Shown piece after piece: positions 1 to 64,000 of a stretch of DNA of 64,000 bases (its first letter is position 1; the number at the start of each line of letters is the position of its first letter). The DNA comes from Sipunculus nudus. Lineage: Eukaryota > Annelida > Sipuncula > Golfingiida > Sipunculidae. Below the pieces are notes generated by a model. It was not told where the DNA came from. It saw only the letters and a list, made by a program, of their open reading frames with translations, and searched no databases. The position numbers and the translations under genes were made by a program. Location of the stretch: contig CM049306.1 in assembly GCA_026874595.1 (NCBI GenBank), positions 57,976,019 to 58,040,018 on the forward strand, in the 5' to 3' direction.

Positions 1-510
1 GTGAGAGATGTAAGGAATTTCTTTAATAAAGTTTGTACTGGAGGTCGGGATGAACCAAAAAAAACTTCAGCATCAATTCCGTGCACCTTACGTGAGAAAT
101 AGCAGTCAGTAACACCACATATCCTTCGAGCTTAGAGCTGTAAACACCAGTGACCATCTTGGATAAAGAGGAATTGATTATCCCAAAACTCTAAAATAAC
201 TACTTTAATGGAATTATTATGTGATCATTATTGAGAAATGACAATTCATATGTACTTCTCGACTCAACTGATGCTAGAGACACTAAATATGTTTTTCAAT
301 ATGGCGTTGGCGGCCATATTAATCATCGGGATCCACCGTAGTTAGCCGTCACTTGTAAGAGGGTCATATATGTCTATTTTCCTCTAATATGACCCTTGCT
401 GTCAAACCCATCATGGAAAAATTGTACAAACAAAGATGTCATATGACCCTACTAAAGTGGTTGAGTGACCTTACTCTATTTATGTCCAATATTTGCTCCT
501 ATTACTTCAG
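1..510. other. AT-rich stretch, no gene seen
   Basis: No coding signal or recognised repeat is visible. A pyrimidine-rich tract ending in AG at 509-510 could be the acceptor of the possible exon that follows. Confidence 0.4.
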
Positions 511-781
511 TGTAATGTCGAATCGAAAACAAATGGAGTCGGGGTTCAAGCTGATCACGTTGACTCCAGCAGACTTAGGACCGCATCAGCTGCCTCACCG
601 AAGAAGAAAAGTTAGATTCCATGCAGGTATTGGTGAAGCGATGCCTGTATATGAGTATAACAGCTATAGATGCCACTCTAAGGCATCCACGACGCATTTA
701 CAGAGTAGCTCAAGATCGCCTGATAACGAGGACAAGACGAGAGGTCGCACGAGACAGCAAAGCTGCAGCACCAACGCCTAG
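511..781 (+). CDS. Possible 3'-terminal exon, unknown protein
   Basis: A pyrimidine-rich tract ends in CTTCAG at 510. From 511 one frame stays open for 90 codons, entered with one leftover base (phase 2), to a TAG at 779-781. The predicted tail is rich in basic and polar residues (R, H, S, T) and has no recognisable domain. AATAAA motifs at 1037-1042 and 1054-1059 could serve as polyadenylation signals. It may be the last exon of a plus-strand gene that begins left of the window. A second frame overlaps from 621 to 905, so the reading frame is not secure. No function is assigned. Confidence 0.3.
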
Positions 782-1635
782 TATAAGCGGTGAACGCCTG
801 AACACCTCAGCCACCAGCATGCAGACAGTTTGGCGCATGACTAGCACCTTTACAACGAAATCTTACAGAGTGATCTTTGTTTTCTTCATAAGCCGTTTAG
901 TGTAATGTCTGACAGTGAAACGGTCAAATCGTACTGGATCGATGAAATGGAGGCAAGGCTACGAAGACCCATCTAGGCTCTTATCCATTAGGAGATAAGA
1001 AAAAAATTACTATATATAACGACCTCAAAAGAGATGAATAAACTGTCCCTTGAAATAAATATTCTCTTTTTGCATTTGAAAATTAAATATAATCATTACA
1101 GATCTGCAGATCTGTAGTGTACCGTAATAAAAAAAATATACGGCACATTTATCTGTATCTCATTTTGTGCCCAAATACTTGAAGCGCCAAATACAATTAC
1201 TGCAATAAAAAATATATAAATACATTTACGCACGGACGTCGCGGAAGGGACAATGATGAGTTTGATCATCAGTTTCATTGGGGTCATTTGGAACAGGCCT
1301 CGCGGTAACAATAACATTTACTTAATAAATTAGATTCAGACTTTGGCCGGTATCAAATTAGACGCGTCCCTCCAGATACATCAAGAATCAATAGAGTTTC
1401 TCGACTGAATGTAGACGGAAAATAGACGAAACAACCAACTAAATAGAGAAAATACATTTACAGTTTTCTGATTTTAGTAAAATCATCTTATCATCGTTTT
1501 GAGATTTAACACAGTGCTAAAATAGAAGTATATACGTACACACATACGTACTTATACGTAATAAAAAGAACTTTGTAACACACACATATATATATGTGTG
1601 TATTAAATTATCTTTTATATTGCATACATTTTCAG

Positions 1636-1805
1636 GCACCAACAGCCACGTTTTTACGTTGATAATACTAACAGAAAGTTACCAAAGTTACCGAAGTTCA
1701 CACTCTTCTCCGGAGGAAGGGAGGCTTTTAGGGGTGGTTGAGTTTCGTCAGTATGTGGGTCATCAATTTGTGTGGGTGGACTTCCTCAGGAACCCAAGAG
1801 CGTAA
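1636..1805 (+). CDS. Possible terminal exon, unknown protein
   Basis: The acceptor-like sequence CATTTTCAG ends at 1635. A frame entered in phase 1 then stays open for 56 codons to TAA at 1803-1805. The translation has an ordinary globular composition (aromatic, acidic and basic residues mixed) unlike the low-complexity frames nearby, but I recognise no domain. No AATAAA follows closely. Its relation to the possible exon at 511-781 is unclear, because that one also ends in a stop. Confidence 0.25.
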
Positions 1806-2227
1806 AAACCATCGAATGCATATTTTTCTTATTCTTTCTTGCTTCTATCCGTGTTTGCACCAGATCTCAAATATGGCTGATATAAAAAAACTGATCTTTT
1901 TTCCAACAATATTAATCATAGGTTACAGATTTGCACAGGATATTTATTTTTTGCCTTGAATCTATAAGATCGAACACTCAGAAACTGATTTACCATTATC
2001 AGTTGAGGGCGTCGGGGGGAGATTCAAGTGATCGCTTGGCGATTATAAATATCTACTTTGTTGCGGCGAATTATTCATAGTCAGATGTTGAAGGATCTCA
2101 GGTATGATTTATATAAATCTAAACATTTGCCATGGGATACATCATCCCAGCAATAAAACACATCGCAAATTGAAGACGAACTTTTGATTCGCTTCGAGAT
2201 GTATAAACCACTAAATTATTTACTTAC

Positions 2228-2509
2228 CGTCTCTCTTTGCCACCAGTCTAATAGTCTCTGACCGCGGTCCAGTATCTGGGCCCTTCATTGCGTACACCTG
2301 CAACTTGTAGTGGGCCCACGTGTAGAGTCCTTGTATGGACGCACAAACGACCTCGCTTTCGTTCTTTACGATCACGTGGGTAGGCAGCCATGTTGTATTT
2401 GTGTTCCATCGGCTCAGAGTGTAGTCCGTTGGACGGCCGTGTTCGGGTCGTAGCCAGCATATCGTGGCCTCCGACTCTTTCACTACTTTTACCGTCAGGT
2501 TTCGAGGGC
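2228..2509 (-). CDS. Exon encoding one fibronectin type III domain
   Basis: The exon starts after AAACAG and ends before GTAAGT, 282 bp, phase 1 at both ends. The 94-residue product opens with PRNLTV, has the B-strand A-T-I-C-W pattern, then Y-x-L-x-R-W, and ends with the Y-K-L-Q-V-Y-A core followed by a G-strand; this is the FN3 fold pattern. One domain per symmetric 1-1 exon is the usual FN3 arrangement. Confidence 0.75.
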
Positions 2510-4131
2510 CTGTTTAAAATGAATTTATATTGAAACATTTACATTTCCCAATTTAAAATCACAAAGAACCGATGGGATCGCATTAGTGCGTTCTTAACAT
2601 TAATTTACGATAAATATTGGAAGATTATTTAAAATAATATAAAATTAGAACACTGAAATAAAGTGACAATTTTATTTCAAACAAACTGCATCTAGGAGTT
2701 ATTTAACTGAATACTATCGATGCTAGTGCCTACCTTTCTTTGAGCAATACAATACACAGATAATATGTGAGAAAGTGTTGATCAGATAAAAATGAAATAT
2801 AAGACATAAGATACGTTTTCATACGATTAAATATAAGACACAAGATAAAAAAATGTTACAATGTGCGGCACCTTTAATGGATTTTACTATGTGCAGCAAT
2901 ATGCATTATAAGGCTTTTAACCTGTTTTATGTAAGATCTTATATGAAACTTCAAAAGTTGTACCTACGTGATATATCAGACAAATGAACGATGACCGTCG
3001 CCTCTGCCGTCCGAATTGGTGATCCACCATCGTAAGCAACCAGAGTAAGATTGATGTCAGTGACCGGTGGTTCGACACGGCTGATATAACTGATTTCCCC
3101 GGTAGTGATGTTAACTTTGAAGTGGTCTTTATAGCTGCTTTCTAACTGCCTGTATGTAATATTTTTGTTATAATCAATCTGGTCTCTGTCAGTCGTTTCA
3201 ACTTTAGCCACGGGCCTGTCGCCGGTGGAGTTCCTGAACATGTAGAATTTGTATGGCGACTGAGTGAATTTTGGCGGGAAACTGTTGAAAACCGAGACGG
3301 TAATGATCACATTTTTATAGTCCACAACCCCAGCGGACGAGGCTACTATCATAAAACGGTAGGTCTCGCCTACGGGCCGAGTTATCTCGACTTTTGTTCT
3401 GAGTTCACCACTAAAGCGATCAACTTGGAAGGTGCCGCTGTCTTGGCCGCTTAGATGGTATTCCACAGTGTCGCTCACCGAACACTTCTGACCAACTGTA
3501 CTACAAGCACGTACTGTCAGCACATGCAGGCCCTCAGGCGCGTTGACGTACACACGGACACGATACGGCGCGTCTAGGAACTGTATGCTGCCTTAAAAAG
3601 GAAATAAACATCTGGTTAATTTTTATTCATATGTAAATTAAATAAAATGTTTAGAAGTAACAAATAATACTCAAGTACGACACGAATCACTTAGATCTTG
3701 ACATTTTCCATGACAAGATTGATACAAAATGGCAAATTACTCTTGAAGAACCATACGGAAGCGAGAGACCACCACTAGACAATAGCTGATTGCTTCCTCG
3801 TTTAGTTAAACTATTTTGCCATTAATGTAGACCATAGATGGAAATATTGAGAAAAAAACATTGTTATGCCATATTGGGACAAAATCATCCGGCAACTATT
3901 TGATTATTATTCTTTTTTTTAAATTTACATATAAGATATAAAGAAAAGAGAAGTATTCTCATTATTCCTTCTTATTTTGCTATTTCTAATTGATTCATGA
4001 TAAATGACAAACTCTGATGTAATGTTAACATAATAATACTTACTCTTCACTGTGATCGGTAGAGTGATCACCATAAGACAGATGTTTATGAGCAGGGTTT
4101 CCATGGTAACACGCCTATTTGGTGGTTGCAT
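2228..4131 (-). CDS. Cadherin-repeat/FN3 receptor-like protein, 5' part of gene
   Basis: Three exons read in one consistent frame on the minus strand: 4131-4044 (start and signal peptide), 3591-2968 (two cadherin repeats) and 2509-2228 (FN3). Each junction is phase 1 with GT/AG boundaries, so the 624-bp and 282-bp internal exons are symmetric 1-1 modules, typical of extracellular multidomain proteins. Several N-x-S/T sites fit a secreted or membrane protein. After the FN3 exon there is a strong GTAAGT donor, and the remaining exons (further domains, membrane span, cytoplasmic part) are not recognisable before the left edge. Cadherin repeats mediate calcium-dependent adhesion, and FN3 domains are binding spacers. 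A cadherin-to-FN3 order is uncommon, so the family stays open: adhesion receptor or lineage-specific receptor kinase are possible. Confidence 0.75.
2968..3591 (-). CDS. Exon with two cadherin repeats
   Basis: The exon begins after TTTTTAAG (3592) and ends before GTAGGT (2967). The first repeat has the F-x-V-D-x-x-SGEL signature. The second has F-K-V-N-x-x-TGEI, a degenerate calcium-site stretch (TDRDQIDYNKNITY) and the A-Y-DGGSP motif. The first repeat lacks an obvious full DxD/DxNDN calcium set, so it may be a degenerate membrane-distal repeat. An alternative donor four bases downstream (AG|GTACAA) would break frame with the FN3 exon, so the phase 1 donor is preferred. Confidence 0.75.
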
Positions 4132-4174
4132 GTCTAGGCTGGAGGCGTCATCGCGGAGGCAGCCCCAAGGAAAT
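4044..4174 (-). CDS. First coding exon: 5'UTR end and signal peptide
   Basis: An acceptor-like TTCTTGTAG precedes 4174, so there may be an upstream untranslated exon. The first ATG is at 4131; a second in-frame ATG at 4104 has the better context (ACCATGG) and starts directly with a hydrophobic signal peptide (METLLINICLMVITLP). The second is the more likely start. The exon ends at 4044 before GTAAGT, in phase 1. A short upstream ORF (ATG plus four codons and TAG) occupies 4151-4134. Confidence 0.65.
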
Positions 4175-4437
4175 CTACAAGAAGTGAATCAAGAAAGGTT
4201 CAATTAGCGGCACCTTATTTAATATTAATCATCCTATAAAAGAGAGCCACGCACAAACAAGCACCGACGCTAGCGCTGACCCAAATTCTCACTATACCAT
4301 TAGAGGTATGAGAACAAATACAAATTAGATTCCATGATCCCACATGGTAAACAGAAAAGAGAGGATGGGGTGTAGATTGTGACGAAACAACTTTTAAGAA
4401 ATTGCAAAAACATATGGTGTAAATAGTTATGTTCATT

Positions 4438-5018
4438 TGTTACAAACCCATGGAAATCCTATTTCGCTACTGATGCCTGTATAAACCCTGCTCAAATTAT
4501 TTAGTTTATGTTAATTTTCTCATTTATTATTTTGTTTGCTCAGTGCAACTTCAACTACGCATCTTCACACAAATGCCTCTTGTTGATTCAAGTCTTTATA
4601 ATGGATTTCCTATGTCAGCCTGGACGTCAGCGACACGAAAGGTTTGGTTTAGCTGTACCAATTGTAACACTTGTTTAAGGTTACAATTTGATAGAGCTAA
4701 ACCTATTTTATACTGATTTTGAACAATTACAAAATATGTGTCAAAATCTATATACTGTAGACTATACAATACCTGGAACAAAACGATCAATGTGCCAGAC
4801 ATTAGACAGCTGATGTATATGTGATGTAACATATGGTGGAATATTTATGTACATTGTTAAAAAACCACAAAAAAAGTATTTCGCTACTGATGCCTGTATG
4901 TACCCTGGTCCAATTATTCAGTTAATGTTAAAATTCTCATTTATTATCTTGTTTTCTTAGTGCAACTTAAACTGTGCACCTACACGCAAATGCCTCCTGT
5001 CGACTATAGCCATGATTC
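4438..5018. repeat. Direct repeat pair, ~415 bp period
   Basis: About 160 bp at 4438-4598 recurs at 4856-5018; both share TATTTCGCTACTGATGCCTG, CTCATTTATTAT and GTGCAACTT. The stretch between them (about 4598-4835) recurs at 10281-10520. The copies are clearly diverged. No gene is visible here. Confidence 0.6.
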
Positions 5019-5795
5019 CTTGTTTTAACAGAATACACTCCATTCACTCATGGAAAAGTAAATTTTATATATAATGTCAAACAGTGAAAATTACAGTTAT
5101 TTTTATTACAACCGCCTTAACATGAAATATATTTAGAATTAATAACCCTTTAGATATTATAAGATACTGAATTATCTGTTATACAAGGCCCAGCCGTGAC
5201 TAATACTACTTAAAACTGAAAATGCAAAATTCCAAAGCCCCTTATGTCTTACAGAAAGAAATTATGACTTCCGCTTATCGGTTCGAAAAATGTCAGATTA
5301 TAATTTTAATGTTTAGTGAATATATTTTAATTTAAAATTCAAAATGTTGGCGATTCTGGATTCCATAAAAAAGGAATCGGAAGAAAGCTGCATTCAAATA
5401 TGATTGATGTTATTGATGTAAAAACATAATTTCCAAGGTCGTATATAATTTTAATTTTTTTCAAGGATTCGATCATGACCCACACGATCGTGAGAGGAGA
5501 AAGCTGGAAGTGGTCCAAACCACCATACATAATTAAATAAGCTGTCCTAGATCAATGAACAAGCCAAATTCAGGCCATACCTGATGATATTGTGTTTACT
5601 ATGCTGGCCCCTGGACAATTCATGCAGCCTTTCGTAAAAACAATTTTTTAAATAGGTAAAGGCCTGAATACAAAACATATATTTCTCATAGACAACAATT
5701 ATAGAGCCTGCATGGTTAGAATGAGTACAATTAATATTTACGCTGTTATAGGCCTGTTTATTTTCTGGTAAGGTACACTTTGTTATATAAATAAT

Positions 5796-7348
5796 ACTCT
5801 AAGAAAAAAGGTTTCCAGGTAGAACCCTTCTTCAGAGTGCACTGAGTGGGGAACTTTTTAAGGTTCAAGCTGGAACTTTAAAGGCAGGGTTCTTTTTAGA
5901 ACTTCCCGAAGGTTCTTTTTCTGGAACCTTATAGGTTCCATCGAGAACCTCTTCAGAGGTTCTGAGAGGAACCCTCCAAAGTTCTTCACGATGGACTGAG
6001 TGGGGAACCTTAAAAGGTTCTGGCTGGATCCCCATGTGTAGGGTTCTTTATACTACCTTCAATGATGGTTTATTTTAAAAAAAGTCCAGGATGTCATATC
6101 ATACGTCTAGGGTAAATTAATCACACGTCATATGTCATTATTTAAAGGAAACATTTTTGATAGATGATATTAAAATATATCTCATAGAAAGTGGGTAACT
6201 GCAAGGATCATATCTGAAAAATTATATTTATACGCGTGTCCTGAAAATACGATTAATCCTTCCAGTTGAAATAAAAACACGTTTTTTAGAAACACGTCTT
6301 TTATTCGGTTGTAAATATCCATTTGTGAAAAAAAGTGCAACGGCCAAAAAGCATTAGCATATGTGTGCACCTAAATAAATATAAATATATAATTTGGCAC
6401 TTGCGATACAGAGTACCCGAACACCCAAAGCAGTTCCGAGTCATTTTCTCATAATAAATACTTACACATTCAGATCCCCTGGGAATCATTCAACGTAGAG
6501 TCTTTGATACTGCAGGTACTACTGTTATGTTTTTGACTGAATAAATTTCAGTTTCCTTGATATATACTAACATGAAAATTGCATACTTTGCACTGTCTGT
6601 CCTACCCGCACACACACAAATGGCGACAAGAATGAACATCCATGCTGACCCTTTGTGTGCTGTTCCTTTTGGCATTGAAAGCTGGTGTTCATCAAGAATT
6701 CATTTCTGATTGTTTACGTGTCCTTAGGTACATGTTAACCTCTTGTGGCTCGGGGTACTCTTGTGTAGCAAATCTGTATTATAAGATTAATACTTCTCTG
6801 TTTTACAAAACAAAATATATAAAGTCGAGGCAGCATATGATCGACAAACAAATTGTGATGCTATAAGTGCCTCATACGATGTTGGTATGGCTAGTGCAGC
6901 AGATACGCTTTAGTGTGTGTTTCAAATGTAGACGGGTCCCTTGGGCAAATGTGTCTATGTATACAAATCTTCCAACCAAAACGATTTTTTTTCGGTACAA
7001 TAGATGCCCTGTGTGATCAACGATAAACTCCAAAAAAAAAAACGCGAAAAAAATAATCAGTGTTCCGTGTCAACATATCCGTTGATTGCGTGATGCGTCC
7101 TGGGTATGGAGCGGAACGGTACGTACACTCAATCTGGAAAATAAGAGATGAGATTTACTAAAGAAAAGATATATAAATATTCACACGTATATATATAACG
7201 TTAATTCCTGTCACACAATTGCTCTCACCTAAACACAGTGGCGGAAATTATGCAATCTTTAGGGTAAGCAAACAGTTTGGATATTTTACCCCTAGTTGTT
7301 GAGAGTTCATTAAAATACGTTTCTCGTTTGTGAATTCGGTAATTCCAA

Positions 7349-7395
<47 letters not shown>

Positions 7396-8782
7396 GGAAT
7401 CATATTGTGAATGTCAATGTTGACAAACTTCTAATATTTTGTGAAGTTTTCCGAAACAGCATTAACGCGTTAAATATTAAAATAATAATATACGTGTATT
7501 TTACAACGGTGTACCAACATAAAGAATACGTAATTTTCCTTATTTACCTCATAATATTTATTAATTTTGTTTCGAATTATTCGTAGCCTTCTTGTAATTA
7601 TGTGATTAACACAGACATGGTTAACACAACAAAATATCGTTTTTCTACTTTGTGATACACAATTCCATGTGCATTATTAACACGAAACACGTTACAATTT
7701 AGGAATAACTCTGAAATACCTTACCCTGTTATAATCATCAGCCTTTTCAAATGAAAATCCTTCTTCTCTTTCATTCGCACTATAGCTATTCAGGCATATG
7801 TATCTGGTCACTGTAAAGAGAAAGAATGGATAGGCGACCTTATTAAAGTCAACGCTTGTTAACAATACAACACCACATTAATTAGAGAACACCTTCAGTG
7901 AATGTGTAATTAAGCGTGATCAAACACTTGGAGAGTCCGTTTGGTTTCTTGGGCCACTTTGTTGAACACCCCAATTGACCAGTTTTCAAAACAGCGCTCC
8001 ATTCAGTCCCACATACTGGTTATGCTTAAAATTGGTTTGGCGATGCGTTTTTACACTCTTTATATGATAAATGATCTAAAGGACAATTTAAAGAAATGAC
8101 TAAGGATAGAATAATACTGTAAACACTATTCAATATGTTATGAATTCCAGTGTATTCCATGTACAGTTGCCTGGTTTGTTTAGTTTCAGACTCAGAAGCC
8201 GAATTATAATTTTGCTTGCTAAATGTTGTTAAAAAGCGGTCATTTTCCTTTTACACTGTCAGAACTTGTCAAATTCTACATGACTGGTGTTGCTATGAAC
8301 TTGTATTAGTCAAGACCGCAACAATTCGTGCACGCACAGCATGTTTATCATTGGCCTTGATCCACGTTTAGATTAAGTGAACGTACCGGTCACTTCTTTT
8401 GCAGACGGGGACTAACTGGATACATTAAGTCACTGGACATTTAATCTCTTGCCATAAGTTCAACATTCTTCACATGAAAATATATATAAACATAGGTCTT
8501 ACCTCATAATTATTTCCTCTTCCAATAGAGCAAAACATCCGACCGTAAACAGTTGACCTTATCAGTTCAAATAGCTTGCGCATGCCGGTCCTAATCATCG
8601 GGATATCCAGTCAACACACAGGTTCCATCTGGAATCTTGTATCAAGTAATCGTCAGGGCACGAACCTCCAAGTGCTAGATGGAACCTCTTTACGGAGAAA
8701 AGAGTTCTAGATGGAACCATGGTTCTACCAAGAACCATTTGGGTTCTTAATTGAACCATCAAGAACCCTTTTTTCTTAGAGT
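5796..8782. mobile_element. ~3 kb DNA transposon-like insertion with GGTTC-rich ends
   Basis: The left end ACTCTAAGAAAAAAGG (5796-5811) is matched by the inverted right end CCTTTTTTCTTAGAGT (8767-8782). Inside both ends (about 5810-6050 and 8610-8770) GGTTC/GAACC motifs are densely repeated in both orientations, as subterminal transposase sites often are. The paralogous unit at 10030-10270 lacks the element. No transposase frame is seen, so it would be non-autonomous. A target-site duplication is not clear. A CAGTGGCGG motif at about 7237 hints at a nested second element. Confidence 0.6.
7353..7392. repeat. (CT)n microsatellite
   Basis: Twenty uninterrupted CT units lie inside the ~3 kb insertion. 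Confidence 0.95.
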
Positions 8783-10863
8783 GCAGTTAAAAATATTAAA
8801 CAGGAATCCTAGCGTCTGACGTATTATAAATAATAATCGTATTTAAAATAGGGTTTTAGTGTGGAAATATGCATATGTATGTATATGCATGATACAGCCT
8901 AAAGTAATTTTTAATGTCTTAATAGCTGATATCGCGCATGTAGTTCTGATTGTAAATTAAAGATTTGTTATATTTCAAGTTGGTTTTCGACTCATGAAAT
9001 TACTCTTACACCGGGCAACACAACATGACTTCTGAACGACAATTTGGTAGGCCAGGTTAGAGAGTAAAATTGTAATGGCTTTTTTTTCTAACTCTCATTT
9101 TAACATTTTTAATATGTGAAGAAATGAAATTATTTTTGTTTTGTAGTGCATGAAATACTACAGAAGCGCCTTTAGTGGGAATGGGGCTGCATTGATAGTG
9201 TTAACAGCCAACGTGCACTTTTATTTACATATCATTAAGATAAAAGACTAAATAATGGATATTTTATAACATGAAATAGTGCAATTTTATGTTTTACTTA
9301 TACCAAAATATATCGATTATAAATACAAGAGCTTCAATTTATCGCACTATATTTCAAAATGATAAAAGTTAACAATAATATTTAAAAGTATCTCCTTCCA
9401 CAATCTTTCCCTACAAACCATATATTCCCCCACGTTTGACATAAAAACCTGTGAAACAAAAAAAAAAAAAAAAAAAAATGGCTTTCTTTTTCCAAAGCTT
9501 CATATGTCTTACAGAAAGAAATGTAGACTTCCGTTTATCGATTTGGACATTGCCAGATTATAATTTTTATGTTTAGTGAATATATTTCAATTTAAAATGC
9601 AAAATGTTTGCGATTTTAGACTTTTGAAAGAAGAATCGGAAAAAAGCTGCATTCAAATATGATGGTTATAACTGATGTAAAAACATAATTTCCAAGGTCG
9701 GATATAATATTATTACATGAAGGACTCGATCATGCCCCACACGATCGTGAGAGGAGAAAGCTTGAGGTGGCCTAAACCACCATGAATAATTAAGAAGGCT
9801 GTCCTAGATCAATGAACAAGCAAAATTCAGGCCATACCAGTCAGCCAGTACTGAAAAAATGATATTATGTTTATAATGCTGGGCCCACACTGTTTTTTTT
9901 CGAGATTATAACCAAACCTCGTGAAATTACAAAAAAGTTACCTCGTCAAAGGCGCATAAACACACCAAATTCGCGGACAATTGATGCAGCCTTTCGTAAA
10001 AATTAATTTTAAACAGGGAGATGCCTGAATATAGAACATATATTTCTCATAGATAACATTTAACGAGCCAGCATGGTAAGAAGAGTTCAAATAATATTTA
10101 CGCTGTTATAGGGCTGTTTATTTTCTGGTGAGGTACAGTGTTTTATAAATCAGTTTAAAATATGAAACAGGAATCCTAGCGTCTGACGTATTATAAATAA
10201 TAATCGTATTTAAAATAGGGTTGTAGTGAGGAAATATGCATAACATTATGCAGCCTTAAGTAATTCTTTTAATGTCTTAATAATGGATTTCCTATGTCAG
10301 CCTGCATGGACGTCAGCGACATGAAAGGTTTGGTTTAGCTGTACCAATAGTTACACTTGTTTGAAAGTTAAGTTTAAGGTTACAATTTGATAGAGCCAAA
10401 CCTATTTTATTCTGTTTTGAACAATCACAAAAATGTTTCTAAATCTGTATACTGTCGACTATACAATATATGAGATAACAAAAGATAAATTTTCCAGCAA
10501 TTAGACGGCTGATGTCGCGCATGTATAGTTCTGGTTGTAAATTAAAGAGCAAAGTAGAATTCTTATATTTCAAGTTGGTTTCCGACTCAAGAAATCCTCT
10601 TACTGGGGGCAACACAACATGACTTCTGGACGACACTTTGGTAGGCCTGATTATAGAGTAAAATTGTTATGGCTTTTATTCCTAACATTCATTTGGATAT
10701 TATTATAACAGACTAATTAATAAATGTTTTATCATATGAAATAGTGCAATTTTATGCATGTTTTACTTACCAAAATATATCGATTATAAATACAAAAGCT
10801 TCAATTTGTCGCACTTTATTTCCAAATGATAAAAGTTATCAATGATATTTAAAATATCTCTTT

Positions 10864-12362
10864 CCACATATTTTCCTACTAACCATACATTCCCCCACGT
10901 TTGATATGAAATCCGGCGAAACACCTAATAAAAAAAAAGGACAACGAAATCGGCCAGATCATGCTTTGCATTATTCTTGCTGGGAACCCCGTCGAATACC
11001 ATTGCTTGGTTTTACAGGAAGGGAGACAAAAATAAGTTGCCTATTTCTGCCTTCCTTAGAGTCGCTCCGGAAAAATCCGGAATGGTAAGGTTAAGATCTA
11101 TATTTGTATGATAATATTAAAAAAAACCCACTTGTATCCAGCTTGTGATAACAATTAAAAAAAAATTCTGGCTCGATTTCTCATACCGAATTTACGCCGA
11201 AGAATAGGTTAATCTTCCTTTGCCAGATTTCGTATTTGAAAAGTATAAAAGTTTATTTTGCATTTTAATAAAACATACAAGGTGACACCAAGAAGGGTCG
11301 CCAAATGAACCCATGCAACATTTTTTTGGGGGAACGCACATATATATTCGTTTTTTAGACACCTTGAGGAATATCAAAGTGTTAGACAATTCATTTGCAA
11401 AGGCGCACAGGGATGCAATCCACTTACAAAAATATGTTGTTGTCTGCAGCTGAAGAGATATTACGGTCATAACTACACACGTCCATCCCTAAGGTGGACA
11501 GAAAAGGGCCACTAAAATTAAGGCACATGACTGCCAAGTGCCACTCTTTGGGTATCAAAATCTTGTGATGCATTGTCTTCTTGCATATGCACTATGAATT
11601 TGATCTTTTTGATAAATAAATGTAAAATTGCATTTGAGACTAAAACAGCGAACGTGCATTTACATGCATGTATCTACAGAATAGACTAATTATTGGAGAG
11701 TTGGCACTGTAAACTGCCATGTATCATTTACTTATATGTTAAAATGATTTGTATGAATAAAAAAAGATTCATTTGAATCACTTTTGTTTTCAATAAGATT
11801 CAAACTCTCCAACACCTTTTCCCACAATTCATACGTTGGCTCAATACTGGACATGAAACCGTGGGAAACAACAAATAAAAACTTCAAAAGACAAGAAAAT
11901 ATACTGCACAATATTCATGCCGTGACGTTATGGCATATTACCCCAGCCATACTTATCACCTTAGCTTCGCTTTTACTGGAAGAGAGAGGAAAAAAACGCT
12001 CGTTCTGCTTTCCTACCAGTCCCTTAGGAAAATTTGTTTGACAGAAAAGGTTATAGGTCTACGACCGCCTTACCTGTATCATAATGTAAAAACACTGGTA
12101 TCCAGCTTGTATTAAGATTAAAGAAAAATCGATTTCTCATACCTAATTTATGCGTGAGAATGGGTTCATATTTCTATGGAAGAAATCTTACAAGTCAATT
12201 TTAATTTTAATCACAAACGGGATGGTGGCAAGGAGGGCCGCAAAACGAATCCCTTGGAACAGTATTTTTGCGGAAGCGAGTTTACCAGACAATTTGAGGA
12301 ATACAAAAATATTAGACAATCCACTAGCACTGGGCGCTCAGGGGTACCATCGAATATATTGT

Positions 12363-12413
<51 letters not shown>

Positions 12414-12580
12414 GGTCAGAATAACACCTCATTCATCAATATTAAGAAAAGAACAGGGCCCCTACAAGACTTGCATGGGCTACTCTTGAACTATCAAAAT
12501 CATGGGATGCATTCTCTTCTTGCAAGGGCACTATGATATTGTTTTGCAGTCTGTTTGATACGTAATTCTTGGAAAGGCCA
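10864..12580. repeat. Second diverged tandem repeat, ~950 bp period
   Basis: Copy 1 (about 10864-11650) and copy 2 (about 11806-12580) share ordered blocks: CCACGTTTGATATGAAA versus CAATACTGGACATGAAA, GTATCCAGCTTGT, CGATTTCTCATACC, GAGGAATA(T/C)AAA, TTAGACAAT and CTTCTTGCA. Short frames ending near a possible donor (AATGGTAAGG at 11083) occur in copy 1 but are not preserved in copy 2. Confidence 0.6.
12365..12412. repeat. (TA)n microsatellite
   Basis: A long alternating TA run lies at the end of the second repeat copy and creates spurious I-Y-I-Y reading frames on both strands. Confidence 0.95.
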
Positions 12581-13603
12581 ATTTTGGTAAATATGTTGCA
12601 ATGCAAAGCCCACTGTTTTATATAGATGCAACATCTAAGTCGAGCTCAAACAAAGTGATCAGGTGAAAGAACATTTAGTCTTAACAGGAGTCGTAAAATT
12701 TGTCCAACTAGAAAACAAGAACTATAAAAGCTGTCGTTGTGCAACCCAGCCTTTTTAACCTGAAGCAATGCCAAAGAAAGTTAAATGACCCAGGTACATT
12801 CAGATACTCATGCAGGCAATATATTTTTAAAAGTTTAGGGCCTCAATTATTGCAGTGGGGTGGGGGGGGGGGCAAGGCACGTGTCCCCTTAACTTAATTA
12901 GGGGTGGTGGTCATAGTACCTTTTGTCCTCTAACATTCTAGGAGAATAAAACACGTACTTTTGAAGTTTCGACATAATTCCTTCACACTTGTTATGGTTT
13001 CTTCAATAACACTTCAGTTAAGCATTCATATTTAAAACATTTAGGTTATGGTATGCGTCAGCTGCCACAGTAAATTGTCATGAATATTAGTCCGTGTTTT
13101 CTGAATGTCTATATCTAATGTAAAATAATGAAATATACAGAACTGGAAATTGAAAAAAATATTTTCGTAAAATGAAAACAATTTTTTTCTAATATATGAT
13201 GGGAGAGAAGATAATACTGATAGTTCTGGAGAGGGATATTGTCCTGATTGTCATATGGGAAGGGAAGGGTAATTGTCCAGGTGTCCTCATTCCGATCGGG
13301 GGGCGCTAGTTCTGTTGGTACCCCTTTGATTTGTCCCTCTCACATGTTCAAAGTAAACAAGCCCATGTTGAAATTCCCCTGCTATAGAATTAAAAAAAAA
13401 ACGAAAGGATGACACCCAATCCTTTTTAAGGAGAAAACCGTGGATGCGAAATTGTTTGTGGGCTATGGGTGGGATCGCGACGAAGTACAGTCAATTTCTG
13501 CTATGAATTCGCTCACATTTTGCTGTTGACAGGGAGCATCCTTGGTGAGTTTCCGACATCGTAAACCACTCCTATTTGAACCGTGTCAAAGCAGTTTCTT
13601 TAT
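12581..13603. other. Intergenic or intronic, no gene seen
   Basis: AT-rich sequence with a short G-run near 12855. No exon with convincing splice sites and no recognised repeat. Confidence 0.4.
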
Positions 13604-13804
13604 TTACGGAGAAAAAGAGCTTTGACTTTTTATCTTTTGAGAGGAAGGCGTGCCATAAAAAGCCCCGGCGCTGCGATGGGCAGATACACCAGTATTTACA
13701 GTGTCTCCGTTTACACGTATGTTGACACGGGTACCTGAAAAGACATAGTCTGAAAAATAGAGCCCCCAAAGGACCCCTGACACGAAGGGGACGTCAGACT
13801 CCTG
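13604..13804 (-). CDS. Possible exon (terminal or internal), unknown
   Basis: On the minus strand a very long pyrimidine tract ends in GGCTCAGCAG at 13811-13802, a strong acceptor. Downstream one frame is open to a TAA at 13604; another keeps frame to a possible CAG|GTACCC donor at 13735. If joined to the exon at 14326-14125 (phase 2) the second frame would be used. The apparent signal peptide seen when the frame is started at 13864 is simply the translated pyrimidine tract, so I do not call a secreted peptide. Confidence 0.3.
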   Translation of the reverse strand, partial: QESDVPFVSGVLWGLYFSDYVFSGTRVNIRVNGDTVNTGVSAHRSAGAFYGTPSSQKIKSQSSFSP

Positions 13805-14124
13805 CTGAGCCGTAATGATAAATTGACAAAGATTGAAAAAAAACACACAAAGCAGGTAGAACATATACTATACACAGGGAATTCCCTGATGTGCTATATT
13901 GTCGGAGGCTTTTCCTAAGCTGGGGAGATTGCTCAGGCTAAAGAAATTCAGTTTTCTGGGTAGCTGCCGACGGCGACGCAACAGGTTAGTGGTTTCTGTT
14001 GCCTCGCCGGCCAACCAAAGGGCTAACTGCAAGGGGTTATTGAACGATACGACCTGTTACTCTCAGAAATAAAATTGAATAAAAAATATTTACTCTGGTT
14101 TTCATATACCAATGTTCAACTTAC

Positions 14125-14326
14125 GTTGTAAGTTGTTGCCTGTAATAAAAAAATAACCATTCTGGAAAGCATGAAGCACCTGTAACATCAACAACTGATA
14201 GTATTTGTCCAGAGAGAATTGAAGCATTAACAGCCCCGGTAGACATCTTGTATTCGGTGGCAGTCTTGTATAATGCTTTAGGCCTGTGTACTATTATGTT
14301 CATATTTTCCTTGGTGCAAGATAGGG
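14125..14326 (-). CDS. Possible internal exon, unknown protein
   Basis: The acceptor is TTCTGTTCTCAG (ending 14327) and the donor AAC|GTAAGT (14125). The 202-bp exon enters in phase 1 and leaves in phase 2 with no stop; the 66 codons have a balanced composition with two cysteines. Both splice signals are strong, which is why it is listed although no domain is recognised. A second GT inside (ACAG|GTGCTT) would shorten it. The gene would continue toward lower coordinates. Confidence 0.35.
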
Positions 14327-14783
14327 CTGAGAACAGAACAGTAATGTTTTTCAGTGGTCAAATATACAATACACATAGATTTACTGAACATTAATCAATG
14401 GATATATGTTAAATCTCACAGTTGTGCATGGAGCAATTAACTGTAGGGGCAATCTATTGACTCCACATGGCGTCAGCCAGTAAAAAAGCAATTGTGGAGT
14501 CCATTCTTATGGACTATTGTCTTGGTAAAGAAACCAAACCTTTTCCCACATTGTAAATGCAGTGATTCTTATTCATATTGACCATTTTTCAACTGGGCTT
14601 GCATGTTTAACTTTCACTTTGATAGGATTCTCTTTAGACTCAAAAATGTGAGCACTTTCAAAGTCTGATATACCAAACTAGACATATCACATATATTTGA
14701 AGATAATCTGCACGAGAGAGTAAAACTGAAAAACAAAAGCTTATCTGGAGGTATTTATTTTCTGTAGCATGATTTTTTTTAGA

Positions 14784-14923
14784 AAATGAAACCTTAAACT
14801 ATTTTTGCACAAATTAAACGTTAAAATCCAGGAAAAACAGTTGGAGCAGAACAAAAGAAAAGGGTTTATTCTGCGCAAATATGTAACCTTTAATTTGTGC
14901 AAAAATAGTTTAAGGTTTCATTT
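14784..14923. repeat. Perfect 35-bp inverted repeat with 70-bp spacer
   Basis: The arms 14784-14818 and 14889-14923 are exact reverse complements (starting AAATGAAACCTTAAACTA). A transcript of either strand would fold into a long perfect hairpin. It could be a small foldback element or a recent inverted duplication. Confidence 0.9.
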
Positions 14924-17384
14924 CTGATGCTACGTGCGTGATTCATTGCTATTTTAGAACATGTATATTGCTTTCTTTATGTACATTAATGAATTTTTGT
15001 TGTTTTTTTATCCATCTTTTTATTTTTGAAACTGGTCATCTTCCACTGAACTAAATGTTGACAAATTACATGATTGTAATATAATCATGCTTAAATGACC
15101 ACCACAATGTTATAATTAGCGGCTTTCCTGTCCACGATGTTCAACACAAGGGTGTAAGTAAAAAAAAACCCACAACATTCACAATATGTTATTCTTTCTT
15201 TTTTTTTTAAATAAAATATTGATGTAGGTAACACTTTCACAATTGATGATTTAGCATTACTGTATGCCGGTTTAACGGTTATTTTTTCTGTTTGTTATGG
15301 CATCAGTACCGCGTTTTGTTTGAAATTATTTATTTGCATGACATTTTAAATAATTTTAAGAATTTCTGAAACGATCTTTACTTGTAGAATCACGTAACAA
15401 CAATATGCATATTTATTACATTCTACATATAATAAGTGAAAGAATAAAAACAAGAAATTTATAAGATATGAGCAAGCTTCGAACATGTATGTTTAAATGC
15501 ACAGGACCTGGATCATATGTAATAAAAAGGACTTCTCATATAGAAACAAAAATATTACAATAGTATTTAGTAAATTAATTATTTTTAAAATTATTTTCTT
15601 TTCTTCTGTTGTAGATCGAAATAAACCTGCAGTGTCCGTTACTATGTTTTAATATAAAACAACAAACTAAACAGAGGTAACAGACAGTTACATTTTTAAG
15701 ATTTAGCATGTACGAAACTTTTTTTTATAATACCGGGTATGTTTATTTCATGCGGAATTTCAATGTTCATTGCCAACAAAAGTGAAATTCTTCAATATGT
15801 TTGGATCCAAAGTACTTCTCAGTTTAAATGTGAGTTTTCTCCACTGCACACCGCTTTTTCTACATTTCGAAAACAAGAATCGAAAGAATTGATCCATGCC
15901 CTTAAACATGTCCGCCTCGTACAATAAACGGAAGCACCAGATTTATCTGGCACTGCCACAAATTGTGCACGCAACCTTTCATCTGGATAATGTATATAGG
16001 TCTCCATTAAATCGCAGCCGAATATATCATGCGGCCTAAACGTGTTTTACTAAGCACCGAGCTAATTCTATTATTTAGTCAAATTTTAATTATTCAGAGA
16101 TGACAGCGGATCCGACCCTTATACGTGAAATTTATTTTAAAAAATTAACAGGTAAACAGATATACGCACAAACACTGAAACATGAACGGTCGCATTGATC
16201 CTCAAATACCTATGTGCCAAATTTAATTATCGAATAGCAATGTAAAGTTCTCATTACTCCAGAAGAATCTGTTTGATGCGACATTGTGAACGATTTATTC
16301 ATAACACATTTTGTAGCTCCTTCGTATAAAAGAAACGTTATTTGGATAATTTGAAAAAAAACCCCTGATTATCAACACGATTAGGACGGTTATTATCAAT
16401 TTCATATAAGTAAAAAATTAAATGAATGTCATCAGCTATGTTGAAATATCACGATGTGATATCTAAAGCAACAACGCAAGCTTAACGCTATTACAAAAAT
16501 CGTAGCGCACTATAAAAAAGTTTAACACTTCTCTGTTATTCCATAAAAAATTATCAATACTTATGAAGAAGCAACAAAGAATTTATCAAACTGGTTACAA
16601 AAAAGTAGACTGACTTACCCGTATCAAAGTTGGAATAATTAAAATATTTTGTAATCACTGTTGAATGGCCGACTGGCAGAAAGTGGGTGCTCAGAGCAGC
16701 AGTCGAGCACAGCCCTGCTGCAGAGCTCAACAAATCGATCATCCCAGCTTCGTATTGCAAATAATTTTGGTACCTCTCCAACTAACCGTGTCCCTGCTGT
16801 AACCTCTCATGCATGTTTTATACCGACAGAGTTTAATTAAGTCTTTCATCATTCTTATGAGAACCCGTAACATCCAGTCTGAGTTTGTGGCCAGCAGGCG
16901 CTCCGGTACCACTGGCACCCTTTTGTTCCTGACACAGAACACAAGCTTCCAGACCCAAGACCCATGAATTCATTTAGACCAAATGACCATTGACTCGTTA
17001 ACGTGTCAGGTCTTTTTCGTAGGCTTAACATTCCAAAAGGGCATTCAGGGCTGGCGTTGTTGTCTGCGCCGGAGTTTGTCTTTATTCATCATAATTCATC
17101 ATTCAATACAACGTGGCGGTGTTTAAACTTACTACTTGTCACTAGTGGAGGATGACAGCAGCACTGGCAAGCTGCTATCAGTTTAAACGCAGCCATCCCA
17201 GTTAATAAAGAAGGCCTAATATCATTGGTGTATTTCCTGGGATGGGGCCGTGATGACAGATGGACTGTACAGTCGTTCACTGAATCTTTAAATATAAGCC
17301 ACTGATTCCTGTTTTTAAGCAGTAATATATCATATTGATATATGATCACTGACCTTCGAGCCTTTCTTTTTAACACGGACACAC

Positions 17385-17385
<1 letters not shown>
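14924..17385. other. AT-rich stretch, no gene seen
   Basis: Low-complexity A/T runs and short frames only. A TATAAAA (minus, 16822-16816) with a nearby ATG and GTAAGT donor was examined and not accepted. Confidence 0.4.

Positions 17386-17419
<34 letters not shown>
17386..17419. repeat. (TA)n microsatellite
   Basis: An alternating TA run directly 3' (on the minus strand) of the hammerhead motifs. Short TA tracts beside such motifs fit retroelement ends. Confidence 0.95.
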
Positions 17420-17423
<4 letters not shown>

Positions 17424-17446
17424 TCTGAAGAAAAAGAACACTGTAA

Positions 17447-17494
17447 ATTCACAACAGTCTGTTTCACGGGATGTGACCCGATCATCAGGTGAAT
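17447..17494 (-). ncRNA. Hammerhead ribozyme motif 1 (type I, short stem III)
   Basis: On the minus strand the order is: stem I 5' ATTCAC; core CTGATGA; stem II arms CGGG and CCCG with a 6-nt loop; core GAA; stem III ACA-GAC-TGT; T at the cleavage position; stem I 3' GTGAAT. Stem I is a perfect 6 bp and stem III only 3 bp with a 3-nt loop. This is the minimal type I architecture known from Penelope-like elements and retrozymes. Predicted self-cleavage lies between 17453 and 17452. One caveat: the bases flanking stem II next to the core are U and U rather than a standard pair. Confidence 0.75.
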
Positions 17495-17510
17495 GTGGTT
17501 ATATATATAC

Positions 17511-17769
17511 ATATTATCACGTACCTCACAGAACGTGCTACCGTCGGTTTCACGCCTTTGGCGATCGTCAGGCGGACTGACCCGTGAGTGGTTTCGTGTG
17601 GTGAAACGGGTCGTTGTCATTGTCTGGTGGTTTTGCCTGGTGTTTTTTTCAGTCAGGCTCCAGTGCCTGCATTTACAGATTTGTTCGGATCTTTTGAGTG
17701 ATTTCCTATTAAATATTAATGTGCTTTTTCCTCAGACGGTAGCAGGTTCTCTGAAGTACGTGATAATAT
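17511..17769. repeat. Inverted relic copy of the hammerhead 3' flank
   Basis: Positions 17547-17511 (minus) and 17733-17769 (plus) match at 33 of 37 positions, including a perfect 14-mer GTACGTGATAATAT. The plus-strand copy keeps the ACGGTAGCA cleavage-side sequence but its upstream core is lost, so it is a decayed, inverted second copy. Confidence 0.75.
17525..17588 (-). ncRNA. Hammerhead ribozyme motif 2 (type I)
   Basis: On the minus strand: core CTGACGA; stem II CGCC-AAA-GGCG; core GAA; stem III ACC-GAC-GGT; A at the cleavage position (17539/17538). Stem I is a 2-bp GC/GC next to the core, an internal loop, then CTCAC paired with GTGAG. Compared with motif 1, stems II and III differ in sequence on both arms yet stay paired, which argues for selected structure rather than chance. 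The two predicted cleavage sites are 86 nt apart. Confidence 0.7.
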
Positions 17770-17844
17770 ATTCTGCTCTGCAGGAATTATGCATAGAGCA
17801 CTTTCTGATATTCCTCAATATGCTCGCAATTTTAGTTAACTTTG

Positions 17845-17848
<4 letters not shown>

Positions 17849-17906
<58 letters not shown>
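17849..17906. repeat. (TA)n microsatellite
   Basis: A long TA run close to the inverted hammerhead relic on the plus strand, mirroring the TA run beside the intact motifs. Confidence 0.95.
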
Positions 17907-17909
<3 letters not shown>

Positions 17910-18953
17910 ATGTTTATACAATGGGGGCTTTTAAATGAAAATGAGCAAACTTATTATTCCATAATATCTGACATACCACATAGACGCCTGTTTACATCTG
18001 AGAATATTTGTTTATTGAAAAAAATATACATTATCTGATGGTATCCTTGTTAGTCACAAGTAGTTATATGCTTCTGTGTTTGAATCCTTATTATAATGTA
18101 AACGGGTGAATCTCACTTCATTTAGTTATTACATCAAGGGGGGGGGGTCCAGGCGATCAGTTAAAGGGGTTTAAACAAATTTTTACAGCCTAGATACTTC
18201 AATTTTTCGGGCCTGAGGACCTTTTCCAGGTTATCTCGTTAGTCTTACTGGGTCAGACCCCATTTCCCCCCTCTTTCCTAATTCCTGATACTTCCCTGAA
18301 CCAAAATTTCGGAAAAAAAGCGCTTCCTGCTGATAATATTACACAGCTAGAATCTATATAAGACTCCTGTGGTGTGATGCGCAGGTCACTTTTAATACCT
18401 TATCCATAAACATTATATAGAAGCTGCTTTTCATAGATTATTGGATCATAGTTACTCAGTTTATATGCACGTGACAAACAGCAGACCATCACAAGTGCAA
18501 AACAAGCGACTAACTTGGGCCCTCTTAACATATGGGTACAGTGGGCAATAACAAATTGCCCCCGCCAGGAGAGTATGCGTCCATCTACGTTCGTATGTGT
18601 ATTTGTCTATGTTTGTGTCTTTGTTCACACTTGACCACGCAGTCTTGAACGGAAACTCATGAAATTTTCAGGGAATTTCTGGAATGGGCGAATGAAGAAT
18701 CGATTACGTTTGGGTGTGGATTCGGAACATATTCCATATTCAGGAACGCCACCAAAGAATATACACAAATGTACAGTCATTTATGCATAAATGAACTTCG
18801 GAATATGGTTAAGTGAGAGCAAACATGGTTTTGGGAGCGTCCCACAAGGGGGACCACCACGTGGCGGAGGCTTGCATTCCTTAGAATTGTTTTTGAGACG
18901 AAGAAATAATCTCGCATTATTAAAGAACTCACTATGCAACTGTGTAGGGTAGG

Positions 18954-19026
18954 ACGTGGCCTAGTGGTTAATGCGTCGGACTTTGGCACTGATGGTTCCT
19001 GGCTCTAACTCCGTCGGTGTCTCAGT
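18954..19026 (+). mobile_element. tRNA-derived SINE head
   Basis: GTGGCCTAGTGGTTAATGCG is an A-box-like tRNA 5' half, followed after an anticodon-like region by GGTTCCTGGCTCTAACTCC in the B-box position. The tRNA arms do not pair well enough for a functional tRNA, and animal SINEs commonly carry this sequence type. The 3' body and tail are not delimited. Confidence 0.5.
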
Positions 19027-22000
19027 GGAATCAAGATGAAATCTTGATAGAACCTCAGAGTATGTCCCAATGACAGGTAATGACTTCTGGATTATTCCTA
19101 ACCCCGTTTATACAAAAATCCAGAGGGCTAATAATAACAAATCATTCTCATCGTATATGGACACTTTTATCCTCATTCAATAGACAGGGCCACTATCAGG
19201 CCATTGGCCTTAACAAAAATAATACAAATCCTAGGAATGGAGTCTATGCTTTTTGCCGAGTTACTCAAGGCTGTGAGGGCGCCTTTGAAGATTTTTTAAA
19301 CTGGAAGAATCCCATTCTACGATAAAATGACGAGATGAGAGTGTTTAGTATTACTTATAAAGAAAACGTATTTAAAAAAAGCAAACAGAGCAAAGAGTGT
19401 GTTTGGCTAACGTCTTTCACACAGACCTCGATGATGGTGACTAAATGAAATGTTGCACCTCCAGCACTTACGGATCATCATGGATTATGTTGCTCTCTAC
19501 ATGATTCGTACAGAAAAAATAGTTGAAGACAACTTGAGAAAGAGTAAGCTTTCGAAACCGAACGTCACAACAGCGTTGAAATTGCTTTCCTTAAGGTTGA
19601 TGGAAAACGATATCATGAAGACCATTAACTTAAACCCGTTCCAAAAACAATTTTCTGAAGACAAATTTCACAAACATTTATTATACTAAATACTTTATTT
19701 GGAGTGTTTTTTTTTACCTAATGCTATCAAAACCGATATACCATTATTAAACGAGATATTTTGAACCTGTTTTCGTATTTTTCCAATGCTACTGTGAATA
19801 GTGCAATTGACGGGTTTTCCCGAGGTTTCGATGTAGTTTTTCAGATATTCCTCGACGCTATCCGCTTGAAGGATTGATGTAAATATTATGTTAACCCCGA
19901 GGTATCCCCGTTTTATCACAAAGTCAAGGTTTTGCCCCCTCCTTCTCCGAAGTTATGATGTCTTCAGATGCTTCTCCATGTTTCGTCTACACGTTACATC
20001 GGTGCCTCCTGCCGATGTTTTCCGACTGATCACGTTGTTCCTTCGTTCTTTCTTGTTCTTGTAGTGTTACAAATATTGGCGTGGTTACACAATCTGATGT
20101 ATGACGCGTTCGGGCTCAGAAATTTAAACTTTTCACTTTATTATGTCAAGGAACCAGAGACCAGAAGCAGAAGGAAAATGGAAGTTTTGGAGTCTATCAG
20201 GTCCTCCCAATCCCTGCTTGCATCAGCTGGATATACTGGCCAAAAAAAAGTTTGGACAGTCCTGTACCAAACATCGTTTCAGTACGTTTTCTTTTTCTGC
20301 CCTGCCTGCTCCAATCACTCTCAACTTTATCCAAAAGCTTTAGAAAACCCAGGCGCCACTGGTAATTCTGTTAAACTTCATTTGGGAAGTCATAATTCAT
20401 AAAACTTGAGAAATGTCTACACATTTGTTGAAAAAATGTTGATATGAAATTATTTTTGAACTTGAAAAATGCACGCCACGTCAATATTTGGTTGATTATT
20501 TTTAAGTCATCGATGTGACGTCTATCAGGTGGCATCAGACGGGTGGGACTTAAAATGTTAATTATCCAGAAAGTTTATTTATTACTCGTTCCTTTTTACA
20601 CCCACCCTGTCACAAAAAAAAAGGAGTCATTGACAATTAAGTTCATCATGCAGAAAAAATAAAATGAATTACATGTTTACCCTGAGCGAACCAACACATT
20701 CTTCAATCACCGACTGTCTGACAATTGGAGCCTTGAATGATACCTGGTAACATATACATGAATTTACATCTAGTTATAATAACTAATACGAGGGACCCTG
20801 CATGACTCCGATGGTTGCTTTGGGTATGTAGGGATGGAAAAAAACCCGAAGAACCGGAGAAAACCACCGACACTATCACAACCCACTCCGGGGATCGGAC
20901 CCGTTGGGGAGATAGCCGAGCTGGTTACACCCCGGCTGGCCAGAACACAGCTTTAGCACTGCTTATCTTCATATGCTGGGCCCTGTTTATTGGCCCTTAC
21001 TTAGTACAAGCTAGAGTGACCAAGTGACCTAAACAGTACTTGTAGTCCTGGGACTATAAGACCCGCCTTCTTCTAAGTTTAGAGCTTACAGACATGACAT
21101 TTGATATAAAAATCACATTTTTATAGATGAAAAAATACGAAGAGGAGCAAGTAAAAGGAAGGGAACAAAACTGCAGCATGGCGTTGATTCAAGTTTTAAA
21201 CTGTCACTTGCATTCACATTTCGGGCAGTCATGTATGACAAAACAATTCTTCCAAAACATTTTTTGGCCATTTTCTCAAAACAGTATTTCAGTGGATTAA
21301 ACCACCTTCAGATGGGCATTTCTCACACACTTCCAAGCATAAAGCTATCAAATTTTGCACGTATGCTTGAAAAAAATTGATCTAAAATGCGTTTTCTTTA
21401 TTCGATATCTTATTTTCAAAAGCAATTGCAGGCCAATTAAAACAAAGATCACTTTGTTAATTTGACAAAGAATTTTAAAATTTTAAGTTTTATTAAAATT
21501 AAAATTTAAGTTAACGGAAATATGGTAGATATGTAATCAAAAACACCTGGAGATCTTGTATATTTTAAGATGCATACTTAAATGACGTTAAATGCATACA
21601 TCCAGCCAAATGTGAGATACATATCACTTTTGCAAAGTTTGACATGCAAAATTTGACATTTATGAAATCTACACGTTTTGTTTTGGTTGTTCACACGACG
21701 TCTGCAACCTGGAAAGCGCAACAAAACGCCACCAGAGGTCGCTATCGCTACCCTTCGAGCACTGGGAACATCTCGCCCTCGCGAGATACTCGATATTTGG
21801 CTTGGATATATCTAATCTATCTATGGCCCTAGAATATGCCAACAGCATAGGTATTTTCTGCGCCGGAAGTACGGCTAACAAAAACCACGGTAAATAATCC
21901 CTGATTAACTTCATCCCGAAGCACTGATCAGTTGAACATGCATTTACAAAAATTGTTAAAATTCTTTTTACAAGCGTTATTTTAAGACATTTCAATTTTC

Positions 22001-22419
22001 CGCACTGCGTTTTCAGGTATGCCATGGCAACAAAGCGAAGAGTGAAACAGCACAAGGGTAATGTTCACACAAGAATGCAAACCAGCTGGAGTCAACTTTA
22101 TCCTCATGCAGCAAAACTAGACGTAGGCCTAACTACCGCAATGCAAAAAAATACATGAAGTACAAGAAATCTACGAGTCTTTCGCCATATATTCCTTAAA
22201 CATAATCAATAATATCAATCAAATGCAAAGCGTGTCTCTTAAAATGTTGGTTTGTATCTAATCAACCCAAGACTCGGCCTTGACCTTCTCTGTCGGACTA
22301 CTTTCATGGGCAATAATTGCAAATATGGCTGTGCCCTTGATTCATCCGAGGTTCGAATAAGAGTTTGATTTAGTTACATAAATCCAGGAGCGTCAATAGT
22401 ACAGGGGGAAGGGGTATAT

Positions 22420-22450
<31 letters not shown>

Positions 22451-25408
22451 TTTTAAACAATCGGAGATGGCCTTTGTAATCATCCCCCTGATATTCACAG
22501 TAAAATTTATACCTTCGATATGAATAATTTGAATTATTGACTTTGGTTCTATTTCTGAGTTAAGCACGAAATAGTATACATCTAAAACAGGTTTAGAATT
22601 AACATATACTAGGAACATAAAACTTTAATTTTAAAATCGTATACTTAATTGTATATATATGAAATGTGTCACACAGAAATAAAATGTATATATAGCTGTT
22701 CCAACTTTGATTACCCTCCCACGTATGCGAGTCATTCCCCACCCTTGAAGATAAATTGACACCACTGAAAAGATCTCTTGATTGTTATAGCTTCGATTAT
22801 GAATAAACGAATGATTCTGAAGCAATTGATGTTCAACCATAATCACATACAACTAGGTTGCGCTTAGGCTTTTATGTCGTTCATTTGCATTGTAATAATT
22901 ATCCACTGTACCGAATTAAAAACACGTGGACAGCTGCAGGATAATCAAAAGGTCTATTGTGTATAACATGTTAACATACTAGGAATCAGGTTATGATGAC
23001 ATTGTGACGAAAGGGTTTCAAAGTGTTTGGCTTTCATAAGTTTTGTTTCCAGTTTTGAGCGGCGTGAGCGTTGTTAACAGCAAGTTAAGCCATGACGACA
23101 TAGTTTTATGACCGTACAACCTAGAGACAGCCTGCTGGAGTGAACAGAGGTGTACGAAATGTAAAACGTAACGGAGTAATCTCTTCCGAGACTAAGGTGC
23201 CACCTGCTAACCGGTTGAACATTGTCTCTAAGAATCAACGAAACCCTTTAGGAACAGCTAAAAAGGTTTTATGTGTCAACGTTGTATTAATCGCATTCTT
23301 TCACCCAAACGGTACAAGTATTTATTGAAAGTTTAGTTATATTAACACTGATTTTCAAATCAAAGAAAAATTACATAATTATTTAGAAAATTCAATTAAA
23401 CAGTTTTTTTTATATCAATCTTATCTTTTCTATTTCGATTTACCCCTAAAAGTATTATTAATTCAATGTGTATTCTTATTTGTATTTACAATGTTTAATG
23501 GGCATCTCAATTTGCATTCATGAGTGTGTTGAGAAGAAATGGTGGCAAAGAGTATAGGGTTGGTGTATTCCATCTATTTAATTCGGCATCGTGGGAGTTA
23601 TATAAGATATAAAATATATTAAATAAATAGAAGTGAAGCTTAGTAAATCCCTGGATACATGTTTACTAGAGTCTGGGTCCCTGTCAGGGTCACACCAAAT
23701 TCCTGGCAACTTGTTGCCGATGGTCTACCGGGAGGAGAGTCCGGGAGGCAGAGATATTCATTATACTGGTGGATACATTTACAATGCAATACATTATTAT
23801 GACTACCTTTAAAAACATTGGTAGCTGTGAAGAGCTCAGGTCGCTGGAAAATGAGGGCTTAGCATTTAGTCATAGCATCATACAGATTTCTATAAGGTTT
23901 AGTAACAAGCTCATTTATATAATAATGTTAATAAATATAAATTTACAAATAACAGCTAGAACCATGTAGACACGTCTTTACCTTTTTAATGGAAATGTGA
24001 ATAAAATATGAGATTTGTCCAAGGTTAAGTGAAATGATCTGGATGGGAATAAAAAAGATAATAGAAACAACCATAAAACACATTATGCTTAGCTAATTTA
24101 ACTGTGGTTAAAGTCGAAATGCATATACCCAAAACCAACAACTTTTATAGTAAACTATATATTGTGCATATGCTTTTATTACTGATTTAACAGGGCATAA
24201 TGTTTCAGTCTAAAACTTCCATGAATTAGTAAGTGGTTATAAACCTTTGACATAATAGAAGATAATATAAGCATATAAGAAATTACTTACAATCAAACAA
24301 GAGAATTGCTAAGCCTCTAGGGAACAGAGCGAAATTACTGCACCCGTCCCACAGAGATTGTCTGGTATCATAAAGACTCGGACAGATGATGAAAATGTAT
24401 TTTACTTATGAAAATACTTAAAACTCTGGATAAAGGGTATGACGCTCCGCTCCTCACAATAGGGGGTAGAACAAAAGAAACGCGGTTAATGGACATTGTG
24501 GGCCATTGATGCCCATATTTAGAAAAATGGGGAGAAAAACAACGTATTAAACAGCTATCACATTATTTAAAAACACACGGAAACTTTTCTCAAGCTTTTG
24601 TAACAGAGTGCGATTTTTATTAAGAAAAATGCTATAAACCATGATACGTTCTGTAATTATGTGATGAAAGTGTGTGGCTTTGCTATTAGCGGCGGAGCCT
24701 ACGGCTCAGTCTGTACAACATTTTGAAGTTTTTCTTTGTTAAAAATTATAATCTTTTGTTATTACATGGAATTATTGCAATTATTTTTTCTTCATGATGG
24801 ACAAAGGTGAAGTTTTGACATAATACGTATATAAAATATCCGAAAAGCAGAACAATAGTGACAGTAATTGCACGCCCCCTGTTGAAACGTGGGCTATTAT
24901 TTTCATGTGGAAAGAGGCCTCGCTTGCATAGACAAAGGACTGATGTTTACAAAATAGCCTGCTGTGGACATCCGACGGTTTTCCATAGCTTGAAACAGTG
25001 ACTTTAAAATGATATGTATATATAACCAATTTATCATCTGTTTCAACATGTCATACCGGGAGAGTAAAAGCAGGGGGTATCCTAGCGATGCTATTTCAAG
25101 TGTTGTTTTATCTTTTTTTTTAACACACTATGAACTGAGATTGATTTTTCGAATCAAATTACAAATTAATTTCATAAGCGCCGTTTTAATAAAATATGAC
25201 GGGAATTATATATATGGTAAAAGTAATTTTGACCTATTCTTGCTATTTCTATGATGATAATCTTAAATTAGTTTATATTTCATTCTTCCTTTTTTTTCTT
25301 TTAGATTTTTTTTTCAGTTTCCCTATAAATACAGTTAATCCCTCCGTTATCGTCTCCTTCTTTTACTTTAGCCAGCATCATGAATAAAATAAGCCTATTG
25401 GTCAATTA
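19027..25408. other. Gene-poor AT-rich stretch
   Basis: Many short open frames on both strands (for example 19450-19689 plus and 19919-19695 minus) but none with a recognised domain or paired splice signals. A CA microsatellite lies within it. Around 20830-20960 a GC-richer block resembles a degenerate dispersed repeat. Confidence 0.4.
22425..22450. repeat. (CA)n microsatellite
   Basis: An uninterrupted alternating AC run. Confidence 0.95.
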
Positions 25409-25418
25409 TATATATATA

Positions 25419-25455
<37 letters not shown>
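25409..25455. repeat. (TA)n microsatellite
   Basis: A TA run with one interruption. Confidence 0.9.
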
Positions 25456-25458
<3 letters not shown>

Positions 25459-26260
25459 TTCTTTTTTATACGGTAGACCGACATTGGTAAAATACAAATG
25501 AGAATGGTTTTAAAAACTGGTGACGTCATTCTGAGGTCAGGCGGTGCAGACTCCCCGGCCAAAAACTCACTACTGCGTCGCGAATTCAAACGAAGGGCTA
25601 TAGATTCAGCATCCTCTGTTCTGATAAGAAAGTATATCTGCCGGCCTCAATTCAAACGGCTATACATCTTCAAAATCTTGCCAGTCTTTGTGATGCTGGT
25701 CCACAAAGAGGAATTTTCCATTTTCACGGCACCTCTGTTCCCGAAGTATTGATTAACTTTGGCAACAAATGTTTACATAACAACATTGACCGCTGTTAAA
25801 CCGGATGATTCATCGCGAACGCTCATCTGTGCTTTGCGTGACAAAATATCGTCCATAGCAGAACATGCCTCCATCCCTGTGATTCCATCTAGTACATTTG
25901 TGGTTTACATGCACTAGCGTGGGATAGCTCATATCACGTAATCACGCTAACTCCTATAGGGTCATGTGTCATAATATAGTAACAGGGGCGGATCCAGGTG
26001 GTACGGGGTTAAACCCCACCGGTTCTTTTTAAGTATTGGTCCATGGCCTGTTGGTGGTGCTCTATGTAGAATGAGTATAAGGGTAGCCTTACTACAAGCA
26101 GTGGTGGATCCAGAAATGAAAGAACAGTGGGCGTTTTTATTGTGCTGGGGGCTGATATAACTGTGTTCTTACACCTAAGTTCTTAAAATTTGTTTTGTAT
26201 ATATATTATATATATATTATTATTATAAGTATTATTATTATTATTGTATTGCCAGACAAA

Positions 26261-27060
26261 GTCGGGATACTATGGTTTAGGCACGGTCGCGCCGCCGTCC
26301 CCGCTCCCGCCGCAGAGATTTCTTTTAGGAGAGATAACTCGTAAAAAATTTCACGGATATTTACCAAACTTGATCTGTGCATAGACCTGGGTAAGAGAGC
26401 AAAATCTTTTTAAAATGGGGTCATGACCCTTACTAGGAGAGAGACCTTGAATAGATTCATTTCGGGAGAAAATCACACCAGTTCTTAAATATCTCAAGAA
26501 TATTGCATGGATTGATCCATGATTGATCTTGGATAGTGTTGTCATGTACCTGAAATTGGTGGCGCCACCTATTATCTTTTTCTTTTTTCGCGCCTTTTAA
26601 TACCCCTTCATATAGGGTTATGGGATGATGTATATTTAAATTGGGGTCATGACCTTCAATTTGAGAGTGCCCTTGACCTTGAATATTTCCGTATTTGGTA
26701 AATATCATACAAAATCTTAAATATCTCAATAAGGAATGCATGGATTGGTTAAAAAATCAAATTGACCGAAAATCTTGGATAGCTTTGTCTTCTGTGGAAG
26801 AGAGGTAGCGCCACCTTCTGTCCTTTTCTTGTTTTCGCACCTTTTAATACCCCCTTCATCGCACTTGACCGTACTGTGAGTATTATAAGTCAAAAATTAT
26901 TGGACAAATTTCGTTCATATTATGCATATACAGAGATATTGGTTACGAGATGGGGTATATTAAAATTGGGATCATGACCTCTTCTTAGAGAGTGGCTTTG
27001 ACCTTGAATATTCCCATATTTGGTGAAAAATATTGTTTCTCAAGTTGATAGATGGAAGAA
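26261..27060. repeat. Dispersed repeat family, copy 1
   Basis: The block starts with a G/C-rich segment (CGCGCCGCCGTCCCC) and continues with two to three diverged ~250-bp subunits containing GGGTCATGACC, GAGAGTGgCCTTGACC, AAATCTTAAATATCTCAA and GCATGGATTGGT. The same order of landmarks is found at 45010-45490. TGACCTTGA occurs at 26674-26682 and 26999-27007. No coding capacity is seen. Confidence 0.7.
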
Positions 27061-27125
27061 CGATGATGGCTTGCCAAGTGTCAGTATATGCAGCTGAAGA
27101 TTGGGATCTATTCTTACTGGAGGTG

Positions 27126-27144
27126 GCGGCGGGGGGGGGGGGGG
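27126..27144. repeat. Poly-G tract
   Basis: A long, nearly pure G run; such tracts are prone to replication and assembly error. Confidence 0.85.
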
Positions 27145-27639
27145 CTATTGTCTGGGGCCAAGAATTCTAGTTAATATTATTATTATTATTACGCAATATT
27201 TCAGTAGAACATTTTTTCACCAAGTTTTCCTTAAATTTAATTATGGGTACATAGAGGAGGGTATGGGCGGGGATGTCCCCGTCTCATATTGGGACTTTTT
27301 TGGGGAATAACTGGGGAAAACATACACAAAATGAGAATAATTTAAGCCGAACTTGTGGGGGTGGGGGGTATTATGTTATTATAAAGTGTCCTTAATTTCA
27401 TGTTGCATACGCATGAGGTTTAAAATAATTCGGAACCTATTTTCGGTGTCAAAACCTATCCTTAAGAAATTATATCTAACGCTTCATTAGGTTTGACCAT
27501 TTTGTCTCTGAAGCGCCGGTGTGGTTCGAACAGTCGAACTCCTCCGAATCGCCCTGCCCCGTTTAACCCTACCCCCGCAAGGTTAACCCCCTCCCCCCGC
27601 GACTTAGCTGTGGAACTTTTCTAATCTATAATATATCTA

Positions 27640-27800
27640 TAATATGATTAATTCATATATATATATAGATATATATAACGGATATATTAATGGATGTATA
27701 TGTATATATATGTGTGTGTTATATATATGTGTATATATATGTGTGTATATATTAATATATATAATAATATATACATATATATGGATATATATAAGGGTTA
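27640..27800. repeat. Imperfect TA/TG-rich microsatellite
   Basis: Compound ATATAT/GTGTGT sequence; the apparent reading frame through it is low-complexity. Confidence 0.85.
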
Positions 27801-28465
27801 TGAATTATAGGACTGAGAAAATGGATCCCTCGGAAAACAATGATAATGGGAAAATCGCGAAAAAAAATTAACATCTTCAATATAAAGTCAACCACAGTTT
27901 TCTATCGTGGTGTAAACGGTTAACTCCTCCTAATAGTCTAAATCCGCCACTGAGTATCGCCACAAACATCTAATACAAAATAATTTTATTCCTGTATACT
28001 TAACGTAATGAATATCGTGACGAAAAATAGCTTGGTTCTCACCCTGATCACAGTCAAACCCAATTCCCTGAGCAGTAGGAGAGGCAGGGAACCAAGCTAG
28101 ACGAGAAGTCGTAAGCAGGAACCGCATCAGTAACAGGTAATTGCCTCGTTTATGATTTTAGGGTAAACTTTACAGGAATATAGAGTAGCAAAAGATGACG
28201 ACCATTACATAAAACGGCGTTCATGAGCGTGATCGTCACTGATCTGTCGAAGGGCGTGTCAGGCAGTTCTAAACAAATTTTAATAACATGAAGAAAAGGG
28301 CAAATACTGCTTGTTTAGTCAGCGACTAATACACAGTGTCACTTATTCCTGTTTATTGGTAGGAGAAATGCATAAAAAATATATCCAACCTTTTACTTGT
28401 CAAAAGTCAGTTAACTCTAAAAGAAATAACCATGATCACTAAAGAGGGTGTACATTTAATAATAA

Positions 28466-28489
28466 CCCCCCCCCCCCCCCAAAAAAAAA
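28466..28489. repeat. C15A9 homopolymer pair
   Basis: Fifteen C followed at once by nine A. Confidence 0.9.
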
Positions 28490-28931
28490 TGTCTATTAAA
28501 GTTGGTAAGAGGTTTCTTGTAAGCCAAAGATATGTAAATAAGAATTAACAATTATCAAGAAACATATGCAGCTTTCGACCAGGAAGGTTTCACCAGTGCA
28601 TGTCATCAAATCGTCTACAAATGCTTCCCAAAGACTGGTTGTAATTAAGTATATAATCTATTGGATGTTACTATCTCACATATGCAGTCAAACAGCAAGA
28701 GAGTTATTTCATAATAACACTAAATTGTTAGTTTAAGCTTTTCTTTGCGGCCAAGGAATATATGATGTTGTCAACAGTTGTGACATCTTGTGTCACAATA
28801 AATCAAAATTCTGATTATCATGACTTAGTCCCTAAGATACAATACATCAATATTGAGCTTGTACCATCCACCAAGCTGTATGTTTGTACCATTGGCCAAC
28901 CCTCATAAACACGTTGTAAAAATCTTTCACA

Positions 28932-29382
28932 CCTTTCACACCGGGTCTACGTAGAGTTGCGTAGTGCGGCGTACCGACTACGCCGATCTTACGCTTCCCT
29001 AAGCTGTGCTAACGCTGGCTTACGTGGCAATACGCCGAGGAACGCAGAGGGGTACGCGAGAGAGACGCAAAATAATTTAAACCTGTTGATTTTTTTCGCG
29101 TAATGTCGGCTTACAGCAATGGACTCAGAAAGTAGGCAATCATTACGCAAGTCTACGCAACACTACGCTGCTGTACGCTACTGTACACCATGCCTAGGCA
29201 AGAGTACGCTTCCCTACGCCAGTACGACGAAATACCTCATCGTACGCCAGCCTGAGCATAGCGCACGCAGGGACTACACTGATCCTGCGCGTAGCAACAT
29301 TTTTTCATGAGTACGCAGCCTAATTTAGGCGTACTCGGTACGCCGAACTACTCATCACTACGTGGCCCCGGTGTGAAAGGGG
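28932..29382. mobile_element. Inverted-repeat element rich in TACGC motifs
   Basis: The left end CCTTTCACACCGGG (28932-28945) and the right end, which reads CCCTTTCACACCGGG on the other strand (ending about 29382), begin imperfect inverted arms of about 50 bp that share CGGCGTACCGA(C/G)TACGCC. The interior is packed with TACGC/GCGTA in both orientations, far above the AT-rich surroundings. It has no coding capacity, so it would be a non-autonomous MITE-like element. Target duplication is unclear. Confidence 0.7.
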
Positions 29383-32300
29383 CTTAACGCCATCAAAGTT
29401 TTGTCTATACCATCGACTCAGCGAGATAAATATATTGTGTACACAATAAGCCGACCAGCATTAATATTTTGTTTACACCATCGGCCACACGGGAACTTCC
29501 GCAGCCTCCGAAACACCCAGCCTATTAAAAGGTCCCCTATACATATAACCAATTAAGGGTCATGTTTCAGCGGAGTCTGTTTGACGATTTACTCATTTGT
29601 TAGCAGAATTATGAAAACGCCCACTAAACTCATTTCAACGAATCTTTTTGAATATTCTTTCATGTTTCATTTAATATTTGATAGTAATTCTAGATATGTG
29701 TCTCGGTGAACGTAAATTTAAGAGTATTTATTCAAACCTGTTTTGCTCGTGCCAATAGGAATTAATTTTATTCGAGAAGAATCAAACATGCGCTTTCTCC
29801 TTCAAATTTCAAGTTGAACAGACGCGACTTATTTTTGTCACAAGAGTCTGTTCACTCCTGATACTCAAGTATGGCAGTACCCCTAGATCATCTTCAGTTC
29901 TGTTCACTTGTATCTCTATTGGGATTCCTAAAGGGATTTCAGAATGTCTGAAACTGAAAAAAGGCTTGTGTCCTCAAAAAAAAAAAAAAAACAAGGCTTA
30001 TATCTTCAATGCAGCCATCAGTTAAAACACACAAGAAATCGCTTGGACAGAAAACGTTTGATAGATATTTGTTTAATATTGGCCAACCACAGGAGATATA
30101 TTAGGTTAGTTATTTTTATTGAGACAGGAATTTTGCATGTATTCTTGCGTTTACGAAAAGCTGGTCCTAGCTGTTTGTATTGATTTTCTCAAAACAAACG
30201 GGGCAACATATTCATACAAGTCATGGTTTCAGGCCCTTCACATATATAATAAACTGTATTATCGTAACCTTACTATATATATATATATATATATATATTG
30301 TATATATATATATATCACAAATATAAATTATAATGAATACACATATATTCTAATGGTGTGTTTCCATGTGCGCATTTGTTAGTGTATGCGTAATGCGTGA
30401 AAACGGTGGTGTTTCCATGTGATATCGAAAGATGTTGTTACATAAATATGAGACTTAATTCATATGGTCACAAATAATTGACACACACACATACACACAC
30501 TCAAGAACGTTTTCATGCGACTTACCCCTGTTATTGATTATATCGTCATTCCCCATGTTGACACCAATTAGTTTATAACTTTCATTGGCTGTGTTTATTG
30601 CGGGGTGTTCTTCAGGTACACCTCAACAGCCAGATATGACATTTTTGGCGTAAATGCATTTTTAGTTCTAACCACCTAGTAGGACCAAGATGGAGGTAAG
30701 CCGAGTCAGGTTTGTTATACTCTTCCTAACTACTCCTTTTATTGAAGGACACACTGAAAACACAAAGTCTTCAGTCTGAATACCTATAAAGGACTCAAAC
30801 TGATGTCTATTTTGTGTACTTTCTGATCCCTCCGAGAAAAGGTTCTTCAGCTGATCAGTTAGGCCTACAGACTTAGATTGATCAAATTGAATTCCTTCCC
30901 ATACAATATATATTAGTTCTGAAAGACTTTATAAATAACATCTTATCATTATAGGCACTTTTCTTGGTATTCCTGAAGACTTAATGAGAGCTTTAGAGGA
31001 AGGTATTTAACTGGGAATTTACTTCAAATGTATATATATGATATTATAAAGCAGGTACTTTTATAAAGGTAAGAGGCCATGATATCACTTTAGATAGTAA
31101 ACCAGGTTTACCATAGCTTTTAGGGTACATTAATTTAAACATAAACAAATAGAGTCAACTTAGTATTCCATTAAATATTTATTTTACAAAAATATGTAAT
31201 CAACTAAACATCCGAACTAAAAAGCTACAAATCAAACAACAGAGAAATATTCACATAAGTTAAAGTAGAACCAAATAGATTTTATGGTGAATACATTATT
31301 TAAGCAAACAATGAAACACCAATTCCGATCAACACATTATTTTCAAATACACCAATATATGGATTGCTGTATGAATTTAAACACAAGTACATTAGTTTTG
31401 TGCATCGAATTGTCCTTATTGCATAGAGCTTCAGTTACACAACATATGTCAGATATGCAATTTATTGGAGGACAATTAGGACGCGGTAAAAGATTATAAG
31501 AAAGTAGGCCTTATCTGGAGATACGCTACAAAAGGACTTTTAGTAAACCGCATCAGGGCACACAAATGCATGCGCAGTCACACACATCTACACATTATGC
31601 ATATGTATATTTAAAGCCAAGAAATAATGTCAACAGTTTACGCATTCAGATATAATCATAATTTTTAAGAAAAAAACATTGTTTTATTACGAAACTAAAT
31701 AAAATTACTCATGTTAGGATATAGGAAAAAGATTGCGACATAAATTTGAATATACCAGTTGCAAACCAGACCACAAACTGTTCAATAAATGATAAATAAC
31801 AAAAAATTGTAATATATCATTGGGTGAACGCTTACCGTAAACGAACGTCGTTAGTATCATGCTTCTATTTTAGTATTTTTAGTTAAATAAAAGTATTCTA
31901 GCATTCATCGGGATAACTGAAGTCCTGGCTTGGTTTCTTAAAATAGTTTCGGGGTACAAAAATGTTAATACTTACCAGCTTCTGAACGGCCTCCCTTGAC
32001 ACAAGATTGATTTATACATCTCTCTGCCACACGTTGTGCGATGCAAATAAACATTGAAGAAATCGACTGTTAGACTTCATGTCCCTTGGTGTGACGTATA
32101 TATTGTTTATGGAAACGTTCCCAGAGACCAGTGATCATTTGGCCACAACTAAAATAGACGCGGTCCGTGCAGGGATGGAGACAACCCAGCCATCTCTACG
32201 TGCGCCGGGGCAGCGACTGTTCGTGAGACAAAACAAGTCTGCCAGAATGGCTCGCCGTTGAGGTGATCTTATATTTCTCTATGGATTACAAACAAGGAAG

Positions 32301-33680
32301 TGAAGGTACCTGACGTAAAGCGTCAGTGAGCGGATTTGGCGTGAAGCCGACGGTCGGCTACTTTTTCCCGCCTTTAATTCGGGGAACCGGACCCCCGGGA
32401 GTCGTCTGCTGTATCACGACTACGTGACGACGGGTAACAACTCAAGCAGCGCCGATGGACCCGCCTCTGGAATTCAGTATTAACCAAATTACTTCGGCAA
32501 CTTCTTTCCTGACTTAAATTATTCTAAACTACAGGAGACTCGTCAGGATCGTTTGACATCCAAATGGAATTGTGTGACCAGAAATATCCAGTCCATCGTT
32601 TATTCCTTTAACTAATCACATGATTCCTTTTGACTCTTATATAAATCCTATGTTTTTCTATTATTTCCTATGAAAAAAAATTCCAATATTTTCCAGTGTT
32701 TCCGATATAATTGTTGTTATTCAATGATTATTGTTAGACATTTGTACATGTAAGTGTTACAGCCATACAAGCAAAGCCTTCTGATTCTGTTAAACAGACA
32801 TTTAGACGCTTCTTAGAAAACAAATGTCCATGTTAATTTACCATGGAAACCATGATTGTGCAGTTAAATATATTTTTGTCTCAGTTCCAGCTATAACTTT
32901 CATATATTTTTTGGGGAGCCGAAGGAGTCCTGTTATCAATAACCGGTCTGACAGTGAAACTTTAATCGTCAAATTCACAGATTCTGTTGTCAGCGAATGC
33001 AACTGATATCTGGAAGTCACGCTTTCGAGACTGTGTGACGTTTAACATGTATATCACAATTATTGGTACATAAAGTACATTTACACTATCCCTCTTTGTT
33101 TTGATAACATATCAATCAATATTTTTATCCGACGCTAGACTTTTACCAACGGGTCAGTTGTTTATGTATGCTTTAGGAGGCACGTCTTCATTTATTTACT
33201 TTTTTTTTTCATTGTAATGGCTCATTCGTTAATGCTTGTTTAAGTTTATGTGTCATCATTAGATCTGCAAAATATCTTAAGACTGATCAGGCCCAATATC
33301 CGATTATGATCAAGTGATCCATAAATACAGTAAAAAGGAAAAATAGATATGAAATAAAAGCTCCTCTGTTATTATCGATTCAAACCGATTGCAGATTTTA
33401 CTGAATCCCCGATCTACCAATGAACATCTACAACTTGGAAATCGACTGAGGCATTCAATTTGTAACACCCTTCCCTAGGATGGGACTAATAAAATAAAAA
33501 AAAATACATAAAAAAGTACTGTAAATTAAAAACATATATGTTTGAATTAGTTCCAGTCAAAACTCATTGGGCAGGACCCATGTGTACAGATTACACTTAT
33601 CCCAGTTAACATATAGCGGACCATCTACAAAATGGAGCTCTATATCAGCCATAACCATTCATGCGTGCCCCTATAAAGGG
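29383..33680. other. Gene-poor AT-rich stretch
   Basis: It contains a (TA)n tract and short unrecognised frames. An isolated strong donor (GCTG|GTAAGT, minus, exon side ending 31976) has no convincing partner acceptor or recognised coding sequence. Confidence 0.4.
30274..30316. repeat. (TA)n microsatellite
   Basis: Two TA runs separated by TTGTAT. Confidence 0.9.
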
Positions 33681-34088
33681 GGTAATTGTGTAGTTTAGGG
33701 GGTTTTTATAAAGGGCCTATTTTACGATTTTTAACGCAAATTATAAAAAAAGTTAAATTCTATAATATATAGAGTAGATATATAAGTGTAGAAAAATTAA
33801 GGGTTATATTATAAAAGGTGGTGTTGAATGAGAGTAATTGTGTCTTAAAAGTCGACTTCATTGGCTTAAATTTGTATCTCCCGCCCTGACGTTATGCATA
33901 ACGTTCATGACGTCGCCAGGAGAACAAGCTATATTTGAGCAATTTATGTAATTTTTTATCAAATATATTTGTTATTAAACTATATGCCTTATTCTTATAT
34001 ACTTATACATTTCTTCTTATTATATATGCGTTAAAATAGGTAAAATAGGCCTTTCATAAAAAACAATTACCATAACTACACAGTTACC
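33681..34088. mobile_element. 408-bp inverted-repeat (MITE-like) element
   Basis: The left arm 33681-33738 and right arm 34088-34027 (reverse complement) align over about 60 bp: both start GGTAA(T/C)TGTGTAGTT and contain AGGCCTATTTTAC or GGGCCTATTTTAC followed by TTTTAACGCA. The interior is A/T-rich and non-coding. Confidence 0.65.
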
Positions 34089-34590
34089 ATATACGGTACT
34101 TTATAGATGTTGACTCCATAAGTGCTGAAAAAAATGGTTGAGTGATTTTTAATCAATTACAGTTGCTTGTACACATAGATGTGCAGTTTGTATGATATCA
34201 CAGTCAGCCAGTGTAGCATTGTAACTATCTTAAATCTTTCCTTTTAGATATTCTTAAATCAACTTAATAAAACCCTTGTCCTGTTATTGACTTAGAACGG
34301 CGTGTTTATTCATTTCTTTCATATATTAAAATCATATTCGAATGGTTAAAAAGTACTTTATAGGTTGAAAAATATTTAATAACTTTATACCTGGTTGACT
34401 AATTTTATTCCTGTAATTTTAATTCCTGTTTAAACATTGAAAAACATCTGAGTTTATTCCTGTTTTTAATATTGTTATAAACTGTTGTGATATTCAATGT
34501 AAAAAATATTACTGTTTTTTTAATGTAAATGGCATATCGAAACTTATAATTCCTAGATTTTGGAGTCAGGGTCAATTAATAGGATAACCT

Positions 34591-34668
34591 ATCTTGAGAT
34601 GGGTCTAAACCAATAACCGACAGCAATTATCTTAAGATGGACGTTATCGGGTCAGCCAATCTTAAGAT
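34591..34668. repeat. Three copies of the palindrome ATCTTAAGAT
   Basis: ATCTTGAGAT (34591-34600), ATCTTAAGAT (34629-34638) and ATCTTAAGAT (34659-34668), each followed by GG. They lie about 110-190 bp upstream of an ATG at 34781 that opens a hydrophobic 29-codon frame ending at a possible donor AAG|GTAGGC (34867). Confidence 0.5.
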
Positions 34669-34935
34669 GGGTCAGGTTGGAAGATGGCGCTCAACATCGT
34701 CGTAGGTGATGACTGGCACTGGTACTTTTCGAGTACTTTGTATCGCCAAAATAATCAGATATTGTGACTGATAAAGTAAAATGTTTATATCTATAACGGC
34801 GATAATCTTAGGTTTGTTTAATGTTTCACTTAAGGCGCATGCTCGTGGAAAAAGGACTGTTGTCAAGGTAGGCCAGTGTCGCATCGTCCACCATAAAACA
34901 AACTTAAGGCGAAAAATGAATTTTGTGCTAAAGCA

Positions 34936-34937
<2 letters not shown>

Positions 34938-34990
<53 letters not shown>
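34938..34990. repeat. (TA)n microsatellite
   Basis: A long uninterrupted TA run. Confidence 0.95.
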
Positions 34991-34991
<1 letters not shown>

Positions 34992-36632
34992 CATAAAGTA
35001 ACCCTGTCTATTCTGACAAAAAAATTCTTATGTGATAATGAGGTTGTTTTAACCTTAGTCTTTTGTTAATGTGTTATTTGTGTGGTTACATATATAGTCT
35101 ATTATATCATACAATATATTCTTAATCGAAGGCAAAATATATTGAAATGACCCGCTCTTTAAACAGTTTATTCTCAGTAGAAATTAACCGATTTTGATAT
35201 CCAGTCACTCGGACAATATTTTAATTTTTTTTTTCATTGAAAACATATATAATCTGAGATATTGCGCACGCGCGACAATTCCCAACCAAGGAGGAAAAAA
35301 TGAAAAGGGAAACACGGAATAAACGCTTGTTGGAATTTGGAAGTGGCGTGTACAAGTGGCGTGCGCCCTGATTTTGTTTTGCGCCACTAATCGCCCCCGA
35401 GGCAAGTTTTTTTCCCACTTGTGCACAGGCGAAATCATACAGTATTAGAACGAAATATTGAGAGATATTATTTTTTTAAAAGAAGAATAAATGATATTTC
35501 ATGAATAATTAACACACCTGGTATCTGAAAATAGTGCCCTACTAGGGTATAGATCATAACAGTAATACCTAGAATCATGATTTGAAATCCTGCAAAGACC
35601 TTAATATAAGTAATCTTTATGATTCATGGTAAACTTTTGTTGTATCGTATATACGCAGATCCGGACACTGTGACCTATCCTTATGTGTTATGTTATTAAA
35701 AAGTGTGTCAGATCCTTCTTGGCGTCATGGCATGTGGGGTTATATCTCTAGTTCTCAAATTAAATTATGTCGAGATTTCGAGATAGATAAAAAAATCCTG
35801 TGTCCTGAATCTGCTACTGTATTTTGCCTAACTTATGGAACATGGGTTCGTCTTTGTATGGGACTATGGTTACTTATACCATGTAGGCCTGTATTTCATT
35901 TAGTCTTCTTTGTCAACTTAATCATGCATTTAAAAACTTATTAATTATAGGCAATATTTGGTATAATTCTTCTTATAAGTCTTTTAATCTAAGGACTACT
36001 TAACATTTTCCGAACTTTTTTCTCGACAAATATGACTGCCCCTTTGACAGATACAAATATATTTTTTTCTCACAGTATTGTGAAGGCAGCATCTCCTCAT
36101 AGGCCACCGTACCAGCCACGTGATGGCACAAATTCTACACTGAAGACCAGAAATTTATTTCGAACATTTAACAGTAATTAACCTTAAACCCTTTTGTGAA
36201 TAATAAAGATACTATATTTTAACAAAAGCATACATGGTCTCACACTCTAACTGATTTAATTTTAACTTCAAAGATACGTCCATATCTACCTCCAATAAAC
36301 CCTTATAAACTCTTGATGACCCACTTGGAAAGACTTTTAAAAATTATCCGCGAGCATTATATTATTCCTTACACAAGTGCATGACCTATATATAATTTAC
36401 ATCGGGTGAATTGTGACAAAAACTGTTGAAAAACAATAATTTTATTTATGTGTTTTAAATGCACAGCATGAAACAGTTTTGCTACCGTACTCTTAGTTAG
36501 TAAATGTATTATAAGACAAAAGATATGTTTGCACCATATCGGTTATAAAGGGTATATAGTTATATAACATGGCCAATACATGGCAATGGTCTAATCATTC
36601 ATGGATTAAAAATAATATATATAAACCCTGTC
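34991..36632. other. Intergenic, no gene seen
   Basis: Short frames only, no recognised domain. It lies downstream of the Kelch gene's polyadenylation signal. Confidence 0.4.
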
Positions 36633-36638
36633 TTTATT
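36633..36638 (-). terminator. Polyadenylation signal AATAAA of the Kelch gene
   Basis: TTTATT on the plus strand gives AATAAA on the minus strand, about 45 bp past the Kelch stop codon (36684). Confidence 0.65.
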
Positions 36639-36683
36639 TTAACGGGTCAATGATACGATAAAATACTGATATTGTTACCATGG

Positions 36684-36907
36684 CTACCACATGACCCATT
36701 TGCAGTCAGAGAACCGCACTGGTCTAATATCCTTGTTAGTGATTGGCACAGTTAGCGTGTGACACGTGACGTCACTGAAGTCTCCGTCACCCAAAGAGAA
36801 CGCTGTATCCCAGCCTTTCCTCCTGCTGTGGTAATAATCCACTGAGTTTATAGACGTCCTGTTCTGGTCTTCTATATTATGGCCACCAAAAACATACAAT
36901 TTGTTAC
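36684..36907 (-). CDS. Kelch gene exon 6 (last)
   Basis: Acceptor GTATTTACAG. It encodes KLYVFGGHN with the following blade and closing strand, ending in TAG at 36684-36686. Confidence 0.85.
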
Positions 36908-39900
36908 CTGTAAATACACAAATATCAAATATTCCTTAATCAATTAGTAATTCACATGCATTGTATTTTGCATCAAGCACGTGCCTCATAAGTTTATCAA
37001 TAAGTCATTTAAATATATGATACATGGCGAAGAATAGCGTTCAGTTTATGAAAGTGTTCGGGCAACTTTGCCTTCACGATGAAAAAAAAATAAAAGCATT
37101 ACGTTAAATAATTTAAAAAGTTGAGTTCCACACATTCCACGCAATAAACTTTTTAAAATATTTTCCCACATTTTTGGTCGGAGGGGGGCTTTGGATTGCT
37201 TAGTAATATTACATACCCACGAAAGCTGATGTTAGCGTGTCATTTGCTTAGGAAATGTTCCTTTTTTTAAATCGAAATGATAACATGTTCCACTTCAACT
37301 AGCCAATAGGCGAAAAAATTTTAGTTCTCAAGACTAAATGTTATTTACTTTGAGACTACCGAGGTCTCCTAGCGAATAGCCAACCAATTGCCTTAACCAG
37401 GCACTGAGGTTAAAGCTGTACGTAAATTCCTTACCAACTGATACAGTAGCACAAGAGCATCGCGGCTGAGGGAGGGGTGGGGCGCTAGTGCCCCATGGGG
37501 ACCGGGACAGGTCGTTGGTCTCACTCTGATCTTCTCGGCTTTTCCGGCTACGTAAGATCTCTTGTCTCCCATTACTAGACAAGTGTCTTGTGAAAAAACG
37601 AAAGCCATGTATGGCTGAAAGGAGAAACAATTATAGATAACTAGCAATTACCCGTGCTACGCACGGTTTGGAGCGAACACGACGATCCGTGCGGTGGTAT
37701 CGGAAATCCATCGAAAATCCGGAGATCGGAAAATCAAACAAATCGCCTTACGCTATTAATGTATAGTTCCATTATATGTATAGTGTTGTGGATAAAAATC
37801 TTTCGGGATTTTTTCGGATCAGCGTACAGTGGCACACGGTCTCCCAATTAAGCCAGTCCCTAAAATGTGTTCGGGGTCCTTGACAAATAGTCACTAACAC
37901 ATATACCATGTGACATGAGAAACTGATCTATAATATCACATATACATACAAAAGAAAGCGTCCAAGAAATAGACCTTAGACGAAAATGCAAAGAAAAAAC
38001 GCTTTATTTGTGGAAATAGTAACAACGATGGCCATGACTTATACGCAGTAAGCATACATACTGAATGAAAGAATTAAAAGTCTTTCAAAACAAAGAGTAT
38101 TACATAAACATCATTGAAAATGAAATGGCACCTGCATGTTAAAGGAACTAATACCAGCACAAACTTATTGAATTTACAATTTTACAGGAGATTTACATTT
38201 GTAACTGCTGTAATGAGGAAAAATCTCCATTTCAAAACATTTTAAGTCAATATTATATATCTACAACTTTGGTAATGTATAATGGAACTCAACATGTTGC
38301 ACGTATACACATCACACTGTACCAACCAAGATGTGAATTTGGTCAACATTTTCTTTACATCTGTCACATAATAGGCCTACATGTGTTGCTGAATATTTGT
38401 CAAGGACCTCAATCTCATGCAAGGCCCTGGACTTCGTGCGACCGGTGATTTATAAGGGCAAAAAGAAAAAGGTTTGGTTCTTAGACACCGCATTCGTCAA
38501 TTTTACCCCCGCCCCCCCCCCCCCCCCCCCCGCATGTTTCAAAGTTGTTATTTTGATTTTCATCTTTAAAGAAGATAAAATAATACAATTTTGATCAGAT
38601 TTCTCTGTTATAGAGTGCTTTTGCCTGTTTAGCAAAACAAATGTGTTATTTTCATACTTTTCCCTGATCATATGACATTTTATCGAGAAATACAAATCAA
38701 AGGTAAAATATCGCCCGCCCGCACAGGTTCTGAAAAAAAATGCCTGAGAATCAAACCTTTTTTTTTGCCTAACCATCACGACTTTCCTGTTACACGGTAG
38801 ATGTGCACTTAAGCTTATCAGCCCTCTTTTTGCAATCCCCCGGTCGCAGGAAGGCCTGCAAAACAATTCTTTCAAAGATCCCCCTTTTGAGAAAGGATCA
38901 CCGATGGGGATTATTTCGGGCCGGTGACCGCAAATATAAGAAAACCCCAAATGAAGCCCCCGGAGTAAAACCCTGTCCCGCCATCACACACGCTGTGGTC
39001 ATTGTGTTACCGGGCTCGAAGACACAAAGAAAAGAGGCGCCCGCGGGGGAGCAAATATTAAAATTATTAATTATGCAGGTAATACGCAAATATTGCAAAT
39101 AAAAGTGGGTGGAATCTCTTATCGGACAAACCCAGAGCATATGTATGTCGAAAATCACGGCAATTCGTACGGCGGTATCAGAGGAGATACGGAAAATCAC
39201 AAAAATCGCCTTACGCTATTAATATATAGATGGGAGAAAATAGTTGTTCCTCCTTCCCATAAGATGGCGCCACATGCTGATCCGTCCCTGGCAATATATC
39301 TATATATATATATATATATATATAGCTTTTACAAGTGACCGATAATAAAAAGAATGTTTAATTTCTCTTTGAAGTTGTGTATTTATCGACATTTTATCGT
39401 TTATGTAAAGCATCATAAAATACCAATTTTCTTACCGTCAGAAGTATGATTTTTTACACCAGTATTTATCTTTGGCACGGGAGCTGTGTTATTGTCTCCG
39501 GAATCTGACATTTCTTGTGTTTCATCATCATCCGTGACACCTGGTAACAACATATAAATCACCTGTGCAGGTTTATGAGGATATCCGTTGCCGGATGGCA
39601 TATAGGCTTAACTAACTCAGGGGCCACACTATTTACAGTATATTCCTTAAGCTTATTATCAGCAAAATATAGATATTAATATAAATATTATATCATTTAC
39701 AAATTTGTTTATTATTTTATGATAATATATGGTTTAAAATTATAGTATTGCTTCCACGGTGTAATATATCACATTTATAATGAATATTTTCCGCCCTAAA
39801 TAAGACAGATATCGCGAAATAAAAGGTGTTTTTAACGCGTTTTCGGGAAAAATCACACATTTAATTTATATGATTAACAGGTTAACCTCATAAAAGTAGG

Positions 39901-42900
39901 GTTAACTGTGAATGGTCATGAGAGTACCTCCGATAATATAGAGTTTGCCTTTGTGAAGAGAGACAGTGTGTCGAACCAGGTTTCTTGGGAGGTTGACCAC
40001 AGCGCCATCTCTGTCTAACAATGGACACCAACGATACTGGAGCTTCGGTGGTCCTTTTTTCTTGTTTTCAGCAAGGTATTTCTCTAGTTTCCTGTGTCAA
40101 TTAAAATATATAAATAAGATGCTAATCTATACTAAGTATTTATCACTAAAGCCTCTTCAACCCCGGCAGAACTCTTGAAAGATACTTCAGCATCAGAGAG
40201 CAGGGATCAGTCATCGCACTTTTGAGACTCAAATGTACCTTAAATAATAAATATTTCATGTTTCATTACACTATAATATTTTTTTTGTACATGTTGTCAT
40301 AAATATTTAGAAAGACACTTAGTTTCATGTAAAAGTATGTTCTTCCATAACTCAACATTATAGGTTTTAACAACTATAAGTACTCGTTCAAGTACTCGAG
40401 TACATTTTGAGAAATCAATATTCATACTTGAGTACTTTTAGAGAAAGGGTTAAAGTACTCTAGTACTATCAATAGTACTCGTAACCAACACTGGATACTC
40501 CTTTGCTATCAGTACAAATAGTATAATCAAAATAATAATAAAAAAATAATAATAATATCTTTGTAAAAATTGTCTCAGGGTTTTTATATACTGGGCTAGT
40601 GTTTAGATTGGTGTGCGAGGTGGTCAACTTATGTGCGGGACAAATCATATGTTATTATAACACACTCCCTTTTTAATAAATCATCTAACTAAACCGTCAA
40701 ATCAGGGTGATACATTACCAGAAAGACTTGGTGCCTTGATAGTGAGGACCGAGACATCTGGATCCGCCGGACAGGAACAGGTGTCCGTCTCGTTCAAAAC
40801 ACGCGTGATCCACACGTGGCTGCGGGAGCCTCTCCTCGGCCTGCCACTGGTTGACGAGGGGTTCATACGACTCACAGTGGTCCGTCACCTCGCCGTCAGA
40901 CACGCAACCTCCTGGAAAAACAGAAGAGCGGTCAGGCATATAGTTTAACTCTTTTGCAACAATACCTTTGATATGATACTCAAATGATGATACCTCTGAC
41001 GCGATTACGGTTGTGGTTATAATGCTCCAATGACGAAACCTCTGACGCAGTAACGGTTGCGGTTATAACTCCCCAGCGACGATACCGCGGACGCGGTTAC
41101 GGTTGTGGTAATGAATCTCCAGTGACAATACCTCTGACGCGGTTACGGTTGCGGTTATAACTCTCCAACGAAGATATCTCGTTGCGACCGCAGCTGTAAC
41201 TCTCTACCTATGATATCTTTAACGCGGTTGCAACAAAAGTATAATAAGTGAAATGACAATCGAAAAACGTTGATATAGCCTTTTTTCAGCATCCAAATCC
41301 GTCCAAAATTTCAATTGATTGTTCCTTCACCCACTTGGCCGATGGCTTTTTTTATCTCTCGATAAAATTTCGTTGAAATCAATTTGGAATTCTTGAAAAT
41401 GGTTTGGTTTGTGGACAAAGGGAATAACTTTAGATAAACATTGTTGAATTTTCCAAGAATCCCCCAATGCAACATGATCAGCCAGGAGTGTTCCAGAATT
41501 ACTTTTGGTTGGTGCCACGCCTTTAGGTAAACCACATTATTAGTCTCCGCGAAGGTAATATTACTGTAATTTTACTGCGAGTATTGTTACTGTTTTACAT
41601 GGAGCATTGACAAGTGCAAAAAGAATGCCTGGTCAGATATAACCGTAATAAAAAAAGGCATCTTCCGCGAAAAATAATGTATCGGTCGATCACGAAAAAC
41701 GATATGCATACCGCATTCCGTGACCTAGAATGTGAACTGCTAAAGAAATACGATTTTTTGTAAAATATATCGAATATATTCATTTTTTTATTTGTAAAAA
41801 CAAACAGTCATCTGCATGAACACTACACTAAAGGATGCCATATTGGTCCTTATCTTTGATGTCTCTTGGATAATGATATTTTAATTGCTTGAGAGAAATT
41901 AGAAAATTAGGATACGGTCTATTTTAATGTCATCTTTTTAATGTACATATATTTCACTTCATTTTTTATCAGAAGTGGCTTTTACAGAACTGCTTTTGGT
42001 AAATCTCTATTGTCCTGACAGCCTTGAGCTTGGCAAAGTGTATTCTCCAAGTTACATGCCAAGTAATTGAATTGGTTACATAATTTGCCGCCAGATGATA
42101 GGGCCTAGCAGAATTTCCTGACTCAAGAGACGTCTTGTCTGTTAATTTATTGAATTAGTTGTCGTGTTTACATATCTTAGTGGTAAGATATTGGCCTTGC
42201 AAGTCTATCCTGTATGAGTCCTCAATAATGTCAAAGTGTAGGGTCACTGGTTTCTCCCCATCTGAGTAACCTTTACTGAGTGAAGGATGCTTTGCTACTT
42301 AGGCCTACATGTGGAAGCAAAGGTAGGTATGTTAGTCAGAAACAAATTGGAGTCAACGCATAATTATTGATTGCATGAAGAATTTGCTAAAATATTGAAA
42401 TATACAGCCATATACGAGTACAAGTTAAGAAATGCTGGTAAAGAAGTGCACTCAAGGAAATGTTCCTGTAACCAACGTTGAGCATAAAGCGTGGACGAAG
42501 ACCTGCCGTGAACATTTCAGAGGGTCTAAGTCAAAACAATAACGGACATTGACACAAACGGTCAATCTAAAGATAACCAAAGAGTAACGGAACAGAAACT
42601 TTTTTTTAATAATAGAAGTCAGTTCATGTCTGTATACATGTAGTCATGTGACTAGATACATTTAAAGGCCAGAGACCACGCTCTAATCGGTAGAATATTA
42701 GGCAAGGTGGGTATCTTAGTGCGATTCCACGGGAGTTATCACTGCTCAAATCGGAAATGATATTATGCGATATATTAAAGGAAAACTATCTTTTCCTATT
42801 AAAAACCGATCATTTGAACATCTGTGACAGGCTACACATTTACAAATGTTAACGTTTCAGGTAAAATTAAAAACTTTAAAATGAAGGCTAACTGTCCCTT

Positions 42901-44762
42901 CTTGACAAACGGTAGTTTCACTCTGAACTTTAGAATGGACTTTGATTTATTTTCAAAGATATGCCTGCCAAGGTTTCGCATGCTATAAAAATTCTAAATG
43001 TCTTCTCGACCTTGCCTTACTCCCCAGTTGACTAACGATGTTACGCGGTCTCTCCCGATCAATCCCGATGTGGTTCCCTATATTAAGCCTGTATTACATG
43101 GGGACAAATCCTTTGCAATATCGGCCAAGCTTTAGTCCTCTTTCAGGCTACGTTCCTATCCTCGAAGCAAAACAAACGTTGGAGAAATTCTATAGGGTTT
43201 TGACCCTGTTAGGCCTTAAGTTATTATATGTGCCACTAAAAATAATCTATAACTTGATGCCTGGAAGGATGTCACCGAGGAAAGAACTTTTCTTGTGGTT
43301 CATAATTACGGTTTGTCCAGTGAATGGTGTTAATTCCTGATATTTACATCTTAGTACATTACATGACCATTGACGGACCTTATAATTCTCTATCTTTGGT
43401 ATATTGGCCACGTTTTAGATCAAGAATGGTAATACCTGAATAACCCACGCTTTATCTGCGGTGAAATCCGGGAAAGACTCCAGTATTACTAAAGCCACTA
43501 CGCTCTTTACACAGCGCTTTACCTATAGGGCTACTTCCTATATCGTAAGGCGCTGTTTGTTGTGACCTCGTATCCTGCTTTGCAACACCAGAGGGGAGCA
43601 CTGTATTTTTGTCCAATCAGATGAAACTTTGTGCTGGAAGACAAAGCCAAGCGAGGAATACACGGAGCCAATCAAATTCATTTCTTTTTGAGTGACAGCT
43701 CATTCCCCAGCGTAACCGTCTAAACAGGCCACAGGCTCAGAGAGAATTGCCCCTGACGTGGTTTGCTTAGGGCCTTGGGCACATAGAATGCTCGGCCGGT
43801 GAGCTGTAATTCAAACGAAACGTAACAACAAAGGCTGCGTGCACACCTCGCTGGCTGGTTTCAGTTCTGCAGACAACAGATACATGGCTACGCTAACACA
43901 GCCATAATGTCATAATCGAATCGGTCGATGATGCGAGAATGCAGAGGGAGCAATTTAAATTCGACCGGAAACTCATCAAACGGCGCTTGAAGTGCGGCAA
44001 TGGGCGGAGCCAGGATGCCTGTCGAGTGTTTGTTTATTGGCATCTGATTGGCTGCTTGTCACATCGTACGCACGTTTATTTCAGTGGCCAACAAACCGCC
44101 ATCTGGTGTCTAAATATATCATAAACGGTCAAAGCTGGCAGCGTGAAAATCAGTTGCTTCTTTAGAAGCGCAAGATTTCCGCTGCCTCGGGAGCGTATAA
44201 AGCCACAGGAAAACCCCCTCAGTTCAGCTAAACGGTGACACGTGGCGTTATCAGTTGTTATGTCGGTATGCCTGCAGCTGTGTTGGTTCGATGTTCGATG
44301 AGTGATATACCTTACTCTCATCTGGCAGCAAACTATATAAATAATTCATTTGCTGACAACTCTTCCTTAAAAGCAGATCGACTTGACAAGTCTGACCATT
44401 TCGAGTATAAACTTACCTGCGACGAAGAGCTTTCCATCGACAGCTGCAACTGAATGTCTTCCCCTGGCCTTCTTCATCCTTGCACATTCCGTCCATCGGT
44501 TAATAGTCGGGTTATACTTGAGGACTTGTCTCATGTATTCCCCGGTGGCGGGATCCTTTCCGCCAGTAACATACAAACAGTTGTTAAGAACACATGTCCT
44601 ATAATCCACGATATCGTGTAACCGAGGCCAGGCCACCGGGCACAGTTTGGGTGCCAAGCATCGGTTGTCTTCGTCTATCATGAAATAGAAATGTCTCATG
44701 GAAGCTTCGTTTCTCCTGACAACCACGACAAATATATGCTCCCTCTGATCTGTCTCAGCCAT
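36684..44762 (-). CDS. Kelch-repeat (KLHL/KBTBD-like) protein, six exons, complete
   Basis: Exons on the minus strand: 44762-44417, 40911-40719, 40091-39928, 39540-39436, 37614-37435 and 36907-36684. Lengths 346+193+164+105+180+224 sum to 1,212 = 404 codons with stop, all junctions GT/AG and phase-compatible, giving 403 residues. Kelch diglycine motifs sit at about 67-68, 116-117, 164-165, 234-235 and 337-338, with a degenerate first blade at the N-terminus, so a six-bladed propeller is likely. Residues about 236-320 form a polar, Ser/Asp/Arg-rich insert. The start ATG has context ACCATGG and an in-frame TGA lies shortly upstream. No BTB or BACK domain is present, whereas KLHL proteins, which are Cullin-3 substrate adaptors, normally have them. 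Either this is a Kelch-only relative or BTB exons are missing from view. Confidence 0.85.
37435..37614 (-). CDS. Kelch gene exon 5 (polar insert and blade 6 start)
   Basis: A 180-bp symmetric 1-1 exon. The frame is fixed by the phase of its neighbours: it gives an Arg/Ser-rich stretch and ends with RCSCATVSV, which joins NKLYVFGGH of exon 6 to make a canonical Kelch strand. Another frame is also open but would not join. Confidence 0.8.
37645..37765. repeat. Dispersed repeat with CCGTGC-TAC-GCACGG palindrome
   Basis: A palindrome (37652-37666) is followed by a block ending ATCGCCTTACGCTATTAAT. The second half recurs at 39155-39229. Both copies lie in Kelch intron 4. The class of element is unknown. 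Confidence 0.55.
38453..38772. mobile_element. Inverted-repeat (MITE-like) element, copy in Kelch intron 4
   Basis: The left end AAAGGTTTGGTTCTTAGACA and the right end, which reads GGTTTGATTCTCAGGCA on the other strand, are imperfect inverted arms preceded by A-runs and GGCAAA or GGGCAAA. The interior matches the element at 50105-50401 in the opposite orientation (CATATGA(C/T)ATTTT, CCCTGATCATATGAC). It contains a poly-C run at about 38506-38531. Confidence 0.7.
39297..39323. repeat. (TA)n microsatellite
   Basis: A TA run in Kelch intron 4, about 110 bp from exon 4. Confidence 0.9.
39436..39540 (-). CDS. Kelch gene exon 4 (polar insert)
   Basis: A 105-bp symmetric 1-1 exon encoding an acidic, Ser/Thr/Asn-rich stretch (VTDDDETQEMSDSGDNN) that interrupts blade 5. 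It could be skipped without a frame change. Confidence 0.8.
39928..40091 (-). CDS. Kelch gene exon 3
   Basis: Acceptor GACACAG, donor GGAG|GTACTC. It encodes a long Lys-rich loop (KLEKYLAENKKKGPP), an R-W-C-P strand, then RHTVSLHKGKLYIIG of blade 5. Phase 2 in, phase 1 out. Confidence 0.85.
40719..40911 (-). CDS. Kelch gene exon 2
   Basis: Acceptor TTTTTCCAG, donor TCTG|GTAATG. It completes the diglycine of blade 3 across the intron, carries C-E-S-Y-E-P and N-Q-W, then HLFLSGG of blade 4. Phase 1 in, phase 2 out. Confidence 0.85.
40989..41238. repeat. 46-bp minisatellite in Kelch intron 1
   Basis: Four consecutive 46-bp units of the form GATACCTCTGACGCGGTTAC...CTCCAATGAC are followed by one or two shorter degenerate units. 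It starts about 78 bp upstream of exon 2 in transcript direction. Confidence 0.85.
41239..44416. other. Kelch intron 1 remainder
   Basis: No further exon is recognised. Around 42180-42260 a sequence with AGTGGTAAGATATTGGCC resembles a decayed tRNA-derived SINE. Confidence 0.45.
44417..44762 (-). CDS. Kelch gene exon 1
   Basis: It encodes a degenerate first blade, then a full blade with LYVTGG, the Y-N-P turn and the paired W, and the start of the third (KLFVAG). It ends in phase 1 before GTAAGT. Confidence 0.85.
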
Positions 44763-45009
44763 GGTTTTGTCGACCAAGGCGTCAGTTGGTCAGACCTCCA
44801 TCGAGTCTCCGAAGTCATGACGCACCTGAAGATATATGTTATGATCCTCATGGTGGTATATAATTTGTTTACATAAGAATGAAGGGTGCTGGTAAATGTG
44901 AGGTATCGGTATATGTTTTCAGAGGTACTTAAAATATTAAATAAAGCCAGTATATTAAGACATACAAACAAGAGATTCATTCTCATTATTTCATCGTATC
45001 ATTAGAAAA

Positions 45010-45490
45010 GTCGGGGAAACTTTGGTTTCCGCCGCCGCCCCGCTGATCAATCGTTTCTGCGCAATAACTGAAAAAAAATAATTAAAAAAAAATCACGGAT
45101 CTTTACCAAAATTGCCATGTGGGTAGCATTTTTTAAAATGGAGTGAGCGTGACCTTGAATATGTCCATTTTGATGAAAATCGCACAAAATCTTAAATATC
45201 TCAAGAAAGAGGGCATGGATTGGTCCAAAAATCAGGTTGACCGAAGATCTTGGATAGCTTTATCGTGCACGCGAGACTGGAAGCACTACCTATTGTCTTT
45301 TTCTTAATATCTGCGTCTTTTGAATCCCCATTATTGCCACTTGACAGTACAGTGAGCGTTATAATAAATAAAATAATGGACAAATTTCTTTCATAATATG
45401 TACATGCATATATATGGGTCTTGAGATAAGGTCTATTTAAATTCGGGTCATGACCTTTACTATGAGAGTGGCCTTGACCTTGAAATTCTA
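45010..45490. repeat. Dispersed repeat family, copy 2
   Basis: Same order of landmarks as 26261-27060 (GCCGCCGCC start, AAATCTTAAATATCTCAAGAA, GCATGGATTGGTCC, CTTGGATAGCTTT, GGGTCATGACCTTTACTA). TGACCTTGA occurs at 45150-45158 and 45475-45483. It lies just upstream of the Kelch gene. Confidence 0.7.
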
Positions 45491-46194
45491 GTTCTCACTT
45501 GAAAGTTTCAGCCCCGAGTAGAAGGTGAAATATACATGCAGGCGCTCTAATTGAGTGTTATACTCTAATAACATTCATAAAAGAACAAATATTGTACCGG
45601 AAAAACACAGTTTGTAGAATCAATCTGAAATGATTCTAGTAAAAATGTATTTGCTTTGAATTTTCGGTGAATAGAAAGTCATTTATGAAGTTATAGAACT
45701 GATAACGATTGGTTATTAAACTTCCTGAACACACATAACTGATATAATACAGCAGAGAATTGAAAAACTTTTACATAGTTTACATAAGTTTATATAGTTC
45801 AGGTAGTTCTGGATCCAGTTGAAATGGGTTAATTGGTAGTGAGAGATCAGGTTTATATGGTTTTGGTTCTGTTCGGTTTTACATGAATTTTATGGTTTGG
45901 GATCGGCAATACGCGATTTAACGGCTCTGAACAAGAGCACAAATTCCAGAAACGGGTCAGGTGTTTGTGGCATAATTTGATTGGTCATAATCTCAATGCC
46001 CTTCCGGTGAAGCTAAACGTTTAGTTAAGAACTGGCATCAGCTGTGGTCAAGCAGCCGCGTAGAATAGTGTACGCGAGTCATTTACTGGTTCTTTTGCCT
46101 TCCACTTGTTCATTATTAATGAACTAGAAGCCAGAACGGGGCACTGAATCAAGGTCTGTGAAAGCGCGCCTATCGCAGACTTGAGAGTATGAAG

Positions 46195-47447
46195 ATGGGA
46201 TCAGGTTTACATGGGACGGGGATCTGTGTTACTTGGTTTTAGTGGTGAAGGATCCGGTTTACATGGTTTTAATACGCAGGATCAGGTTTACATGGTTTTA
46301 ATACGCGGGATCAGGTTTACATAGTTTTAATACGCAGGATCAAGTTTACATGGTTTTAATACGCGGGATCAGGTTTACAGGGTTTTATTGACGTGACATC
46401 AAGTTTACATGTTTTTAATACGCGGGATCAGGTTTACATAGTTTTAATACGCAGGATCAGGTTTACATGGTTTTAATACGCGGGATCGATTTACAGGGTC
46501 TTATTGACGTGACATCAAGTTTACATGTTTTTAATACGCGGGATCAGGTTTACATGGTTATAATACGCAGGATCAGGTTTACATGGTTTTAATACGCGGG
46601 ATCAGGTTTACATGAATTCAATACGCGGGATCAGGTTTACATGGTTTTATTGACGTGACATCAAGTTTACATGTTTTTAATACGTGGGATCAGGTTTACA
46701 TGGTTTTAATACGCGGGATCAGGTTTATATGGTTTCAGAGAGGCGGGATCAAGTTTACATGGTTTTAATACGCAGGATCAATTTGACATGGTTTTAATAC
46801 GCAGGATCAAGTTTACATGGTTTTAATACGCAGGATCAAGTTGACATGGTTTTAATACGCAGGATCAAGTTTACATGGTTTTAATACGCAGGATCAAGTT
46901 TAGATGGTTTTAATACGATGGATCAGGTTAACATTGTTTGACTGAAACGGGATCAGGTTAACATTGGTTTCAATGAAGCGGGATCGGGTTTACATGGATT
47001 CAGTGACGCGCAATCAGGTTTAAATGGTTTCAGTGACGCTAGATCAGGTTTACATGGTTTAAGAGACGCTGGATCAGGTTTATACGGTTTAAGTGAAGCT
47101 GGATCAGGTTTTATGGTTTTAATACACGGGATCAGGTTTACATGGTTTAAGTGAAGCTGGATCAGGTTTACATGGTTTCAGTGACGCTCGATCAGGTTAT
47201 ATGGTTTAAGTGACGCTCGATCAGGTTAATATGGTTTAAGTGATGCTGGATCAGGTTAACATGGTTTATGTGACGCTGGATCAGGTTGATATGGTTTAAG
47301 TGACGCTGGATCAGGTTTATAAGGTTAAAGTGACGCTGGATCAGGTTGATATGGTTTAAGTGACACTGGATCAGGTTGATATGGTTTAAGAGACGAAGAA
47401 TTAGGTTTACCTTCTTTTTTCTGTGACACAGGATCAGGTGACTTGGA
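46195..47447. repeat. ~1.2 kb minisatellite (28-30 bp units)
   Basis: The first part has ~28-bp units of the form GGATCAGGTTTACATGGTTT plus TAATACGC. The later part has ~30-bp units ending AAGTGACGCT. About 40 units; the edges decay (GATCAGG motifs are already scattered from about 45800). Some units with ATTGACGTGACATCAAG recur at 46387, 46503 and 46649, indicating a higher-order pattern of four to five units. It lies 1.4-2.7 kb upstream of the Kelch start. Confidence 0.9.
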
Positions 47448-49074
47448 TTTGTGGGGCTGATTCAGAGATACACGTTTTCGGGGCCATCAGATCAAGTATC
47501 GATCTTGTGCACAATAAAAACATATAAAACACAAAAAATATTATTCGAACGCTATCTGTGATCTGCTTTACTGGTTTTGTATCATTACTTCAAGGTTCTT
47601 ATAATATCGACTCATGTTATCAGGAGCTACCTGATAAAATGCTCTTGGGGCTGTCAGGGCATTGTTAATAATAGAGTGAGTAAGCACGTGCGAGTGGAGA
47701 TAATTAAAAGGCCTGATCTATAATCACAACAATGTATGTACGACGACGCTTGTAGGCCTCATATTAGTCTATATACAAGTATTTCATAGACGCGTGGGAA
47801 TTTCAGGGGTGCAGGGGATACCGTGCTCCTCTGGAAAAAGGGTAAGTTGGCAGGGTACAGAGAAGGAATGCCCTTCCTCAAGTACGTTTGGTTGTGCATG
47901 AAGTTAACTTGGGTTCCGTCCTTTGAAAGTTACTGAAATCGTTGACACTTAATTATTGCTGTTAAAAAGTGTTGGCTTGTTAATATGATAATCCATATGC
48001 GTCCGTTGTTAACTTTAGATTTATATATTTATTTATATTTATATATTTATAACTCCTCTGGGAGGTCATGAGTGGCTGTTCCTTTGAGCATGATTTGGAT
48101 CTGGCGAGGACATCTTAGGCTGACCAGGTTTTTTATTATTTCTTTTCTTATTATTACAGCCGAGAATTCGCCAAAAGACACATTTCATTTGCGGATTCCA
48201 TGGTAGGACAGATTCGTATTCCAAGGTTATACAGCGATAAACCCGCTGGCTGTGTATCTGATGGCCTCGCTTGTTAAGATCAATTATGTAGCTTTACATC
48301 GCCTGTTCTGCTCATGTTTTAAGGACAGTATTGATCAAACCCGTGCCTGCGTCGTCCGGGCCCGGTCGTGAGCCGGATTGTATCGTTACTAAGCAGATAT
48401 TACATCTGCTGAGTCCTAAAGAATACAGAGCCTTGACAACGGACAATTACCACGCATTATGTGTGCTTGCCCCCATTTACAGCAAAAATTGATCCAATAA
48501 TCTAAGACAGTGATGTCTACAAGAATGGAATGTTTGTTCTTCTAGCTTACAGCAGAAAATGGCAATTCAGACTACAGACAAAATACTTTAAATCGCATTA
48601 TATCATCTGTGATGAACAGAAAGCCGAACGTAAGCAAAAGAAAAAGTGATGAGGCTAATAGGTACACGTACTTCAAATAGATGCAATGTTAAAGATAAAA
48701 GTACATACCAAAGGGTTTAAAGCTGGTGACCATTATCAGTGATGTAATATCGTTCGGTCTCATTAATGGTTGCCACGATTTGTCAGGTAGGTTTGATTGC
48801 ACTTTGCAGTAGCACGTCGACTCCAGTTTGTACAAAGTATTCGCGTCACATGTGTCGCGTATACACTTTGGATCTTGATATGATCATAATAGGGTTCGGC
48901 CTCATGTGTAGACATACTTGACTGTATTGACACTGCTATCCAGTTTTGCTATATCTCAGCAGGAGTTGACAGGAATAAGACCGTGCCGCGGGGCTCGCCA
49001 ATCAATTGGAAATTGGTTCGTCCTCGTTGGGTTCATTTACCAACTAAACAAACTTATTTGATTTGCAATATTCT
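47448..49074. other. Intergenic, no gene seen
   Basis: No domain, splice pair or clear repeat recognised. Confidence 0.4.
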
Positions 49075-49630
49075 TCAACAAAGCTGGCTTGGCCTAGCAT
49101 TTCTTCCACTCTCTAGTTGTATGCAATACGGCCATGTGTCTATGTGTCACTATATAAAGCTGGTCATGACCTTTCTCCGTCTAGAATGGAGGGCCGCCTT
49201 GAGTGGACAACAGCTCCGTGTCATCCCCACCCCAGTTCTTACCCAGACAAACAAAATATGTTCCGTGTGTGGTAGACCACAAATAATAAATAAATATTAA
49301 TTAGTGCGCACGGATTATTAATTCTTCCGCGCAAATTAACATAAACATCAGACTACGCTGTTGTTTGATACTTTCTATCGTTTTCAGGTACAGTATGAAC
49401 TGCAAGACGATCCACGATACATTATGACGATGCGTCTCTTTTTGCTGAATTAAAGCATAAATGATTATTTTTTTTAAAATAATCATCTATATAACTTTTT
49501 ATGTAAAAAAAACATGCATCATAACGTCAAAATAATTACACTGATGTTATAAACCATCTCAAGCTAACATAAATAGTTTACACTAGCCTAATTTGAAAAT
49601 TATTGGAAAACATTGGAAATCTTGTTTCTT
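49075..49630. repeat. Direct repeat flanking the GH27 gene, left copy
   Basis: It matches 55707-56090: shared blocks include CTTCAACAAA, TGGCCATGTGTCTAT, AGACGATCCACGATACATT, AAGCATAAATGATTA and TTATTGGAAAACATTGGAAA. This copy has an extra ~145 bp in the middle (about 49225-49370). Confidence 0.75.
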
Positions 49631-50104
49631 TTTTTTTGGGGGGGGAGAGGTGGGGGGAGTTCGAGAATATGTGAGTCACCTGTCAACAAATTCAAATGTC
49701 CCAACAAAACACGACTAGATGTTTACAATCGCGGAGCAATCACTGGAAGTTTCACCCGTCGTCAGTAATTAACTGCGCGATAATGGGGCCACTGACTGTA
49801 CGTAAAACTAAAGCAATAAGGTCAAGGTTAAAAAACAAATATCAGGCGACAATATGTCATCTATGACTGATATTGTGCACAAAGTTCCGTTTTTTTTCAA
49901 ATCAGCCACATTTGAGATCTAGGGTAAACACGAGCAGAAGAGAAATAAAAAAGAAAAGAATAAATTGAATTTGATGGTTTTGCACACTAAGGAGGCTTAT
50001 TCAAGTGCGCTTAATGTTAGCAGTAACTGAGTCTTCTTGCTACAATATCTAAAACTTATAAGACGGAGGGCAAAGTGTCGGCCTAACATTAATATTTTTG
50101 TGAA

Positions 50105-50401
50105 CCTAAGGCCAAAAAAAAAATAAGGTATGGTTCTCAGGCACTTTTTTTCAGAAATCAGTGCGGGCGGGCGGTATTTTATTTTTGACCTTTTTTTGAG
50201 TGTCTCCATAAAAATGTCATATGATCAGGGAAAAGTATGAAAATAACAAATTTTTTTGCAAAACAGGGAAAAGCACTACATAAATTGTAATATTCATCTT
50301 CTTGAAAGATAAAAATCAAAATAAAAATTGTTGATGCGGGGGGTAAAAATTGACGCGGGCGGTGCCTGAGAACCATACCTTTTTTTTTTTTTGGCCTAAG
50401 G
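50105..50401. mobile_element. Inverted-repeat (MITE-like) element, second copy
   Basis: The arms 50105-50144 and 50362-50401 are near-perfect inverted repeats: CCTAAGGCC or CCTTAGGCC, an A-run, then AGGTATGGTTCTCAGGCAC. The interior is related to 38453-38772. No coding capacity and no clear target duplication. Confidence 0.8.
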
Positions 50402-51114
50402 GTGCGCTCTTTCAGCCATTCGAGCTTTTGCACTTTTGTTTTTGCAGGCCGCCAATTTGAGTATAATATAATGAGGTTGCTTATGAGGGAATCCTATAAG
50501 ATAAAGTAGAAAGACATTAAATAATTGATTTAACTTTTTCGAACAGATACATTGAATCGGAAATGCCAGCCAACCAGAAGAAACCAATGTAATGCCTTCC
50601 TAATTTTAAGGCGGCCTATTCTAACATAAGACGTCTATCAACTTAAGAAGAGCCTTTTATATCATAAAATAGGCAGGAAAATGCGACCCCATGCTTCGCA
50701 CAGTACATACACAGGCTGTTCGTTTTGTTTATATTTACGTGTTTATAACGTGTTGGGGGCCCGTCAAAATAATCCAAACACATTCAACAAGACGTTTTGC
50801 GAATGGCGTTTGCAACTAGTGATCTCAACTTTCGCACATATACCACATTAGGAAACATGATTTTTAGTGCTGGCGCATGTTTCGAGTTTACTATACCAGC
50901 CTTTGGATAAACAAGGTCATACATCCGTCACAGAGGAGTTATAAGAATATTTATGAAACACTGATTACCTACGGTTCAGTAATATGAAAGCAGAGTAAGC
51001 CAGAGCTAAAAAAATCTAAAGAAGAGATAGGTGTTTGAATTGCTCTTTTAAGTTTTTTTTTAAATCATTAGATATCAGTTGAAGAACTGCTTACTAAATC
51101 ATTTGAACTTTAGG

Positions 51115-51148
51115 GTCATGTGACTCGGTTGGAGGGCCGTCATGTGAT
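51115..51148. promoter_or_regulatory. Two M-box/CLEAR-like motifs upstream of the GH27 gene
   Basis: GTCATGTGAC (51115-51124) and GTCATGTGAT (51139-51148) lie 24 bp apart, about 155-190 bp before the start codon. TCATGTGA is the M-box core bound by MITF/TFE factors, and GTCACGTGAC is the lysosomal CLEAR consensus, one base away. Their function here is inference. Confidence 0.45.
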
Positions 51149-51302
51149 AGGAAAATCGATGTGATTACATGACAATGCAGGATTGGTAAAGTGTAGGATC
51201 GATGACATAAGTCGCACTGGTCATGAATAAATCTCGAAAGCTGGAATAGACATAAACGAGGGGCGGATCACTTGAAGAATAGCCCAGTAACCGAAGACAA
51301 CA

Positions 51303-52520
51303 ATGAAGCTATTTCTGCTTTCCTGTGCTTTGCTACTGCTGACATCATGTGTGATGTCTTTAGACAATGGGCTGGCTCGCATACCACCCATGGGCTTTTT
51401 GTCATGGGATAGATTTCACTGTAACATTGACTGTGATCACGACCCTCAAAATTGCATCAGTGAGAACCTGTTCAAGCAGATGGCAGATCACATGGTATCA
51501 GATGGCTTCCTGGATGTGGGTTACAACTATGTAAACATCGACGATTGCTGGATGGCCAGGGAACGTGATGTGTCTGGAAGACTCGTGGCCGATCCAAAGA
51601 GATTCCCGAACGGCATCAAAAGCCTGGCAGGATATATGCATGATAAAGGCATGAAGCTTGGAATATATGGAGACGTAGGTAAACGCACCTGTGATGGCTA
51701 CCCTGGGAGCCAAAACCATTTCCAGATGGACGCTCAGACCTTCGCTGACTGGGGTGTCGACATGTTGAAGCTTGATGGCTGCTACAGTGACCCAAAACAG
51801 TTCGATGATGCCTACCCTGCCATGGGCGTATGGTTGAACAAGACAGGCTATCCTATACTTTACTCATGCAGCTGGCCTGCTTATCAGGAACCTGGTACTC
51901 AGCCCAATTATACTAAAATTGCCAAGTATTGTAACATATGGAGAAATTACGTGGATATCCAGGACTCCTGGGACAGCCTGATAGGTATCATAAACTTTTA
52001 CGGTGATAACAAACATCACTTTGTCGAGGTAGCAGGACCTGGAAACTTCAATGATCCAGATGAGCTGAACATTGGTAACAATGGTTTGAGTTACGACCAA
52101 GAGAGGGTACAAATGGCCATGTGGTCTATGATGGCTTCCCCACTTTTGATGTCTGTTGACCTTAGGAATATCAGGCCTGAATCCAAAGCTCTGCTGCTGA
52201 ACAAAAACCTCATCGCCATCAATCAGGACAAGATGGGTAAACAAGGACGACGTATCTCAATGAACGGTGACATCCAGATATGGACACGACCTATCCTACC
52301 ACAAGGGACCATGGCCTTTGCCTTCCTGAACACTGGAACTGATGGAATGCCATCCAAGGTGTCGGCCACCCTGACCAGCATGGGAATGACCAGCGCAAAC
52401 GGCTACAACGTCACAGAGGCCTTTGACGGGACGCACATGGGTAAATTCCTGCCATCAGACTCGATCATGGCTAAGGTCAACCCCACTGGTATATTCGTGG
52501 GCGTGGCCAGGCCATGGTAA
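51303..52520 (+). CDS. NAGA: GH27 alpha-N-acetylgalactosaminidase/alpha-galactosidase, intronless
   Basis: A 405-residue uninterrupted frame. Residues 1-19 are a signal peptide (MKLFLLSCALLLLTS), expected to direct the enzyme to the lysosome or outside the cell. The mature part begins LDNGLARIPPMGFLSW, typical of GH27. The TIM barrel carries IDDCW (79-83), the nucleophile Asp158 in KLDGC, and the acid/base Asp251 in NDPDE. The substrate loop reads SCSWPAY with Ser190 and Ala193, the pair that gives human NAGA its GalNAc preference (GLA has Glu and Leu), so removal of terminal alpha-GalNAc is favoured. Glycosylation sites: N179, N202, N369. A short beta-sandwich ends the protein, and length is normal for the family. 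Vertebrate GLA and NAGA genes have several introns; this one has none, so it may be an intact retrocopy or a lineage that lost introns. Confidence 0.93.
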   Translation: MKLFLLSCALLLLTSCVMSLDNGLARIPPMGFLSWDRFHCNIDCDHDPQNCISENLFKQMADHMVSDGFLDVGYNYVNIDDCWMARERDVSGRLVADPKRFPNGIKSLAGYMHDKGMKLGIYGDVGKRTCDGYPGSQNHFQMDAQTFADWGVDMLKLDGCYSDPKQFDDAYPAMGVWLNKTGYPILYSCSWPAYQEPGTQPNYTKIAKYCNIWRNYVDIQDSWDSLIGIINFYGDNKHHFVEVAGPGNFNDPDELNIGNNGLSYDQERVQMAMWSMMASPLLMSVDLRNIRPESKALLLNKNLIAINQDKMGKQGRRISMNGDIQIWTRPILPQGTMAFAFLNTGTDGMPSKVSATLTSMGMTSANGYNVTEAFDGTHMGKFLPSDSIMAKVNPTGIFVGVARPW

Positions 52521-52591
52521 TTTTCTGATACAAAGTAGAGAAGCAGGACCAAAAGTGTGTGCACTTAAAGTTAGTAGTTTCTATCAGTGAT

Positions 52592-52652
52592 ATATAGTTT
52601 CAAGGACGAGTATTTAATACGTAAATATAGTTTCAAGGACGATTATTTAATA
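52592..52652 (+). repeat. 33-bp period tandem repeat in the GH27 3'UTR
   Basis: ATATAGTTTCAAGGACGA(G/T)TATTTAATA occurs at 52592-52619 and 52625-52652, one mismatch in 28. Confidence 0.9.
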
Positions 52653-52654
52653 AA
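52649..52654 (+). terminator. Polyadenylation signal AATAAA of the GH27 gene
   Basis: The first AATAAA after the stop, 129 bp downstream, inside the second 3'UTR repeat copy. A further AATAAA is near 53056. Confidence 0.6.
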
Positions 52655-52659
52655 ATTAC

Positions 52660-55600
52660 GTATTATTAGTAATAATACGAATTGCACAGTGGATAGTCTA
52701 TGATGTAAACCAAAATTCGGCGAAACAGTCTCATCAACACGCAGGCTTTTCTTTAAAAGGGTAGGTGAATACGAGGATGCATTGCGGTTATTATGTATGA
52801 ATGTATATGATGAACAGGCACTATACGATTACGTTTATTTGGAAAGCATGTCCACTTAATTGTACAAAATGTCACTTCCTTTTATTATTTTGTGTCACTA
52901 CTATTTGCTAACATGATGTCACCAGATTTAATGACTGGAATCTTGTTTACGTGCAGTATGCCTGAGCTCCATTAAAACTGGTTTGGATCTCATGTACTTT
53001 TATACAAAAAGAATGTTGTGTCGAAAACTAGATGCAAAACTAGAACCATGCAAAAATAAAAACATGCAATGAGGCATAGGATTTTTTGTTTGAAGTAAAA
53101 CAGCATATCTACAAGCACTTTCTCCAGATTTTTGTTGGTAACTAAAGCTACATCATATGCACTACGGTAGCAGCTTCATGGATTTACTACAAAGTTACAG
53201 GCACTAGGACATTATTTGTTTAAACAAAACCTTTGTTATTTAGATAACGTACTGAACGCTAAAGGTTAATATCATTGCTATTTAAAATATTTTTTGGGGG
53301 GGTAAAATGAGCATTGTTAGTTCCTGCTAGCATTACCCTGTGAGCACAAATAAACGCAATAATAAAACAGGGTGTGATACCTTACTTATTATTATGTATA
53401 TAATAATTCTACAACTATCCAATGTTAAATTATCCGTGGTTGTGTTTATTGGTGTAAAGTAGGTAATAGATTTACAATTTTTTCATTGCAGAGTTGGACC
53501 TGCTCAATAAGGAAGCACTATATGTAGAATGTTCTATAAAAGAATGATAAAATCAGCTGGTTTATGATTGAGTGATCCGGTGACTTGATTTCATGAATGA
53601 CCTCATACAATTTTTTTTAACATGATTTTTTTTTTCAATTTATGTTTATACGTTCAAAGAAAGCTATCAGCGAAAGTTCAAATAACTTGCGTTAACCTGG
53701 GAGAAAAATGTCTTTGGCATGAATATGCACTCTGGATACTTTTTGGGAAAGAAAAAAAAATCACTTTGTGCATTCTTACCAAATGTTAGTAAGATAACAC
53801 ATTAAAATAGAGACACGAATACAGTGACAAAAAAATGGGGCCATTTTTTCAATTAGTAGTTGAAAAATACGTAACATGATGTCAAATTGTGAGAAGTTTA
53901 CATGCGTGTGTAACAATACTTGAATCGCTATGAACAACACAAAGTTAATTCCATTTTCAGTTATAAGTTTTTGAGTGAAAGTTTAACAGTATTAATACTC
54001 TTCATCATTCCTTTGAAGGGAATGAGATAAGACCAGCATTGAGTACCGAGGTCTCACAAACACACATATATACCTAAGTTTACCCGCGAGGAAAGGAACA
54101 TTTTTTTGTTTGTACGAGTGTTACGAAAAGTCTTCATATGGCTTTAGCTGACCTTATCCGGCGTACCTCCTTATAAGGCGTAAGCTTACTACGCCGAAAA
54201 CGGAAGAGGTTACAATAAATATTTGGTGCGTCTTTTTCTAAATCAAATTTGCAGTTCTTACTGATCCGACGAACCACATCGTAACGACAAATCAATACTC
54301 AACATTTCCCTGAAATTTTACCAGTCCTAACCCATTGTGAAGACACTAAACAGTGCGGCATGCACTTGCGACATCTGGTGTTATCTTCCGAGACTATTAA
54401 GAACGCTGGATCCATGCCATATAAAAAGTTTACAACCTTGTTGCGGAAACCACATATATGAGAGCAGCTGACCGAATCGGAATTAAGTCTAGGGACAAGA
54501 CCTAGCATTCAATGGAACACGTCTGATCAACGGGAAAAAAGTCGTTGGGAAGAGCCTGAATTTAGGGGCATAGTCATATATATATTTATATATACTAATG
54601 AAACAATTGCCAGACCATTAATGAAATTTGATAACGTGAAAAAAAAGAGCAAACAATTACTATCAACTTTTAATTAGTTTGGAATTTAATTTCTAATCGC
54701 ATGTTTCTCAGATATCTCATGACGCATTCAAATAGGTTATTAGTTATTTTTTGAATGACTCTACTGGGAAATGTTTCCGTATTTTCCATACCCAGATACG
54801 ATAGGAAACAGCAACAATAAACTCGGGTTAACAGAATTGTAAAATTGTGAACATTCATAAACTTGTACTTTGCATGATCTGCGAAATTGAAGGAGACGAT
54901 CTCGAAAATGAATAAAGTTTCCTTAATCTTCATAAGTAAATGCACCTTTTTAGTAGACAAGACCGCTGGCGGAAGGGTGATGGCTTCAGACGTAAAAGTA
55001 CGCAGAAGTGTTTAACCAAACGGGAACCTACCATGTGGACACTAGTTTAGCGGCTTACTGGTGTCTTGACTGGTACCGACAAGTTTTATCTCTATTTAAA
55101 GGAGGCAGAAAAGTACTTTCGGAGTCAAGCTCATCACAACATACGCCAAGCGTATAAAATGATCAATACGTATTCCCCTTCTGTTTCATATGGCGTGTCA
55201 TCCCGGTCTCACTTGGGCCACGACCAGTCTTTGCTTGGCAACGCACGTCCCCTAAACAAACCCTGAGCATATATATTTTTATCAAACTTTATTAATGATT
55301 ATACTTTTGTATAAATCTGTTTCCAGTGATTCAAACTCTAGAATGACGTATTGGTAAAACTACAAATTTTCATAAAAAACTCTGTAATCCTTGGATTCCG
55401 GAGCATACGTCAATATTTGTTAACATTACTTTTAAGTCTCTTACACGGACACTTCAATTATATGACCATGTAACAGGCTCGATACAAATTCACACAAGTA
55501 AGCCGCTATAAACAAAACCCAAACAAACAGGAGCTGATGGCAATAATCTCCGTGACAGGCTCGAGTAGGAAGTCACAGGACCATTTAGAGTGCGGGATGT

Positions 55601-55706
55601 TACAGGATATGCCTGCAAGCTGGAAAATGGATAACCTGTGATCCATGTTTTCATGGCTCGAATACTGAATAAAGGCGAACTGTCAGATGGACATACCAAA
55701 AGTTTT
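52660..55706. other. Intergenic, no gene seen
   Basis: AT-rich, short frames only; no domain or terminal inverted repeat recognised. Confidence 0.4.
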
Positions 55707-56090
55707 CTTCAACAAACCTAGCTTGCCTAGCATTTATTCCACTCTCTAGATGTATGCAATATGGCCATGTGTCTATTGATCACTATATAAATCTGGTCAT
55801 GAACTCTCTTCGTCAAGAATAGAGGACCCCTTGAATGGACTGTCTATCGTTCACAGGAACAGTATGAACTACAAGACGATCCACGATACATTTGACGATG
55901 TGTCTCATTTTGCTGAAAAAAAGCATAAATGATTAATTTTTTTTTTCAATAATCATCTATATTATTTTTTATGTAAAACAAAACGTGCATCATTACATCA
56001 AAACATTTGCTGATGTTTTAAACCATCTCAAACAAACATATATAGTTTACACTATTTTGGGAATTATTGGAAAACATTGGAAATTTTGTG
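55707..56090. repeat. Direct repeat flanking the GH27 gene, right copy
   Basis: Diverged copy of 49075-49630 in the same orientation, without the ~145-bp middle segment. The pair brackets the GH27 gene at about 6.6 kb spacing. Confidence 0.75.
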
Positions 56091-56340
56091 TAATGTTCCG
56101 TTTGAAGTAAAAATGAAGACTGGTCTTGGCTAACACATTGCTTTATTGTTAAAGCTCCAATGTATAGGCTCAAGAATATAAAGGGGCTACTTTTTACATC
56201 CCCCTTCCTAAGCAAAAACTAAATTATTAAATATTTAAAAAATAAAGGTAAGCTTTAATGGTTACATATATAGCAGGTTTACCACTCAAGGATAATGCGG
56301 ATTACACTTTTATTCCAGTAATCAAAGATGTTGGATTTCA

Positions 56341-57290
56341 TTACATATTTAAATTCCTTGGTTTTACAACTGGTCTGCAATAACGAGTGTAATATTTTCC
56401 AGTATTTGGTTCACGTGATGTCAGAGGTTCATCTCGTGGGTCTGTTGCTGGACTCTCTGGCACGGAGGGAGGATCATCACATTTAGCATTTGGGTGGAAA
56501 CGAACTCTTTTCTCAGGCTGTAGTTCACTGATTACACGGCGGTTGCGCCGGAGGCGGGACCTTTCTTGGGTCTCCCCTATATATGTGTGTGGTTCACTGT
56601 AGGTATCTGCCACATTAGAGGGTTTCCAAAGCTTTGTGGCTGGGTCCTGCACAGTCACGGGCTGTCCTGGAGAAAGAGGTGCAAGATCTTTAGCATTCTG
56701 ATTATAATATTTCTCTTACAATCCATGTGTTTCTAATAACCTGTTATTAACATGATCCCTCCAGTGCGTTTGGTTTGTGGCACGAAATGGCAGATTGCCC
56801 TGTGATTTGCGGCCATATAGCAGTTCGGCTGGGCTGGGAATAGCCGAATCTATTGTAGTTGTGCGTAGGCGCAGCAAAGCGATGTTTGTATCCATGCCAC
56901 TGGCTTTTGCTTTACTCATGGTCTTTTTTACAGTTTTCACCATGCGCTCAGCAAAATCATGGACTATGGATAGTTTGGTAAACTGGTGACGTGGTCAAAT
57001 CCCCAAACTTTGGCAAACTGTTTGAAATGCTCAGTACCATACTGGGGTCCGTTATCACCGATAACTCGATTGGGAACTCCATATTCGCTGAAGATTTGTT
57101 TCAGTGCACTGACAATGGCCTGGCTTGAGCAATGGGTAGGCATCTTTCTTACAATTGGGAATTTTGTGTAATAGTCTGCTACCAACAAGTATTCAAAATT
57201 GTCTAATTGCAACAGTTCTGTACCAATGATTTGCCATGGGCCTGTTGGGATTTCGTGAGGCAATGTTTCTTTCTGTTATGCATTCTGGTA
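56341..57290 (-). pseudogene. Ty3/gypsy integrase fragment, frameshifted
   Basis: On the minus strand three blocks in shifting frames. 57263-56964 is the integrase core start (GPWQIIGTELL, ADYYTKFP, then GDNGPQYGTEHF with the second catalytic Asp). 56950-56716 contains A-E-R-M-V with the catalytic Glu and SPAELLYGR. 56658-56341 is the C-terminal part (LWKPSNV, SRLRRNRR). At the first catalytic position the G-T-D of relatives reads G-T-E (about 57218). Frameshifts separate the blocks, so it is not functional. It lies downstream of the RNase H remains, i.e. canonical gypsy order, on the strand opposite to the neighbouring element. Confidence 0.8.
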
Positions 57291-57630
57291 CTCCTGACAG
57301 ATAAGACAACTGGTGTTTCAATATCCTGCTTTAGAACGAGCCAATACGCACAATCTTTAGCGCGTAGCTGACATTTTACCACACCCTGGTGGGCTGCATG
57401 AATTTTCTCTAAGATTTGTTTTTTGGGAATGTATTGGGAACTATAATGCGGTTTTCTTTTAACACGATCCTGTTTTCAACAGACATCTCATCTCTTAATA
57501 ACCAGTATGGTCTCAGGTCTGTTGGTAAGGATTTCTAAAATGCGGCCATCCCGTTACTATGACGTCACACAGAGCATGAAGAACAGGATCTTTTGCAGTC
57601 TCCTGCTTGAGCTGTGAAAGTTTGTCTGAG

Positions 57631-57950
57631 TTAATTTGCACAAAATTGTCTTTTTTTGTAGATCCTGGTTGATATGTGACGCTTGTTTTGACGGTGAGCG
57701 TGAAAGTCTATCAGCAAGAAGCATGTGTGTTTGCCTGGTTTGTCTGTTATCGAAAGATCATAGTTTTCGAGTCTTAAGAGCAAGCGTTGTAAACGCGGAG
57801 GAGCTGCCAGCAGGTTTTCAGCTAAATCATTCAAGTGGTTTGTAGTCACTTTCCACAACGAAATGTTTGCCGTAGAAATATGTATGGAAGCGTTCGCATC
57901 CAAAGACTACAAGCAGTTTCTCTCAATGTTTGCATAACTTGTTTTTTCTT
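57631..57950 (-). pseudogene. Ty3/gypsy RNase H fragment, frameshifted
   Basis: On the minus strand: CERFHTYFYGKHFVVESDYK, a frameshift, then APPRLQRLLLRLENYDLS, DKPGKH and, after another shift, MLLADRLSR. These are the usual markers of the RT-linked RNase H C-terminus. RT itself is absent because the sequence stops at the junction with an LTR at about 57950. Confidence 0.75.
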
Positions 57951-58560
57951 GAGAATTCATGAAGCGTGTGTTGGGCAGGACCTTATAGACTGTTCTAGAA
58001 GTGCAAAATTCCCGGCTTGAGGTGTGAAGGTATATAAAGGGCTGTTGTTTAGAACCAGAGGGCAGACAGCAGAGCAGATACCAGCGGACGCATAAGCGTG
58101 TGTCAGATTCTAAGACCTTATTCGACGAATGCGGCAATTATACATTTTTAAAGATTTTCTCCTGGATGTTATACATTTGGATTTCAGTTTACTGTCTGTG
58201 TTGTTGCAAGAACTTTCCACTGGACTGTCATTCTCCGAGAGTTTACATTCAAAGGACTTATCTTGGTGACAGTGTTGGTATCGAGGTACTGTACCATTAT
58301 CTTTCTCTGTGATTGTATTGACTTGTTGCTATAACGCTGTGTTACTGTATAATTGTATTGATTTAGTGTATTGTATTGTTAGGGTTGTTTTAGGAATAAA
58401 TTATAGTTATTTGTTAACAAAAAAACACTGACTTCTTTATTCATTCCCCTAGACATTTCCCGCTGCGTAGTTTTACAGAATCTGATATTTTTTTTATTTT
58501 TTTTTACAAAATTTGTGTTCATCACGCATACGTGATCTGTTTATATTAGGTTCCGTAACA
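57950..58560 (+). mobile_element. 5'-truncated LTR of gypsy element
   Basis: It matches the 3' 609 bp of the complete LTR at 62222-63004 with a constant offset of 4,444. The first 174 bp of the LTR are missing, replaced by the inverted RNase H fragment. Differences cluster in the first ~25 bp after the junction; the rest appears identical. It holds a TATATAAA (58030-58037) and an AATAAA (58395-58400) and ends in CCGTAACA. Confidence 0.85.
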
Positions 58561-58566
58561 TAAAAT

Positions 58567-58585
58567 TGGGGGCTCTCGTCGGGAT
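58567..58585 (+). promoter_or_regulatory. Primer binding site
   Basis: TGGGGGCTCTCGTCGGGAT starts six bases past the LTR end. It begins with TGG, complementary to a tRNA CCA end, and is close to the tRNA-Pro-type site; the exact tRNA is not established. The second copy is at 63011-63029. Confidence 0.65.
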
Positions 58586-58728
58586 GCTTAATTTTTTTCA
58601 AATTTATAAGGCCTTGACCTGGACACGTTGTTTTATCATACATTGTTTACACGATTACATATTGTTTACAGTACATTGTTTACAGGATTTATCTCAGTGT
58701 TTTTTTGTTATTGTTTTAACATCTTAAC

Positions 58729-59931
58729 ATGGCAGATTTCAAACCTGAGACATTTGTTGACGATCCGGACCCTGATCAACTTGAACAGTTGTCCAAAGAC
58801 TAGTTGTTGCGTTTGGGACAACACTTAGGGCTAAATGTGAAAAAAGCTTTAAGAAAGCCTGATATCATTGCTAAAATCATGCAAGATCTTATTAGCAAAG
58901 GTTTAATTGAAGAGAATGAAGTTGCAAAATAAAATAAATGACAGCCTTGCTATGCAATTAGAATTTAAAAAGTTGGAAATGCAACATGAGCTAGCATTAA
59001 AAGAGAAAGAAAATGAAATTGAGTTAAAACGACTGGAGTTAGAAAGACTTAAACTAGAACATAGTCTACGTGCTGCCCCAACTCACAGTTTTGATGTTGC
59101 TAAACACATTAGACTTGTCCCACCTTTTCAGGAAAAAGAGGTTGATAAATATTTCTTACACTTTGAGAAGATGGCTGAAAATTTAAAATGGTCTAAGGAA
59201 TATTGGACTATGCTGTCACAAAGTGTATTGACTGGAAAAGACAGAAAAAATTATAAAGAGCTTTCAGTAGAAGCTGCTGCTGACTATGACCTGGTAAAAC
59301 GGTGAATCCGAAAAGGTTATGAGTTAGTTCCAGAGGCTTACCGCCAGATATTCAGAAATTTGGAAAAGCGCAAAAACAGACCTACGATGAATTTGCTAGG
59401 ACAAAAGAGCAGTTGTTTGATCGCTGGTGTAGTTCTAAAAATGTAATGAAAGATTATGACAATTTGCGCCAGTTGATTTTGCTTGAAGAATTAAAGCGCT
59501 GCATTAATGCAGATGTTAAAACTTTTCTCGATGAGAAAAGTCTTGAAACACTTGACATTGCTGCTCAGTTAGCTGATGAATATTCATTGACACACAAAAT
59601 GTCCTTTACTAGCAAATCAAACCAGTCATTCACAAATAGGAATGTAAAACAGTATGGTCAAAAGAAGTTTACAGCGCAGTCTCTGGGTACTAGTAGTCCT
59701 GATAGTTCACCAAAGCCCAAAGCTACTCCTCAGTCCACGTCCACTGTGTCGAAGTCCAAAGACCAGTCATTTTAAAAGAAAATCTGTAATTACTGCAAGA
59801 AGGAAGGTCATCTAATATCTGACTGCTGGAAACTTCCGAATAAACCAAATAGCAAACCTTCTGGTTTTGTTTCAAAATCTATGCATAGCTATTACAAGAG
59901 CCAGGCTCTTTTCATGTAAATAAGGGGTACA
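58729..59931 (+). pseudogene. Gypsy gag, degenerate
   Basis: It starts with ATG at 58729 but has a TAG after 24 codons (58801-58803). A frameshift near 58917 leads into the main block (58907-59305) with a charged coiled coil (repeated ELALKEKENEIELKRLELER pattern) and VAKHIRLVPPFQEKEVDKYF. A TGA (59303-59305) and another shift precede 59413-59775 (NLRQLILLEELKRC, a SCAN-like capsid motif). TAA at 59773 precedes, in frame, a CCHC zinc knuckle (C-x2-C-x4-H-x4-C, 59785-59826). The family packages element RNA. Confidence 0.8.
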
Positions 59932-60726
59932 ACTCCTTTGTTGACTCAAATAAAGAGTTTGATGCTACGGAGGCCCAAGTGCCGACTGAATCCAAAGACG
60001 AATCCGCAGAATTTTGGGGTAAAAACCTTAGTTGATTCCTGCGAGGAATTAAATAAGGCTAGGTCCTTTCAAGACTCCTGCGAGGAGTGTTCTCTAAATG
60101 AGGCTAAGTCATTTTATGACTCTTGAGAGAGTATTTCAGATGAGGCCAGGTCCTCTTATGACAAACAAAAGTTTGTTTCTGCTGAGGAAAATTCCTCTGT
60201 TGACTCCCATGAGGAGTTTGGTAAGGATGTAGATTTCTTAGATGACTCTCAAACAGAGTTTATGACTGACACCTTCAATGTCAGTTCTTTGTTTGTTGAG
60301 GTTGAGGTAGTAGATTCCTCTCCTGACTCTGAAATAGAGTTATTTGAGCCATTCATACATGATGGTTTTGTATCACTTTCAAGTGATTTTTCAGATTCTA
60401 TCCCTAATAGAATTTTGAGGGACACTGGTTCAGGCCAGCCTCTCATGTTAGCAAACAATTTGCCATTTTCTAATAGGTCCTTTACTGGTGCATATGCACT
60501 TGTTAATGGTGTGTTTTCAGACAAGCACACTTCAGTTCCGCTTCACAGTATCCATTTAAAGTCAGATTTGATTTCTAGCAATATTACTGTGGGCATAATA
60601 ACTACTTTACCCTTTAAGAGAATTCAGTTGCTACTAGGCAATGATGTTGCAGGTGATAAAGTACAGCCTGTACCAATAGTGACAGAAAAGCCGTCACTTG
60701 ATCAGGACAATGATCCGGAAAGTTAG
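59932..60726 (+). pseudogene. Gypsy acidic spacer and aspartic protease
   Basis: A Ser/Glu/Asp-rich stretch with repeated S-C-E-E and D-S motifs (to about 60400, with one TGA at 60124) is followed by the retropepsin: ILRDTGSGQPLML with the catalytic D-T-G at 60421-60429 and the later IQLLLGNDVAGDKV strand. The protease part of the frame (60262-60726) is intact and ends in TAG. Confidence 0.75.
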
Positions 60727-60738
60727 GAAATTCCTGGT

Positions 60739-61396
60739 TTGTATCCTTCATGTGCTGTAACTAGAACTATGGCCAAGAAAAACACACATGAGAATAATGG
60801 TCCAGATAATAACACTCTGGGAGTCACTAGTGACCCGTCTAATGACTCGCCCGTACAGGATGCAGCATTCTCAAGGTCAGAACTTATCGCGGAACAGCAT
60901 AAGGACCCTGGTATTTCATGTTTGTTTCCCAGGGCAGTTTCTAAAGATGAACTGTCACAGAACCCAGTTTGTTTCTATGTTAAAAATGGAGTGCGTATGC
61001 GTAAATGGCGACCACCTGATGTATGTGCTGATGATGAGTGGGCCATCAAACATCAAATAGTAATGCCCAAAAGCTTTCGCCATTAAATTCTAAGCATGGC
61101 ACATGAGACTCCTTTGGCTGGCCATTTAGGTATAAATAAAACTTATCAGAAAGTTAGTACACACTTCTTTTGGCCTAACCTCAGGAAGATGTTGTACAAT
61201 ATTGTAAATCATGCCATACATGTCAGATGGTAGGCAAGCCCAATCAGAATCCTCCTTAGGCCCCACTTAGGCCTATTCCTGCTTTCGTGGAACCATTCAG
61301 TAGGATTATTGTTGATTGTGTTGGACCACTGCCCAAAACAAAATCTGGACATGAATACTTGCTGACAATTATGTGCACATCTACCAGGTTCCCAGT
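60739..61396 (+). pseudogene. Gypsy integrase N-terminal part
   Basis: After a linker (AFSRSELIAEQHKDPGI) comes the H2C2 zinc-binding region, broken by a stop at 61084: AHETPLAGHLGINKTYQKV, FFWPNLRK and, after a shift, YCKSCHTCQ. The catalytic core then begins at 61287 (PFSRIIVDCVGPLP, first catalytic Asp at about 61314) and stops abruptly after TSTRFP. The second Asp and the Glu are absent. Confidence 0.75.
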
Positions 61397-62090
61397 CAAC
61401 TTAGTGAAATCGGAACTTTGTCATGCACAAGTAACATTTTTGGGTCATATTGTAGGGCAGGGCCAGGTAAAACCTGTTGATGCTAAGATAAGTGCTATTT
61501 CTGCATTCCCTAGACCAGACAACAAAAAGCAAATAATGCGTTTTCTTGGTATGGTCGGGTACTACAGGAAGTTTTGTCCAAATTTTTCTGCTGTAGCTGA
61601 ACCTTTGACTAATTTGTCAAAGAAGAAACAAAAGTTTGTATGGAATGTTCAGTGTGAAAATGCATTTCAGAATTTGAAAGCCATTTTGCAAAGTTCACCA
61701 GTTTTAGTAGCTCCACACGTTTCTGTACCTTTTAAGTTAGCTGTGGATGCTAGTGACACTGCTGCTGATGCTGTGTTGTTACAAGAAGGCAAAGATGGCA
61801 TAGATCATCCAATTTGTTATTTCTCAAGAAAGTTTATTGCAAACCAGAAAAACTACCCCACTATTGAAAAAGAATGTTTGGCTATGATTTTGGCGTTGCA
61901 ACATTTTGAAGTTTATGTTACTTCATCAGTCAGACCTATCATTGTCTTCAGTGATCACAATCCCCTCACGTTCATGAACAAATTGAAGTGTAAAAATCAA
62001 GGATTGTTGAGATGGAGTTTGTTCATACAGGATTACAATCTTGATATCGTACACATTAAAGGAAAAGATAATGTACTTCCTGATTGCTAA
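61397..62090 (+). pseudogene. Gypsy RT C-terminal end and RNase H
   Basis: It is fused in frame to the integrase start. It has the RT thumb/connection markers CHAQVTFLGHIVGQGQVKP and MRFLGMVGYYRKF, then the RNase H: LAVDASDTAADAVLLQ, PTIEKECLAMILAL, FSDHNPL and KGKDNVLPDC just before the stop. The RT palm and fingers with the Y-x-D-D site are missing. Nothing but a short non-coding stretch and the polypurine tract follows. Confidence 0.85.
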
Positions 62091-62210
62091 TAGAGATTTT
62101 TATAAAATGTTGTAAACATGATGTTTATGTGATGTTGTAGATAAGCTGCTTTTTGAGATGTTGTAAGGATTTAGTGATTGTTTTCCGTGAAAACTTTCTT
62201 TTTTTCTTAC

Positions 62211-62221
62211 AGGAGGGGGAG
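62211..62221 (+). promoter_or_regulatory. Polypurine tract
   Basis: AGGAGGGGGAG directly precedes the LTR start TGTTAC, after a pyrimidine-rich run; it would be the plus-strand priming site. Confidence 0.8.
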
Positions 62222-63004
62222 TGTTACAGGTGCTCTATTATGTGACACGGGCGTAACTCGTGTTGTTGTTACATTTTATGTTTAATCTGTACTGGCTGGG
62301 CTCTCGTTGTCGTGTGAGCCTTGGGTTTTCACGCCTGGTCGTGGGTCACGTGATGAGCCTGGTATGTGTGGAGATACACAGCGCTGTTCTTTTAGAGAAT
62401 TCCTAAAACGTGTGTGGGGCAGGACCTTATAGACTGTTCTAGAAGTGCAAAATTCCCGGCTTGAGGTGTGAAGGTATATAAAGGGCTGTTGTTTAGAACC
62501 AGAGGGCAGACAGCAGAGCAGATACCAGCGGACGCATAAGCGTGTGTCAGATTCTAAGACCTTATTCGACGAATGCGGCAATTATACATTTTTAAAGATT
62601 TTCTCCTGGATGTTATACATTTGGATTTCAGTTTACTGTCTGTGTTGTTGCAAGAACTTTCCACTGGACTGTCATTCTCCGAGAGTTTACATTCAAAGGA
62701 CTTATCTTGGTGACAGTGTTGGTATCGAGGTACTGTACCATTATCTTTCTCTGTGATTGTATTGACTTGTTGCTATAACGCTGTGTTACTGTATAATTGT
62801 ATTGATTTAGTGTATTGTATTGTTAGGGTTGTTTTAGGAATAAATTATAGTTATTTGTTAACAAAAAAACACTGACTTCTTTATTCATTCCCCTAGACAT
62901 TTCCCGCTGCGTAGTTTTACAGAATCTGATATTTTTTTTATTTTTTTTTACAAAATTTGTGTTCATCACGCATACGTGATCTGTTTATATTAGGTTCCGT
63001 AACA
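62222..63004 (+). mobile_element. Complete 783-bp LTR
   Basis: It begins TGTTAC and ends GTAACA (a 6-bp inverted repeat with TG...CA ends). It contains a TATATAAA (62474-62481) and an AATAAA (62839-62844). It is both the 3' LTR of the left element and the 5' LTR of the partial element to the right. Confidence 0.9.
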
Positions 63005-64000
63005 TAAAATTGGGGGCTCTCGTCGGGATGCTTAATTTTTTTCAAATTTATAAGGCCTTGACCTGGACACGTTGTTTTATCATACATTGTTTACACGATT
63101 ACATATTGTTTACAGTACATTGTTTACAGGATTTATCTCAGTGTTTTTTTGTTATTGTTTTAACATCTTAACATGGCAGATTTCAAACCTGAGACATTTG
63201 TTGACGATCCGGACCCTGATCAACTTGAACAGTTGTCCAAAGACTAGTTGTTGCGTTTGGGACAACACTTAGGGCTAAATGTGAAAAAAGCTTTAAGAAA
63301 GCCTGATATCATTGCTAAAATCATGCAAGATCTTATTAGCAAAGGTTTAATTGAAGAGAATGAAGTTGCAAAATAAAATAAATGACAGCCTTGCTATGCA
63401 ATTAGAATTTAAAAAGTTGGAAATGCAACATGAGCTAGCATTAAAAGAGAAAGAAAATGAAATTGAGTTAAAACGACTGGAGTTAGAAAGACTTAAACTA
63501 GAACATAGTCTACGTGCTGCCCCAACTCACAGTTTTGATGTTGCTAAACACATTAGACTTGTCCCACCTTTTCAGGAAAAAGAGGTTGATAAATATTTCT
63601 TACACTTTGAGAAGATGGCTGAAAATTTAAAATGGTCTAAGGAATATTGGACTATGCTGTCACAAAGTGTATTGACTGGAAAAGACAGAAAAAATTATAA
63701 AGAGCTTTCAGTAGAAGCTGCTGCTGACTATGACCTGGTAAAACGGTGAATCCGAAAAGGTTATGAGTTAGTTCCAGAGGCTTACCGCCAGATATTCAGA
63801 AATTTGGAAAAGCGCAAAAACAGACCTACGATGAATTTGCTAGGACAAAAGAGCAGTTGTTTGATCGCTGGTGTAGTTCTAAAAATGTAATGAAAGATTA
63901 TGACAATTTGCGCCAGTTGATTTTGCTTGAAGAATTAAAGCGCTGCATTAATGCAGATGTTAAAACTTTTCTCGATGAGAAAAGTCTTGAAACACTTGAC
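63005..64000 (+). pseudogene. Second copy of gypsy leader and gag, cut by window edge
   Basis: It repeats 58561-59556 at an offset of 4,444, including the primer binding site, the early TAG (63245-63247), the frameshift and the TGA (63747-63749). I see no differences by eye. Confidence 0.85.

Follow-up and report, generated by a model that had tools for sequence, protein, structure and literature searches.

Hammerhead ribozymes in Penelope-like elements (PLEs) were reportedly described by Cervera and de la Pena in 2014. The parts of published accounts considered here describe PLEs as carrying hammerheads, and one of these accounts (PMC7761336, in part) gives helix III nucleotides as usually absent, whereas the hammerheads reported below have a near-palindromic stem III of 3-4 bp and mostly U.U at positions 10.1/11.1. 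The PAc element of Anolis, as portrayed in sections of PMC11167929, resembles the elements found here in its type I hammerhead within a pseudo-LTR, its tandem units, a tail with two 3' ends, and AT-rich targets. Those sections explain the PLE tail by two reverse transcription starts and report a preference for AT-rich DNA, both strands of which are cut and extended. They also report that the hammerhead cleaved only after the protein was added, and that insertion in vitro was independent of the hammerhead.

The Penelope elements of Adineta vaga (PMC3846280, in part) are similar to those found here in their pLTRs, optional tail, 5' truncation, solo pLTRs and head-to-head inverted copies, the last described in that text as the commonest PLE form. 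They differ in that TA repeats flank the copies found here, that the ORF of the representative element L070 has 690 aa as against ~830-842 aa, and that GIY-YIG is suggested here only by eye or at E 0.13. Metazoan non-LTR retrozymes (PMC7229834, in part) share type I hammerheads with our elements, and axolotl HHR_Amex2 shares a U.U mismatch at the base of helix II. According to the same passages, HHR_Amex2 cleaves better as a dimer, and amphibian hammerheads whose helix III is weak and palindrome-capped act as dimers. Retrozymes are described there as non-coding repeats of ~150-450 bp, whereas our tandem unit measures ~2.9 kb and contains an ORF, and the hammerhead pair 86 nt apart is a junction of two families. 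No title in literature listings for hammerhead, Penelope, mollusc, microsatellite and retrotransposon concerned TA-flanked PLE hammerheads, which is a statement about those listings and not about all that is in print.

Two hammerheads on the minus strand

In the window (the whole 64-kb stretch of DNA analyzed), two type I hammerhead cores lie in the same orientation on the minus strand at 17447-17588, and the cleavage sites predicted for them are separated by 86 nt. They are embedded in the following features.

17386..17420, no strand: (TA)n tract adjoining the PLE-B piece at its 3' end
17421..17499, minus: PLE-B copy with 5' truncation; its pseudo-LTR end runs from ACCACATTCAC through GAGTT and differs in 4 places from the majority sequence in an alignment of 27 copies
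17447..17494, minus: hammerhead 1 (motif 1) with a 6-bp stem I, predicted cleavage 17453/17452
17500..17510, minus: short TA-rich junction between the short 3' end of PLE-A and the PLE-B piece
17511..17734, minus: sense copy of PLE-A, 5'-truncated, ending in ..ATAATAT, with a 5' limit uncertain by some tens of bases
17516..17731, minus: C-terminal remnant of the PLE-A ORF (..KRSEQICKCRHWS..), a stop-free frame through the hammerhead
17537..17573, minus: hammerhead 2 (motif 2), stem I down to 2 bp, predicted cleavage 17539/17538
17735..17845, plus: inverted partial PLE-A copy, hammerhead-proximal end and tail, head-to-head with the sense copy; locus L003 matches 17735-17844 at 84%
17846..17907, no strand: (TA)n tract on the other side of the probable composite insertion

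The core of motif 1 (17488-17453, minus) belongs to an RNA that reads AUUCAC-CUGAUGA-U-CGGG-UCACAU-CCCG-U-GAA-ACA-GAC-UGU-U up to the predicted cleavage site and GUGAAU beyond it. Its parts are a 6-bp stem I (AUUCAC/GUGAAU), U10.1, stem II (CGGG/UCACAU/CCCG), U11.1, stem III (ACA/GAC/UGU) and U17. Motif 2 (core 17571-17539, minus) reads GC-CUGACGA-U-CGCC-AAA-GGCG-U-GAA-ACC-GAC-GGU-A and, past the site, GC; its stem II is CGCC/AAA/GGCG, its stem III ACC/GAC/GGU, and position 17 is A. Both motifs have U.U (10.1/11.1) at the base of stem II. Each has the CUGANGA and GAA core, the three helices and the NUH at the cleavage site of a type I hammerhead, with a stem I of only 2 bp in motif 2.

A first-pass annotation of this DNA had described two minus-strand cores in one orientation, and both sequence reading and a descriptor search recovered them. 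Its predicted cleavage positions and 86-nt spacing are exact, the stem I of motif 1 that it called perfect does pair over 6 bp, and stems II and III do, as it noted, differ between the motifs yet stay paired (CGGG/CCCG versus CGCC/GGCG; ACA/UGU versus ACC/GGU). Our type I descriptor, which was drawn up after the motifs were seen and leaves 10.1/11.1 free, matched motifs 1 and 2 and nothing else in the 64 kb, and averaged 0.02 matches (maximum 1) over 200 dinucleotide shuffles. Judged by sequence and pairing both hammerheads are real and look like ordinary PLE parts, with cleavage as a prediction. Because most of its stem I is lost, the window copy of motif 2 probably does not cleave itself; with wobbles counted, it keeps 2 bp, compared with 4 in the copies at L027 and L039 and 7 in those at L035 and L067.

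The families that carry the two motifs

We searched the 1.43-Gb genome with 17420-17650 as the DNA query and obtained 42 places including the window, a sample (40 of 1041 candidates scored) rather than a census. Among the 41 non-self places listed, the motif-1 part occurs alone in 36 and the motif-2 part alone in 5; none of these 41 matches, drawn from the 40 of 1041 candidates scored, holds both motifs. The 30-nt core of motif 1 has 1716 exact genomic copies, and a reversed-pattern control has 0. By sequence comparison, one PLE family (PLE-B) supplies motif 1, as its pseudo-LTR end, and a more diverged one (PLE-A) supplies motif 2, as its pseudo-LTR. The earlier suggestion that these hammerheads are of a kind known from PLEs is upheld by the assignment of both window pieces to PLE families, and the conserved-core copies that it anticipated elsewhere in the genome are the 1716 exact motif-1 cores.

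PLE-B is best seen in L070, a 3.3-kb stretch from one tandem series. A direct repeat, the pseudo-LTR, extends over at least 1-198 and 2875-3065 of this stretch (96.5% identity) with a hammerhead in each copy; a 690-aa ORF lies between these two hammerhead-bearing pseudo-LTRs, and the stretch then ends in GAGTTATA(TA)n. This ORF was matched by PADLOC reverse transcriptase (RT) models (RT_UG17, E 9.1e-6; RT, 1.1e-4; Drt3a, 1.9e-4). L063 holds a 528-aa ORF from a different family, which was matched by the same model set (best E 7.5e-7) and weakly by NCBIfam Drt3a (0.0018, far under cut-off). Searches of Pfam, PHROGs and PDB sequences with the PLE ORFs found no RT. For the GIY-YIG endonuclease, Pfam and PDB sequence searches with these ORFs gave no match, and PHROGs gave one, in L061, at E 0.13. 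Viewed by eye, L063 and L061 contain text resembling what we take to be the GIY-YIG motif, and the YIG half looks missing in L070. Since GIY-YIG is seen only by eye or at E 0.13, and Pfam, PDB and PHROGs are without RT, the name PLE rests on RT similarity and on anatomy. As a separate observation, the L070 and L063 RTs are matched by prokaryotic RT models in PADLOC, by none in Pfam, and in NCBIfam only far below cut-off.

The anatomy of PLE-B includes pseudo-LTRs, tandem and head-to-head copies, and an optional 3' tail. Specifically, a TA run comes after GAGTTA at 784 exact places, and at 525 the pseudo-LTR sequence continues beyond it; some of the tailed ends stop ~62 bases past GAGTTA, at CCTTCTA and TA repeats. 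Inverted pairs were seen with a tail on one side only, as was one inverted junction of two longer copies. By analogy, these two classes of end match the optional tail of described PLEs. From the 1716 exact cores we took the first 100 listed, which all lie on contig C1 and by construction include no diverged copies; they form 20 neighbor pairs less than 6 kb apart, of which 12 are head-to-head, 8 same-strand and 0 tail-to-tail. Seven of the same-strand pairs are spaced 2867-2929 nt and the remaining one, the closest, 1119 nt. One tail-to-tail pair of B ends lies outside this sample, at C1:109661380+/109661408-. Hammerheads ~2.9 kb apart in tandem PLE-B units could cut read-through RNA into units.

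For PLE-A, a stop-free frame in L002 (..CNLCLEDKCTNIFIRNSLNKRPELISKCRH..) continues into the motif-2 hammerhead. With this C-terminal frame as the query, 150 of 564 candidates were scored and 150 places matched; the match in the window is at 17516-17731 on the minus strand (E 4.1e-7, 54% identity). The earlier statement that no RT frame is nearby needs amending to this extent: the C-terminal remnant of a PLE ORF runs through motif 2, and no RT-domain part was seen in it. We fetched 30 loci with this C-terminus, which are not independent (many belong to one family, L057 is the window itself, and some overlap earlier loci); 21 have a descriptor hammerhead and 9 have no descriptor match. In 19 of the 21 the hammerhead is on the same strand, inside or just beyond the PLE match, a query that in family A itself spans the hammerhead; it is elsewhere in L036 and L047. 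Two loci, L003 and L035, contain an A and a B piece within one 3-kb locus, hundreds of bases apart, so the neighborhood of the two families is not unique to the window. A 35-bp inverted repeat (17511-17545/17735-17769) was considered as a transposon terminal repeat, an idea dropped once L003 and L004 identified the repeat as an inverted PLE-A end.

Assembly of the locus and alternative readings

The family membership of both pieces, the copy numbers, the tandem and head-to-head arrangements and the TA-flanked ends are read directly from sequence. The locus is, with high probability, a composite of PLE insertions in TA repeats, with one PLE end nested in the TA-rich tail of another; we infer the order of insertion and a target-primed mechanism. 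First, a family A PLE would have entered a (TA)n tract and left two truncated head-to-head copies, one stopping at the short 3' end, shortly past the hammerhead, and the other bearing a tail. A 5'-truncated end of the less diverged family B would then have entered the TA run that terminates the A copy. Each end would bring the type I hammerhead of its own family from its pseudo-LTR, and for this reason the 86-nt spacing would be accidental. The order rests on divergence, taken as best-match identities: B looks younger than A because the B piece is 92-98% identical to other places (36) and the A piece 84-87% (5). More broadly, a PLE end inserted in the TA-rich tail of another PLE can mimic a tandem ribozyme unit.

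Alternatively, the B piece could be one copy of a ~80-bp non-autonomous family, consisting of a hammerhead and TA repeats, derived from PLE-B and mobile as its own unit. We consider this improbable. A common start, TATATATA joined to ACCAC, in 27 exact cores and the end GAGTTATATATA at 784 places speak for such a family, but the full element in L070 has the same 3' end, 27 is a small share of 1716, and the genome search, through its query 17420-17650, favored TA flanks. As for the 5' boundary, it coincides with the TA nearest to stem I on the upstream side, so microhomology could set it. A retrozyme family of this size, 80 bp, was likewise set aside on the 1716 exact cores, the full element L070, the 27 of 1716 starts and the ~2.9-kb spacing.

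Nested PLE ends also account better for the pair than the reading offered at first pass, a tandem 86-nt unit that may be a minimal or relic form, or than a minimal metazoan retrozyme, in which the two hammerheads would release an 86-nt RNA that circularizes and spreads by reverse transcription. The presence of two same-strand hammerheads, each with plausible stems II and III, is what such an element would show, and in L013 two B hammerheads lie 162 nt apart. However, the window motifs come from different families, 0 of the 41 non-self places hold both, stem I of motif 2 is decayed, and the tandem unit of family B is ~2.9 kb with an ORF. Spacings among the 100 exact B cores are at least 1119 nt for same-strand pairs, in a list that by its nature excludes diverged copies such as the first of L013. 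In the L013 pair, a tailed copy carrying 5 differences precedes one that carries none, and the arrangement reads as a B insertion into the TA tail of a more diverged B copy. TATATATAACCAC precedes only 27 of the 1716 exact cores. Repeats of the metazoan retrozyme type, which are non-coding, arranged in tandem, a few hundred bp long and provided with a single hammerhead, occur neither among the 41 non-self places nor among the 100 exact cores. Overall, the 86-nt unit did not survive the comparison, and a retrozyme here is very improbable.

Model recognition and hammerhead design

Rfam gave no hammerhead match in the window at gathering score; in the locus and in the PLE loci L070 and L063 it gave none even with E values up to 10 allowed. 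The window motifs, L070 and L063 lie under the curated cut-off for RF00163 (Hammerhead_1) and for the other hammerhead models in the library. Across the whole genome RF00163 gave two matches of 23 and 21.9 bits (cut-off 34), and neither locus has a descriptor match. The first-pass annotation had looked for support to a covariance-model search and to conserved-core copies; the former returned nothing above threshold, and the latter were found (1716 exact). An abundant hammerhead set in one genome, with 1716 exact copies of one core, can therefore escape Rfam. For motif 1, energy folding preferred an alternative at -11.3 kcal/mol over the hammerhead at -6.9 kcal/mol, a figure that leaves the non-canonical core unscored. 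The hammerhead form was chosen neither in RNA folding nor in homodimer folding, and the predicted homodimers bear no likeness to a hammerhead.

In 70 loci (249,648 bases) we identified 19 distinct hammerhead cores in 65 instances, overlapping loci being partly double-counted; one Markov control of the descriptor over the collected loci gave 0 matches. Positions 10.1/11.1 are U.U in 17 of the 19 distinct cores, which are mostly variants inside a handful of families, U.C in 1 and G.C in 1. The prevalence of U.U at the base of stem II may contribute to the miss by Rfam. Stem II occurs as CGGG/CCCG, CGCC/GGCG, and UGC or UGCA, and stem III as ACA/UGU, ACC/GGU, ACU/AGU and AACA/UGUU, all paired despite their differing letters. 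Read by eye from the letters, the stem III stretches are near-palindromes. Chance resemblance of palindromic DNA to a hammerhead would suit the silence of Rfam, the best genome-wide RF00163 score of 23 bits against a cut-off of 34 and the non-hammerhead minimum-energy fold, but it is hardly credible given a shuffle mean of only 0.02, a core conserved across several PLE families whose stems differ yet still pair (70 loci with 19 distinct cores, Markov control 0), and the hammerheads of published PLEs as far as the accounts considered describe them.

The U.U at helix II is the single unusual trait of these ribozymes, and axolotl HHR_Amex2 is its precedent. Tentatively, and with more doubt than confidence, we suggest that several PLE families here may have a common design, U.U at the base of helix II with a short near-palindromic stem III, that is nearly inactive alone and needs a partner hammerhead or the protein of the element. 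If so, RNA cutting would be coupled to assembly of the retrotransposition complex. The near-uniform U.U offers a concrete test for the published idea of a protein-assisted PLE hammerhead.

Two collected loci deserve mention. The core on the minus strand of L058 at 1118 is the only one collected with a canonical G.C at 10.1/11.1, and its stem III stretch is a 10-nt palindrome. L014 contains, at ~2056 as oriented, one more hammerhead-like family (CTGATGATCGCC..GGCGTGAAACTCGGAGTA); the piece is short, lies between TA repeats and is 530 nt from a B copy.

Other elements were recognized in the window. Identical ORF repeats (58028-58309 and 62472-62753; 58907-59302 and 63351-63746) within 58028-63746 flank RT/RNase H-like protein text at 61260-62087, which by eye looks like an LTR retrotransposon. 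Broken integrase-like and retroelement-like frames at 56344-57906 on the minus strand are probably another LTR element, again by eye. A 409-aa open frame at 51291-52517 on the plus strand appears, on inspection by eye, alpha-galactosidase-like.
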